The notes beneath the pieces are model-generated. The model was not told the origin of the DNA. It made no database searches and saw only the letters and a list, made by a program, of their open reading frames with translations. Of a DNA stretch of 64,000 nt, positions 1-64,000 are shown in pieces; position 1 is the stretch's first letter, and every line of letters begins with the position of its first letter. Location of the stretch: NCBI GenBank assembly GCA_028641055.1, contig CM054062.1:183581958-183645957 (forward strand), given 5' to 3'. The DNA is from Alopecurus myosuroides (Eukaryota > Streptophyta > Magnoliopsida > Poales > Poaceae). The translations under genes and the position numbers were made by a program.

Positions 1-909
1 CCATGAAGATATTGAGAACAAAGGTGAGGCTGAAACGAGGGATGCATATGAAATAGCATCTCTATCCATGAATCTTGAGGAAGAGCATAATGGTAGAGTT
101 TCTCTTGAAGAGGAACTTGATTCTATTGAAGAGTCACATAATTAACTTGTCTCTAATATCACTTAAGCATGTGACCTTGCAATTGGTAAATATAAAAGCC
201 TAAAAAGGATAAATTTGAGTTTGGGGTTGGTCATGATAAACTAACCAAGGAGTGTGAAAAGCTCACCAAGGCTCACAAGGCCTTGGAGAGTCAACACTCC
301 ACCCTCAAAGAGTTACATGAACAACTTAAAACTCAATTTAATCAATTCAACACCCCTAGCACTTCTACTTCTTCTTGTGATCATGCAAATATTATTGAGG
401 AAAATGCTAGGTTGAAGGATGAGCTTGCAAGGCTCAAGTGCAAGAGCCCTCAAGTTGAGAAGGTTGTGGCCCCTAGCCCACAAGTAGTTGCTTCTAGACC
501 CCAAGTAATTGCTCCAAGGCCACAAGTTTTCAAGAAAGGTCTTGGCTATGTTTCCAAGAAGAAGAACAAGAACAAGAAGAAGGCCAACAATGTTGCTTCG
601 GGTGGTATTGTCATTAGGGACAAGACTACTCGTAGCATTCCCGCACAAGCCAACAATGTTTCTTCGAGTGGTGGTGTCATGAGGGACAACACTACTCGTA
701 GCATTTCCGCGGGAACTAACAATCCACACCATTTCTTATATGTTGATTATTATGGTGTTGTGCAAGGTAAATATGTTGGTCATATTGAAGTTTTCATTGA
801 CTATACTATTTGGGTTCCAAGGACCCTTGTATCTAACATGAGGGGACACTCCTCGGGTCCTAACTCTAGTCAATTATCTCTTGCAGGACTATGCTTCCGG
901 TGGGTCTAA
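1..909 (+). pseudogene. copia gag C-terminal part (Sirevirus type), decayed
   Basis: The reading frame starts outside the window and is hydrophilic and coiled-coil-like (EEEHN, SLEEELDSIEESHN), with in-frame stops near 142 and 164. From 283 a 208-codon open stretch continues with SCDHANIIEENARLKDEL and a lysine/asparagine-rich linker (about 540-600), then a tandemly repeated segment (about 596-650 and 653-710, each with DxTTRSI). No CCHC zinc knuckle is evident in the remaining part. In the intact family this protein forms the virus-like particle. The open stretch ends at 909 and overlaps the start of the protease segment in another frame, which indicates a frameshift. Confidence 0.65.
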
Positions 910-3900
910 ATGGATAATTGATAGTGGATGCACTAGTCATATGACCGGAAGCGCCCAAATGATATTGATGCAACCGTCACCTGTGGAGACAAGTCCAAGT
1001 CTAAGGTATGGGGGTTTGGCAATGTTGTGATTGCTCCTGATATCAATCTCGTGGACGTCATGCTTGTTGAATCCCTTGGTCACAATTTACTTTCAGTTTG
1101 TTCATTAGGGAAGATGGGTTTGTCCGTCTTCTTTGATCCTGATATTGTGGTCCTTTTGAGGAGCAAGACTCTTGACGTCGCATACGTGGGACATGTTGAA
1201 AATGAGTTGTTCGTGCTGGACTTTTCGAAGTCTACCAACTCTCAATCAATGTGTATTTTCGGAAAGGCGGACGTGGGGTGGTTGTGGCATCGCCGCTTAT
1301 CCCATGTCAACATGAGAACTTTGCAAAGTCTTCACAAAGGTGGCCTTATCCTCGTACTAAAATAAAATGTTTCCTTTTCCAAAGATCGCGTTTGTAGGTC
1401 GTGTGTTGAAGGAAAGATGCATGATGCCGCCCACAAGGCCAAGACTATTATCTCATCAAAGAGGATCTTGGAGCTTCTCCATGTTGATCTCTTTGGTGTC
1501 GTGCCCGAGGCAAGTGTTGATGGCAAGAATTATTGCTTGGTGATTGTCGATGACTATTCAAGATACACTTGGTTTCATTTCTTCAAGTGCAAGAGAGAGA
1601 CCCAACAAACTAGCAACGACTTCACCAACCAAGTGCAACGTCAACACAATGTTCAAATCATGCCTATTAGGAGTGACAATGGCTTCGAGTTCAAGAACTA
1701 CACTTTGAACGAATTCCTTAGTGAAGAGGGGATTCGTCATCAATATTCCTCCACCTCCACCCCTCAACAAAATGGTGTAGCCAAGCGGAAGAATAGAACT
1801 CTATTGGATATGTCAAGGACCATGTTGGCGGAGTATTCTTATCCCCAATGTCTATGGGCCGAGGCCATATCCACCGCATGCCACTCCTCCAACCGCCTCT
1901 ACATCCGCAAGACCTTGGACAAGACTCCACATGAGATCCTCACCGGAAACAAACCCAACGTCTCCTAATTCCGCGTATTTGGTTGTAAGTGTTTCTATTT
2001 GATCAAGGGTGTTCGGTTATCTAAATTCCAATCTAAAACTATTGAGGGTATATTTGTTGGTTACGGTGCCGAATCCCACACTTATAGAGTCTTTGGCAAA
2101 GCCTCACAGATTTCCGTAGAATCTTGTAGTGTCGTTTTCGAGGAAAATGATGGCTCCCAAGTGGCGCAATTTCATGTTTCTAATGTAGATGTTGAAATGC
2201 CTCAAGAATCCATAGGAAGGATGGGTGTGGGATTTTTCTGCACCATCGAGGGACACCTTATGGCAACTCGAGAAGGACTATGCTCTACTCAAGTGGAGTC
2301 GTCCTCTACAATAGAAGAACAAGCCAAGGAGCTAAATGATGCACCTAACCAAGAACATGTTGAAGACCCTCCTCTCATTGACCAAGTGACTATGCAAGAT
2401 GCAACCACTCCTATCATTCAAGTTATTCAAGGTCAAGGCCAAGATCAACCGTCCTCATCCTCCTCTCCTCAAGTTGAAAAAAGTGTTGATCATGATGATG
2501 ATGATCAAGGCCAACAAGTTGGTCACGGAGAACCAAATGATCAAGATGATAAAATGATTCCTCCTCACAATAATGAGGAGATCGAAGACCGACATGCTAA
2601 AAGGATTAGAAGAGCTTTGAAGCGTATTGATGCTTCCGAAAACAAAGTGTTGGAAGATATTCAAACTAAAAGATACACAAGAAGGAAATTGGCAAACTTT
2701 AGTGAAAATCAAGCTCACATATACATGGTGGAACGAAAGAAGGGGTTTGAAGCTCTTGAGGACTCCGATTGGTTTGAAGCTATGCATGATGGGCTCAATA
2801 ACTTTGAGCGCAATAAAGTTTGGAAGCTTGTTGAGAAGCCCAAGGATTGCCACAATGTTATCTGCACTAAGTGGATTTTCGAGAACAAACAAGATGAGCA
2901 TGGTATTGTTATAAGGAACAAGGCAAGATTGGTGGCTCAAGGCTACACTCAAGTGGAAGGCATTGAATTTGATGAAACCTATGCTCCCATGGCTCGCCTT
3001 GAGTCCATCTGTATCCTTCTTGCATATGCATCTTTGCATAATTTCAAATTTCAACAAATGGATGTCAAAAGTGCTTTTCTAAATGGTCCACTAAAAGATG
3101 AGGTATATGTTAAGCAACCTCCGGGGTTCGAGAACCCCAACTTCCCTAACCATGTCTACAAGCTCGATAAGGAGCTCTATGGACTTAAGCAAGCACCACG
3201 TGCGTGGTATGAGCACCTTAGAGAGTTGTTGGAAGACCGTGGGTTTGAAGTTGGGAATGTCAAACCCACCCGTTTCACAAAGAGGGTAAAGGGAGATTTT
3301 CATATGCAAACTCTATGTGGACGATAATATGTTTGGCTCAACTAACCAAGCTTTTAATAATGAGTTCTCAAAGCTTATGACTGACAGGTTTGAGATGTCC
3401 ATGATGGGAGAGCTTAAATTCTTCCTTGGCTTTAAGATCAAGCAATTGCCTTGTGGGACTTTCATTTCTCAAGCCAAGTATACCCAAGACATGCTCAAAA
3501 GGTTTAATTTCCAAGGTGCAAAAGAGAAGTCATCTCCTATGCAAGTCAAATGTCACCTCAAGCACAATCCAGATGGTAAAGATGTGGACCAAAAGTTGTA
3601 TTGTTCTATGATTGGTTCTTTGCTTTAACTTTGTGCATCTTGGCCCGATATCGTTTTGGGTGTAGGTGTGTGTGCAAGGTATCAAGCGGCTCCTAAGGAA
3701 AGCCACTTGGTGGCGGTCCATAGGATCTTTTGGTATTTGGTTCATACCTCAAGGTTTGGTTTGTGGTACCCAAATGGGACACAATTTCCTCTCAAGGGCT
3801 ACACGGACTCGGATTGGGACGATGATCAAGATGATAGGAAGTCTACTTCTGGGGCTTGCCAATTTCTTGGTAGGTCCTTGGTGAGTTGGTCTTCCAAGAA

Positions 3901-3955
3901 GGAAAAATGTATATCTCTCTCCACCGCCGAAGCCGAGTATGTGGCGGTGATTCGA
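1..3955 (+). mobile_element. Ty1-copia (Sirevirus-like) retrotransposon, internal region, truncated at both ends
   Basis: The interior of a copia element runs in the order gag tail, protease, integrase, reverse transcriptase, RNase H. That order, with integrase before reverse transcriptase, defines Ty1-copia. The 5' LTR and gag start lie outside the window. The 3' end stops inside the RNase H domain, just after the STAEAEYVA motif near 3950, where a minus-strand gypsy LTR begins. The acidic, coiled-coil-like gag tail with the phrases SCDHANIIEENARLKDELA is typical of Sirevirus-lineage gag in grasses, as I remember that family. Stops and frameshifts throughout show the copy is dead. Confidence 0.85.
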
Positions 3956-3990
3956 CACAAGGGGAGCCAAATAATATTTGTGAGCCTTAA
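898..3990 (+). pseudogene. copia pol: protease, integrase, RT, RNase H (broken)
   Basis: Protease: WIIDSGCTSHMTG near 905-945 holds the catalytic D-S-G. Pre-integrase: WLWHRRLSHVNMRTLQSL near 1279-1335. Integrase (1417-1968): DLFG and RSDNG supply two catalytic aspartates, but the third position, normally QNGVxERKNRT, reads QNGVAKRKNRT, so the catalytic glutamate is a lysine (codon 1783-1785). RT (about 2760-3330): KARLVAQGYTQ, DVKSAFLNG and LYGLKQAPRAWYE. A frameshift falls at the YVDD box near 3310-3330, and the frame resumes at 3317. RNase H (3656-3955): YTDSDWDDDQDDRKSTSG and STAEAEYVA. Further breaks lie at 1365, 1966 and 3626. It is clearly non-functional. Confidence 0.88.
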
Positions 3991-4973
3991 CAAGTGATTT
4001 GTCAATTCACCTGCACCTGAAAGTACTTTTGTTCGCAGTGGTTTATCAATAGTAACATTTTTATAGTAACAACAGTAGTGAAATAATAGCATCAGTGGAA
4101 TGAAAACAGCAGCAGCAGTAGTGTTTGAAGTAAACATCGGGATTAAATACTGTAGCCATCCCCTCCGGTTGTCCCAATTTATGTCACTTCGGGGCCTCGG
4201 GTTCCGGACAACAATGTGTGTAAACAACCTACAGGTATGATCAAGAAACAATAATTATCATCGTGATTCAATAACATGTTCAGATCTGAGATCATGGCAC
4301 TCGGGCCCAAAGTGGCAAGCATTAATCATAACAAGTTGCAACAATGTCAATATCACTAGTAGAGGATACTAGGCACTATGCCCTAACAATCACGGCATTA
4401 TTACATGAACGATCTCATCCAATCCCTAACATCCCCTTCAGCCTACAGCGGGGGAATTACTCACACATGGATGGTCGATGGAGAGGCGTTGGTGATGACG
4501 ATGATCTCCTCCACTTCCCTGTCCCGGCAGGGTGCCAGAACAGGAACTTCTGATCCCCGAATCGAGGTTCGGGACGACGGCGGCGCTATGTTGTGTTTCT
4601 GTGGAATGTGACGAACCCCCTCGGGTTTTAGGGTTGGAGGCTACTTGTAATCGAAAGGGGAGTCCGAGGGGGGCTCTGGGGGGCCCACATCCTATGCTGG
4701 CGCGGCCAGGGGGACCCGCGCCAGGGGGTGTGGCCACCCTGTGGCTCCTCTCCTGGCGCCCTTCTGGCTCCCGGGGTCTTTCGGGGTGAAAACATCAATG
4801 GGCTCTTTTCGGGGCATTTTCCAGAAAGTTGATTTTTCTACACACAAAAAAGACACCAAGTTAATTCCGCTGAAAACAGCATTAGTCCGTGTTAGTTGTA
4901 TTCAAAACACACAAGTTTATAAGAAAACAATAAGAAAAGTGTTAGGAAAAGGAGATACGTTTTCGACGTGTCA
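3956..4973 (-). mobile_element. 3' LTR of an Athila-like gypsy element, end truncated
   Basis: On the minus strand an LTR starts at 4973 with TGACACGTCGAAAACGTATC, right after a polypurine tract (RC of 4974-4987, AAGCTTGGGGGAGT). The start matches the TGATACGTCTCCAACGTATC-type ends of abundant Triticeae gypsy LTRs. It runs to the junction with the copia element near 3955. The last expected stretch before the terminal CA is missing, so the LTR is truncated there. No coding capacity is expected, and the short open frames in it are chance. Confidence 0.7.
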
Positions 4974-5940
4974 ACTCCCCCAAGCTTAGCTTATTTCTTG
5001 TCCTCAAGCAATTCAGTGACAACTGAGTGCGATAAAAGACTTTGACGAACACATTTGTTTCATATGATGGAAATATACTCACTATATGATCACAAACTTA
5101 ATTATGCTCATGATAAGATACATGCAAGGTATTGTCACTTAATAGCTATGCAAACCATGAAGAGATAACAACATACTAATAATAAAAAACATGAAGCATA
5201 ACTATTTGCAAGATTGAAGTATTCATAATAGGATCTGATAAAGTGGTATCTCGCTTGCCCTTAAGTGTGGGGAGAAACATAAATGCCAGGGCACCTCTGA
5301 AGTTCAAGGGAAGACTAGAAGTAAAGATATCAAAGATACAAGTATCAAAGTTATACCACAATCAACCGTACTTTGGGACAAACACATCACACTAAGAATG
5401 ACCATTGTGCTCTCAAGAAAGTGCTCAAAGAATATGGCGGAGACTCAACATAAAAGTAAAAGAAAGGCCCTTCGCAGAGGGAAGCATGGATCACTCATGT
5501 GCTAGAGATTTTTATTTTATTAAACAGAGGTATTAAAAACATTTTGAGAGAGGTGTATGATTATGTCAACGAATGGTAGACAGACAACACAGTACGTCAC
5601 AAGCCAACTAGATTCACAAGAGCGGCTCCCATGTGAAGGACGCATCTGGGTAGAAGGTCATCCCTCTTTCTCTTTTGTTTACACAATTATGTTTTGACTA
5701 ATAAATCAGGGGAAAAAAGAGTGAAGAGAATTTGTGTCTATTAATTTGGGGCTGGGCACCCCGCTGCCATCTCTTCTATCATTTGGATAAGCGGATGAAG
5801 CCACTAGTCCAGGGTGTGAAATCCAATCAACAAGTGAGATAAAGATTCTCTATTTACGTCCCCATGAGCTAAAACAGGGGCACAAAACAAGAATAATTTT
5901 TAGCAGGTTTTAAAGGTAGCACAGGAGCAATTTACTTGGA
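4974..5940 (-). mobile_element. gypsy internal non-coding region upstream of the minus-strand 3' LTR
   Basis: This stretch lies upstream of the polypurine tract of the minus-strand LTR. It is AT-rich, full of stops on both strands, and reads like the long non-coding region between pol and the 3' LTR of Athila-group elements. I see no gene. The boundary with the plus-strand element to the right is set by change in character only and is uncertain by about 200 bases. Confidence 0.5.
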
Positions 5941-7593
5941 GTGGCGGTTAAATACCACATATAGGTAGGTATGGTGGACACATTTGTTTTCTATATTTAG
6001 ATGTTATTAGCTCTCTTGTATTTATTTCATATTTTCTTATAGAGTTGTTTCTAGTTGCTTGGTGAGTGATTGGACTGAAAATTGTCATGCATCTGGTAGT
6101 GGTATGAGAAGAAACTGCATAATCTTGTAGATCATTAAATTATTTCACTTGAATCATTGCTGGAGTTTTTAGATATTAATATGCTTAATGGTTAAACTTT
6201 CTGGTCAGTGCCACATACCCTTTTGGAGTGATATTGATTATGTCTTGTAAAATCATATGATACTGGAATCTTTAAACTTGTGAGTTCCCGTTTATTTGAA
6301 TTAAGTTGTGGTTTTCTGGCACTTCCACTAACCATATTTGATAGCGTCTTCGGTGCTGTGCACTACCCTTTCTCACATAGAGATAGGTGCATACTTTTCC
6401 AGTACATACAAACCCCGTGGGAGGACTTCATCTTGTTCTTCTACACATAAGCCCATATATCTTCCTCAAAACAGTCACGATACCTACCTCCCACGTCATT
6501 TTCATAGCCGTTTCGAGATATATTGCCATGCAACATCCATCTATATTATGTTATTTGATGACGTCCTTCATTGTTATATTTAGTTTTATACATCATAGAT
6601 ATTTATTATGAGTTATGAGTACTAAAAGTGTGATGATTCATTATAATATAGAATGTTGCCCCTACCGGTGAGGATTTAAAAGAGCCCAAAAAGACCATCA
6701 TAAAAATATTTCAAAGTGGACACAGAAAAAAGATCCCAAAGAAGACAAATGAGAGAAAATATAAAAGAGCCACGGAGGCCATAAAAAAAAGAGGGGCAGC
6801 ATTACTATCCTTTATTCCACACATATGCTTATGTTTAGCATGTATACTTTAGTTTAGAGAGAGTTTTCATATTATTACTTTCATAGCAATGTGGGGATCC
6901 TTACATTATAGAACTTGACTTGTATAATCCAATGATGAGCCTCCTCAAAAGTGCTCTAGTTCTTCGTGAGCAAGCAGTTTGGATGCACCCCCGCTAGTTT
7001 AATTGGAGAGCTTGCATACACTTATTACTCTATGTTCATCCGTTGTGTGGAAATTACTATTCCTTACATAGCTTCGACTATAAGATATCCTGTTGTTTAA
7101 TGATCACTTTCAGCAGTGTGAGACTTTCTTCCATTGATCGTCCAAACCCCCCATAAGGTTCTCTTAGCCATAACATTCTGGTGCTAGGAACCAATGCTAA
7201 ACGTTTACTTGTTTAAAGTGCACAAATAACACGATGATCTTCTGTGTTTTGGTATCACCTGGCTTGATCCTGACAAAAATGATTGTGGGTGTTTGAGGCT
7301 TTGAATGATTATATCATTATCATCGTGCTTGATTCTTAAAATCATCTTTAATATACCCTGGACGGTTCATGGTCTTTTAGTATTGATTCATTAATAGTTC
7401 TTACTTTATTGTTCCAAAGAGTTTAGACATTATTCATTCGGTGTCAACTATAAATTTCAGCTTTTGTTCATTTCATCCTTGCATGATTTACATTACTATT
7501 TGATGAATATTGTGTTGGTAGCATGTCACCTCAAAAATTACCTGTTTATCACTTACCTACTCAAGAACGAGCAGGAGTTAAGCTTGGGGTTGC
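5941..7593 (+). mobile_element. gypsy (Athila-like) 3' internal non-coding region and polypurine tract
   Basis: This is the plus-strand counterpart of the preceding region. It is AT-rich and non-coding, and ends in a polypurine-like tract (GAGTTAAGCTTGGGG, about 7574-7588) followed at once by an LTR start at 7594. No domain is recognisable in the short open frames (6338-6611, 7464-7796). Its orientation is opposite to the 3956-5940 element, so two different Athila-like insertions or a rearranged one abut here. Confidence 0.55.
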
Positions 7594-8830
7594 TGACACG
7601 TCTCAAACGTATCTATAATTTTTTATGCTCCATGCTTGTTTTATTTATGTTATTGCATGTTTTCTACATGCTTTACTTCGTTTTCAGAATGATTTCAATG
7701 ACTAACCTATTAACAAGATGTCCAGAGTTAGTTTATGTTTTCTGCTGTTTTTGTTTCCAGAAAAGCTATGAAGAACATATTCGCCAAATGTCTTGAAAAT
7801 TTGAGGGATTTATTTTTTGCTCGGAACAAAGACGAAGTCCAAAGGAGAGCCGGAGAGGAGCTAGGGGGTGGCCAGTGACCCCCAGGCGTGGATCCACCCT
7901 AGGCCACGCCTAGTGGGCCCATCACCACCCTGGCCACCGCCTCATGCCGCCTCTTCGCCTATAAAATCACATTAACCCTACAAACTTTGGGGGCGGATAA
8001 ATTTTCCACGAAACCGATACAGAGGCCCCGTCACCGTGAAAGTCCAATCTAGGGCTTATGGAGTCCTACTCCAGCACCCTGTCAGAGAGGGGGGGTCGTC
8101 ATGGAAGGCCTCTACATCGCCATGATTGCCTCCAGATAGATGCGTGAGTAGTTCATTCCGGGACTACGGGTCTATAGCAGTAGGGAGAAATCGTTGTTCT
8201 TGTCTATGGATGAGGATTATTGCTTACATTACGTATTGATCTTATTGCATTTATCTGTTGCACACAAGCAATCACTTCGTTGTTGCAACTTAATACCGGC
8301 GAGATTTGATGGATTTCTGTCTCAAGGTGGACTTTTATTAATAGATGTTGTCAGTTGGCGGTCTATTTTCCTTGACGTAATGCCTACAATACTAGAACCC
8401 GTGAACTATATTTTGTCATAATAGTATTGTCATACACTCATGATTTGTCAATTCTCGAACTCTAATTTGTTCCTCCAACATGTTTATTGTTCTTAGGAGA
8501 GACACCACTAGTGAAACTATGGCCCCCGGTCCTATTTTCCTCATTTATTACAACCTTGTTTACATGCTTTCATCATAATTTGCTCGTTATTCTATTTTCA
8601 TTTAATATTCTCCAACCATTTGATACAATTAATTTTCTAGTTTTCAGCAAGACAGGAAGATTTACAACCTTCTGAGTGACTTCGAAGTCCTACTTTGTTG
8701 AAGCGCCAGACAACAAGTAACCTACTTGAGAAACTTTGAAGTCCTACTGGATTGATAACCCTGGTTCCATAACTGGGGGAAAATACTGCTATGCTGCATC
8801 ATACCTTCCTCTTGGGTTTCCCAATGGGTG
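7594..8830 (+). mobile_element. Athila-like gypsy LTR (+), 3' part uncertain
   Basis: It starts TGACACGTCTCAAACGTATC directly after the polypurine tract. A CACGCC-rich segment (7860-7960) and a TATA-like CTATAAAATC near 7960-7970 precede the probable transcript start. The part at 8194-8440 is clearly related to the reverse complement of 62030-62260, which shows that another member of the same broad LTR group sits at the right end of the window in the other orientation. The LTR end near 8800-8830 is not sharp: no terminal CA with a primer site is visible before unrelated copia LTR sequence begins. Confidence 0.65.
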
Positions 8831-8859
8831 TGTGATCATGCCACCTAGCAAGCCTCCCA

Positions 8860-9250
8860 CGGTACGGTACGAGTTGTTACCGACTTGGATATGAGTTCTA
8901 TCTTGTCTGGGGTTTTACCCCTCTATATAGATCATGTAAGCCTCCGGTTTGGGTAATCGCAAGTTGTAAATCCCTGGTGCTTGTAACCGCACCCAATATA
9001 CTTAAGTTCTACTAGCCGGCGCCCGTAGTTTTTTCTCTTCCTCATTGGAAGTGTTTTTCACGTTAAAAATCTTGTGTCTCCTTGTGTCGTTCTTCTTGTT
9101 AATTTCTTATTTGTTTCCATTGTTTATAACAACATACCTATCGCCAACACACCGAGCGACCTTAGATCCAACAATTGAGAGCCTTCCTAGACTAGATCCA
9201 GAGGTGTGAGAAGATGGATTAAGATCTGACGCTGACGGCCATTCAAACCA
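8860..9250 (+). mobile_element. copia-type LTR remnant with a damaged primer-binding site
   Basis: A short LTR-like piece has a TATA-like CTATATAGATC near 8922-8932 and a run of TG-rich sequence, and ends near 9167 before CAACAATTGAGAGCC. In intact elements this site would read like TTGGTATCAGAGCC, the initiator tRNA-Met primer site. Here the TGGTATCA core is lost. Sequence up to about 9250 is probably 5' leader of the same element. The left end is truncated. Assignment to copia rests on the primer-site remnant only. Confidence 0.4.
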
Positions 9251-9663
9251 TTGTCGCGCCATGACAAGCGCTCGGAAGCACCCGGTCGCATGGCCAAGGA
9301 TGGAAGGTCGTAACGTTTGCGGTCAATCTGGCGGTGCATATCCACATAAGCCCACCGCCTCAAGGCCCAAGCTCACCGCAGGGGACATGAAACAAGAAAT
9401 TCATCATTGCCATCTTCATCGATCATACCCGTCCTTGCCCTCTAGCTTGGCAGCTGTGGGGGAAGAGATTGAAGGGGAGGTTAGCAACGAGGGTGCTAGA
9501 GTTTTGCCCCCCCCCCGTGTCTAGAGAGAGATGCCACAATTTATACTTACCTTACATATATGAGACCGTTCGAAATGAGTGATGTAATGAGTAGAGACGA
9601 AACCATCCACTCTTTGTGTACAAAGGATCCATGAATATGAGACGACTCTCTGGGGTCTAACCG
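9251..9663. other. no recognisable feature
   Basis: No coding domain or repeat family is recognised. A homopolymer run of ten C lies near 9508-9517. The Cassandra element inserted at 9664 splits this sequence from that at 10415 onward, so the two pieces were once joined. Confidence 0.4.
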
Positions 9664-10409
9664 TGTGAGATCCTGGCGCAGGGCTCAATAGGATTAATAG
9701 GATACTCATATCAACAAGTTGCAACTTCTTTTCCGGAAGCCCATTTTGAAAGAACTCCAGTGTTAAGCGTGCTTGGCCTAGAGCAATTTGAGGATGGGTG
9801 ACCGACCGGGAAGGACGGAAGTCCTTCCCGGGTGCACATGAGTGAGGACAAAGTGCGCAGGAAAGACTAGTGTTGGTCTGTGGGGCCAGTCTAGAGATCC
9901 TAGAGAGCTACCAGGGATGACAGCCGACGGCTACGGGGTGGCCGGGGTGTTACATTTGGTATCAGAGCCGACCCTCGCGGTTACACGGGCGTGTGCGGGT
10001 CAGTGGGTGGACATGTGGGACATGTGCCGACACTGGGCGCACAGACGAGTGCCAAGAGGGGAAGTTCCTGGACTGTAGGTTGACCGACGAGGGCGTCGGT
10101 CTTCAAAGGGGGGAGGGATGTGAGATCCTGGCGCAGGGCTCAATAGGATTAATAGGATACTCATATCAACAAGTTGCAACTTCTTTTCCGGAAGCCCATC
10201 TTGAAAGAACTCCAGTGTTAAGCGTGCTTGGCCTAGAGCAATTTGAGGATGGGTGACCGACCGGGAAGGACGGAAGTCCTTCCCGGGTGCACATGAGTGA
10301 GGACAAAGTGCGCAGGAAAGACTAGTGTTGGTCTGTGGGGCCAGTCTAGAGATCCTAGAGAGCTACTAGGGGTGACAGCCGACGGCTACGGGGTGGCCGG
10401 GGTGTTACA
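9664..10409 (+). mobile_element. complete Cassandra TRIM retrotransposon with 5S rRNA-like LTRs
   Basis: Two direct 291 bp LTRs (9664-9954 and 10119-10409) start TGTGAGATCC and end GTGTTACA. They differ at only about three positions by eye and have no indels. The 164 bp interior begins with a primer-binding site TTTGGTATCAGAGCC (9955-9969, initiator tRNA-Met) and ends with a polypurine tract AAAGGGGGGAGGGA (10105-10118). The element is flanked by a perfect 5 bp duplication AACCG (9659-9663 and 10410-10414). Each LTR contains a 5S rRNA-like segment (9750-9833 and 10205-10288) with GTTAAGCGTGCTTGG and GGATGGGTGACC, the internal RNA polymerase III control region of 5S genes. These are the defining marks of Cassandra, a non-autonomous TRIM that codes for nothing. 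The roughly 1% LTR divergence implies a fairly recent insertion. Confidence 0.95.
9750..9833 (+). promoter_or_regulatory. 5S rRNA-derived Pol III promoter-like segment, Cassandra 5' LTR
   Basis: AGAACTCCAGTGTTAAGCGTGCTTGG followed by GGATGGGTGACC mirrors the A-box/intermediate/C-box part of plant 5S rRNA. The first 5S portion is degenerate, so this is not a functional rRNA gene. The same segment recurs in the 3' LTR at 10205-10288. Confidence 0.8.
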
Positions 10410-10414
10410 AACCG

Positions 10415-10855
10415 TTCTCGTGATTGAGCTGACGAACCGTGCGTGGTTCCCACCCCCTTATGTTCTCCCCCATCATGTCACAACAAGAGATCAAGAGAAA
10501 GAGATAGTTACCCCGTAAGAGAGTCGAATGACTCAAAGTCGGTCCACTGAGGCGACACGAATTCCGATGGAGGAAACCTATAGGGTTGGGAGTGCAGGTC
10601 GCTGGCGCGAGACTTAGGTGGGGGGGGGTGCATGCGGGTCACGGTGCTAGAGAAGATGTTGGGCGCTAGGGGGGCAGGAGCCTGGGAGGAAGACTCACGA
10701 CGGTGGAGGAGGTGCTCGACGCAAGGAGGGGCAGCGAGACGTCAGGCCAACATGTTAGCCATGGTGAGGCCTCCAGACGTAAGAATAGAAACATCCATGG
10801 CGCTATCTGTGACTACAATTGGAGTCGGACTTTCAAGTGAGCAACTTCTCCGTTT
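10415..10855. other. no recognisable feature; flank of the Cassandra and LINE insertions
   Basis: Mixed sequence with a G run near 10620-10627 and open frames without recognisable domains (for example 10632-10922). It may include more of the LINE that becomes recognisable from about 10856, but no motif supports this. Confidence 0.3.
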
Positions 10856-11401
10856 AGCACATCTCTCAGTTTGTTCACCTTTGGGGCCTCATTCAAGCTG
10901 TCAACCTGGCCCCTGGGATTGACGACGCCATCACTTGGACCCTCTCGACTTCTGGAACTTACACGACCAAGTCCGCTTATAAGGCGCAACTCATTGGCGC
11001 CTTATCATGCTCGTTTATGAGCGTTGTCTCGAGGACCTGGGCCCCTCCGGAATGCTCCTGCTTCGCCTGGCTTGACGAGCATAATAGATTTGCAGATGTC
11101 AACCTGAGAGTGGAAGACACATCGGATAGTCTATGAGACGTTGGATCGTTTATGAGACGTCGGATTGTCTGGCCATCAGGGGTGGCCTCACCAACCCGTC
11201 TGTCAGCTTTGCAGATGTCAACCGGAGAGCGGAAGACACATCATGTTTAAATGTTGTTTCTCCAAAAGGATCTGGGCGGATGCGGCCCTTTGGCTTCCCT
11301 GCCCTTCCCTCATGCAATGGCCTTGGATCCACTAAGCCTACGACCTTCGACTACTGGAAGACTTTAGCGGGCACGCCATCTACCTCTCTCAAAGGCCCCA
11401 A
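10856..11401 (+). mobile_element. LINE (L1-type) RT C-terminal part, left half of a split copy
   Basis: Conceptual translation gives ISQFVHLWGLIQAVNLAP, TWTLSTSGTYTTKSAYKAQL and WAPPECSCFAWL, the zinc-binding C-terminal domain (zf-RVT) of plant LINE reverse transcriptases. After a frameshift come IRGGLTNPS and FSKRIWADAALWLPCPSL, the downstream part of the same domain. A 36 bp piece (TTTGCAGATGTCAACC...) occurs twice, at about 11091 and 11203. The LINE continues at 19889-20152 after a MITE and a CACTA insertion. The 5' end is not identified, so it is either 5' truncated or decayed. Stops show it is dead. Confidence 0.75.
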
Positions 11402-11610
11402 CACTAGTGGAAACAGGGCCTTTTGTCCCGGGTCGTAAGGGCCATTTGTCCCGGTTGCGCAACCGGGATGGGCTAGCCGGGACAAATGGCCCTCCCCATT
11501 GGTCCCGGTTGTGCCAGCACCCGGGATGGTAAGGCTGGCCCACGTGGCGACTCTGGGCCAGGGACCGCGAGGGAGTTCGTCCCGGTTCGTTTTAGGGACC
11601 GGGATGGATG
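11402..11610. repeat. CACTA-1 left terminus and subterminal repeats
   Basis: The terminal inverted repeat is followed by alternating direct and inverted copies of a TTTGTCCCGG / CCGGGATGG core (11424-11605). In En/Spm elements such motifs are binding sites for the transposon's own DNA-binding protein. The matching array on the right is at about 19450-19680. Confidence 0.8.
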
Positions 11611-12177
11611 CCTTCTTAAAAAAAGAATAAAGTCCGCCCATTTTCCCTGCCGCGGCAGGTTTTTTTTGTTCGTTTTTTTTTCTCCTGCCTCGCAATCGCC
11701 AACCGGCCTCCCCTTCCCCAACCGCTCCAGGCCCACGTCTTTAATTAAGCCCACTGACACATTTTTTAGTCAAAAAGGCCCACTGGCCCGCGTCTTTTAT
11801 TTATGGACAGTCAACGGTTCGAAGGGCCCACTGGCCCGCGCCTGTTATTATGGCCAGTCAACAGGGGCCACTGGCCAGCGGCCTGGTGGCTGGTTCGCCT
11901 GGTCCATTAAACTAAGACCGAAGGACGGTCAAAGGGCCGCTGTCCGCCTCGTCTTCCCGCCCCGCCTCGTCTTCCCGCCCCGCCTCGGCTTCCCACGCCC
12001 CACTCCCCACGCGCCACGCCTCGGCTCCCCGCATTCATGGCCGCCTGCAACCGCCGCCACGTTCAGGCCGCCGGTTGGCATGCCAGCCCAGCCCGGGTCC
12101 TTTTTAAAGGCCCCCCGCCGCCCGTACAACCCACCCACCCCGGACGCGTCCCTGGCAAAGCAACCCTAGCCGCCACC

Positions 12178-13227
12178 ATGTCCCGCTGGTTCTCGAACTC
12201 CGGCAAGCGCCCAAGGAACGACGACGGAGGCTCGTCGAGCGGCGCAGGCCGCATCCCGCCCCCGCCGGCGGAGGCCTTCGGCTACGGCCCTGGAGGTGTC
12301 CGCCTCGGCGGGGTGCCACGCGTCCCCGCGCCACCACCGGCTGCACGCCCGCCGCCCCGCGCCGCGCCCCCGGGCAAGCGGTTCCGCCGGTACGTCCGGG
12401 TGGACGAGGCGGAGTGGCACTGGAACAATGCCACTCCGGTGTTCTACAACGACGTGCACCTCCCCGACGGCTGGCACCTGAATCCCCAGCGGATCCCAGT
12501 GCCGCCGGCCCCGACCGGCGCGGCGCTGCTCGAGGAGATCGAGCGCCGCCGCGAGCTCCTGCCGGCCCCCGTCCGCAGGGAGCGGATGTACGCGCGCAGC
12601 TCCCCCTACTGGGCCGCCTGGCTCGAGCAGGAGCACGAGCAGCGCCGCCGCTCCTTCATCCCCGCCCCCCTCGAGGCCAACGTGGACGACTACCCCCCGC
12701 CAGCGCCCGGCCGGGAGAGGGAGCTATGGCTCCTCGTGGACGAGCCGGAGGACTTCTCCGGGGAGCCGGACCCCGAGCTCCGGGCCCAACTGGAGGAGGC
12801 CTGCGAGCGCTCCCGCCGCTCCCTCGTCGACGACGAGATCAAGAGGTGGCATCGTGTCGTGGCCGCCGCCGCCGCCGACGCCGCTGCCATGCCACCGCTG
12901 CCGCCACCCCCTAACGAGCCTGCCATCCCCTGGTGGCAGGCCATGAACGCCGAGCTGGAGGCGTCCGAGGACATGCCGGAGCCGCAGCCGCTCCCACCAG
13001 GCCTGGAGTATGGCATGACCTGGGCCTGGACCGGCGGCGTTTGGGCGCCGGGGTCGCCGGAGCAGGAGGAGGAGCTGCCCCCGCCGCCGCCGCTGCCACA
13101 GGAGGTACTGCCCCCGCCGCCGCCGTACGCGCCCCCGATGCCCCCCCCGGCGAGCCCGGCCCAGCCGCCTGCCCACCTGTGGCAGGCACCCGCGTATGTA
13201 CACCTCTCCGACGACGAGGACGACTAG
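12178..13227 (+). CDS. CACTA-associated ORF1 protein, proline-rich, function unknown
   Basis: This 349-codon open gene starts at the ATG in a strong plant context (GCCGCCACCATGTC), with a TTTAAA box about 70 bases upstream (12103-12108). An in-frame upstream extension to 12037 exists, but its ATG context is poor. The protein has a basic, low-complexity N-terminus (KRPRNDD, residues 9-15), a conserved-looking core (PDGWHLNPQRIPVPPAP, residues about 98-114, then RRRELL and YWAAWLEQEHEQR), acidic stretches, and a proline-rich tail (about 290-340) ending in SDDEDD. GC content is very high. A shorter relative with the same motif order lies in CACTA-3 (53996-54448), so I read it as a transposon-borne protein family. 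An accessory or DNA-binding role is possible but not shown by the sequence. Confidence 0.65.
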   Translation: MSRWFSNSGKRPRNDDGGSSSGAGRIPPPPAEAFGYGPGGVRLGGVPRVPAPPPAARPPPRAAPPGKRFRRYVRVDEAEWHWNNATPVFYNDVHLPDGWHLNPQRIPVPPAPTGAALLEEIERRRELLPAPVRRERMYARSSPYWAAWLEQEHEQRRRSFIPAPLEANVDDYPPPAPGRERELWLLVDEPEDFSGEPDPELRAQLEEACERSRRSLVDDEIKRWHRVVAAAAADAAAMPPLPPPPNEPAIPWWQAMNAELEASEDMPEPQPLPPGLEYGMTWAWTGGVWAPGSPEQEEELPPPPPLPQEVLPPPPPYAPPMPPPASPAQPPAHLWQAPAYVHLSDDEDD

Positions 13228-13564
13228 GTCACCGCCGCCCCCCTATTATCTATAGACAACGCCCCTAGCTAGCTACCCCCCCAAGAAACGGCCGGCCCGC
13301 CTGTGGCCGCGCCGCCGCCCTTATGCAAGTACGGCCGGCCGCCTGTGGCCGCGCCGCCCCTATGTAAGCAAGGCCCCTGGCCCTATTTTAATATAAGTTG
13401 TGTTCCCCTAATCTACTGTGCCCCTAGTCCATCCCCGCCGGCGTTCCGCCGGCGAATCTGTCCACTCGTTCCCGCCGCCGGCAGGGCTTCGCCCAGCCAT
13501 ATCCACTCGTGCCCGCCCCTGGGGTGTCCGCTCGGGCTGGAGAGAGGGCCGCGCTTTTTTATAC

Positions 13565-13650
13565 ACTTGGGCCTTTAGTCCCGGCCCGTGCCACCAACCG
13601 GGACTAGAGCCCTTTGGTCCCGGTTGGTACCACGGCCCGGGACCAAAAAC
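13565..13650. repeat. internal subterminal-type repeats in CACTA-1
   Basis: TTTAGTCCCGG, ACCGGGACTAGAG, TTTGGTCCCGGTTGG and GGCCCGGGACC are packed within 85 bp. They resemble the subterminal arrays at the element ends but lie 2.2 kb inside. They close off an ORF1-containing module (11402-13650), similar to the module layout in CACTA-3. Confidence 0.7.
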
Positions 13651-13699
13651 AAATTTCGAATTTCGGTGGCACCTCTGCGCGCCCAAAATTTTTTAGCGC

Positions 13700-14028
13700 C
13701 AAAATTTGAAAAGTGTTAAGTTTGCACATTAACAACTTTTATATACTTCCAAATTTGACAAAAATTCCAACATGAAAAATGCTAGAATTTGCAAAACTAA
13801 TTTAAATCCATTTTTCGTTTAACTAAATAATTATTCTAACTATTGAAACTATTAATTATTTTTTCATTTGTATATAATTTGAATATAAATTATGGAAATT
13901 TATATTCAAATTATAAAGCGGCTCCGTGTCATACAAATTTCTGGAAATTTCCACCCATACACTTTTTGGAGCTAGGGCCTCATTTTCATAGTAGAAGTAG
14001 GGTGGCTTGTTCATCCTCTAGAGTCGAT
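13700..14028. other. AT-rich spacer in CACTA-1 with a small hairpin
   Basis: No gene is seen. A short inverted repeat near 13876-13912 (arms AATTTGAATATAAATT and AAATTTATATTCAAATT) surrounds a few bases of loop. Confidence 0.4.
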
Positions 14029-14708
14029 GTCAGTCCTAGCTGCTTGTCCATCCTCTACAGTCTGCTCTGCTCTGCTCTACTGCTCCTTGCGGCTCAGGTT
14101 GGTAACGGTCCATGTTTGCGTATGCTTTGTGAACTTATGGTTTGATTTGAGAATTTCAAAACTTTGATTTGATAATCTTTTGGCCGGAAGCACCTAGCAA
14201 TATCTTTTAAACCTTGTTTCTCTCCCTATGCTATTTGTACTTCTCATCGGCTCTAATGTTTCTCTACCTGATTCTACTTCTCCTCTGCCTAGTTTACAGA
14301 TGTTTGCTCTTTTCTGTAGATGTTTCTACACTGTAAAATGGGCATGTCCCAGTAGTGGTGATCAGCGACTTGTCTGCATGTTTCGCAGGACATGTCCATT
14401 TTACAGTGTAGAAACATCTACAGAAAAGAGCAAACATCTGTAAACTAGGCAGAGGAGAAGTAGAATCAGGTAGAGAAACATTACAGCCGATGAGAAGTAC
14501 AAATAGCATATGGAGAGAAACAAGGTTTAAAAGATATTGCTAGGTGCTTCCGGCCAAAAGATTATCAAATCAAAGTTTTGAAATTCTCAAATCAAACCAT
14601 AAGTTCACAAAGCATACGCAAACATGGACCGTTACCAACCTGAGCCGCAACGAGCAGTAGAGCAGAGCAGAGCAGACTCTAGAGGATGAACAAGCAGCCA
14701 GGACTGAC
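14029..14708. repeat. long foldback: 321 bp inverted arms, 38 bp loop
   Basis: The left arm 14029-14349 and right arm 14388-14708 are near-perfect reverse complements of equal length. They differ at only a few positions (for example GGCATGTCC versus GGACATGTCC at the loop edge), with no obvious indel. Mirror-image open frames on the two strands (14228-14443 plus and 14294-14509 minus) are a by-product. A transcript from either strand would fold into a hairpin of about 320 bp, a good Dicer-like substrate. The origin of the arm sequence is not recognised. Its position just downstream of the captured gene fragments inside CACTA-1 is discussed in the findings. Confidence 0.95.
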
Positions 14709-14799
14709 GTTGACAGATATATATCCGAGCGGTGGACAGTCCCTGGCCAAGCAGAAGCAACTGCATCCCCTATCGATGTAAAGCAGTCAGTCAAAACTT

Positions 14800-14917
14800 T
14801 TTTGGGTTGTTTATGGTGATTAACTCCAATGAATAACAATAGAGGCCTGCCATAATCACTTGTTCTATACCGTGTGTCAACACATACTACATCTCGAAAG
14901 TAGTTATAATCCTGCAA
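14800..14917 (-). pseudogene. captured fragment resembling FAR1/FHY3 or MULE transposase domain
   Basis: The minus-strand translation contains DYNYFRDVVCVDTRYRTSDYG followed by RPLLLFIGVNHHKQ. This matches the pattern of the MULE/FAR1 DDE domain (FGDVVxFDTTYRTNxYxxPFxxFxGVNHHxQ), including the first catalytic aspartate region. Only about 40 codons are present, fused at its 5' side to the DRM repeat in another frame. FAR1-related proteins are transcription factors derived from Mutator-like transposases. The source could be either a host FRS gene or a Mutator-like element. Confidence 0.7.
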
Positions 14918-14926
14918 TATCTGTCT

Positions 14927-15673
14927 CGGCAATCTCAATTAAAGTGCCAGTTTGTGTCTGATCCCACCAACCCCTCAAAATCCTCCTATTAACTTCACCT
15001 ATCTCAACTGAAATCACTGTCTTCATGTGGATGCCAAGCCTGTGCAAAGCTATCTCTCCTCCTCCAATACCGGAGAATAAGGACACCACATTAACACCAT
15101 TGGGAAACATGTTCTTCAACACCGACAAGTGGCAACCCACAGTATCAATTTGGAATGAATTGCATTCCGTGTACGCTATCATTAGTGAGAGACTTCACGT
15201 CGGCAATCTCAATTAAAGTGCCAGTTTGTGTCTGATCCCACCAACTCCTCAAAATCCTCCTATTAACTTCACCTATCTCAACTGAAATCACTGTCTTCAT
15301 GTGGATGCAAAGCCTGTGCAAAGCTATCTCTCCTCCTCCAATACCGGAGAATAAGGACACCACATTAACACCATTGGGAAACATGTTCTTCAACACCGAC
15401 AAGTGGCAACCCACAGTATCAATTTGGAATGAATTGCATTCCGTGTACGCTATCATTAGTGAGAGACTTCACGTCGGCAATCTCAATTAAAGTGCCAGTT
15501 TGTGTCTGATCCCACCAACTCCTCAAAATCCTCCTATTAACTTCACCTATCTCAACTGAAATCACTGTCTTCATGTGGATGCAAAGCCTGTGCAAAGCTA
15601 TCTCTCCTCCTCCAATACCGGAGAATAAGGACACCACATTAACACCATTGGGAAACATGTTCTTCAACACCGA
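14927..15673 (-). repeat. 2.7 tandem copies of a 274 bp unit with a DRM DNA-methyltransferase fragment
   Basis: Units start at 14927, 15201 and 15475 (period 274) and are almost identical, for example AACCCCTC versus AACTCCTC and GGATGCCAAG versus GGATGCAAAG. The third copy is cut at 15673. On the minus strand each encodes NSFQIDTVGCHLSVLKNM, VVSLFSGIGGGEIALHRL and SWWDQTQTGTLIEIADV. These match the plant DRM (DOMAINS REARRANGED METHYLTRANSFERASE) catalytic domain across the rearranged junction, including the S-adenosylmethionine motif I FSGIGG (about 15063-15080 in the first copy). The ENV/PC catalytic motifs and the UBA domains are absent, so no active enzyme can be made. The coding frame stays open through each unit, but the frame changes between units. 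Confidence 0.88.
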
Positions 15674-15865
15674 TCAATACAAATTATTGGTCAAACTTGC
15701 ACCTACTCCATTCATAATCACATAATATGTATAAATATCATTCTGGTTAACAAAATCTCGTTCATACTACGTTATAAGAACTATGATCATGTATTCCACG
15801 TTTATTATTACACATCACCAACAACATCCCTATCTAGTCTTCTGAATTTTCTTCGTGTCCCTTGC

Positions 15866-18800
15866 TTATGATCGCTTCGGCCGTAACCATGGAGCATCTT
15901 CATTATTTAACGGGATGGTAGGGTCAGATTTCACTGTGAAGGGTGGAATTTCAACAAACTTATTATAATCTTCTGACATGTCTGTCGTGTCCTCGATTCC
16001 CACAATGTTTCTTTTCCCTGAGAGAACTATGTGACGCTTCGGCTCATCGTATGATGAAATTGTTCCCTTATTTTTTCTTTTCTTCGGTCTGGAAGACATG
16101 TCCTTCACATAGAAGACCTGAGCCACATCATTGGCTAGAACGAATGGTTCGTCATTGTAACCAATACAGTTGAGATCCACTGTTGTCATTCCATAAAGCG
16201 GGTCTACCTTTACCCCTTCTCCATTCAGGTTGACCCATTTGCACTTGAACAAAGGGACCTTAAAAGAAGGTCCATAGTCAAGTTCCCATATCTCCTCTAT
16301 GTAACCATAGTATGTGTCAGTTTTTCCATTCTCGTTTGTTGTATCAAAGCGGACACCACTGTTTTGGTTGGTGCTCTTCTTATCTTGGGAGCTCGTGTAA
16401 AATGTATTTCCATTTATCTCGTACCCTTGAAAACTCCCAATAGTCGAAGATGGTGACCCTGCCAACATGTATAGCTGATCTTCAACAGTGGTGTCATTTA
16501 TAAGACGTGTTTGCAACCAACTTCCGAAAGTCTCCATATGTTCGCGTTTAATCCATGAGTCATCCTTCCCCGGGTTTGCAGACCGTACAATATTCTTGTG
16601 TTCCTCGACATACGTAGCCATGAACATAGAATTTTGTAGAACTGTGTAGTGTGCTTTGGTCAAAGAATGCCCGTCCCTAGGTATCATTGTTTTCTTTCCC
16701 AGCGTTCCTTTTCCCCTCAGTCTCCCCTCATGCCGCGATTCAGGAACACCAATTGTCTTAAGGTCAGGAATAAAGTCAACACAGAACCCAATGACCTCCT
16801 CTGTTCCATAGCCCTTCGAGATGCTTCCTTCTGGCCTAGCACGGTTATGAACATATTTCTTCAAGACTCCCATGAACCTCTCAAAGGGGAACATATTGTG
16901 TAGAAATACCGGACCAAGAATATGAATCTCTTCACATAGGTGAACCAGGAGATGAGTCATAATGTTGAAGAAGGATGGTGGGAACACCAACTCAAAACTA
17001 ACAAGACACTGGACCACATCCCTCTGTAATCTTGTCAGACTTTCTGGATCGATTACCTTCTGAGATATTGCGTTCATGAATGCACATAGCTTCACAATGG
17101 GTACTCGAACATTTTCCGGTAGAAGCCCCCTCAATGCAATCGGAAGCAATTGCGTCATAATCACGTGGCAGTCATGAGACTTCAGGTTTTGGAATTTTTT
17201 CTCTGCCATGTTTATTATCCCCTTTATATTCGACGAGAAGCCAGATGGAACCTTGATACTGTAAAGGACTTCAAAGAATATTTCCTTCTCTGCTTTAGTA
17301 AGAGCGTAGCTGCTTAAGGAATGGCGCCCTGTATCTGTGTGCTTGTTGCTTGGGTCTTTCATACGTTGCTGGTCCTCCCGTGCTTCAGGCGTATCTTTTG
17401 ACTTCCCATACACGCCCAGGAAGCATAGCAGATTGACACATAGATTCTTTGTCACGTGCATCACGTCGATCGAAGACCGGACATCTAAAACTTTCCAATA
17501 GGGTAGCTCCCAAAATATAGATTTCTTCTTCCACATGGGTGCCCGCTTATCAGGGCCGTACGGAACTGGTTGGCTGCCAGCAGCCTTACCAAAGATTACT
17601 TCTAGGTCCTTGACCATATCGAATATATCATTACCACTACGGAGCTCAGGCTTCTTTCGGTTATCTGCCTCACCTCTGAAATGCTTCCCTCCTTTTTTCC
17701 TTAAGGGATGCTTGATCGGAAGAAATCTACGATGCCCCAGGTATACAACCTTTTTACATTTATCCAAAAAAAACACTGTCAGTCTTATCTAAACAGTGTG
17801 TGCATGCATTGTATCCCTTGTTTGTATGACCGGAAATGTTACTAAGAGCTGGCCAATCATTGATGGTCACGAAAAGCAACGCCCGTAGGTCAAATGGCTT
17901 TTGTTCGTTCTCATCCCACACACGTACACCTGGTTTGCCCCACAGTTCTAAGAGTTCTTCCACTAATGGCCTTAGATACACATCAATGTCGTTGCCAGGT
18001 TGCCTCGGGCCTTGGATGAGAACTGGCATCATAATGAACTTGCGCTTCATGCACAACCAAGGAGGAAGGTTGTACATACATAGAGTTACAGGCCAAGTGC
18101 TATGACTGGAGCTCTGCTCCCCAAAAGGATTAAAGCCATCTGTACTTAGACCAAACCATAAGTTTCTCGCCTCTCCTGCAAAGTCTGGAAAGTCTCTCTC
18201 GATCTTTCTCCACTGCGATCCATCGGCGGGGTGCCTCAACTTTCCATCTTTCTTACGGTCTTCTTTGTGCCATCGCAACAACCTAGCATGCTCTTTGTTT
18301 CTAAACAGACGTTTCAGCCGTGGTATTATAGGAGCATACCACATCACCTTAGCAGGAACCCTCTTACGGGGAGGCTCGCCGTCAACATCACCAGGATCAT
18401 CTGCTCTGATCTTATACCGCAGTGCAGTGCATATCGGACATTCATCCAAATTCTCGTACTTCTCACCGCGGAAGAGAATGCAGTCATTAATGCATGCATG
18501 TATCTTCTGCACATCTAATCCTAGAGGGCAGAGAGCTTTCTTTGCTTCGTACGTACTCTCAGGCAATTCGTTATCCTTTGGAAGTTTTGGCTTCATTAGT
18601 TGAAGTAAAGTCTCAAATGCCTTGTCAGTCACACCGTTTTGTGCCTTCCATTTCAGCAACTCCAGTGTGGTACCGAGCTTTGTGCTACCATCTTCGCAAT
18701 TTGGGTATAACAATTTTTTGTGATCCTGTAACATGTTGTCCAGTTTCAACCTCTCCAATCTATTTTCACAGTCTTCCCTTGCATCAGCAATAACTCGGCC

Positions 18801-19303
18801 AAGATCATCATCGGGCTCTTCTGATGCCTGTTCTTGATCACCTCCTTCTTCTGCATTCTCTTCCATTGCAGTATCGTCGTATTCAGGGAACAAAGGATCT
18901 TCTTCTTCTTCTTCATCGTCTTCCATCACAACCCCTCTTTCTCCATGCTTGGTCCAGCAATTATAGCTGGGCATGAAACCTCTCCGAAGTAGATGGCCGT
19001 GAAGGATTCTTTCGGAAGAATGTTCTCTGACGTTCCGACAATCAACACATGGGCAACACATGAAGCCATTATCTTTGTTCGCCTGAGCTACAGCAAGAAA
19101 TGCATTCAGGCCTGCCATATACTCGGAGGTGCGTCGGTCACCGTACATCCATCGCTGCCGTGCATCCATCTGCATCATATAATTAAGTTTATCAAAATAC
19201 ATATTAATACAGAGATAACCACAGTACATCGACAAATAATACTTTTTTATGTATCAGTTACAGATGAAAAAGATAATTTGTTAACCTCGGTCGAAGAAAC
19301 CAT
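15866..19303 (-). pseudogene. CACTA-1 transposase, TNP2/TNPD type (one frameshift)
   Basis: Two long frames in sequence (19235-17760, then 17776-15866) make up one transposase of roughly 1,100 codons. A first mini-exon is likely: ATG at 19303 to GAG at 19286, donor GT, and acceptor AG at 19171-19170, joining to MDARQRWMYGDRR at 19169. The domains are an N-terminal transposase-associated region with CPCVDCRN and GFMPSYNCWTKHGE (zinc-binding type), the TNP2 core with LSTDGFNPFG, DIDVYLRPLVEELLELW and CTHCLDKTDS, then SSIDVMHVTKNLCVN, and a C-terminal region with RSRPKKRKNK-like basic stretches, ending DAPWLRPKRS. The only break is a frameshift at a run of eight T (plus-strand A at 17765-17772). 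In the family this enzyme cuts the CACTA ends. Confidence 0.88.
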
Positions 19304-19437
19304 TTTCAGTGAGCTTGTGTGCGTCTCGGGAATTTCGTCGAACACCTCGTGTGCATAGTAAAAAAAAAACAGCAACACCACACTCTCTCACACCTCCAAG
19401 CAAAAAAAAGATGGAAGGAGGGGGGGGGGCTGGGGCA

Positions 19438-19450
19438 GTATATATAGGGG
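19438..19450 (-). promoter_or_regulatory. TATA box for the CACTA-1 transposase
   Basis: The reverse complement reads CCTATATATACTG, a consensus TATA box about 135 bases upstream of the predicted ATG at 19303. It sits immediately inside the right subterminal repeat array. Confidence 0.6.
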
Positions 19451-19722
19451 AAGGGGGCATTGGTCCCGGTTCGTGGACTGAACCGGGACAACAGGTCATG
19501 CGCGTGCCACGTGGCCTGTGGCTAGGCATTGGTCCCGGTCCGTGGCACGAGCCGGGACGGATATGCCCCCACGAACCGGGACCAATGCGCCCAGGCGATT
19601 CCTGTTGCCCCGGGCGCACGAACCGGGACCAATGCAGGGCATTTGTCCCGGATTTGGTTGCAACCGGGACAGCTGCCCCCCGGCCCCCTGGACGAGAGGG
19701 GTTGTTTCCACTAGTGCAAGAC

Positions 19723-19888
19723 CAGTGGTGGCTCTAGGAATTTGTAAGTGAGTATTCATGTGTATTCATTTTGTCAAAATCATTGCCGTTTTACAAAAAT
19801 TATCGTTGTTTTACCAAAATCAACACTGTTTTGTAAAAATCATGGGTATTCACGTGAAGACCCAAGAACACCCCTAGCGCCACCCCTG
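19723..19888. mobile_element. hAT-like MITE (166 bp)
   Basis: The ends CAGTGGTGGCTCTAGG and the reverse complement CAGGGGTGGCGCTAGG form imperfect terminal inverted repeats of the CAGNGG...CTAGG type seen in grass hAT MITEs. The right flank is CTCAAGAC (19889-19896). The left 8-mer, once CACTA-1 is removed, is CCCAAGAC (11397-11401 joined to 19720-19722), a 7/8 match and the size hAT elements duplicate. The interior has repeated TTTTGTAAAAATCA-like pieces and codes for nothing. Confidence 0.7.
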
Positions 19889-20152
19889 CTCAAGACTGAT
19901 CACATGGGAGATTTAGAAAGAAAGGAACGAGCGGATTTTCAACAATAAATTCACGATGCCTTCCATAGTTTTCCAGCATATCATGAGCGAAGGCAAAAAT
20001 TGGATACTCGCTGGGGCGAAAAAGTTAGCGGAAATCATTGGCTGATGTTGTTTTTGGTTCTTGCGTCTGTTTTTATTATGGCCTTGTTTGTCTTTGTTCC
20101 TTCTATATCAATATAAAAGGAAAAGTTTTTGCCTTTGTTTCAAAAGAAAAAA
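19889..20152 (+). mobile_element. LINE RT C-terminus, 3' UTR and A-rich tail (right half of the split copy)
   Basis: Translation gives TWEI-stop-KERNERIFNNK and WILAGAKKLAEIIG followed by a stop codon near 20044. This is the usual end of plant L1 ORF2, with one W-to-stop change. The 3' UTR ends TATATCAATATAAAAGGAAAAG...TTTGTTTCAAAAGAAAAAA at 20152. It continues the LINE of 10856-11401. The same 3' tail type occurs in the LINE at 21157-21960. Confidence 0.75.
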
Positions 20153-21048
20153 GCAAGAGGCCCTAATTGAGCTAGTTCTCCCTGAAGGTCAGAAATTATG
20201 ATATGTGTGGTGAACATGCACGATGCAAAGAACGATTCAGATGAATCTCGTAGAACAACTCATGCAAGATTAGGATATGAGCAGCCTTGCTAAAACTATT
20301 AGGCGGTAGACAAGTACTAGCTCGGTTGGCAGCAAGTCAGGGGTTAGATGCAGAGTACTAGCCATGTGTAAATTAAGAATCTTTTGTCATCCTTCCGCAA
20401 TCTAGTCACCCTGACTTGTCAATGTCACTAGAAACATTACATTATCTCATAAAACAAACCAAATACTAAACAGTGTCCGGGCATCTTAACTGCTCATCAT
20501 GCCACCTACCCTCTCCTGGTTCTCCTAAACTAAGCTAGCCCCAATTAGTTATGTCTCACCACACAATACTAGAACACTCTCCATTTCCAATTACTCATAT
20601 TAGCTTTACTCACAGCCAAACATTATAAAGTTTGATAAATAAATATAGGAAAAAAAAACCAACATGCATGTACAATGCCAAACACATATAATATAAAATT
20701 TTATTTCATAATGGTTCTAATAATACTAATTTGATAATTGTAGGTATTAATATATTTACTATATACTTAGCCAAACGCTACAAATTTTGGCTGTGACCAA
20801 TTATAATATGTCAAGTAAATTATACTGGAGAAGTAAATTATAATAGAGAGATTGTTGGTTAATTGTATATGCATGACAGCAAAAATATCAGTTCGGTCAA
20901 GCTAGCAATTTATTTGCGACACTCAGAATATATATCCCGGATATATTAAGGTCAGTGGGTTCTCCACCAGTGTGTACCCAACAAAAGTTTTAAAAAAAAA
21001 CCACGGGCATCAGTAAGAAGCTACTCTAGCTATCGTCAAAGACAACAT
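20153..21048. other. intergenic, AT-rich, no gene; one degenerate foldback MITE
   Basis: No coding domain is seen. The section 20619-20798 has imperfect inverted ends (CAGCCAAACATTATAAAG and the reverse complement CAGCCAAAATTTGTAGCG) and an AT-rich interior. That is how old mariner-type MITEs in Triticeae look, but the ends and duplication are too worn to define. Confidence 0.45.
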
Positions 21049-21050
21049 TA

Positions 21051-21134
21051 CTCCCTCCGTTCCATAAGAGATGACTTCTATTTGTCCAAACATACATGTA
21101 TGTATAGAAGTCGTCTATTTTGGAAGTGAGAGAG
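21051..21134. mobile_element. Stowaway-type MITE (84 bp)
   Basis: CTCCCTCCGTTCC at the left end and a worn complement (GGAAGTGAGAGAG) at the right, flanked by TA on both sides (21049-21050 and 21135-21136). Size and ends fit a short Stowaway (Tc1/mariner) MITE about 1.15 kb upstream of the WOX11 TATA box. Confidence 0.75.
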
Positions 21135-21156
21135 TAATATACAACTCATCTCCCAA

Positions 21157-21960
21157 TGTGGGGAGTGGCCAAGCAAAGCGCCTCTCGCCACGCCTCCCTT
21201 AGTCGATGAGGTCGTCACTTTAGATTCAGGAAAGGGTACATTCAATGCCGACGTGGAGGACGCTGCACTCGGGTCCCCCCTCGTCGCTGATGCTGACGAT
21301 GCTCGTGACGATGATGATGGTGCTCTTCTCGCCTCATCGGACATCGTGCTGCGCGGTGTTGTAGCTCTGTTCAGCCCGCCGTTTGTGATGTTGCTTCCCA
21401 CGCCTCTTCCGCCGTCGTCACGGCCTCCGGTGGACCCGCCAGCCCCCGACCGTCATAGCAGCAGGCTCGCAGCGAAGCCGATCGTACCAGCGGTTGACAA
21501 AGCTGTGCGAGTTCTCCACAAGAAGATGGGGCTTGACGTCGGTGATATGCCCCTGGTGCAGGCTAGGAAAGAATTCGCGAGATCTCTCAAGAATCCGCTT
21601 TCAGGTCCGGCAATCGACGCATTGTCGACCCTCTTCGGGCTGAACTTGCCGTCGATGACAGCTGCGGATGAAGCTTTGATTGCGCTCGCTGGCCCAGGGG
21701 CAGCAATTTCCCACCGCTGGTAGCATAGGATGTCTCCGTCTTATTTGCTACCTGGTTCTGAGGCCGCGCCGCCTCGCAGCATAGCCGAAGAAATGATGAT
21801 ATTTCTTTTAGAAAGGTTGATGAAGTTGGTTGAACCGGACCCTCACCAGTGCTAATTTTTTAGCGGTGGTGTTTTTTTTCTCTTTGGCCTCGGCCATATC
21901 TTGGTTGCTTCTACTATATCAATATATAAGGCAGCTTTTGCCTTGTTTCAAGAAGAAAAA
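21157..21960 (+). mobile_element. non-autonomous LINE derivative with only an ORF1 remnant
   Basis: The 804 bp insertion is flanked by AACTCATCTCCCAA (21143-21156) and AACTCATTTCCCAA (21961-21974), a 13/14 target duplication, and ends in an A-rich tail. An open frame through 21253-21723 contains RHSSRLAAKP, KKMGLDVGDMP and IDALSTLFGL, resembling the C-terminal part of plant LINE ORF1 proteins. The RT (ORF2) is absent: the ORF1 stop is followed directly by a LINE 3' UTR ending TATATCAATATATAAGGCAG...CCTTGTTTC, the same tail type as the LINE ending at 20152. It was probably mobilised in trans by that family. Confidence 0.65.
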
Positions 21961-22302
21961 AACTCATTTCCCAAGTTGAGTAATTACTCAAAATAATGAA
22001 GTTGAGTGTTACAGTGGTACTGATCAGGCTAGTACGGACTACAAAAAGGGTTTTAACCAACACTAACTTTTTTTGGTTAGAAACGGTGAAATGATCCTGG
22101 CTCTACATCAATGGATGCACACAGGCAACTAACACGGTAACACTAGGTAAGGGTTTTAACCAAACATGTGGCCTTTTTTGTTACAGCCGGAGTAGAAGAC
22201 TGCGGGGAGCAGTACATCCGCCCTCCTTGGCGCCGCTCGCTACTGGAGTATTAGAGAATTCATTCTCCAGGACATTCTTCCTCTTCCCTAGCCCCCTTCT
22301 GG

Positions 22303-22311
22303 CTATAAGTA
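22303..22311 (+). promoter_or_regulatory. TATA box of the WOX11-like gene
   Basis: CTATAAGTA lies 176-184 bases before the ATG at 22487, giving a plausible 5' UTR of about 150 bases. The LINE derivative ending at 21960 sits only about 340 bases upstream of it. Confidence 0.6.
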
Positions 22312-22486
22312 CATCCCCTCAACAAAGACATGAGGGTGCAAGTGTGGTTGTCCCCCTTGAACCTAGCTCTCTCCATCCAAGCACAAAGCCATCCAGAAAT
22401 CTACTGCCCTTCACACTTCACACACCTAGTGTGCTTAACCAACGTTTCTTTTACCCGGCCAATCCAACAATTCGACCGATCCAGCC

Positions 22487-24820
22487 ATGGAGGGGAGCAG
22501 CAACAGTCCGGACAAGCACTCGTCGGGCGGCAGCCCAGAGGAGCGAGGTAGCGGTGGCGGCGGTGGCGGAGGGAGGGGGCCAGGGGAGCCGGTGCGCTCC
22601 CGGTGGACGCCCAAGCCGGAGCAGATACTCATCCTCGAGTCTATCTTCAACAGCGGCATGGTCAACCCACCCAAGGACGAAACCGTCCGCATACGCAAGC
22701 TGCTGGAGCGCTTCGGCGCCGTCGGCGACGCCAACGTCTTCTACTGGTTTCAGAACCGCCGCTCCCGCTCACGCCGCCGCCAGCGCCAGATGCAGGCTGC
22801 CGCAGCCGCCGCTGCAGCGGCCTCCTCTGCCGCCACCACCGGCACCGCCGCCAATACCTCTCCAGCTGCAACTGCTAGCGCCATCATGGGCCTTCCGTCC
22901 GGCGCCGGTGCTGTTCATCCCATGGCAATCGGTGTCAGCGCCTGCCAGTACGAGCAACAGGCGAGCTCGTCGTCCTCGTCAGGAAGCACCGGAGGGTCAT
23001 CTCTGGGGTTGTTCGCCCATGGCGCGGGAGTGTCGACCGCCGGCCCCGTTGGGTACCTGCAGGCCTCGTGCGGCGCCTCGTCGACGCTAGCGTCCGGGCT
23101 GATGGGGGACATCGACAGCGGGGGCAGCGATGATCTATTTGCCATCTCGCGACAGATGGGGTTTGTGGGAAGCCCCGGCGGCTCGTCCTCGGCGGTGCCG
23201 AACACCGCCGTGCAGCAGCAGTACTACGCTAGCCAATTACCTGCAGGTGAGTTGGGCACGGTCGATCATGTTGGTTACGTACGTGATTCCTCTCTTCAAT
23301 TGTTGGTTGGTTCATCTATCTCTTGCATGTACAGTTCCATTAATTCCCCTCTAAATGCACTTCCATGAGAAGAGTCTAAATTATTAACTTCTGATGCGAG
23401 CAGTGCATATGCATGAAACAACCAAAATAACTTTTGACGGTGGAAATGCTGATTTCAACCTACAGTTTTCGTTGTCTATATTTAAGTGATGCGGAATTCA
23501 AGGAGATCTAGCTTGGATCTTCTGGATGGATACTTTATTTGGTCATCCTTGATAAATTAGTACATCTATATTCTTGTTCTTTAGTTCTTCGATGTTAGTT
23601 CAGTTACAACTTCATAGTACACCTGGTGCATAAGATCATAGTACATGATACATCTGTCCTCCTCTCCAACATGACATGCGCTGTTCTCAATGCTTTGAGA
23701 GTTTCAGTGGATTCATCGTGTTTATATTGTTACTTATTGAAGAGAATAAATTGGACGTTTTCCTTTAGCTCTGTTCGCTTGAATATCTCCTTGAAATCCA
23801 CTTAGTTTAAGCTAACTTTCTGGTGCCACCGCACCGAATGGAATTAGCACATGTTTATACACACTACACTTATATATTTGGTGCCCACTTTGTTAAATAG
23901 AAAGTTCTTAGTGAACTTTGGTTACTACTTCAGGATTTGCTGCATGCATGCATGAACATATACATGATCATGACCATGATGTTCTCCCCCTTGCTTACTC
24001 TTCGGTACGTAGTACCATCAAATTACTAACACATTACTTAGTGCGCATTACTACTTCTAGGTAGGATATAAAACAAGGAATGATATGATGGACAAACTAT
24101 TTATGTTTGTTTGCATGCATGCATATATATATGTGGCAGTGTCCATTCAATCTAGCACATAGTATAATACTTTGCTGACCTGTCGTACTCTCTTATATAC
24201 TCTCATGACATATCATGGAATCAAAAAATAACAAGGAATATAAGCAAAATATGCCCGGCCATTTGATAGAGAGGTCCCGACCATGAGTAAACGGTATACC
24301 GAACCAATGACATATATAATTTCTGTTTGGCTAGCTTATGCATGCATCCTTATTTCTTAATCTTGTCGCCAAATGAGTTGTTGAATTTTTATTCGGAGTG
24401 GGTTCTATGCTGTCTCTGATTGACTGGCTAATCTCATGCGCTAATTCCAGCGACGATCACGGTGTTCATCAATGGAGTCCCAATGGAGGTCCCGAGGGGC
24501 CCAATAGACTTGCGAGCCATGTTCGGCCAGGATGTGGTGCTCCTCCACTCCACCGGGGCCATCCTCCCAGTCAACGACTATGGAATTCTAATTCAGAGCC
24601 TGCAAATGGGAGAAAGCTATTTTCTGGTAACCATCCATATCACCTATCACCGGAATTTTTCTTCATGAAATTATTGTCATTCCGCACATATGCATGCATA
24701 ACCGACAAAATGTAACATTGTCTTCTTCGCAGTTTCCATGCATGCATGCTTAAATATACGACCATCTTACATTGTGTTCTTCACTTCATATGATCAACCC
24801 AGGTGTCGAGGCAAACTTGA
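22487..24820 (+). CDS. WOX11: WUSCHEL-related homeobox transcription factor, WOX11/12 clade
   Basis: Three exons give 317 codons: 22487-23246, 24451-24626 and 24803-24820. All introns are GT-AG, and the phases join to an open frame. The homeodomain is at residues about 36-100 ([20 protein letters not shown], then [18 protein letters not shown] in helix 3) with the extra loop residues of WOX proteins. Conserved [11 protein letters not shown] follows, and the C-terminal block [20 protein letters not shown]...LQMGESYFL falls in exon 2. Exon 3 adds only VSRQT and the stop, close to the VTRSS-like end I recall for rice WOX11. Alanine- and serine-rich linkers fill the middle. No TL-LFP WUS box is seen, as expected for this clade. 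WOX11 in rice promotes crown-root initiation downstream of auxin and cytokinin. It appears intact and is the only convincing host gene in the window. Confidence 0.92.
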
Positions 24821-25146
24821 AAGTGCCATACAAATTAAGTAGATACAGATCTCTATTAAGTTCTCATTGGATCGGATGGATGGAACGTTGCAGTTCTTCA
24901 ACAATCATAACCGGATGCTCTCATCCAAATCATATTTGTCCATCGACCGAGAAGCAAAGCTAGCTACAAGCAGTACATGTGGGCTGCACCCATCAGCAAA
25001 TGCTACGTAATTATATGAGAACATACGAAGCGTTCTCGGACGTTCGAGTTTTTTTATTAGGTTACGAATTACGATAGATTGTCTTCTCATCGATGATTTA
25101 TATTAGTACTGTAGAACACAAGGATACGCGCGTGCATGCATGCATA
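23941..25146. promoter_or_regulatory. cluster of RY (CATGCATG) elements in WOX11 introns and 3' flank
   Basis: CATGCA repeats occur at about 23941-23954, 24112-24125, 24338-24348 (intron 1), 24691-24699 and 24738-24750 (intron 2), and 25133-25146 (3' flank). CATGCA(TG) is the RY element bound by plant B3 factors such as LEC2/FUS3/ABI3 (activators) and VAL1/2 (Polycomb recruiters). Whether these copies act is inference. Confidence 0.45.
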
Positions 25147-25420
25147 GAGGCAGGCCTTGACAATCGAGCTAAATATTCATTTCAGAGTATCAATCGTACT
25201 ATCAGTGTTGTAATGTGTCAACCATACGCGCGCGCTTGGAATGTTTGTCCGGCCGGGTGGAAATAATATTAGATTATATATCACGATTATATATTGTGTT
25301 TATTCGTACTTTACCTTGTCTCTTCTCTGTATGCCTGCTCTATTGACCCAGGCATCTTTTTTTTCCGATAAAGAGTGGATTGTATTAACTCAAAATGAAG
25401 CATTAGAGGATACAAACAAG
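24821..25420. other. WOX11 3' flank; short minus-strand retroelement tail at 25350-25418
   Basis: The 3' flank is AT-rich with no gene. At 25350-25418 a T run followed by AAGAGTGGATTGTATTAACTC looks like the reverse complement of a non-LTR element tail (its A run on the minus strand). Alternatively CATTAGAGGATACAAACAAG at 25401 may be a worn CACTA end, since it aligns loosely with CACTAGTGGAAACAGGGCC. Confidence 0.35.
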
Positions 25421-27949
25421 GGCCTTTTGTGTTGGGCTCTCTAGTCCCCGTTGGGTTTTGGACCGGGACTGGGGATAGTCCCGGTTCAACGGCTAGGAGG
25501 CCGCACCGAACTAGTCCCGGTTCGAAATGGACCTCTAGTTCCGGTTCATAATACGGTCCGGAACTAGAGGGGTCTCGTTCGGCAGAGCCACGTGCGAGGA
25601 CCTCTAGTCCCGGGTGGTATCACGAACCGGGACTAGAGGTTCTTTGTTCCTATTTATATCATTGCACCCTGCTCTTTTCCCCCTCTCCTTAGTGTTTTCC
25701 ATTTTAGAAGGTGAGAGGTGTGTGCTACTTTGTTGTTCCTTCCTATCCACAAGAGGTGCTCGATGAAATTCCCGAGCTAGTCAGCTTCCTTCTCCTATGT
25801 TTTTCATTACCGAGCTCGAGTTTATCCCCATTTTCTCCACGGTTTGTCAAGATTTGGCGGCGCCACTGCTGTTGGAGTGTTCCAAGAGGTTAGCACCTAA
25901 ACAATTCCTAATCTTAGCATTGTGATTGCGTTACATACTTATACAATAATGCAGATGCACCGGCAATGGATGTACGGTACTGACTGACGCTCTTGCGAGT
26001 TCATTAATGACGTGCATGATTTCCTCCGTGTTGCTGATGCGAAAAAGCGGAATGGTTTTATATTTTGTCCATGTAGTGTCTGTAAGTATCAGAAGGATTA
26101 CTCTGACTCAAAGATCCTTCACAGTCACCTCTTTCGGTCCGGTTTCATGCCCAGCTATAACTGTTGGACCAAACACAGAGAGAGGGTTATAATTGAAGAG
26201 AATGAAGAAGGAGAGAATAATGACAACTATCCCCCTGAATACGGTGATACTTTCATGGGGGAAGATGAAGGGGAAGCTGAAGAAGAGGCACATGATGAGC
26301 CCGCTCATGATCTTGGTCGGACCATGCATTGCTGATGCACGGAGAAACTACGGAAGTGAAAAGGAGAGGGATAAGTTGGATCACATGTTAGAGGATCACA
26401 AAAAGTCGTTGTACCAAATTGCAAAAATGGTCTAAAAAAATCTGGGTAGCACACTGGAATTGCTGCAATGGAAGGCAGAGTGTGGTCTATCTGACAAGGG
26501 TTTTGAAAAGTTGCTGAAAATGATGAAAACATGCTTCCAAAGGACAACGTATTGCCGTCAGTACGTACGAAGCAAAGAAGGTTCTCTTCCCTCTAGGTTT
26601 AGAGGTTCAGAAGATACATGCATGCCCTAATGGCTGCATCCTCTACCGCGGCCAGGAGTACGAGAATTTTGAATGCATGCTCGGTATGCACTGCATTGCA
26701 GTATAAGATTAGACAAGATGACCCTGGTGATGTTGAGGGTGATCCCCCTCGGAAGAGGGTTCCTGTCAAGGTGATGTGGTATGCTCCTATAATACCATGG
26801 TTGAAACGTTTGTTCAGAAACAAAGAGCATGTCAAGTTTTTGCGACGGCACAAAGAGGAATGTAAGTCAGACGAAATGTTGAGACACTCCGCTGATAGGG
26901 TGCAGTGGAGAAAGATTGACATAAAGTTCAAAGATTTTGCAGGTGACGCAAGGAACTTAAGGTTTGGTCTAAATACAGATGGCATGAATACTTTTGGGGA
27001 GAAGAGATCCAGTCATAGCACCTGACCCGTGACTCTATGCATATATTATCTTTCTCCTTGGGTGTGCATGAAGCGGAAGTTCATTTTTTCTCCAGTGGTC
27101 ATCCAAGGCTCGAAGCAACCCGGCATCGACATTGATGTGTAACTGAGGCCATTATTTGATGAACTTTTACATTTGTGGGACAAACCTAGTGTACGTGTGT
27201 GGGATGAACACGAACAGAAGGAATTTGACTACGAGCGTTGTTGTTCGTAACCATCTTAGTTACCTTTCAGCACAGTCAAACATACAATGCATGCACGCAC
27301 TGTTTATATGAGACTGAAAGTATAGAATATTGTAATAAGAATGTATATCTAGGGCATCGTCGATTTCTTTTGGCTAGGCATCCCTTAAGAAAGAAAAGAA
27401 AACATTTCAACGGTCAGGCAGATCACCGACCGAAGCACGTACTGGTGCTGATGTATTTGATATGTTCAAGGATTTAAAAGTAATCTTTGGAAAGGGTCCT
27501 GGCGGACAATCTTTTCAAATGACGCTGACGGACACGTACCCATATGGACGAAGAAATCTATGTTTTTGGATCTACCCTATTTGAAATTCCTAGAGGCCCG
27601 CTCTGCAATCGACGTGATGCATGTGACAAAGAATCTTTGCGTGAACCTGCTAGACTTCTTGGGCGTGTATGGGAAGAAAAAATATACACCGGAAGCACAG
27701 TAGGACCAACAACGTATGAAAGACCCAGAAGGACTACATCCAGAACGGTTTCGAGGTCCTTCCAGCTACGCTCTTACCAAAATTGAGAACAAAATCTTTT
27801 TTGAATACCGGAGCAGTATCAAGGTCCCGTCTGGTTTCTTATCGAATATAAAGGGAATGATAAATATGGCAGAGAAAAAAAATCCAAAACCTAAAGTCTC
27901 ATGACTTCCACATCATTATGACGCAATTGCTTCCGCTTGCATTGATGGG
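25421..27949 (+). mobile_element. CACTA-2, left part: subterminal repeats and 5' half of transposase
   Basis: Subterminal repeats CTAGTCCCGG/CCGGGACTAG fill 25440-25640, followed by a TATA-like TATTTATATC (about 25650-25660) and a decayed transposase on the plus strand. The element is cut at 27949 by the Tat gypsy insertion and resumes at 51748. The true CACTA terminus on the left is not recognisable. CACTA-2 is oriented opposite to CACTA-1. Confidence 0.8.
25955..27944 (+). pseudogene. CACTA-2 TNP2 transposase, N-terminal half (decayed)
   Basis: An AG acceptor precedes ATGCACCGGCAATGGATGTACGG at 25955, the same exon boundary as in CACTA-1 (there MDARQRWMYG). Recognisable blocks: CPCSVCKYQK and GFMPSYNCWTKH (26069-26180), DDPGDVEGDPPRKRVPVKVMWY (about 26720-26780), FGLNTDGMNTFGEK (26960-27003), CTHCLYETES (about 27295-27325), IDVMHVTKNLCVN (about 27605-27650) and SSYALTKIENKIFFE (27755-27810). 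Several stops and frameshifts separate them. The last codons before the gypsy LTR read MTQLLPLALM, and the reading continues at 51753 with the GLLPDNVRVP region. Confidence 0.85.
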
Positions 27950-28843
27950 TGTCGTGGTGGTATCATGGCAGAAGCCATGGGATGGCTAATGTTTGGGGCC
28001 GATGGATGCTGGAGGTGCTCGGGGAGAGATCACACGGCGAGTAGCCGCGTGTGGGATGTCTCAAGCACTTCAAACAACAAGATCTTACCCAGGTTCAGGG
28101 CCCTCGTGTGGAGGTAACACTCCTACTCCTGCCTTTCTATCTATATATGTGTTACCGAGTAGTCACAGTACAAATCAGGCCTTCAGCCGAGTAGCCGCCC
28201 TTCTCTCTAGTTCTCTCTAGTGTTGCCTCTAGTGTTACCTCTGGAATGTGTGGCGAGTGCGGCGAACCTCTCACGGGAGGAGGCAGGGCACCTTATATAC
28301 TGGTGTCCAGCCGAATAGAATAAGACTAAAAGGTACAGCTGATGGGACATGAGCACTGCAGAACAGAGCACGCTTCCGGCTTCTCGCTGACGCGGGCGCC
28401 GTAAGTCGTCGCGCCGTTCGGAGATGGGACCTGTCCACCCTTGTCAGTGAGATAGGGTAGGCCCCTAGCCTTGTCATGTCCCCTCTGTCAGTGACATGAC
28501 TTGACAGGCGCCTACCGCACTGTAGCCACGCCGTAGCGCGGATAATCACGCGCTCCGTAAGTTAAACCGCACGCCGGTACGGACGCAGGATACGCGGGAT
28601 CCCTTGTCAGAACGACTCCATTGACTTCTGGCCTGAGTAGGAACTCACTCTCTCTACTCGGACCAACTTTTTTACTCGGATGAACATAACTTGCTTGATT
28701 TCTCCTCTTGGCCATTGGTGGGTACGGCCGGCTAGAAACCTACCGGGTAGTGAGTACCGGGTAGCCATCTACCCGGTCAAACAACACCTTTGACCTTGCT
28801 TTTAGTACTTGCCTTACCTCTACTCGGGGGTAACCCCCCGACA
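27950..28843 (-). repeat. Tat gypsy 3' LTR
   Basis: This is the copy at the 3' side of the minus-strand element. The polypurine-like GCTTCGGGGACTAA (reverse complement of 28844-28857) abuts it. It holds an extra 14 bp (GTAGTGAGTACCGG-like) near 28746 absent from the other LTR. Confidence 0.9.
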
Positions 28844-29360
28844 TTAGTCCCCGAAGCTGGTAGAGTCCTGCGAACCTGTTCACTGGGCCCTGCCAGCTTA
28901 AAACAACCCTTCTATTTATAACTGAAAGGGGTCGAGTAGCACATCCACACGGCCCTTCCATTCTTGCTTGCATCTCTGCTTCTCCGAATAGCAGTATTCT
29001 TGCTCTGTGATGCCGAGTAAAATGACTAAGCGAAATCTCGAACACAATCCCGCTCAAACGGTGCAAATCCACCTCTGCGTGTCGCTACGGGGCACGTGTC
29101 ACACCCCTGTGCCCCCGATGCCTCGGTGCCTGGAGTACAGCAGGCCACACGCCAATAACTGCACCCCCGGCCCACTAGCCTGTTAAGTCACTTCAATCGC
29201 ACTCAAGTGCCCACAATCTCGACGTGGGATTAACTGCGCCCGTTACGCGCGCGATATGCGTTGTGTGCGTTTCTAACCGGTGTGCAGCCCATGCCGCACG
29301 ATCTCTGTGCACGATCAATCTGCGAATAATCCGCTGGTAACGGCAACTCGAGGGGGAGAG

Positions 29361-29367
29361 ATAAATA
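29361..29367 (+). promoter_or_regulatory. TATA-like box of the antisense gene in the Tat element
   Basis: ATAAATA at 29361 is about 190 bases before the ATG at 29558 in an otherwise GC-rich stretch, on the strand opposite to gag-pol. Confidence 0.45.
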
Positions 29368-29557
29368 TCCCCTCGACGCCCGCTTCTCCTCTTTCCAGCC
29401 ATTTCCAATCTCACGCCCCCTTGCCTCTCTGCCGCCGTCGAGCACACCGCCAACGCAAATCCTTGCTGCGCCGCTGCTCCACGCGCCGCCAGAGAGACCG
29501 AGAGCAACTCCTCCACTGAATCTCCAACTTCAAATCTCGCACCAATCTTCCGCTTCA

Positions 29558-32500
29558 ATGGCTCGCGGAGAAGACGATGCCGCCGCCCGCGCCGGATGGG
29601 AGGGATCGGAGGTCACGGCGGAGGACTGCCAGTGGCTAGTCAACACGCGCCGCGTCCCTCCCGGCGTGAGGTGCAGGCAGCCAGGCAGCGAGATCATCCC
29701 CACGCCGGAGAAGGACGAATTCGTTGTCTTCCTCGCGCACTTCAAGCGCGGATTTGGCCTCCCAATCTCTGACTTCTTCTCCGAGTTCCTCAAGAACTTT
29801 GGCCTCCAGCCACATCACCTTCCCCCAACGCCATGGTCATGCTTTCCATCCATGCCGTGGTCTATGAAGCTTTTCTCGGCGTCTACCCAACTATCCACAG
29901 TTGGGCACGCTACTTCTTCTTCCGCAAACAAAGCATCCCCAATCCTGGGCACACAGAGAGCGTCCGCGCGATGACGCAGACGGGATGCGCCATGATGCTG
30001 CAACGCACCACTGGCCATCACCCGCGCGTGAAGGGATTGGAGACCGTGCGCAAATGGCAGCGCAGCTTCCTCTACGTGAAGAACGTCGCCACCGAAGAGG
30101 GGAAGCCAATCCAGGACCGGATAGGGCTCCCGAAGTGGAAGAACGCAAGGCCAACCCAGCAGAACTGGGGCTACAATCCCAAGAGCAACATCGAGGATGT
30201 TGTTCAGATCGAGCGGCGCCTGTCCGAGTTGCGGGACGAGGGATTCTGCCGAGATGATCCCATCGCGTGCTGGATCTCACGCCGAGCGCTCCCGCTCCAG
30301 CGTCGCTCCCACAAGATGTGCTTCATGGGAGGAAGCCGGGACTGCACAAGGACCACCACCTTCGAGCTCAGCAAAGCCGAGGTGGCCATCTGGGCAAGAT
30401 CCATCATGCAAACCTCGCTCTCCGATACCTAGCTGTATGGCTTTGAGCCGTACAGCCGCGTCAAGCGAATCGAACAGGTTAGTCCTCTATGCTTTACTTC
30501 TGCACTTTGATACCGAGTAGGTGGATTCTCAGCTTTGTATGCTTAGTCTTTGCATGCTGCGCCGAGTAGGACATCATAAACAGCTTGTTGGCTTTATGTG
30601 CTTTGTGTTTGCACGCCATGCAGAGTAGAAATCCTTAGCTGCATATGCTTTGTGTTTGCATGCTATTCCGAGTAGAACATTACATATATGCTGTTGGCTT
30701 TCTATGCTTTGTGTTTGCACGCCATGCCGAATAGAAATCCTTAGCTTTGTATGCTTTGTGTTTGCATGCTATGCCGAATAGAAATCCTTAGCTTTGTATG
30801 CTTTGTGTTTGCATGCTATGCCGAGTAGAACTCCTTAGCTGAAAACTCAACTCATTTGTGCTATCTCTTTGCCTCTACAGCATATCGGTCGCCAGGGAGA
30901 GGAAGATGTCGAGGTCTTCGAGGGCAATTGGCACGATGACCGAGAAGAGGATGATGAGAAGGTCTACGACACCCAGGATACTCTTTGCATTCCACACGCC
31001 ACTCAGCCTGGTAAGCACCAAGTTGACGCGTCTATCCGGCACTGGTCCGAGGATGACGAAGGTGACCAAGTTCACCTCTCTGACCGCGAGTAGCGCACTT
31101 TGATTTCCTTTTTTGTTTCTTAATTCCTTTTCTCTTCTACTTTGCAGAGGATCCTGAGCTGAACGATGATGACGACGAGCCCATCTATGTCCAGCCTCTA
31201 TCTGTGGCTGCTCCCACAACTCGGAAGAGGACGGGCAGTGGTGCCCAAGAACCTGCTGCCAAGAAAGCCAAGAAGACGGAGAAGAAGAAGACCACCACTG
31301 CCAGAAGGAAACCTCCACCGCCAAAGGGTAAGTCACTCCATCCGAGTACCACTTTATTGCTGTTTCTCTCTATGCTTTTCTCTTTTTCTGCTTCTCGCTA
31401 CGCCCATCTCAACCCCTTTTTCTGAACTATTTCTTTTCTCTTCCAGCACCCCTCTGGATGCTGACGCTGCCGCGGCTCCCACTAGCTCTAAGAGGAAAGC
31501 TGTTATGGACCTCGAGAAACTCGTCGAACTCTCCGAGGACGAGGATGAGCCAGTTCAGCAGGACGGGACGCGTGCGTCCTCTCCTGTTAAGTTAGAAGAA
31601 GACGCTGGCGCCGAGAACACGGGCGCTGGTGATGACGCTGATGACACCACCGAGCAGCAGCAGGATGCTGCTCACGACGAGACGCCGCCATCTCCCCCAG
31701 CTACGACAGCTGGGGAACACAATGAAAAAGACCATCAGCAACACGATAGTGCCGCCTTGGAGCGGCAAGACAACACCACCGAGCAGCAGGATACACAAAC
31801 TGCAGCTCAAGACGATCCCGCGGCCAGGCCGAGGGTAGGAGAAACCATGGACGTCCAGTCTGATCCCGCTGTCGAGCAGCGGGTTGAGAAGACAGTGGTG
31901 GAGCCAGTCCTCCAGAGCCAAGCGTAGCCAGACGCTGCGCAGGGTAGCCGGCCCCCTGTGATGCCTACCCAGCAGGCAACTCCACCGACTGCGCCAAGCT
32001 CTCCACCCAAGCAGAGTACATCCAAGACTGCTTCTCAGCAAGTTCCTCCATCTGCTTCACGCCAAGCGCCTCCGTCCGCTTCTCGGACGGACCTTGTCCC
32101 CAGCCCCAAGAAGACCAACAAGCGTGACGTTGCACCTACCCGAAAGAATCCAGCGCGCAAGGCTGCACAGGGTGGAGATCTGATGCCACCACCCAAGCCA
32201 TCGCTTGTGCCAGCCGGGAAGCCGGCAGCAAAGAACAAGCAGCTAACCATCGGCGGGCCCACCTCTAGCAGCAAGATGGCTGCTGCTGGATCTGCCGGCC
32301 CTGGCGCAGGGCCGAGTGCCGGAGATGACGTCCGCGCACAATCCAGCTGGCCGCAATACCTGCTTGAGGCGTCCAAGCAGTATGATATTTCACTGTCCAA
32401 AGGCGAGAAGAAGCTTTCTGCCTTGAAAGGAGGCCAGGCCAAGGCTGTGGACGTCAAGTCCAAAAGCAAGGAACCAAAACCAGCCCCTGAGTTCCACTCG

Positions 32501-34765
32501 CGCGAGGCCGACAAGGACGAGATCGAGTCAGAAGGCCTGACCGCGGTCCTGGACCGGGTAGCCTTCATGGACAAGATTTGGGAGAGCGGTGCTCATGGCG
32601 TCCCGCAATGGAATGGCCTCACGCTGGGTCCATTCGATCATTACCGGGTTGACTGGAACAAGGCCGACATCGGCGCTGTTCCCATGACTATCGCATCCCC
32701 CACATGCACACTGGCCGGGAAGCTGTTCTGCCTCCGCAAAGCCGCTGAGGACGTTGAACAAACATATGCTGTAAGTGTTCTCTCTTTTCTCGCTTTTTCC
32801 GAGTTGCCATTTCTCTGTTCTCTTCTCTTCTTTTCTTTTCCTTTCCTCTTAGTCACTTTACCTCTTAGCCATTCCCCAGTCCCCGAGATTCGGGCCGAGT
32901 AGGAGAAAACTCGACCGAGTTGCCGTCTACTCGGGGCAAATCTTCCAAAGTACTTAGACATTTTCTCTTCTCTTCCACAGAATAGCCTCCTCAAGAGGAC
33001 AAAGGTGTTCCGCCGGCTGCTCTGGAACCATCGCATGGACAAGGACCGCATCGCGGCTCTTGAAGCCGAACGAAAAGATGATGCCGCGATGGAGCAGGCG
33101 GCGCTGGACCGCGCTCTCCAACTCTCTGAGATAGAAGGTAAGCCTTTAGCTATTCGGTTTGTGCGTTTTGTGTTTACGCCCGCATTTGTTTTTTGCTATA
33201 ACCCTGTTTACTCTGCAGGCAAATTCAACGAACTGAAGGAGCAGCATGAACACTGCCACGTCTTCTCTTCCTCTGCCGAAAGCAAAATCAAGCATCTGGA
33301 AGGTGAGTTGCTGGCCACTCTGCACTTGTGCTTCTTCCTTTACTTGGTTACTCTGCTAATACTGTTGTTCTCTTTGCAGAAGAATACAGGAAATTCTGGG
33401 AGCAGCATCTTAACTGCCTGATGCCCGCCGAGGTGCAGCAGCAGCTGGCCACCTGAGACGCGGAGCTCCAGAAGGAACGCGACGCAGAGCGCGCCGAGTT
33501 CGAAGAAATGCAGGTGAAGCTGAAATCTACTCTTGAGGATGCTCTCGAACAGGCTGCCAAGAAGGACAGGGTCAAGACAGCTGCCAAGGCCAAAGAGAAG
33601 GCGCTTGAGATGGAGATCTCGATGTTGAAAAAGCACAACGAGCAGCTCATCCTCCAAATCTCCGACGCACGCCGCATCGAAGATAGGCATATTGCCGACG
33701 AGGAGGACTCGAAGATAAATCTGGATGCGCTGCTGGTGGATCTCAAACGTAAGCCTTCTCTTCTCTGCACCTGGCTGTTTCTCTTCTCTGCCACTTTTCT
33801 ATCTGGTTTTCTCTCTTCTCCGCCTCCATTTCTAACTCTTGCTGGTTTTTCTTTCAGATATCTTCCCTGATCTTTGCGCCGCTAGCACGCCTGCTCTGGA
33901 GAAGGCCCAGCAACTCCGAGCTGCATCCGGGATGCCCATCGATACCAAGTCCACTGTCAACGACAATCTTCTGAGCATCAAGACCCAACTCCGCCAACTC
34001 AAGGGCTTGGGCACCACCATGGTGTCCACAGCGTACAAACTCCATGATCTGTTCTGGCCGGATCAATCTACGCCAGACAGCTTCAGCGCGCTCGCCGAGA
34101 AACTGGACGGCGTGAAGGACGAGTTGAAGAAGTGGCGCGCCTCTACAGCTCGGGCAGGAGCTGACGAGCTGCTCCATTTCATCACCAGCTGGTACGAGAA
34201 CCTCAACCTTGACAGGATTCTCGAGAGGCGCGAAGACTCCAAGTGGACCAAGGATCCCGACTGCGTCGCGCGCCGGAAGGAAGTGGCCTACGAGATTGCG
34301 TCTTATGCCGATACCGCCAACTACATCGACGGCCTCCCCGAACCAGACACCGAGCCTGAGGACGAGGACGAAGATGAAGGGGACGATGACGATGACGCCG
34401 AGTCGGAGGGCTTGAGTGTGTTTGAGGAAGATGGCACGGATGGATCCGCCGAGAAGGGGAAGGCCAAGGTTGACGATGAAGCCGAGAAGCCGCAACCCAG
34501 CACCAAGGAGGCCACCATCACCACCAAGATGGTGATCAACCAGGCGGCTCCCGAGCTGGGCGCAACTGGCGTCTTCCCGATGCCTAGCTTCCAATCTGAT
34601 GCGTCTACCTCGGCCACGGATCCCATCTCGGTGGCCACTGCAACCTCAGAGCCAGCTGCCAACGCCAACACTGAAGCTGATGCTGACAGCGCCAAGGCTG
34701 ATGTTGATGCCGAGAAAGCTGAAGCTGACAACACTGCTGCGGACAACACCGATGCTGCCAAGTAG
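29558..34765 (+). pseudogene. antisense spliced gene of Tat retrotransposon ('putative gypsy-type transposon' domain)
   Basis: A likely eight-exon gene runs opposite to gag-pol: 29558-30477, 30881-31010 (or to 31088), 31148-31327, 31447-32770, 32981-33137, 33219-33302, 33380-33748 and 33858-34765, with GT-AG borders. The first exon contains EKDEFVVFLAHFKRGFGLP and VVYEAFLGVYPTIHSWARYF, the pattern of the grass 'putative gypsy type transposon' family (Pfam Transposase_28 as I recall it). The rest is basic/proline-rich (exon 4), coiled coil (exons 5-7) and an acidic C-terminus. Breaks: a one-base frameshift near 29825, and stops near 30430, 31925 and 33454. Such antisense genes are known from the Tat lineage. 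Their role is unsettled. Confidence 0.75.
30505..30845 (+). repeat. minisatellite (about 48 bp unit) in intron 1 of the antisense gene
   Basis: Roughly six degenerate copies of CTTAGCTTTGTATGCTTTGTG...GCATGCTATGCCGAGTAG follow one another. The last two are nearly identical. The array ends just before the intron's acceptor at 30879-30880. Confidence 0.8.
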
Positions 34766-34829
34766 TGATGCCTGAAAACTTATATCTTAAACTTTGATCA
34801 GATCCCCGGGATGCCGGGTGCAAATGTAT

Positions 34830-37800
34830 TGTGATGCCCCGAGATCGGGCACTATGCAGATTTCAGCATTCCCGCCAAAATCCACATAATAACCGATTCC
34901 AGGTTGCCACTTGTGATAACATTACAATAGTTCACGAATATTCCACATTTACAACAGAAACAGATAGATACAAGATGACTCAAACTAGCCAGGGTTACAA
35001 CTGATACATTACAAAGATCCAAAATAACAGCGGAAGAAACAACATATCGTCCCTCTACGGACAAGATCCAAATTGGACTAAGAGTCCTGAAGATAACCGA
35101 GAGCGTCCAATCCCTGCCCAGGCCAAGCCGGAGGGATTCCCAAGCTAACGTCGTCAGACTTCAAACCTGTTGACTGCAATTTGGAATTTGCAGCCACGAA
35201 AGAGATTTGTGGGTCAGTACGGTTAAGTACTGGCAAGGGGGATAAAACCCATACTCACAAGATACCGGCGTAGCCAGTCATCACAAGATACAAATACTTT
35301 AGGATCAACGGAAAGGAAGGGGTTATTGCAAAGAAGCGGCAGCGGGCTGCTCTAACCAACTACAGAGTTATACTACAACTTCCGGCTAACAGAAAGGAGA
35401 TAAGATCGAGTAATAGTAACCAACAGAAAGATAACTTCAAACAAACCCATCCTGGATCTCGCCCCTTATCCGAAGAAGCAATCCGAGGATAACTCACACA
35501 GTTGAGTTAATGATGGTTCAGATTATTGTGTCAATAAGCCTATTACTAGTCAAGTTGTTAATCATTGGGTGAAAGGTTGTTATTCATTAGGTTTAAGTTG
35601 TCCCGAGTACTTGTTAGCCAGTACTTTCACCAAGCAATCCATAACCGCGGAAAACACGGCTTCTCGAGAAGATTTACCCTGCAGGGGTGCACCATAGTAA
35701 CCGTACACGCATGAATATCCCGCCAGATGGAGCGGCCACTCCACCAAGCGGGGCACTCAACACAACCAACCCTTCTTCGCATCAAGCCCAAAGCATCGCG
35801 TGCTGTGCGTGCGCGGCTAATCGAGCCCCCCGAAGAAAAGGAGGACCCTCATAGCACTGGAAGACCACGCCGCCCTAAATGCCGACTACGAAAGTTCCAC
35901 CCTGGCGCCAAGGGTTCGTACCTGCGTATGATGCAGCAAATGGAACACCCGAACTAGTACGGCGATTTGGACGAGATGCGAATCGAGTCAGTTGAGGGGG
36001 GCGCCCATACTCGCTTCCCACATGCGGGTAGTGCGCTCATCATGGATCAGTAGACAAGACCCTTTTCCTATTAGGGTCGACACTAGCAGGCCTCAAAACC
36101 ACAAAGGGCCTCCTGCCGGTGCCTTATCATCAAATTATTATTAATAGTAACATTAGCATGATTGATTGATTAAGCATCGAGCCCCCAGAACATAATGAAG
36201 TAATAACAGAAAGTAACGGGTAACAGACTCGAGCAAAACAACCCTAAGCATGATAGTAAGACACGGGCAACAAGCAATGGTTATAGGTATGGAGGTGAGG
36301 CAATACCAAGGTTAAGGGATTCATGTGATGGGTTCGTAACAGAAACAACTACTACTAAGGATAGCAGAAACGAATCAACGGAAAGAATCGGTAACAAGTG
36401 ATGAAAGGCAGCCATATGGCAGCAAGTGAGTATACTTGCCTGAGATCCCGCAAGGTAGCAGAACTTGTCGCTGCTCACATCATCTCAACGTCCTATCCGG
36501 GAAGAAGCAACGAACTAAAAGAAACACCGGATGCAATAATTACTACTACGGCAAAAGATCCAGCATGATCCTATTTTATATGCATGACATGGCAAGATGC
36601 AACAGGGGAAACAACTTAAGCAAATTAATCGGAACCAGAGTCCGGAGAAATAGGAATTGGTTCAAGTTGTTTATCTAACCATCAATATTAAATGTTGATT
36701 AACAGGTTTAAACAAGGTAGAGGTGATTTATTCAATATTAAATGGAATAGGGCAACAATTGAATTAAATACCCCAACACATTCCATATTTAATTATTAGG
36801 TGACATTACTATTACCCGCACCCACAAAATGCAATGCAAACATGATGCGATGACATTTTAAATTTAGTTGATATGTTATAGAAAATAGGGCATAGGTATA
36901 GGGGTTTTAGGGTTTGGGTTCGCACGTGTGGAGGGGAGATCTTCGGGTTTGACGCCGGAAAGAAGGAGATCTTCGGAACAACGCCGGAGTGTTCGGGACG
37001 TGGACGAAGTAGCCGACGTAGAGGAAGTAGGGGAAGTAGATGTTCGTTCTCATGTAGTCGAGGAAGTAGTTGGTAACCACGTAGTGGAAGTAGTCGACGT
37101 CGAGGACGTAGTCGTTCCAGGGTCATCGTCATGGAGGTAGTCGTTCACGCCGTAGAGGAAGTAGTCGTTCTCGAATCACGCGGTCATCATCGTCGAAGTA
37201 GTCGTAGTAGTCGTGGGCGAACCGTAACAACACCGTCTTCGGGGTCGGAGGCGAACCTGACGGTCCCGGTCTTCGGGCGCGCACGAAGGCGGCCAACGCA
37301 AAACGGACACGTCGAAGGCGATGTAGTCGTTCACGGTTCATCGGGGAAGTAGTCGTGGTCGAGGTTTGGTCCGAGGTCCTCGGGGTGGCGGTACTTGTTG
37401 GCGATGATCTTGTCGATGCGGTACCGGTCGGTGTCGAACTTGTCGCCGGGAATCTTGTCGAGCTCACAGACACGGAACACACGGGCACGAAGGCCTCGGC
37501 CACACCAAAAACGGTGACGGCATCACCGTCGTCCCGTCGGCGACGGCAACACCACCACAGCAGCCAACACCACCAGACCACCCGTACACCACCATCGTGA
37601 GGCAGCGGGTCGAGGACGCCATAGTAGCAGTGCAGCCACAACTCCGTCCCGCCGGCATCGAAGATGGGCAGTAGCGGCACCAACGCAGCGACGTCGGCAC
37701 AAGGAGCACCTCAGTAGCGGCGCATCGACCTGCGCCGAGCCACACCGCGGCACCAGACCACCACCACACCAATCCACAAGGGAGGCAAGAGCCGGAAGGT

Positions 37801-38824
37801 GTGACAGCCATGGCGGAGCTACGTCGAGCAGCGGCAGCACCGGAGTTGGACGGCAGCGGCCGGAAGTCGTCGGGGACGGCACACGCGCGGACGTCGATTG
37901 ACAGGAGGTTGCCGAGGCGGAAGATAGGGCCGACGAGCTCGTCCTCGTTTGTCACGGAAGGGGAAGCTCGAGGCGCCGGGACGACACCACCATGTCGGGG
38001 CGGAGCAGGACCGAGGCCAGGGAAGGCCATGGCGGGGCGGAGGTCGTCGGGTTCCTGGCCGTCTACGTGGGGTGACAGGGAGCAGCAGCAGCGGGAGGCG
38101 CTCGGGGCAGCGAGGAGGACGGCGTTGGCTCGCCGGAGAGAGGAGGTGGCGGGGCGCCGAGGGGCTGCGACGGCGCGCTCGGGAGGATCTCCCGGCGGCG
38201 CGCGAGCGGAGCTTGAGCGAAGGGGAGCGGGGTGCGAGGACGGCGCGCGTCGGGCGGTGAGGCAGGGCTGGCGGGGACGAGCGGCGGTTTCCGGCCGGGG
38301 AGGAGCAGAGGGCGGCGTTGGAAGGAGGGGATCGAGGGGATCGGGGCTGGCGGCGCTCGATAGGGACGAGGTAGACGACAGGTGGGGGCTTCGATCGATC
38401 CCCCCTGTTTTTTTTCTTTTTCTTTCTCTTCCGTGCGTGGGTGCTGTGTGTGTTGCGTGCGTGTGTGCGTTGCGTGGGCGTGCGTGAGTTGTGTGGTGTT
38501 GTGTGCGTGTGTTGTGCCTGGGTGTGTGCGTGAGTTGTTGTGTGCGGGTGGTGTTGGGTGCAGGTGGGCTTAGGGTTTGCTAGGGTTTGGTGGTGGGCTG
38601 GCCTGGTTAGGCTGGCCTGCCACCCAAAAAATATATTTTTTTTTATATATATTTTTTTTCAGGTAAAGAAAAAAAAAGAGAAGTGGTTTAGGGATTTAGG
38701 GAACAAATTTTAACCATTTAGAATATGGTAGAAATAATTTTATTTATGCCATGTGATATGATGCATGACGATGCAAAGAGAAAAACAACAACCAAACTAA
38801 TTGGGGAAAACCCCGGGCGTTACA
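34830..38824 (-). repeat. 4 kb LTR, 3' copy
   Basis: This is the left copy. The region 36950-37400 is a low-complexity tract built on GTAGTCG/GAAGTAG units, and 37400-38400 is strongly GC-rich with long chance frames on both strands. Because these frames recur in both LTRs and show no domain, I do not call them genes. A T-rich tract lies at 38630-38665. Confidence 0.9.
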
Positions 38825-39324
38825 GCCGACACCACTAACAAGGGGATTGCGCCCTCGCAATCCAACCACGAACCCGGGAGGGAGAAGGAGTTCGACTAAC
38901 GAATCTTCGCGCTTCCAGGTGATCTCCTCGACACCGCTAACAAGGGTTTCTCGACACCACTAACAAGGGAGTCCTGCTCGGGTTGATGACGATGTTCTTC
39001 CACCAGGAATCTTCCGATGATCGAACCTATTAGGTTAACGGCTCAGAAAACGTCCACCCACGTAGGATCCTAACACTTTGAAAGATAGACAAGAGGGGGA
39101 GACTCCAAAACAAATAAGATGGGAGGGGAAATAGAATAGGGATAAGGAGAAAACAAGAATCCTATTGAGATGTTTTGCAAAATAGTTTAGCAGAAATATT
39201 TTTTGACACGCTAGAAACAACGACCGTTAGCGAGGTTAACCTACAGGCTTTGCGGACCCGTTGCTTCGATAACCATTCGTATCGAAACAATCTCGGGAAT
39301 CGGAACCAAGGCTCTGATACCATT
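38825..39324 (-). other. 500 bp interior of the 4 kb-LTR element with tRNA-Met primer site
   Basis: The interior contains three copies of GACACC(A/G)CTAACAAGGG (38828, 38930 and 38952) and a purine-rich stretch (39090-39150). The primer-binding site is the reverse complement of 39311-39323, matching initiator tRNA-Met over at least 13 bases. No canonical polypurine tract adjoins the 3' LTR. Confidence 0.8.
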
Positions 39325-42300
39325 TGTGACGCCCCGAGATCGGGCACTATGCAGATTTCAGCATTCCCGCCAAAATCCACATAATAACCGATTCCAGGTT
39401 GCCACTTGTGATAACATTACAATAGTTCACGAATATTCCACAATTACAACAGAAAAAGATAGATACAATATGACTCAAACTAGCCAGGGTTACAACTGAT
39501 ACATTACAAAGATCCAAAATAACAGCGGAAGAAACAACATATCGTCCCTCTACGGACAAGATCCAAATTGGACTAAGAGTCCTGAAGATAACCGAGAGCG
39601 TCCAATCCCTGCCCAGGCCAAGCCGGAGGGATTCCCAAGCTAACGTCGTCAGACTTCAAACCTGTTGACTGCAATTTGGAATTTGCAGCCACGAAAGAGA
39701 TTCGTGGGTCAGTACGGTTAAGTACTGGCAAGGGGGATAAAACCCATACTCACAAGATACCGGCGTAGCCAGTCATCACAAGATACAAATACTTTAGGAT
39801 CAACGGAAAGGAAGGGGTTATTGCAAAGAAGCGGCAGCGGGCTGCTCTAACCAACTACAGAGTTATACTACAACTTCCGGCTAACAGAAAGGAGATAAGA
39901 TCGAGTAATAGTAACCAACAGAAAGATAACTTCAAACAAACCCATCCTGGATCTCGCCCCTTATCCGAAGAAGCAATCCGAGGATAACTCACACAGTTGA
40001 GTTAATGATGGTTCAGATTATTGTGTCAATAAGCCTATTACTAGTCAAGTTGTTAATCATTGGGTGAAAGGTTGTTATTCATTAGGTTTAAGTTGTCCTG
40101 AGTACTTGTTAGCCAGTAATTTCACCAAGTAATCCATAACCGCGGAAAACACGGCTTCTCGAGAAGATTTACCCTGCAGGGGTGCACCATAGTAACCGTA
40201 CACGCATGAATATCCCGCCAGATGGAGCGGCCACTCCACCAAGCGGGGCACTCAACACAACCAACCCTTCTTCGCATCAAGCCCAAAGCACCGCGTGCTG
40301 TGCGTGCGCGGCTAATCGAGCCCCCCGAAGAAAAGGAGGACCCTCATAGCACTGGAAGACCACGCCGCCCTAAATGCCGACTACGAAAGTTCCACCCTGG
40401 CGCCAAGGGTTCGTACCTGCGTATGATGCAGCAAATGGAACACCCGAACTAGTACGGCGATTTGGACGAGATGCGAATCGAGTCAGTTGAGGGGGGCGCC
40501 CATACTCGCTTCCCACATGCGGGTAGTGCGCTCATCATGGATCAGTAGACAAGACCCTTTTCCTATTAGGGTCGACACTAGCAGGCCTCAAAACCACAAA
40601 GGGCCTCCTGCCGGTGCCTTATCATCAAATTATTATTAATAGTAACATTAGCATGATTGATTGATTAAGCATCGAGCCCCCAGAACATAATGAAGTAATA
40701 ACAGAAAGTAACGGGTAACAGACTCGAGCAAAACAACCCTAAGCATGATAGTAAGACACGGGCAACAAGCAATGGTTATAGGTATGGAGGTGAGGCAATA
40801 CCAAGGTTAAGGGATTCATGTGATGGGTTCGTAACAGAAACAACTACTACTAAGGATAGCAGAAAGGAATCAACGGAAAGAATCGGTAACAAGTGATGAA
40901 AGGCAGCCATATGGCAGCAAGTGAGTATACTTGCCTGAGATCCCGCAAGGTAGCAGAACTTGTCGCTGCTCACATCATCTCAACGTCCTATCCGGGAAGA
41001 AGCAACGAACTAAAAGAAACACCGGATGCAATAATTACTACTACGGCAAAAGATCCAGCATGATCCTATTTTATATGCATGACATGGCAAGATGCAACAG
41101 GGGAAACAACTTAAGAAAATTAATCGGAACCAGAGTCCGGAGAAATAGGAATTGGTTCAAGTTGTTTATCTAACCATCAATATTAAATGTTGATTAACAG
41201 GTTTAAACAAGGTAGAGGTGATCTATTCAATATTAAATGGAATAGGGCAACAATTGAATTAAATACCCCAACACATTCCATATTTAATTATTAGGTGACA
41301 TTACTATTACCCGCACCCACAAAATGCAATGCAAACATGATGCGATGACATTTTAAATTTAGTTGATATGTTATAGAAAATAGGGCATAGGTATAGGGGT
41401 TTTAGGGTTTGGGTTCGCACGTGTGGAGGGGAGATCTTCGGGTTTGACGCCGGAAAGAAGGAGATCTTCGGAACAACGCCGGAGTGTTCGGGACGTGGAC
41501 GAAGTAGCCGACGTAGAGGAAGTAGGGGAAGTAGATGTTCGTTCTCATGTAGTCGAGGAAGTAGTTGGTAACCACGTAGTGGAAGTAGTCGACGTCGAGG
41601 ACGTAGTCGTTCCAGGGTCATCGTCATGGAGGTAGTCGTTCACGCCGTAGAGGAAGTAGTCGTTCTCGAATCACGCGGTCATCGTCGTCGAAGTAGTCGT
41701 AGTAGTCGTGGGCGAACCGTAACAACACCGTCTTCGGGGTCGGAGGCGAACCTGACGGTCCCGGTCTTCGGGCGCGCACGAAGGCGGCCAACGCAAAACG
41801 GACACGTCGAAGGCGATGTAGTCGTTCACGGTTCATCGGGGAAGTAGTCGTGGTCGAGGTTTGGTCCGAGGTCCTCGGGGTGGCGGTACTTGTTGGCGAT
41901 GATCTTGTCGATGCGGTACCGGTCGGTGTCGAACTTGTCGCCGGGAATCTTGTCGAGCTCACAGACACGGAACACACGGGCACGAAGGCCTCGGCCACAC
42001 CAAAAACGGTGACGGCATCACCGTCGTCCCGTCGGCGACGGCAACACCACCACAGCAGCCAACACCACCAGACTACCCGTACACCACCATCGTGAGGCAG
42101 CGGGTCGAGGACGCCATAGTAGCAGTGCAGCCACAACTCCGTCCCGCCGGCATCGAAGATGGGCAGTAGCGGCACCAACGCAGCGACGTCGGCACAAGGA
42201 GCACCTCAGTAGCGGCGCATCGACCTGCGCCGAGCCACACCGCGGCACCAGACCACCACCACACCAATCCACAAGGGAGGCAAGAGCCGGAAGGTGTGAC

Positions 42301-43313
42301 AGCCATGGCGGAGCTACGTCGAGCAGCGGCAGCACCGGAGTTGGACGGCAGCGGCCGGAAGTCGTCGGGGACGGCACACGCGCGGACGTCGATTGACAGG
42401 AGGTTGCCGAGGCGGAAGATAGGGCCGACGAGCTCGTCCTCGTTTGTCACGGAAGGGGAAGCTCGAGGCGCCGGGACGACACCACCATGTCGGGGCGGAG
42501 CAGGACCGAGGCCAGGGAAGGCCATGGCGGGGCGGAGGTCGTCGGGTTCCTGGCCGTCTACGTGGGGTGACAGGGAGCAGCAGCAGCGGGAGGCGCTCGG
42601 GGCAGCGAGGAGGACGGCGTTGGCTCGCCGGAGAGAGGAGGTGGCGGGGCGCCGAGGGGCTGCGACGGCGCGCTCGGGAGGATCTCCCGGCGGCGCGCGA
42701 GCGGAGCTTGAGCGAAGGGGAGCGGGGTGCGAGGACGGCGCGCGTCGGGCGGTGAGGCAGGGCTGGCGGGGACGAGCGGCGGTTTCCGTCCGGGGAGGAG
42801 CAGAGGGCGGCGTTGGAAGGAGGGGATCGAGGGGATCGGGGCTGGCGGCGCTCGATAGGGACGAGGTAGACGACGGGTGGGGGCTTCGATCGATCCCCCC
42901 TGTTTTTTTTTTCTTTCTCTTCCGTGCGTGGGTGCTGTGTGTGTTGCGTGCGTGTGTGCGTTGCGTGGGCGTGCGTGAGTTGTGTGGTGTTGTGTGCGTG
43001 TGTTGTGCCTGGGTGTGTGCGTGAGTTGTTGTGTGCGTGTGGTGTTGGGTGCAGGTGGGCTTAGGGTTTGCTAGGGTTTGGTGGTGGGCTGGCCTGGTTA
43101 GGCTGGCCTGCCACCCAAAATATTTTTTTTTTTTATATATATTTTTTTCAGGTAAAGAAAAAAAAAGAGAAGTGGTTTAGGGATTTAGGGAACAAATTTT
43201 AACCATTTAGAATATGGTAGAAATAATTTTATTTATGCCATGTGATATGATGCATGACGATGCAAAGAGAAAAACAACAACCAAACTAATTGGGGAAAAC
43301 CCCGGGCGTTACA
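39325..43313 (-). repeat. 4 kb LTR, 5' copy
   Basis: This is the right copy, next to the primer site. It differs from the left copy by about 17 point changes (for example TTGTG/TTCGTG near 39703 and CATCATCG/CATCGTCG near 41680) and small indels in T and A runs near 42905 and 43120. Confidence 0.9.
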
Positions 43314-43892
43314 TGTATCCAAACTATTAAGTCTTTGTTGCTACTCAGTTTTAACTTAGTTGAAGTTCTTAGCAACTCTGGCTCAATGCCGGGTTGCGTT
43401 AATATGCAAGTCCCCGAGTTGCATTTTTTATCCGCTCTTCCTTTTTATCTCAGCTCTTACATGCAACTTGTTGCTTTTTTGGTATTCGAGTCACAAGAGT
43501 TCAAAGTTGGAGTTTCAAATACTTAGCCACTTAGAAAAATCATAGTAACGCTGCCCACCACTTAGCCGAAAAGAAAAAATAGTAAAAAACACTCTATTCG
43601 GTTGCCACACGCTTCCTTTCCTTTGCAATTTTTCATGTGTTCATTGACCCTTTGGCTTGTTCTCTGGCTTGCCATGAAGCCGGGTTGCGGACATCAGCAG
43701 AGTCGCAGAGTGTCCGGTGGGTTTAAACACACTACTTTGTATGCTTTTGAAATTCTAAGTGGTTCAACCGAATAGACAAAGTAAAAACAGGGTAACCACA
43801 AGGAACAACTTGGACGAGGGCAGTCCCCGAGTTCAATTTCAGATTGCCGAATAGGAGTTTAACTCGGATAAGAAGATACATACATAATTTGC

Positions 43893-46124
43893 TCATGAGT
43901 GAAAACATCGGAGTAGAGCTACATTCCAAGGGCGCTTGGATTCCTCTCCAGCCCTATCCGGCCTGTTCTTCTGGGGTGGCTGTGCGTCAACTAGATAGTA
44001 GGCATCATTGTGCAAGGCCTTGCTCACAATGAAAGGCCCTTCCCACGGAGGGGAAAGCTTGCGCATCCCGGCCGTGCGCTGCACGAGCCTAAGCACCATG
44101 TCTCCTTCTCGGAAAACCCTTGGGTTTACTTTCCGGCTATGATAACGCCTCAAGTTTTGCTGGTAAACAGCTGAACGTGACAGAGTTAGCTCTCTTGCTT
44201 CTTCTAGCAGGTCAACGTCATTTTCTCGAGCTTCTCTCCCCTCTGCCTCAGTGTAAAGGGTTACACGGGGCGAGTCATGCTCTAGGTCAGTGGGCAACAC
44301 GGCCTCAGCTCCATATACCAGGAAGAATGGTGTGTAGCCGGTTGACCGGTTAGGGGTAGTCCTTAGACTCCACAACACCGCTAGCAACTCGTCTAGCCAA
44401 CACCCAGGTGTTTTCAGCAGCGGCTCAATCAGCCTTGGCTTTATGCCTGATAGCACCATGCCATTTGCTCTTTCAACTTGCCCATTGGAGGCGGGATGCG
44501 CAACAGATGCAACATCTAGCCGAATGCGCTTATCTCTGCAGAACCTTGCAAAAGCACCCTCGGCAAAGTTTGTGCCATTGTCAGTGATAATGCTGTGCGG
44601 GTAGCCATATCTCAGGATCACATCCTTCAGGAAACTCACAGCAGTGGCTCCATCGCACTTCAGAATAGGCTTCACCTCAATCCACTTGGTGAACTTGTCA
44701 ACCATGACCAAGATGTGAGTCATGTTGCCTCTAGCCGGCTTGAAAGGACCCACCATATCTAAACACCAAATAGCAAATGGCCAAGTAATAGGAATGGTCT
44801 TCAACTCGGAAGCTAGCATATGAATCTTACTTGCAAATCTTTGGCAGCCGTTGCACTTTCTCACAATATCTTCAGCTTGCTTCAAGGCAGTGAGCCAAAA
44901 GAACCCATGCCAGAAAGCCTTGTTGACCAAAGCCCGAGAAGAGGCGTGATGCCCGCATTCTCCTTGGTGTATCTCCACCAGAATTTCTTCGCCTTCTTCT
45001 GGCGCTACACAGCGCTGCAGCACACCAGTAGGACTTCTTTTATGCAGCGCATCTCTGAAGATAGTATAGCCCTTGGATCTTCTCTGAATTTGCCTTGCGG
45101 TAACTTCATCACTCGGCAAGGTTCTGTCCTTTAGAAAGGATAATATGGGCAGAGCCCAACTCGGTGTCTCCTGGATGGGAAACACTGGTTCGTCCAGTTC
45201 CATTGGATCAGCCACCCCTTCTTCTTCTAAGTTGGGGACGAGTCCCTGAGTCCCCGAGCACTCAGCAAGGACCCCCTCAATGAATGCGACAGTCCCCGAG
45301 TTGGGAGGGGCAGTCCCCGAGTAAGAAGGGACAGTCCCCGGGTTGCAGGTGCCAGTCCCCGGGATGGAGACGGCAGTCCCCGGGTTCTCTTTTGCAACCT
45401 CCCAGTCAATCTCCATGGGAACAGCTTCCTCGCCGGGCAGAGAAGGAACGAATATGGATTCCGAGTTGGGGGATGGCTTGATAGGTGGCTTTCTCAAATG
45501 CTCCAAGGCAATCCCAGCCAGGATGTACTGCCGAGAAGACCCCAACTTGGACAGCTCATCAGCTGCCTCATTCTCTGCTCGATGTATGTGTTTGAAGTCG
45601 GACCCTTCAAAGAATCCAGTCATGGTTTGCATCAGAAATCGATATGATGCCATGTTGGCATCTAGAGCATCCCAAGTGCCTGAAACTTGCTGCACCATCA
45701 GATCCGAATCGCCATAGCATATGATGCGCTGCACGCCAACCTCCTTAGCCACCTTCAAGCCATGTACCACGGCCTCGTACTCTGCTACATTGTTGGATGC
45801 CTTGAAGTGGATCTGCAGCACATACTTGAGTTGATCTCGCTTGGGTGACGTGAGCACCACGCCAGCACCAAGGCCTTCCTTCACCTTGGAGCCATCAAAA
45901 TGCATATTCCAGTAGTTGGCTACTGGAGAAGGAGGCTCATACTGCACCTCAGCCCAATCCACCAGAAAATCTGCTAGGATCTGTGACTTGATGGCTTCTC
46001 GTCTTGCGTACGAAGGAGCGTACGCAGCTAGCTCAATCGCCCACTTGGCTACTCTGCCACTTGCCTCCTTGTTTCCCATGATGTCCGAGATGGGAGCAGA
46101 ACTCACCACAGTGATGGGATGCTC
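43893..46124 (-). pseudogene. Tat gypsy pol, 3' part: archaeal-type RNase H and integrase
   Basis: The frame is continuous from 46109 to 43893 (738 codons) and separated from the upstream RT part by one TAA. The second RNase H has MHFDGSK, EYEAV, YGDSDL and NEAADEL (about 45900-45540), so all acidic residues are kept. The integrase zinc region is HQGECGHHAS...KCNGCQRF (about 44960-44850). The catalytic triad appears as CLDMVGPF, ITDNGTNF and NGQVERANG (about 44750, 44570 and 44470). The C-terminal WEGPFIV motif is near 43980. No chromodomain is present, as expected for Tat. This portion is intact. Only the upstream nonsense codons prevent a full polyprotein. Confidence 0.9.
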
Positions 46125-47357
46125 TTAGAAATAGTGCTTCAGCTTCTTGGCGCCCAGGTACACGCCGTAAGTCATCTTCTGGTAATGCGGGTAGTTCTGC
46201 TTGGAGCTGGACAGCACCTCACTGAGATAGTATACTGGCCGCTGCACAGTCTTGCCTTCTTCTTCTCTCTCCACCACAATCACAACACTGACCACTCGGT
46301 TAGTTGCAGCAATGTACAGCAGCATTGGCTCCCTTGATAGCAGACTAGCCAAGATGGGAGCACTACCCAGCATGGCTTTCAACTCCTTGAATGCTACATC
46401 AGCTTGCGGCGTCCAGACAAACTTGTCACTCTTCTTCATCAATTGATACAGAGGCAAGGCCTTCTCGCCCATTCTGCCCAGGAAGCGGCTCAGAGAAGCC
46501 AAGCAACCAGTGAACTTTTGCACATCCTTCAGTGATCTCGGCAAAGACATGCTCTCTATAGCTTTTATCTTTGAAGGATTGGCCTCAATGCCCCGATTGG
46601 ATACCAAGAAGCCGAGTAGCTTGCCGGCCGAGACGCCAAAGGTGCATTTAGTCGGATTCAACTTCATCTTATACTTGCGCAAGTTGGCAAATGTTTTCTC
46701 AATGTCACTAAGTAGAGTATGTGTTTTATTCGTTTTGATGACAATGTCATCTACGTACACCTGCACATTTTTGCCAATTTGATTATGCAAGCATTTCTGC
46801 ATGCATCTCTGATAGGTAGCCCCAGCATTCCGCAACCCAAAGCACATGACACGATAGCAATAAGCCTCGTACGGGGTAATAAAGGCAGTCTTTATTTGAT
46901 CAGCAGGGTTGAGAGCTATCTGATGAAAACCAGAGTAGACATCTATGAAAGACAAAAGCTCACAACCAGCAGTGGAATCGATCACCTGATCTATGCGGGG
47001 TAGCAGAAAGGGATCCTTGGGGCAGGCCTTGTTCAGGTCGGTGTAGTCGATGCACATGCGCCATGCGGTATCGGCCTTGGGGTCTTCCTTCTTCTTCTCA
47101 ACCATAACCGGGTTGGCTAGCCAGTCCGGATGCAATACCTCCATGATAAAATTGCTTATCAGCAACTTGGTGATCTGATCACCGATAGCTTTCCTCCTCT
47201 CATCACCAAAGTGGCGCATAGCCTGCTTAACTGGCTTGGCATCATGCCGCACATGTAGCGAGTGCTCAACCAACTCCCTCGGGACACCCGACAAATCCTC
47301 ATTGGACCAAGCAAAGACGTCCCGATTCTCACGGAGGAAGTGGATGAGCTCGCTTTC
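46125..47357 (-). pseudogene. Tat gypsy pol, reverse transcriptase and Ty3-type RNase H
   Basis: RT blocks: WRMCIDYTDLNKACPKD (about 47070-47020), LLSFIDVYSGFHQI, ITPYEAYCYRVMCFGLRNAG and QVYVDDIVIK (active-site YVDD, about 46765-46740). The connection and RNase H follow with FVWTPQADVAFKELK and KHYF. The block ends in a TAA at 46125-46127 where HYFQEH is expected, and is preceded by a TAG at 47358-47360. It is otherwise uninterrupted. Confidence 0.9.
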
Positions 47358-48569
47358 CTATTTCTCTCCCAACCCGGCGCCAATGATGGCAACACGGTCT
47401 GGGAACTCAGGGTCAACCTGGACCTTCTTTGTCTCCTGGGACGCCTGGAACGCAGTCCCGTACTGGGAACTCGGCATGCCAGGCGCACCACCTTGCGCTG
47501 CTTGCGCCATAGCCACCACCTCATACATCTTCTTCTTCTCGGCAGCAATGACCATGGATTCCGCCAGCTGGGAACCAGCAGAGGCACACTCCAAATACCT
47601 CTTGTAATCACCAGAGATGGTGATGACTCCATTGGGACCAGGGATCTTCATCTTCAAGTATGCAGCATGGGTTGAAGCCATGAACTTGCTGAGAGCAGGC
47701 CTACCGAGTAGGTCATGGTATGGGCTCTGATGATCAACTACCTCGAACGCCAAGCTCTCAGTGCGGCAGTTCTCCCTGGTACCAAATAGGACGTCTATCC
47801 AGACACGGCCGATTGGAGAGCAAGACACTCCCGGCACAATGCCATGGAACGTGGTCCTGCTGGGTAGCAACATGTTCTCGGCAATCCCGAGCTTCTCGAG
47901 TGTGTCTCTGTATACAATGTTGATGCTGCTGCCGTTGTCGATCAGGACCTTACTAAACCTGACATTCTTCTGAGTACCCAAGAAGGTGGGATCCACCACC
48001 AAAGCATAGCTACCCGGGTCGGGCATCACCCTAGGATGATCAGCTCTGGACCACGTGATCTCTTGGTTGCACCAGTGCAAGTAATGAGGCACAGCAGGGA
48101 TCACAGCATTGACCTCCATCGCACGCCTGTGCAGAGACTGCTTGTCGCTGCGCTCGGAGGTGAAGATCATGTAGCTCTCATGGTGCTCTTGGTACTGGTT
48201 GCGGTCTCCACCACCATTGTTGCCGTTGTTGTTGTCGCCTTGGTTGTTGTTGTTGCTGTTGTTGTTGTTGTTGTTGTTGCCTCTGTTGTTGTTGCGGGTG
48301 TAGAAGTTGCGGTTGCGGTCGTTGTTGTTGTAGTTGCGGTAGCCGTCGTTGTTGAAGTAGCGGTTGGCTCCTAAAGCCACCTGGTTCACATTCTCTCTTC
48401 TCGGAAACGCTGCAGGCCTGGGAGCAGCCGCCCGAGTAGGCTGCACATTGGCATTCGCAGCTGGCAGAGGAGGAGGAGGGGGCAGGCCCTCATTCTTTAT
48501 CTGCTCCCACCAGCTGCACTGCCGAGTAGTGTGGTTGGCTGGCCTAGCCGGATGCCGAGTATGAAAGCT
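47358..48569 (-). pseudogene. Tat gypsy gag-pol linker and aspartic protease
   Basis: The 5' part encodes a very asparagine-rich spacer (about 48360-48200, long runs of N, seen as GTT repeats on the plus strand). The retropepsin region has VLIDNGSSINIVY (about 47960-47920) and HDLLGRPALSKF (about 47720-47680). The catalytic Asp is present, but the motif reads D-N-G where Tat elements usually have D-G-G. It is bounded by a TGA (48570-48572) upstream and a TAG (47358-47360) downstream. The reading frame is the same as that of gag and pol. Confidence 0.85.
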
Positions 48570-50707
48570 TCATGGCCCATCCCTCATGCTCCCAAAGATG
48601 AAGTTCGGAGCGGGATCCGGGTTGCCGCTACCCTGCTGGGGAGCATTGTATGGTTTCTTGATGCCCTGGCCCTGATTCTGGTTTTGCCCGTATTGGGCTC
48701 CAGCAGTTTTTTTCCTTTGGCTACTCCCAGCAGCCGTAGTCACAGCATTCACCACCTCGGGATCATACTGAGTATCAATCCGGTCACCTCTGCGCTTGTT
48801 GCGGAAATCATTGCGCTTGTTGCTGTTGTAGTTCCTTCTTGGCTCAGGAGAGTCCATCAGAGGCTGAGTTGGGTCGTCGAGTGCATACATATCTGCGATC
48901 TTGATGGTCTCATCAAGAGTACTCGGCATCTCGCGCTGCAGGTTCTGCCACAACATGCTGCCATGCCTGCACCCCTGGGCAAACCAAGTAATAGCCTGGG
49001 CCTCATTCACACCTTCACAGGTGTTCCTCAAGGTGCTCCACCAAGTAAGATACTCGCGGTCGGTCTCATCTTCCCGCTGCTTGCACGCGGACAGTTGCTG
49101 TGGTCTATTCGGCCTCTTGTAGGTGCTGGTGAAGTTGCTGATGAAGGCCTTCGAGAAGTCCAGCCAGCAATTAATACTGTCTTTGGGCAGGTTGTTGAGC
49201 CAAGTCCGAGCTGGACCCTCTAGCATTTGCGGAACATACCGCACAGCCCATCTCCGGTTGCCGCCTGCGATGTGCACGGCTGTGACATAGTCACTCAACC
49301 AATCCTCTGGCTTGGTGCTGCCATTGTAGCACTTGGTCCCCCTGGCCAGCTGAAAGTGGTTCACGGATGGCTCATTCATGATACGAGGGCCAAAGCATTC
49401 TGGGCCAGGCGGCCCCTTGTTCTCGAGTTGCGCGGATAGATTAATCCGGTTCAGCTTGTACCTTGCATCACTGGGCTCCAACATGCGGTCACCCAGACGG
49501 TCAGCAACATTCCTTGGGTCAGCATAGCCGGCTAGCCCCATCGCCGAGTATCCATCATCATATCTGTTTTCCTGCACAACAGCGGGTTTCACCACCGGGT
49601 TGGCTGCTGGCGCAGCCGCACGCGGCTGTGCAGCAGCTGGCTGTTGCGTCCTCTGCCGAGTAGGTTGAGCAGCAGGACGTCGAGAAGGTCCCTCGTTGCC
49701 TCCATCTTGCCTCTTACTGTGAGCTTTATGGGCTTGATAGCCTGCTCCTGCAGAGTTGTGTTTCTGACCAGACTCTCGCGGCACAGCGTGCTGTTTTGCG
49801 GCGAGAGCCGGGTCGTACACCTGCATCTGTCTACTCTTCCCAGAGTGCACACTCTGGTCCCTCTCGCGGTTGGGAAGCGGTGATGACGCCTGGTCATGAG
49901 ATCCCGCTGCACGCGAGTGCACAATCTGAGAAGCACCAGCACCTGGATTGGCTTTCCGGAACTCCTCATTCTACCTAGCAGCTTCTAGCACTAACTCATT
50001 GAGCCTCTCCTGCTGCCTAGCGCGCGCGTCGCCGGCAAGGTTTGGCAACTCAGCAGCTACAACCTCTGCAGCTCTAAGTGTTTTGGCGGGGGTACTGTAT
50101 CTGGGCCTAGTAGCAGTGTTTACAGTGGCAGATTGGCTAGGAGCCTCACCAACTACTGCCATCTCGGCGCCCAAATTGCGACGAGTAGCGCCTACTTGCT
50201 AGGCTTCCTAACAACAGGAGTAAAGCCGTGGGCCTTTTGTACTCATTTTGGTCTAGGCTAAGCTCAAGCCTAACCTTCTCCAGCTCCAGATGCTCGGCGA
50301 GCAGCGCCTGGCGCTGCTGATCGAGCTGCGCCCTCATGGTCATGAGCTCAAGCTCGGTGGGAGGCGGCATGCCCATCCGCACGGCGGATGCCGGTCGTCG
50401 GTGTTGTGGAAAGAGGCGTGTTCGAGCCCTTCTCGTAGGGCTTGTGGACCCTCTGGGCACCACTTGGGCCAGCAGGTTCCTCGATGACTCCCGCGACAGC
50501 AGCCGCGCCCTTCCCGGCATCGATAGCCGGGCCGGTCACCATCACCTCCACGCTGTCCACAGAGCAGCCAGTTGGCCTTCCGCGGACAGCGAGCACAGCA
50601 GGAGGATCTTCCGCGACCAGCACCTCCTCTAAGAACTCGCGGATGACGGTGGTGGCGACGTAGACGAGGTACGAGCCGAAGGAGAGCACCGAGCCGCCTT
50701 CCGGCAT
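48570..50707 (-). pseudogene. Tat gypsy gag
   Basis: The capsid (retrotransposon gag) domain at about 49390-48930 includes KPEDWLSDYVTAVHIAGGN, MLEGPARTWLNNLP and FISNFTSTYKRP. The N-terminal start MPEGGSVLSFGSYL at 50707 fits the family but lies in another frame. Frameshifts occur between 50520 and 50150, and a TAG sits at 49971-49973. From 50174 down to the integrase end everything is in one frame broken only by nonsense codons. Confidence 0.85.
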
Positions 50708-50847
50708 GGGCCTACCGCCGAAATCTCAGGCGTTGTCGGTGACGAAGTCGAAGGAGCCGAATCTGTGGACAAGGCCACAGACCACGCGCTCCCGAGTAGC
50801 AGAAATGAGTCCCGTCCGAACGTGGACTCCAGCCAGCGCCGCTGGTA

Positions 50848-50866
50848 GCCCCACGGTGGGCGCCAA
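50848..50866 (-). other. Tat gypsy primer-binding site
   Basis: The reverse complement reads TTGGCGCCCACCGTGGGGC immediately inside the 5' LTR, a primer-site sequence common in grass Tat elements. I do not assign the tRNA with certainty. Confidence 0.65.
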
Positions 50867-50867
50867 C

Positions 50868-51747
50868 TGTCGTGGTGGTATCACGGTAGATGCCATGGGA
50901 TGGCTAATGTTTGGGGCCGATGGACGCTGGAGGTGCTCGGGGAGGGATCACACGGCGAGTAGCCGCGTGTGGGATGTCTCAAGCACTACAAACAACAAGA
51001 TCTTACCCAGGTTCAGGGCCCTCGTCTGGAAGTAACACCCCTACTCCTGCCTTTCTCTCTATATATGTGTTACCGAGTAGCCACAGTACAGATCAGGCTT
51101 TCAGCCGAGTAGCCGCCCTTCTCTCTAGTTCTCTCTAGTGTTGCCTCTAGTGTTACCTCTGGAATGTGCGGCGAGTGCGGCGAACCTCTCACAGGAGGAG
51201 GCAGGGCACCTTATATACTGGTGTCCAACCGAATAGAATAAGACTAAAAGGTACAGCTGATGGGACAGGAGCACTGCAGAACAGAGCACGCTTTCGGCTT
51301 CTCGCTGACGCGGGCGCCGTAAGTCGTCGCGCCGTTCGGAGATGGGACCTGTCCACCCTTGTCAGTGAGATAGGGTAGGCCCCTAGCCCTGTCATGTCCC
51401 CTCTATCAGTGACAGGACTTGACAGGCGCCTACCGCACTGTAGCCACGCCGTAGCGCGGATAATCACGCGCTCCGTAAGTTGAACCGCACGCCGGTACGG
51501 ACGTAGGATACGCGGGATCCTTTGTCAGAACTGATCCATTTACTTCTGGCCTGAGTAGGAATTCACTCTCTCTACTCGGACCAACTTCTTTACTCGGATG
51601 AACATAACTTGCTTGATTTCTCCTCTTGGCCATTGGTGGGTACGGCCGGCTAGAAACCTACCGGGTAGCCATCTACCCGGTCAAACAACACCTTTGACCT
51701 TGCTTTTAGTACTTGCCTTACCCCTACTCGGGGGTAACCCCCCGACA
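50868..51747 (-). repeat. Tat gypsy 5' LTR
   Basis: This is the promoter-side copy for the minus-strand element. It differs from the 3' LTR by about 31 substitutions and lacks its 14 bp duplication. Confidence 0.9.
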
Positions 51748-51752
51748 AGGGG

Positions 51753-53097
51753 GCTTCTACCGGATAATGTTCGAGTACCGTGAAGCTATGTGCATTCCTC
51801 AATGCAATATCTCAGAAGGTAATCAATCCAGAAGATCTACCACATTTTCAGAATGATGTGGTCTAGTTTCTTTTTAGTTTCGAGTTGGTGTTCCCACCCT
51901 CCTTCTTCAATATTATGAGGCACCTCCTGGTTCACCTAGTCGAAGAGATTTTCGTTCTTGTTCCTATATTTCTACACAATATTTCTCCTTTGAGAGGTTC
52001 ATGGGAGTCTTAAAGAAATATGTTCGTAACCGTGCTAGGCTAGAAGGAAGCATCGCCAAGGGCCATGGAACAGAGGAGGTCATTGAGTTTTGTGCTGGCT
52101 TTGTTCCTGACCTTAAGTCGATTGGTTTGCCTCAATCGCGGCATGAGGGGAGACTGTGTAGAAAAGGCACACTCGGAAAGAAATCAACGATATGTATGGA
52201 CAAACATTATTTCACTCAAGCATACTACACAGTTCTACAAAATTCCGTCATGGTGTCTCCGTACATCGAGGAACGCAAGAATATTGTACGCTCCGAAAAC
52301 CCGGGGTAGACTAACTCCTTTATTTCACGGCTCCACATGGTGACTTTCGGCTATTGGTTGTAATCGCATCTAATGAATGACAAGGATGCTGGAGATGAGC
52401 TGTACTTGTTTGCCAGGTCACCATCTTATTGTACGCTCCAAAAACCAGGGGTAGACTAACTCCTTTCTTTCACGGCTCCACATGGCGACTTTCGGCTATT
52501 GGTTGCAATTGCATCTAATGAATGACAAGGATGCTGGAGATGAGCTCTACTTGTTTGCCAGGTCACCATCTTCGACTATATTGACTTTCCAAGGGTACGA
52601 GATAAATGGGAATATATTTTACACGAACGCCCAAGATAAAAAGAGAACCAACCAAAACAGTGGTGTCTGCTTTAATGCAACAAACAACAATGGGAAAAAG
52701 GACACATATTATGGTTACATAGAGGAGATATGAGAACTTGAGTATGGACCTTCTTTTAAAGTCACTTTGTTTTGGTGCCAATGGGTCAAACTGACACGCG
52801 GGGTAAAGGTAGATAAGATTTACAAGAGGGAAACGGTGGATCTCAACAAACTTGGATACAGAGAAGAACCATTCCTCATAGCCAAAGATGTGTCTCAGGT
52901 TTTCTATGTGAAGGACATGTCTACCAAACCGAGAAAAAGAAAAGATAAGAAAAAAATACATCATGCAATGAACCAAAGCGCCACATAGTTTTTTCAGGGG
53001 GAGAGAGATGTGAGAAGATGCTATTCAATGTGAACACTGACCCAAGCATCCTGTTAAATGATGAAGATGCTCCATGGTTATGGCCGACGCGATCATG
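51753..53097 (+). pseudogene. CACTA-2 TNP2 transposase, C-terminal half (decayed)
   Basis: Blocks in order: MGVLKKYVRNRARLEGSI (52001-52054), GHGTEEVIEFCAGFVPDLKSIG, ESRHEG-type QSRHEGRLCRKGTLGKKS, YTVLQNSVMV, FQGYEINGNIFYTNAQDKK (52589-52645), YYGYIEEI, VDLNKLGYREEPFLIAKDVSQVF (52838-52906) and the end DAPWLWPTRS with a stop near 53097. All have close counterparts in the CACTA-1 transposase. An internal 145 bp tandem duplication (52284-52573) and several stops inactivate it. Confidence 0.85.
52284..52573 (+). repeat. 145 bp tandem duplication inside the CACTA-2 transposase
   Basis: TTGTACGCTCC at 52284 and 52429 begin two copies that remain alike through CCAGGTCACCATCTT, with a handful of substitutions. 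CACTA-1 has a single copy of this part. Confidence 0.85.
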
Positions 53098-53269
53098 AAA
53101 TTCCACCAATTGCAGTGAAGGATGACCCAAGTCTCATGTTTATTAATGAAGATGCTCCATGGTTACGGTGCAAAAAAAACGAAACACTAGATGGGGATGT
53201 TGGTGATGTGTAATAACGTATAAAATATTTTATGTAACTCTGTTGCTGAATGCACACTGGAGACACATG

Positions 53270-53590
53270 CAGGGAGTCCGAATGATTTTTATTCGGTCGA
53301 TGAACTGAAAGATTTCTAGATATATAGAACAAAGCACAGAGTTTCCCCTGCATACAGCCCAACGGTGGCTCGTGAGTGCTTGCATATCAAATGCACCGTT
53401 GGATGTATGAAGGAAATCAGAATGATTTGTATTCGGTCGATGAACTGAAGGATTTTTGTAGATAGAACAAAACATATGGATTCCCCTCCATGCAGCACGA
53501 CGGTGGCTCGTGAGTGCCCGCATATCAAATGTACTGTCGGATATATGCAAGGAATCTGAATGCTTTGTTTATAAAATGAACTACAATGAG
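53270..53590 (+). repeat. tandem repeat, about 140 bp unit, 2.2 copies
   Basis: AGNATGATTTNTATTCGGTCGATGAACTGAA occurs at about 53279 and 53421, each followed by ACGGTGGCTCGTGAGTGC and CATATCAAATG. A third partial copy starts at about 53547. The repeat lies just beyond the CACTA-2 transposase end, and its origin is unknown. Confidence 0.75.
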
Positions 53591-53995
53591 TATAGAGTGA
53601 GTTTCAAACATGTCCAAGAGGTGGGCTATATATAGTGTCGTGTGGCTCACAAAGTGGTTGTGCTAGTGTCGATCGAACAACTCAGAAGCACTTAAAAGAA
53701 ACACACTCCTGATACAACGGCTCACAAGCGCTCGAAAGAAACACACGATATGTGTGCTTCTACCTGATTGGTGGGATTCAGACGCTCCGGATCCCCTATC
53801 CGGCAAAACCCTAACCCTTTAGTCCCGGTTGGTAAAACAGGTCGGGACAAACATTTATTTGTTCCCGCGCCACCATGTTCCCGCCTTATTTCTTCCTGCC
53901 TTCGTCTTCTATCCATTTCTCACTATATATATGTAGTCTTGGCCACCAGTGGCATAGCACACATAAACTCATATCTGCAACCTCGTCACTCTCCC

Positions 53996-54448
53996 ATGGC
54001 TTCTACCATACCCACTCTAACCTACCTGGAGGTGGAGGCGCTTTGCGCGTCGAACTATCCATGCCCACCCGGCTACGACATCCCGGTTCCTCCTGTCCCT
54101 CAAGGTGTGGCGCACCAGACGACCATCACGACTCACTACTACCTCGAGCTCATGCCGGAGCAACGGATGGATCCCTGTTGGGATCCCGAATACCGCCCGA
54201 ATTGGGACGCCTTCTTTATTAATCGGTGTGAGAGGGCGCTCGCCAGGCACGAGGAGAACGTCCTGCCTCCTTCGAACTTCAACGAGTCCATTCGTCGGCT
54301 GTGGTGGGGCGGTCGGACTCTCCAGAGCATCATCGACTACATCATAGCGATGATAACCCTCGCCTACGCTACCCTCACTTCTAGTCTAGGCGTCCTCACC
54401 CTTCAAGGTTCCAGCCCCGAGCGTCGTCCGACGATCCCTTTCACTTAA
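53996..54448 (+). CDS. CACTA ORF1-family protein, short form
   Basis: This 150-codon frame starts from the ATG at 53996 and has a TATA box (CTATATATATG, about 53923-53933) some 65 bases upstream. An in-frame extension back to 53768 crosses that TATA box and is unlikely. The core PPGYDIPVPPVPQG, then MPEQRMDP, YRPNWDAFF and ERALARHEEN, parallels PDGWHLNPQRIPVPPAPTG, LLPAPVRRERM, PYWAAWLEQEHEQRR of the CACTA-1 ORF1. It continues with RRLWWGGRTLQSIIDYI, a motif I associate with the longer members of this family. The basic, acidic and proline-rich ends of the long form are missing. Function is unknown. Confidence 0.5.
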   Translation: MASTIPTLTYLEVEALCASNYPCPPGYDIPVPPVPQGVAHQTTITTHYYLELMPEQRMDPCWDPEYRPNWDAFFINRCERALARHEENVLPPSNFNESIRRLWWGGRTLQSIIDYIIAMITLAYATLTSSLGVLTLQGSSPERRPTIPFT

Positions 54449-54755
54449 AGCCATTCCAACAATCTATTCGTCTCCAGCCCTTCTAGCAAGAGCAGGGGCT
54501 GCAGCAGGAGACAGATCAAGCAGGAATGGTGAGTCACTCACAAAAGGTATTCACACCGAGCCTGACCCACCAACCTATGCACAATCTGATACCCCTCCTC
54601 TTGACGACAATGTCGGCGACCACAACGACTACAAGGACGAGTATTATAGACCTAGGTAGGAGTATGAATAAACCTGAGATCTACTCTTGTCATTCTGTAT
54701 TGCCGGTCTAGGTACCTGCACCCCGCCCTCATGTCAGCTTGACCCATTTTCGATC

Positions 54756-54815
54756 GTGTAAAATGTATTTACATTTATCTCGTACCCTTGGAAAGTCAAC
54801 GTAGTCGAAGATGGT
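54756..54815 (-). pseudogene. 60 bp remnant of TNP2 transposase in CACTA-3
   Basis: CGTGTAAAATGTATTTACATTTATCTCGTACCCTTGG...GTAGTCGAAGATGG matches 16389-16452 in CACTA-1 in the same orientation (coding for the FQGYEINxNTFYT region on the minus strand). It shows that CACTA-3 derives from an element built like CACTA-1 by internal deletion. Confidence 0.8.
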
Positions 54816-55215
54816 TTTGGATTAGTTATTCAAATTCAGACACTTTTCATGTGCAAAGATTTCAGAATGGAAAGTATGCAAAAAGTGGTTAATTCAAATG
54901 TTTAAATGTGCAAAATAAATTTTTAATGTGAATAGTTAAAATAATTATTCTAGAAAACATAAAATGGTTTTGGATTAATTAGTTATACAAATTAAAACAC
55001 TTTTAATGTTCAAAATTTTGTCAGATTCAAAAGTATACAAAAGAAATTTCAAGTTTGAATAATCAAAATAATTAGTTTATAAAAAAGAAAATGGTTTTGA
55101 ATTAGTTATACAAATTCAAACACTTTTCATGTTCAGAGTTTTGCCAGATGGGTAAGTATGCAAAAAGTGGTTAATTCAAATGGTTAAATCTGCAAAATAA
55201 AATTTTGAATCCAAA
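54816..55215. repeat. AT-rich stretch with three related segments
   Basis: AAATGGTTTTGGATTAGTTATACAAATTCAAACACTTTTCATG-like segments recur at about 54811, 54962 and 55089 with 125-150 base spacing. No gene is seen. Confidence 0.6.
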
Positions 55216-55429
55216 ATTGATCTCTAGTCCCGGCTTTTTATACTAGCGGGGACTAAAGGTACCACGCACGTGAACCGTCGTATGCGCCAAAATTCGACAT
55301 TTAATCCTGGCTGTTATTAAGAGACGCGACAAAAGGGGGATCTCTAGTCCCGGGACGTGGCACGAGCCAGGACTAAAGGCCTTTAGTCCTGGCTCGTGCC
55401 ACGACCCGGGAATAGAGGCTCCGGCTATG

Positions 55430-56743
55430 TGATACATCATAAACGTATCCTTAATTTCTGATGTTCCATGTTATTTTCATGTCATATGCTACATGTTTTC
55501 CTTACACTTTATGTCATTTTTATCGATATCCCGGGACTAACCTATTGACAAGATGCCACAGAGTCAGTTCCTGTTTTCTGGTGTTTTTAATTTCAGAAAA
55601 GTTGTTCTGAAAATATTCTCGGAATTGGAAGATTCAAAAGCCAGAAGTCTTATAAGTCCCGGAGGGTCAAGGAAGTCCCGAAGAGACCGGAGGGGGGCCA
55701 CGGGGTGGCCACACCATAGGGTGGTGCGGGTCCCCCTGGTCGCGCCACCAGGTGGTGTGGGCCTCCTGGCCACCCTCGGCATCGCCCTTTGGCCTATATA
55801 TGCCCCCCGGTGCATAAACCCTAAATCAATCGGCCTTTTCCACAAAAAACATCCGTAGCTCCGCCGCCGGTGCCGACAAGTTTTGGGGGACAGAAATCTC
55901 TGTTCCGGCACCCTGCCGGCCGGGGAAGTGCCCCCGGAACCATCTCCTTCGACTCCACCGCCATCTTCATCGCTGTTGCTGTCTCCTATGATGAGGAGGG
56001 AGTAGTTCTCCCCCGGGGCTGAGGGCTCTACTGGTAGCTATGTGTTTCATCTCTCTCCCATGGTGTGATCTTTATGTGATCTTGAGATTTATAATCTAGT
56101 TGAATTAGTATATGTTACTCTTCATCTGTTATGCTACTCTAGTGGTTTTGTTATGATATCTCCGAAAACACTTTGATCACGATGTAAATGTGACAGTGTG
56201 TGCACCGTGTGGTTTAGCATGATATTTATATCTTGTGTTGGATGACCCTATGAAATTGTGGTGTTTGTCTAGTATCTTCTAGCGATCTCATAGTGACAGC
56301 GTGGGGTTAACTAGATATGGAAATGCGACTTTGAGGAGTGCTGTTACAGCCCTACGAAATGAATTGGAGTTTGTTATCCCTATGCCTTGTTTCTAAGCAT
56401 TAAAACACCATTTATAATCAGTTCTGCTACATGTTTGCTTGCTCCATTTTTATTTTAGATTGTTATTATCACTTATAACCATCCATACTACTTGTATTTT
56501 ACTCTCTATTCGCCAAACTAGTGCACCTATACAACTGACAATGGTATTGGGTGTGTTGGGGACACAGGAGACTTCTTTTATCGTGATTGCAGGGTTGCTT
56601 GAGAGGGATTCCTTTGACCTCTACTTCCCTAAGTTCGATAAACCTTGAGTAATCCACTTAAAGGAAACTTGCTGTTGTTCTACAAACCTCTGCACTTTGA
56701 GGCCCAACACTGTCTACAAGAATATAAGCGTGCTTAGACATCA
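55430..56743 (+). mobile_element. solo LTR of an Athila-like gypsy element (1314 bp)
   Basis: It starts TGATACATCATAAACGTATC and ends CTTAGACATCA, with no internal region on either side. It is flanked by a perfect 5 bp duplication CTATG (55425-55429 and 56744-56748). This is the product expected from recombination between two LTRs. A TATA-like CCTATATATGCC occurs at about 55793-55804. Confidence 0.9.
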
Positions 56744-57480
56744 CTATGTAACCGCCGTTGAGTCGATCGTCTTCTCCAGACTGCCAGACGAAGATGATGA
56801 GACGCAGAGACAACAAGACATTGTCGCCCGCCGCCGTCCCACGCTGCACCCCGCCATCCCGTGCACGGGTGTGGTGCCCCTCCTCACCGGCGCCTCCTCC
56901 ACCACCGAGAGCTTCACTCCAGTCGTCGGCGCCTCCTCCACTCCGGTCGGTGCATCCTCCACTCCGGCCACCCATTAGTAGTATAAGTATGTATATGTGC
57001 ATGTTATATTTTAATTTGTTAGTGTTATTAGTAGTTATCTTAGTGTTAATTTTAGTTAGTATTATAAATTACTACCTATGTTCCATAATGTAAGACTTTC
57101 TAGCAAGCTAAACTAGCTTGCTAAAAAGGCTTACATTGTGGAACAGTGGGAGTAGTAGTTATATATGTTAGTGTTAATTTTAGTGTTACTGTTAGTTTTA
57201 GTGTTAGTGTTAATTTTAGTGTTAGTGTCAATTTTAGTTAATGTTAATTTTTAGTTAGTGTTAAGTTTAGTAGTTTTAGTAGTGTTAGTGTTAATTTTAG
57301 AATAGATACAAATTTCAGTACTGTTAATGTTAGTGTTAGTATTTTTGTAGTTTTAGTAGTGTTAGTGTTAATTACTAGAGTTAGTGTTAATTTTAGAAGA
57401 GATAATTCTTTCTAGAATATTTAATTTATTTCTTACTCTCTTTTTTCTAACTTGTTTTACCTTTCTTTCTGAAAATAGTT
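56744..57480 (+). other. CACTA-type leader region: unidentified open frame end, MITE and TTAGTGT-rich tract
   Basis: 56749-56978 carries an open stretch rich in GASSTP repeats that ends in a stop (56976-56978). No domain is recognised. The sequence is contiguous with CACTA-3 once the solo LTR is removed. 57155-57410 consists of irregular GTTAGTGTTAATTTTAGT repeats, a simple-sequence tract. A Stowaway MITE lies at 57072-57152. Confidence 0.45.
57072..57152. mobile_element. Stowaway-type MITE (81 bp)
   Basis: CTACCTATGTTCCATAATGTAAG and its near complement CTTACATTGTGGAACAGTGGGAG form terminal inverted repeats that fold over TAGCAAGCTAA...TTAGC-like centres. TA flanks both ends (57070-57071 and 57153-57154). 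Confidence 0.85.
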
Positions 57481-57703
57481 ATGGACTCCACGAACGAGCA
57501 GGGCGAGCAGCTTATGTGGGACATTATAAGAGGTGAAGGTGAAGATTATAGAGAAGACGATACTGTAGACGATGATGACATACTGTCATTTCTGGACCTT
57601 CTATCTGGTGACCAGGGAGTGGAGCAAGAACCGGCGGACGAAGGGAAAATAAACAACGATGATGAAGGAAATGTCAGCGTTGATCCCTTGACAACAACCG
57701 GTG

Positions 57704-57743
<40 letters not shown>

Positions 57744-59126
57744 CAACACTCTTTCTTGTTTTATCCCTCCGGATCAAGGACATCGTCATCTACAAAACGA
57801 GGCCCGAACAAAAAATTGGATGGTAATAAAAGTTTCAACATCGACCAAATCAAAGAGAATGGACGACCGGGTGCTCCAAAATACCACGCGAGGACATTTG
57901 TAAATCAATGTGGAGTGATTGTTAGGGAAAACCTCCCGATCACCATTCAAGAATGGATTAAGCCAAAAAAATGTTGGTGATTTAGCTAGTTATGTCGACC
58001 AAAGAACCAAGGATGATCTTTGGAAGAAGCTCGAGGTATTTGGGGTAGATGGTAACCCAATTCCGGGTGGGCTTGAAAGAAGAAAGAAAGACAAGGACTG
58101 GGCTATAAGTAAGATGGACGGACAGTTCCGGAACTATAACAAAAAATTATACGCGAAATATGTCGTGAAAGAGACAACTCCAAATTTCAGTGGAGCATTA
58201 AAGATATTGAGAGAACAACGGCCCAAATTTGTGGCGTACAAGCAATTTTCTGTAGCCAAGGAATGGTCTGAAATAAATAAGAGAAATGCTGAGAAAAAGA
58301 AGTACCGCCATAAATTGAGGACATGTGGCTACAAGACCGCCGTGCATAAATGGTAAGTTATGGATGCCAAGATGAGGGGTAGAGGGATCAATCCAGGTAC
58401 AGATGGATGGCCCGACAGGTCAAAGTACTAGTGGTACAGGCATGGGGGAACGTTGGACCCATAAACATGGGCGACAATTTTTCAAGAAAAAATTCTAGTA
58501 CCATCAATGCACTTGTTCAAGCAATGGCCGATGCTCAAGCGGGATTGTTCTGACCCGAAAGAAAGAACGACGAGCTTACACGCGCCCTCGGGAATCCTTG
58601 AAAATCAGGACGAACGTGAGGCAGAGGTGCCGATGTTTCATGGAAGGAAGGGTTTCCCGAATGCAAACACAGTTACAGAATACATCATAGAAAGAAGGAC
58701 CGGGAGGCAGACCGAATCGGGAAGATAGAAGTGGAAGTGGCTCAGATGAAGAATTTAGTGGAAGCACTTAGCCAAAGGTCATATTAGCCGCCAGAAGATC
58801 CTCCATTGGATAATAATAGCCAGCGGAGAAGATGTGTGGCTTGCACGGAGCTTCGGGCTGATGATCATGCACTTATGGATGATTTCGGGGAGATAAAAGA
58901 CTGTGAGCCACATCAGACAATGAAGAACATGCCCTTCAAGGTGGGGGTCGGCACTGCTTTACCTTGTCTACATGGAGCACTCCGCCATGGGACTCCGATT
59001 CCATCTGGCTATGCTCATGTCATGGTGGATCACCTAGTGCAGGGATATGAGGACCTAGAGATTTACATCGCTACACCAAAAGAGGATACAAAACAAGGAG
59101 ATGTCAAGCGCCAAATCATTCTATGA
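57481..59126 (+). pseudogene. En/Spm-type CACTA second protein (Transposase_24-like), broken
   Basis: It starts at MDSTNEQGEQLMWDI (57481). Exon 1 is acidic and probably ends at 57700 (GTGAGG donor), followed by a short intron holding a (TA)16 microsatellite. The next part reads RGPNKKLDGNK, YHARTFVNQCGVIVRENLPI, IQEWIKPK, then after a frameshift in an A run near 57965-57971 DLASYVDQRTKDDLWKKLE, YAKYVVKETTPNF, KRNAEKKKYRHKLRTCGYKT, a stop at 58354, and WYRHGGTLDP. The end encodes MPFKVGVGTALP and IPSGYAHVMVDHLVQGYEDLE. This matches the plant Ptta/En/Spm protein family (Pfam Transposase_24, named from memory) found as the second gene of CACTA elements. It is truncated at 59126, where gypsy sequence begins. 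Confidence 0.75.
57707..57738. repeat. (TA)16 microsatellite
   Basis: Sixteen TA units lie right after the predicted splice donor of the En/Spm-type gene. Confidence 0.95.
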
Positions 59127-59467
59127 AAAAAGGAAACAACATACTCTTCTCCAACACCAATATCCTTATTCTAAAAAATTCCCAAAGCAAATTATCATCA
59201 AAGACCAGAGACCTAATCAAATATAACTTAAGCAAACCAACAAGCTCTGAACAAAATTCGAGTGAAAAACAAGAGCTAAATGCAGTACTATCAAAAACTG
59301 AACAGTCGCAGAACAATAAGAGTGAAAACTAGAGTGTTCTAGGCAATGAAAACGGAGTGTATCTCTCTCAAAATAAAAGTGCTAGAATCCAACCAAAAGA
59401 TACAACAAAGAAAACAAATCAAGATGAAAGAAAAATAAAATCACACACCAAGAATAACACGTATCAC

Positions 59468-59609
59468 CATGGACAGATAGCTTACCATATTTCTTTTGTT
59501 TTTCCTCTTTTCTGTATATTTGTACATATTGTAACTCTTGGTTTGGTGGTAATAAATGGGGATGTGTGTGTGGGGGGGGGGTGCCCCCACAATATTTGGT
59601 TCAAAAAAA
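59468..59609 (+). mobile_element. short 5'-truncated non-LTR insertion with target duplication
   Basis: The 142 bp insertion ends in an A run (59603-59609) and is bounded by AATAACACGTATCAC (59453-59467) and AATAACACATATCAT (59610-59624), a 13/15 match. It contains a G run (about 59573-59581) and no coding sequence. Its size and tail fit a 5'-truncated LINE. Confidence 0.6.
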
Positions 59610-60607
59610 AATAACACATATCATGTGAAGCAACAAAAATATAATGTTTTTAAAGAAACTTGATATTTTTGTTGATGAAGAAGGGGATGTCTTGGGTATC
59701 CTCAAGCATTGACACTTTTACTTCTTTGATATGTGTTGGGATGACATGGGAATCCCCAGGATTGATCTTTTGTCCATCCTTCATCTCATCAAATCATTCT
59801 TCTCTCCCAACACTTGAAAACTTCCTCGACCTAAAACTTCACTTAGTCTTCATTAGCAACGTTAGTGTAATGAAAATAATTAATCCACTTTGTTCAGTTT
59901 AAACAAAAGTCTCACACTTAAATTAACATTAGCTACTCTCACAACTTCTTTTAAAGCTCTCCCTCTCAAAAGAACACCAAAAAAAGAGATTAAGACACAA
60001 ATGCAAATATTGGCAGAAATTTGTCAAAACATAACAGTCGGTAAAGATGATTTTTTCGAAAATCTTCTGTTGCTCAAATAAAAAATTGGGAAACGAAAAA
60101 AAATTAGATAACAACCTGGGGAATTAACTATTTTTTTCAAATCAATCCGACGTTCTGGCTAAGAGATATGAATTTTATGGTAACGGCCCAGAAATATGTT
60201 TCAGAACAGCAACTTCCCCAAATCGCACTACCTCTTAATTAGAGGTTACTCTTGGCACAAAAAGAAATAAAACGGATAAGGAGCGGTTGCTATAGAGGTA
60301 AAAACTTACTAAAATGAAAAAGAACAAGATAAAACAGAAGAAAACAAAAGGATAATGAAGGAAAACAAAAGTGGGTTGCCTCCCACAAGCGCTTTTCTTT
60401 AACGCTTTTTAGCTAGGCATGAAGAACGAATCAAGTATTATCAATAGAATCATGGACAAGAACATTTTGATTTTCATCCAGAGCATATTTAACATGTTCG
60501 GGAAAGTTTAACTTTCCTCTAATTGGAACATAAAGATTTATCAAACATTTATCAATAGAATCATGGACAAGAACCATGTCTAACATTTATCAAACATCCC
60601 ACAATTT

Positions 60608-61317
60608 TTAGAAAGATCTTAAAACTATGTTCCCTTGCTCTTCTTTATCCATAATCATGAAATTTACAGGTGTAGTTTTGTGGTGAGAAGAAAGTTGGGC
60701 ATTTTTAACTATTCCCTTAATTTTAGAGATAGTAACATTGGCATGTGGGTGATAATAAGGGTGATCAATCATATTCTCCAATTTCAAGTAGTCATAAACC
60801 ATCTTAGGCATAGTAGTAATTATGGAGCCAAGGTCACAATAAGCTATAAAGTTTTGATCATCAATACTAATTTTAATATAAGGTTCCCAATCATTTTCCA
60901 ATTCGGTAAGGATTTTCCCCTCTTGTAGAGGTCTTTCTACTTTATTTAAATTTAGTTTACCAATAATCTCAAGAATTTTATCAAGTTTATCATGTATGGC
61001 ATCTTTATTGCTTTCCATAAAGAGACTAGCTAAGCTATTAATATCATTGAGAGCTTCCATGTACCCACATTCTTAAAAATTCCTTCTACCATCATATCCA
61101 AAGCATGCTTATACCAACCAAAGAGCCCTAGATAGAAGCATCTAAATAATATACTTGAAAAAAAGCTGAGGTTGTATTTTTTGTGTGAACTAGAAATTCT
61201 TTCCCAAGCATGTTTAAATCTCTCCTCACCTCTTTGTTTGAAGTTGAGGATCTCATCCTCGGGGGACATAGCAAAAGGAGTGGAGCTAGACATACTAACA
61301 AAACAAACTAACAACAC
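60608..61317 (-). pseudogene. Athila-like gag fragment and start of protease region
   Basis: The first part (61317-61030) reads SSSTPFAMSPEDEILNFKQR, RFKHAWERISS and RCFYLGLFGWYKHALDMM, the pattern of Athila gag (FKQxxxExxxxAWxRF...FYxGL). The second part (61060-60608), in another frame, has LTELENDWEPYIKISI and FIAYCDLGSIITTMPKMVYDYL, related to the D-L-G-A-S...MP retropepsin-like motif of Athila elements (here D-L-G-S). The block linking the two is deleted or frame-shifted. It is dead. Confidence 0.7.
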
Positions 61318-61461
61318 AAACTAAAGGACTGGAAACTGGGGAACTAACTTTTTGGGGGGGTTTTGATGAAGAGAAAACAAGACTAAACAAAAGTAAACTA
61401 AGAAAAAACAAAACAAAAGAAAGAGAGTGGAAGTGTGACACTCCCCTTCCAGCAAGCTAGA

Positions 61462-61598
61462 AATCCTTGGCAAAGGCGCCGGAAAAAGTACTTAATGATG
61501 ATGTGATCACACGCTCGTTGGGAGACCCCAAGAGGAAGATTGACAACCAGAGAGATGGGAAATCCCTAGCAAAGGCGCCAAAAAAGTACTTGATGATG
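61462..61598 (-). repeat. two extra primer-site-like repeats downstream of the primer site
   Basis: GGCAAAGGCGCCGGAAAAAGTACTT (near 61469) and AGCAAAGGCGCCAAAAAAGTACTT (near 61568) are copies of a roughly 97 bp unit. Their reverse complements, (T/C)GGCGCCTTTGC, resemble the adjacent primer site TGGCGCCGTTGAT. Confidence 0.65.
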
Positions 61599-62641
61599 CA
61601 TTCTAGAGTAAGTTTTCCCCTATTAAAGAACCAGAGTTATCAAACCAATAGGACTACATAGTATTCAAGAAGGTTGATTTATCAACGGCGCCAGAAAAGC
61701 ACCAGTGTGTAGTTGACGGAAGCGTGGAACCTACGCACAAACACAAACTCTCTCTTGCCCCAACTTACCGGAAGGTTGTCAATCTTTTGGTTTTGCTCAA
61801 ACGGGAGAATTAAACATAGAGAGTCTTGGAAAACAATAAAAGTAAAAATATAACAGGAAGGAAACAATTATGAAAGTGATTAAAAGAAGCTTTCCAACGT
61901 GAGGAAAATAGGACCGAGACCATAGGTTCACGAGTGGTGTCCCTCCAAAGATAAAAAAATATGATGGGTGAACAAATTACAGCTGGGCAACAGACAAATC
62001 ATGAACGTATAACAATTCTATTATGACGAGATAAAGTTCACGGGTTCTAATATTGTAGGCATTACATCAAGGCATATGGACCGCTATCCAGTATGCATCC
62101 ATATCTAAAAGTCCACCTCAAGAAATCTATCCAGCATATCCCTCGGTATTAAGTTGGAGCAACGAAGCAATTTCTATGTGTGCAACAGACAAATGTATTA
62201 ATATCAATACGTAATGTAATAAGTGGTTCCTATCCGTAGAGAAGAGCACCACTATTTTCTCCCTAGTGGCAACATCACATCCTCCCCCACACGTTTTTGT
62301 CACTTGAGTGTGGGCAACAAGGAGGCATGAACCCACTATCTAGCATATAAACCCTCTCTTGGAGGTGAAAACAACTAGGTGGCCTAGGTAATCATAAACA
62401 CAAGAGAGCATTGCAAGACAAGATTAAAACTCAATATAAGTGAAGCATCTCAGATTATCATGAACAAAATAATCATAATCTCATGGTTCATCGGATCCCA
62501 ACAAATACAACATGCAAAATTACATAACGATGGTCTCGGTCATGTGTGGCAGCTCACGAGACTCTAAACATGGAGGCATAGGAGAGAGAAGAACCATCTA
62601 GCTATGCATCATAAATTATAGATACGTTTGCAATGTATCCA

Positions 62642-63898
62642 CATCCCTCCGGTGAGAAATGGCGGCGGCCTGGAGGCGTAATCCGTGATGGAAAATGAGG
62701 GGAAAAGGAGAGGGCTCCGGGGGCTTTTTATAGGATCGCATATGGAAAGGAATTATAGCCTTAATGGCGTGAAATCACAGGGATTCAATTCGGCCAAAAT
62801 GGACTCTGTTTCTAAACGAGGGAAGAAGAAGGATGACGTCATACATGACGTCATAAAAAAATTCTTTTTCAAATTTGTTTATTTAATTAAATCATAACTT
62901 CTGTTTTAATTATCCAAATGACATGAAACAAAATTCTAAATTCTTGAAATTTCATATACTTTCCAACAGTACCATTTTTAAAAACAGTTCAACATATATT
63001 ATTTTTTAATTTTAGAAATTTGATAATCCTTAATAGTTACTTAATGTGATTTTTAATTTAAAAATTTATAAAACATAGTTATTGGTCAATTAAAATTTCA
63101 GTGACATTCTAAATGTTGAAAACATATTTCTGAAAGTCATTTCATCTTGTTTTCACAAATTTATATTTTGAAAATATAAATAAAACACTAATAGTACTTT
63201 AAGGCCATTTTAAAATTTAGAAAATAATAAATTGATGTTATTGTCTAAATAAAATTTGAGAGACATTTTGCATGTCATATATTATTTTTGGAAAGCCATT
63301 TTTAAACCCATTTCAAATTTATAATTTTAGGATATGAAGGATTTACTAATAGTAACTTAAAGTTATTTAATTAGTTCATATCAATTAATTAATATTGTTG
63401 ATCAATAAAATTTAGAATAAAACCACAAGTCATAATATTGTCTTCAAATCCCTCTTTTGTGTTATTTTCAAGCAATTCATTTTATTTTTCACACCTTTAT
63501 GTATAAAACTTGGAATAACAACTAAAAGTTATTATTAAAACATTTTATTCTCATCAAATAATTTCTTTGAGGCTTAGAACTTTATTAAGGGTTATAAATA
63601 TTTGATTGTTGTTGCCATAAAATAATTTCAAGGCAATATTTGAATTCAAAACATTTTATGTAATAAAGTTTGCTAAAGATAAAATGGTTTTCTTTATGTG
63701 AGAAAATTCATTTGAGAGGGTTTTAGGGTTTATGGAATAGAGGTATAATTGGATTGGTAATTTCAATTTCATTGAAATATGTATTGTTTTATTTTGTTTC
63801 TTGCTTCTCATTTGGTTCCTGGTGACTTGCATAACATGAAAACAAAAAGTTTCAAATTTTTGTGATTTTTGTATTTTCCAAAAATCAGGGATGTTACA
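62642..63898 (-). mobile_element. 3' LTR of another minus-strand LTR retrotransposon, interrupted
   Basis: The minus strand reads TGTAACATCCCTGATTTTTGG from 63898, preceded by a polypurine-like AAGGGTGATAGTC (reverse complement of 63899-63911). A TATA box CCTATAAAAAGCC lies at the reverse complement of 62722-62734. The LTR is cut at 62641/62642, where the Athila-like element begins, so its far end is missing. It is very AT-rich and non-coding. Confidence 0.65.
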
Positions 63899-64000
63899 GA
63901 CTATCACCCTTAAAAGAAATCTCGTCCCGAGATTTGGGAAGGTTAAAAAGAAAGATAGGTCTAGGTGACCGGGTTCCAGAACAACTGGGTGGGCTACCAC
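63899..64000 (-). mobile_element. 3' edge of the interior of that retrotransposon
   Basis: The polypurine tract is followed (reading minus) from upstream sequence containing TCTCGGGACGAGATTTC, a short palindrome-like block that I associate with the pol-to-LTR spacer of several Triticeae gypsy families. The window ends here. Confidence 0.45.

Follow-up and report, generated by a model that had tools for sequence, protein, structure and literature searches.

DRM enzymes, acting through RNA-directed DNA methylation, help to silence transposons. Why, then, should a transposon carry repeated pieces of a DRM gene? The question is raised by the window analyzed here, a stretch of 64,000 nucleotides from blackgrass (Alopecurus myosuroides), in which positions 14926-15673 of the minus strand hold a DRM tandem array (period 274, 2.7 copies, 99% matches). 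The array lies within a complete CACTA (En/Spm-type) element of 8315 bp on the minus strand (11402-19716), with the terminal inverted repeat (TIR) CACTAGTGGAAAC and a CAA target duplication at 11399-11401 and 19717-19719. The tnp2 frame, on the same strand, consists of an N-terminal part (17760-19235; Transpos_assoc and Transposase_21) and a C-terminal part (15866-17776; the end of Transposase_21, DUF4218, and DUF4216), and Pfam detected Transposase_21 at E 1.4e-68 and Transpos_assoc at E 1.8e-20. The two parts are out of frame with each other here and overlap at 17760-17776, and tnp2 is a single open frame in a relative, L041. A gap of 192 bases separates the array from the transposase frame, which ends at 15866. 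Because a short, weak MULE-type transposase-like fragment (14804-14890, minus strand; 27.5 bits versus a cut-off of 27.6) adjoins the array on its other side, the element may hold more than one foreign piece. Beyond it lies an inverted repeat at 14023-14714, with arms of 327 nt (14023-14349 and 14388-14714) that are 97% complementary around a 38-nt loop; its fold z-score is -57.6 (20 shuffles). A long proline-rich open frame runs antisense to the transposase (12178-13227, plus strand) and had no Pfam match, and Rfam gave five matches up to E 1 across the element, none at the gathering score.

The array is made up of unit 1 (14926-15199), unit 2 (15200-15473), and unit 3 (15474-15673), a partial unit of 200 bp that comes first in sense order. 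Two sites set unit 1 apart from the other units; units 2 and 3 do not differ over the 200 bp that they have in common. On the minus strand a full unit reads NSFQ...FSGIGGGE...WWDQTQTGTLIEIAD, and the partial unit corresponds to the later part. Solved DRM-type methyltransferases match the array unit at E 2.6e-30 (4onq) and 4.3e-30 (DRM2, 7l4c), and PF00145 scores 18.8, 16, and 16.9 bits on the array, under its curated cut-off of 22. The array stops short of the motif IV Pro-Cys position. No open frame runs through the whole array, and its period of 274 is not a multiple of three. The original prediction was of an amplified DRM fragment with the FSGIGG motif on the transposase strand of a CACTA transposon, which is what the 2.7 units of 274 bp in the element at 11402-19716 represent. 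Absent from that prediction was a second DRM piece on the minus strand at 13920-14006 (PPYFYYENEALAPK...), which corresponds to the start of the captured exon and is immediately preceded by an ATG at 14012-14014.

The array recurs across the genome. We searched the species' own assembly (G000; 3.567 Gb, 3227 contigs) with the unit, and the best 40 of 335 candidates fell at 40 separate places, the window included, all with 98-100% matches. The array has thus been copied along to no fewer than 40 places, and the family copy numbers given here are lower bounds. We retrieved the sequence at 20 of the 39 remaining places; the array is present in all 20, this being the criterion by which they were selected. 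In 18 of the 20 copies both TIRs are exact and the 3-bp target duplications on the two sides agree, and this is so even in L013 despite an internal deletion; L011 and L012 have one exact TIR. Compared with the window element, the longest aligned block of each copy shows 98.5-99.7% identity, and left-hand blocks go down to 96.1%. Unit number varies from 2.7 to 4.7 across copies, and 62 bp of extra DRM exon is retained in 6 of the 20. Among 21 copies, pairwise diversity came to 0.09-0.46% for the array, 0.28-0.36% for tnp2, and 1.3-2.0% for the left part; since array similarity was the basis of selection, a low value for the array is unsurprising and is no evidence.

A donor gene of high nucleotide identity, another expectation of the original prediction, was located at L042 (C4, 291763100-291768800). 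Its exons match residues 3-563 of the Alopecurus aequalis protein P0085, including the UBA-containing N-terminal part, and the two are 94% identical over 372 residues. The window units are 97.3-98.2% identical to L042 in nucleotide sequence, and the second piece is 97.7% identical. Array and donor both have DRM catalytic-domain sequence that includes the FSGIGG motif. Since the fragment aligns gap-free to one donor exon, no intron was retained. The predicted Triticeae origin did not hold up: among 138 proteins, A. aequalis P0085 was the nearest to both the unit (94.3%) and the second piece (93.1%). An early best match, L031, in which motif IV is present, reached only 86-88% in nucleotides and was superseded by L042; the first genome probe spanned a loop that the donor is missing and was therefore a poor probe for it.

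Where intact DRMs read GGSPCNNL...GLEGEQ at the motif IV site, the donor reads FDFVIGGLEGEQ, and because its last exon carries this sequence unbroken, the loop is missing at the DNA level. Sixteen residues with the motif IV Pro-Cys are missing in all seven annotated proteins of the clade (P0083, P0085, P0086, P0100, P0105, P0111, and P0115); a text search flagged P0147 as a further candidate. All seven are from Poeae: one from Avena, one from Puccinellia, two from Lolium, one from Festuca, and P0085 and P0115 from A. aequalis. The metagenome proteins P0008 and P0139 are similar to the loop-less proteins at this site. GGSPC occurs in 170 of 185 proteins. At the ENV motif, which we take to be motif VI, 150 of the 152 GGSPC proteins where it was found read ENV, whereas the motif is relaxed in the seven loop-less proteins, which show E three times, M twice, and L and V once each. 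In a quick tree of 41 rows, the seven proteins and the window sequence form one clade (SH-aLRT 100), which falls within Pooideae DRM2-like proteins that have motif IV (forks 93 and 96, in a tree without DRM3 sequences).

The donor, without its motif IV Pro-Cys loop, is predicted to be catalytically dead and may be dispensable, whereas the original prediction had named a de novo methyltransferase gene as the source. The finding also points to a Poeae lineage of loop-less DRM paralogues, which may represent another dead-enzyme lineage alongside DRM3. DRM3, described as a catalytically mutated DRM paralogue (PMC2965745), likewise lacks the motif IV Pro-Cys; in the Poeae lineage 16 residues are missing, and in the tree above, which included no DRM3, it groups within the motif-IV-bearing Pooideae DRM2-like proteins. 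An AlphaFold model of A. aequalis P0085 (mean pLDDT 56.7, pTM 0.42) was too weak for use. Seven further DRM loci (L029-L034 and L037) have last-exon open frames of at least 385 aa with motif IV present, which makes for a large DRM family in the blackgrass genome. The protein of one of these, L031, is 95% identical to A. aequalis P0019.

How far the donor's last exon has travelled was apparent from a probe made from the part of that exon which separates the two window pieces. The best 150 of 1006 candidates were scored, all at 94-96%, and one is the donor itself, which leaves a minimum of 149 exon copies outside the donor gene. They are not whole genes of the donor kind, because a probe from the N-terminal exons found 47 matches from 75 candidates, with the donor on C4 at the top and the next, at 46.87 Mb on C7, at 81%. 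We examined 14 of the 149, only two DRM-frame relatives with surrounding sequence beyond about 1 kb, and infer that the other 135 are likewise transposon-borne. L041 is a CACTA relative with one TIR inside 8 kb and an undivided tnp2 frame that reaches 878 aa before the fetched sequence breaks off. In it, tnp2 is followed by one copy only of the inverted-repeat arm and then, directly downstream, by 897 bp of the donor last exon (97.9%), which, read from an ATG, stays open for 343 aa, the loop-less end included. L040, the other relative, is shorter; it has both TIRs as well as CAA duplications, and its truncated tnp2 continues in frame into the DRM segment. L040 and L041 both retain the left element region with the proline-rich frame, at 84-86% identity. 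L041 also has a separate partial DRM copy before the hairpin arm (3051-3231), with a 3' flank unlike that of the window units, and its presence indicates that DRM pieces were shuffled in the family more than once.

Twelve further loci were obtained as 1-kb pieces. Eleven match from the same donor position as the L041 segment, and L052 starts later; an MNK start precedes the DRM segment in 10 of the 11 (the L051 frame was left out). ATG-led frames of 343 aa occur in L041 and L043-L048. By hand tally, 125 of the 150 scored hits, donor included, are stop-free over the 141 residues probed and 25 have a stop, in a ranking by similarity that favours intact copies. Frame lengths of 343, 389, and 274 aa are common among the copies; of the 150 scored rows, 34 show 274 aa and 19 show 204 aa.

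The units themselves bear marks of an intermediate source. Unit 1 is identical to L050 and L054, which are 274-class copies, over 238 bp (14926-15163; 238/238), and identity to these two copies is 98.7-99.3% for the remaining units. At donor position 5279, every unit has the same base as L050, L054, and L040. The 274 bp of unit 2 consist of 262 bp of donor exon and a 12-bp junction, 11 bp of which are common to the 274-class copies; the full junction thus has 11 bases of L050/L054 flank that are absent from the donor. Because of this identity, the base at 5279, and the 11-bp non-host flank, we conclude that the array arose from a transposon-type DRM copy and not straight from the gene. The window element derives, by deletion and tandem duplication, from a CACTA family that carries DRM sequence.

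Now that the structure, the donor, and the family are established, and the unit is traced to a transposon-type copy, a history of the family can be proposed. It would have captured an 897-bp segment of the last exon of a host loop-less DRM gene, from PPYFYYEN to just before the stop (4585-5481 of reverse-complemented L042), and spread this cargo widely, to at least the 149 places outside the gene, the copies losing parts of it during the spread. In the window sub-family, most of the DRM frame would have been deleted, with the piece at 13920-14006 remaining; a 274-class fragment upstream would have been amplified in tandem to 2.7-4.7 units, and the stretch before the DRM frame would have turned into the inverted repeat. 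We infer this order of capture, deletion, array, and hairpin events. Synonymous divergence between the donor and eight copies was 0.047-0.058. At the rate of 7e-9 per site per year given in PMC10120058, the capture would be at most roughly 3.4-4.1 million years old, donor polymorphism included.

Most likely, the DRM DNA is mainly hitch-hiking cargo, and we take this as the default reading. That the family is a cargo carrier, with capture, spread, loss, and a tandem array, and with siRNAs as a by-product, seems to us reasonably probable. Such siRNAs, matching host DRM mRNAs, would be expected because the DRM DNA is multicopy, tandem, beside a long hairpin, and identical to the donor over stretches of up to 95 nt. 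The family resembles Pack-CACTA and Pack-TYPE elements (PMC8903248, PMC13317346) in being a TIR element with captured host coding DNA, here 97-98% identical to L042. Pack-TYPE elements are described there as nonautonomous, whereas the blackgrass family retains tnp2, as in the 878-aa open frame of L041.

A rival reading is that the captured DNA acts on its host. Transcripts, or double-stranded RNA primed by the hairpin, might yield siRNAs that lower host DRM mRNAs, weaken RNA-directed DNA methylation, and so aid the spread of the element. Perfect matches to the donor account for 438 of the 728 array 21-mers, and perfect 21-mers were also found in the motif-IV loci L031 (46), L030 (18), and L033 (16). 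The position of the array next to the 327-nt inverted repeat and the copy numbers (at least 40 places for the array, at least 149 for the exon) also count in favour of this reading. On the other side, 8 of the 11 first-found DRM loci contain no perfect array 21-mer, and the best-matched target is a motif-IV-less paralogue rather than an active-type enzyme. Nor do the hairpin arms significantly match the donor locus L042, introns included (best E 0.78), so a miR820-like origin of the hairpin from a DRM intron was rejected. RNA-level suppression of host DRM genes by the elements is plausible from these matches, but we regard such suppression as an anti-silencing mechanism as unlikely overall.

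The precedent for it, and the one case found of a CACTA family turning a captured DRM piece against RNA-directed DNA methylation, is in rice, where CACTA elements encode miR820, which comes from a fold-back similar to the region from exon 2 to intron 3 of OsDRM2 and cleaves OsDRM2 mRNA (Nosaka et al. 2012, PMC3459959). In both cases a grass CACTA family has multiplied host DNA of DRM, a gene in RNA-directed DNA methylation. The rice family has five copies in Nipponbare according to that report, whereas blackgrass has at least 149 exon copies, and the captured segment here is not exon 2 to intron 3 of OsDRM2 but a last-exon catalytic-domain segment of a motif-IV-less paralogue. The rice fold-back is DRM-derived, in contrast to the blackgrass hairpin without a donor match, and the rice miRNA has been tested, whereas any function of the tandem array and long open frames described here is hypothetical. 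Among the literature matches listed, a DRM-carrying CACTA outside rice was not reported, and the terms CACTA and methyltransferase are not in the main text of the blackgrass genome paper (PMC10108218). Because the rice CACTA family uses a piece of DRM2, repeated DRM capture may be no accident. With a different DRM segment present in many copies of a CACTA family from another grass tribe, one can ask whether such capture reflects recurrent counter-defence or chance; together with rice miR820, an anti-silencing role here would make DRM capture a recurrent CACTA counter-defence. We give only about a one-in-a-handful chance to the full proposal, in which a second independent grass CACTA capture of a DRM gene would serve as an anti-silencing device, with siRNAs or the frames of the relatives lowering DRM in trans and allowing a burst to hundreds of copies. 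Now that the donor gene, the classes of element, and the shared 21-mers are defined, counter-defence can be put to a direct test in blackgrass.

Camouflage is a more doubtful account than RNA-level suppression. Under it, silencing the elements would be costly since siRNAs would hit the donor as well, and selection on the host would keep silencing weak. According to a review, captured sequences serve as siRNA reservoirs and possibly as camouflage, the latter being a general model for maize captures (PMC13317346), and the long perfect matches to the donor are of the kind it calls for. The donor, however, looks catalytically dead and may be dispensable.

Poisoning at the protein level is more improbable still. 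In relatives such as L041, the 343-aa frame would produce a methyltransferase domain without UBA or motif IV, which might pair with active DRM2 and disable it; the ATG-led frames in L041 and L043-L048 and the 125 stop-free hits out of 150 are compatible with this. The window element is without the frame, however, many relatives have shorter ones (274 aa in 34 of 150, 204 aa in 19 of 150), and the similarity ranking inflates the share of intact copies. Single-copy changes also look neutral. We found no purifying selection on the DRM frame among changes seen once in the 14 copies, which comprise 27 non-synonymous and 11 synonymous changes and no stop, against a neutral expectation of 2.4-2.7 non-synonymous to 1 synonymous; these copies were picked by probe similarity and are mostly stop-free, which biases constraint tests. 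Changes common to at least two of the 14 copies number 4 non-synonymous and 4 synonymous, with replacements below neutral but too few for judgement. Host and copies differ by 9 non-synonymous and 9 synonymous changes, and some of the replacements are host-side as judged by P0085 (segment residues 171, 175, and 232). On these comparisons, protein-level selection on the copies gives no clear sign. A transposon that opposes silencing would be analogous in outcome to VANDAL elements with VANC, but VANC proteins are sequence-specific anti-silencing proteins, and no host methyltransferase piece is mentioned in the portion of PMC10398659 that describes them.

Near-identical tandem units can be misassembled, but chance similarity or an artefact confined to this locus is as good as ruled out by the match to a solved DRM at E 2.6e-30, by the array at 40 of 40 scored places, and by the TIRs with their own 3-bp duplications in 18 of 20 copies.

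Elsewhere in the window, at about 36000-43100, tandem-repeat rows are spaced by about 4.49 kb (36995/41490 and 38432/42923), which suggests a large direct duplication or an LTR pair.
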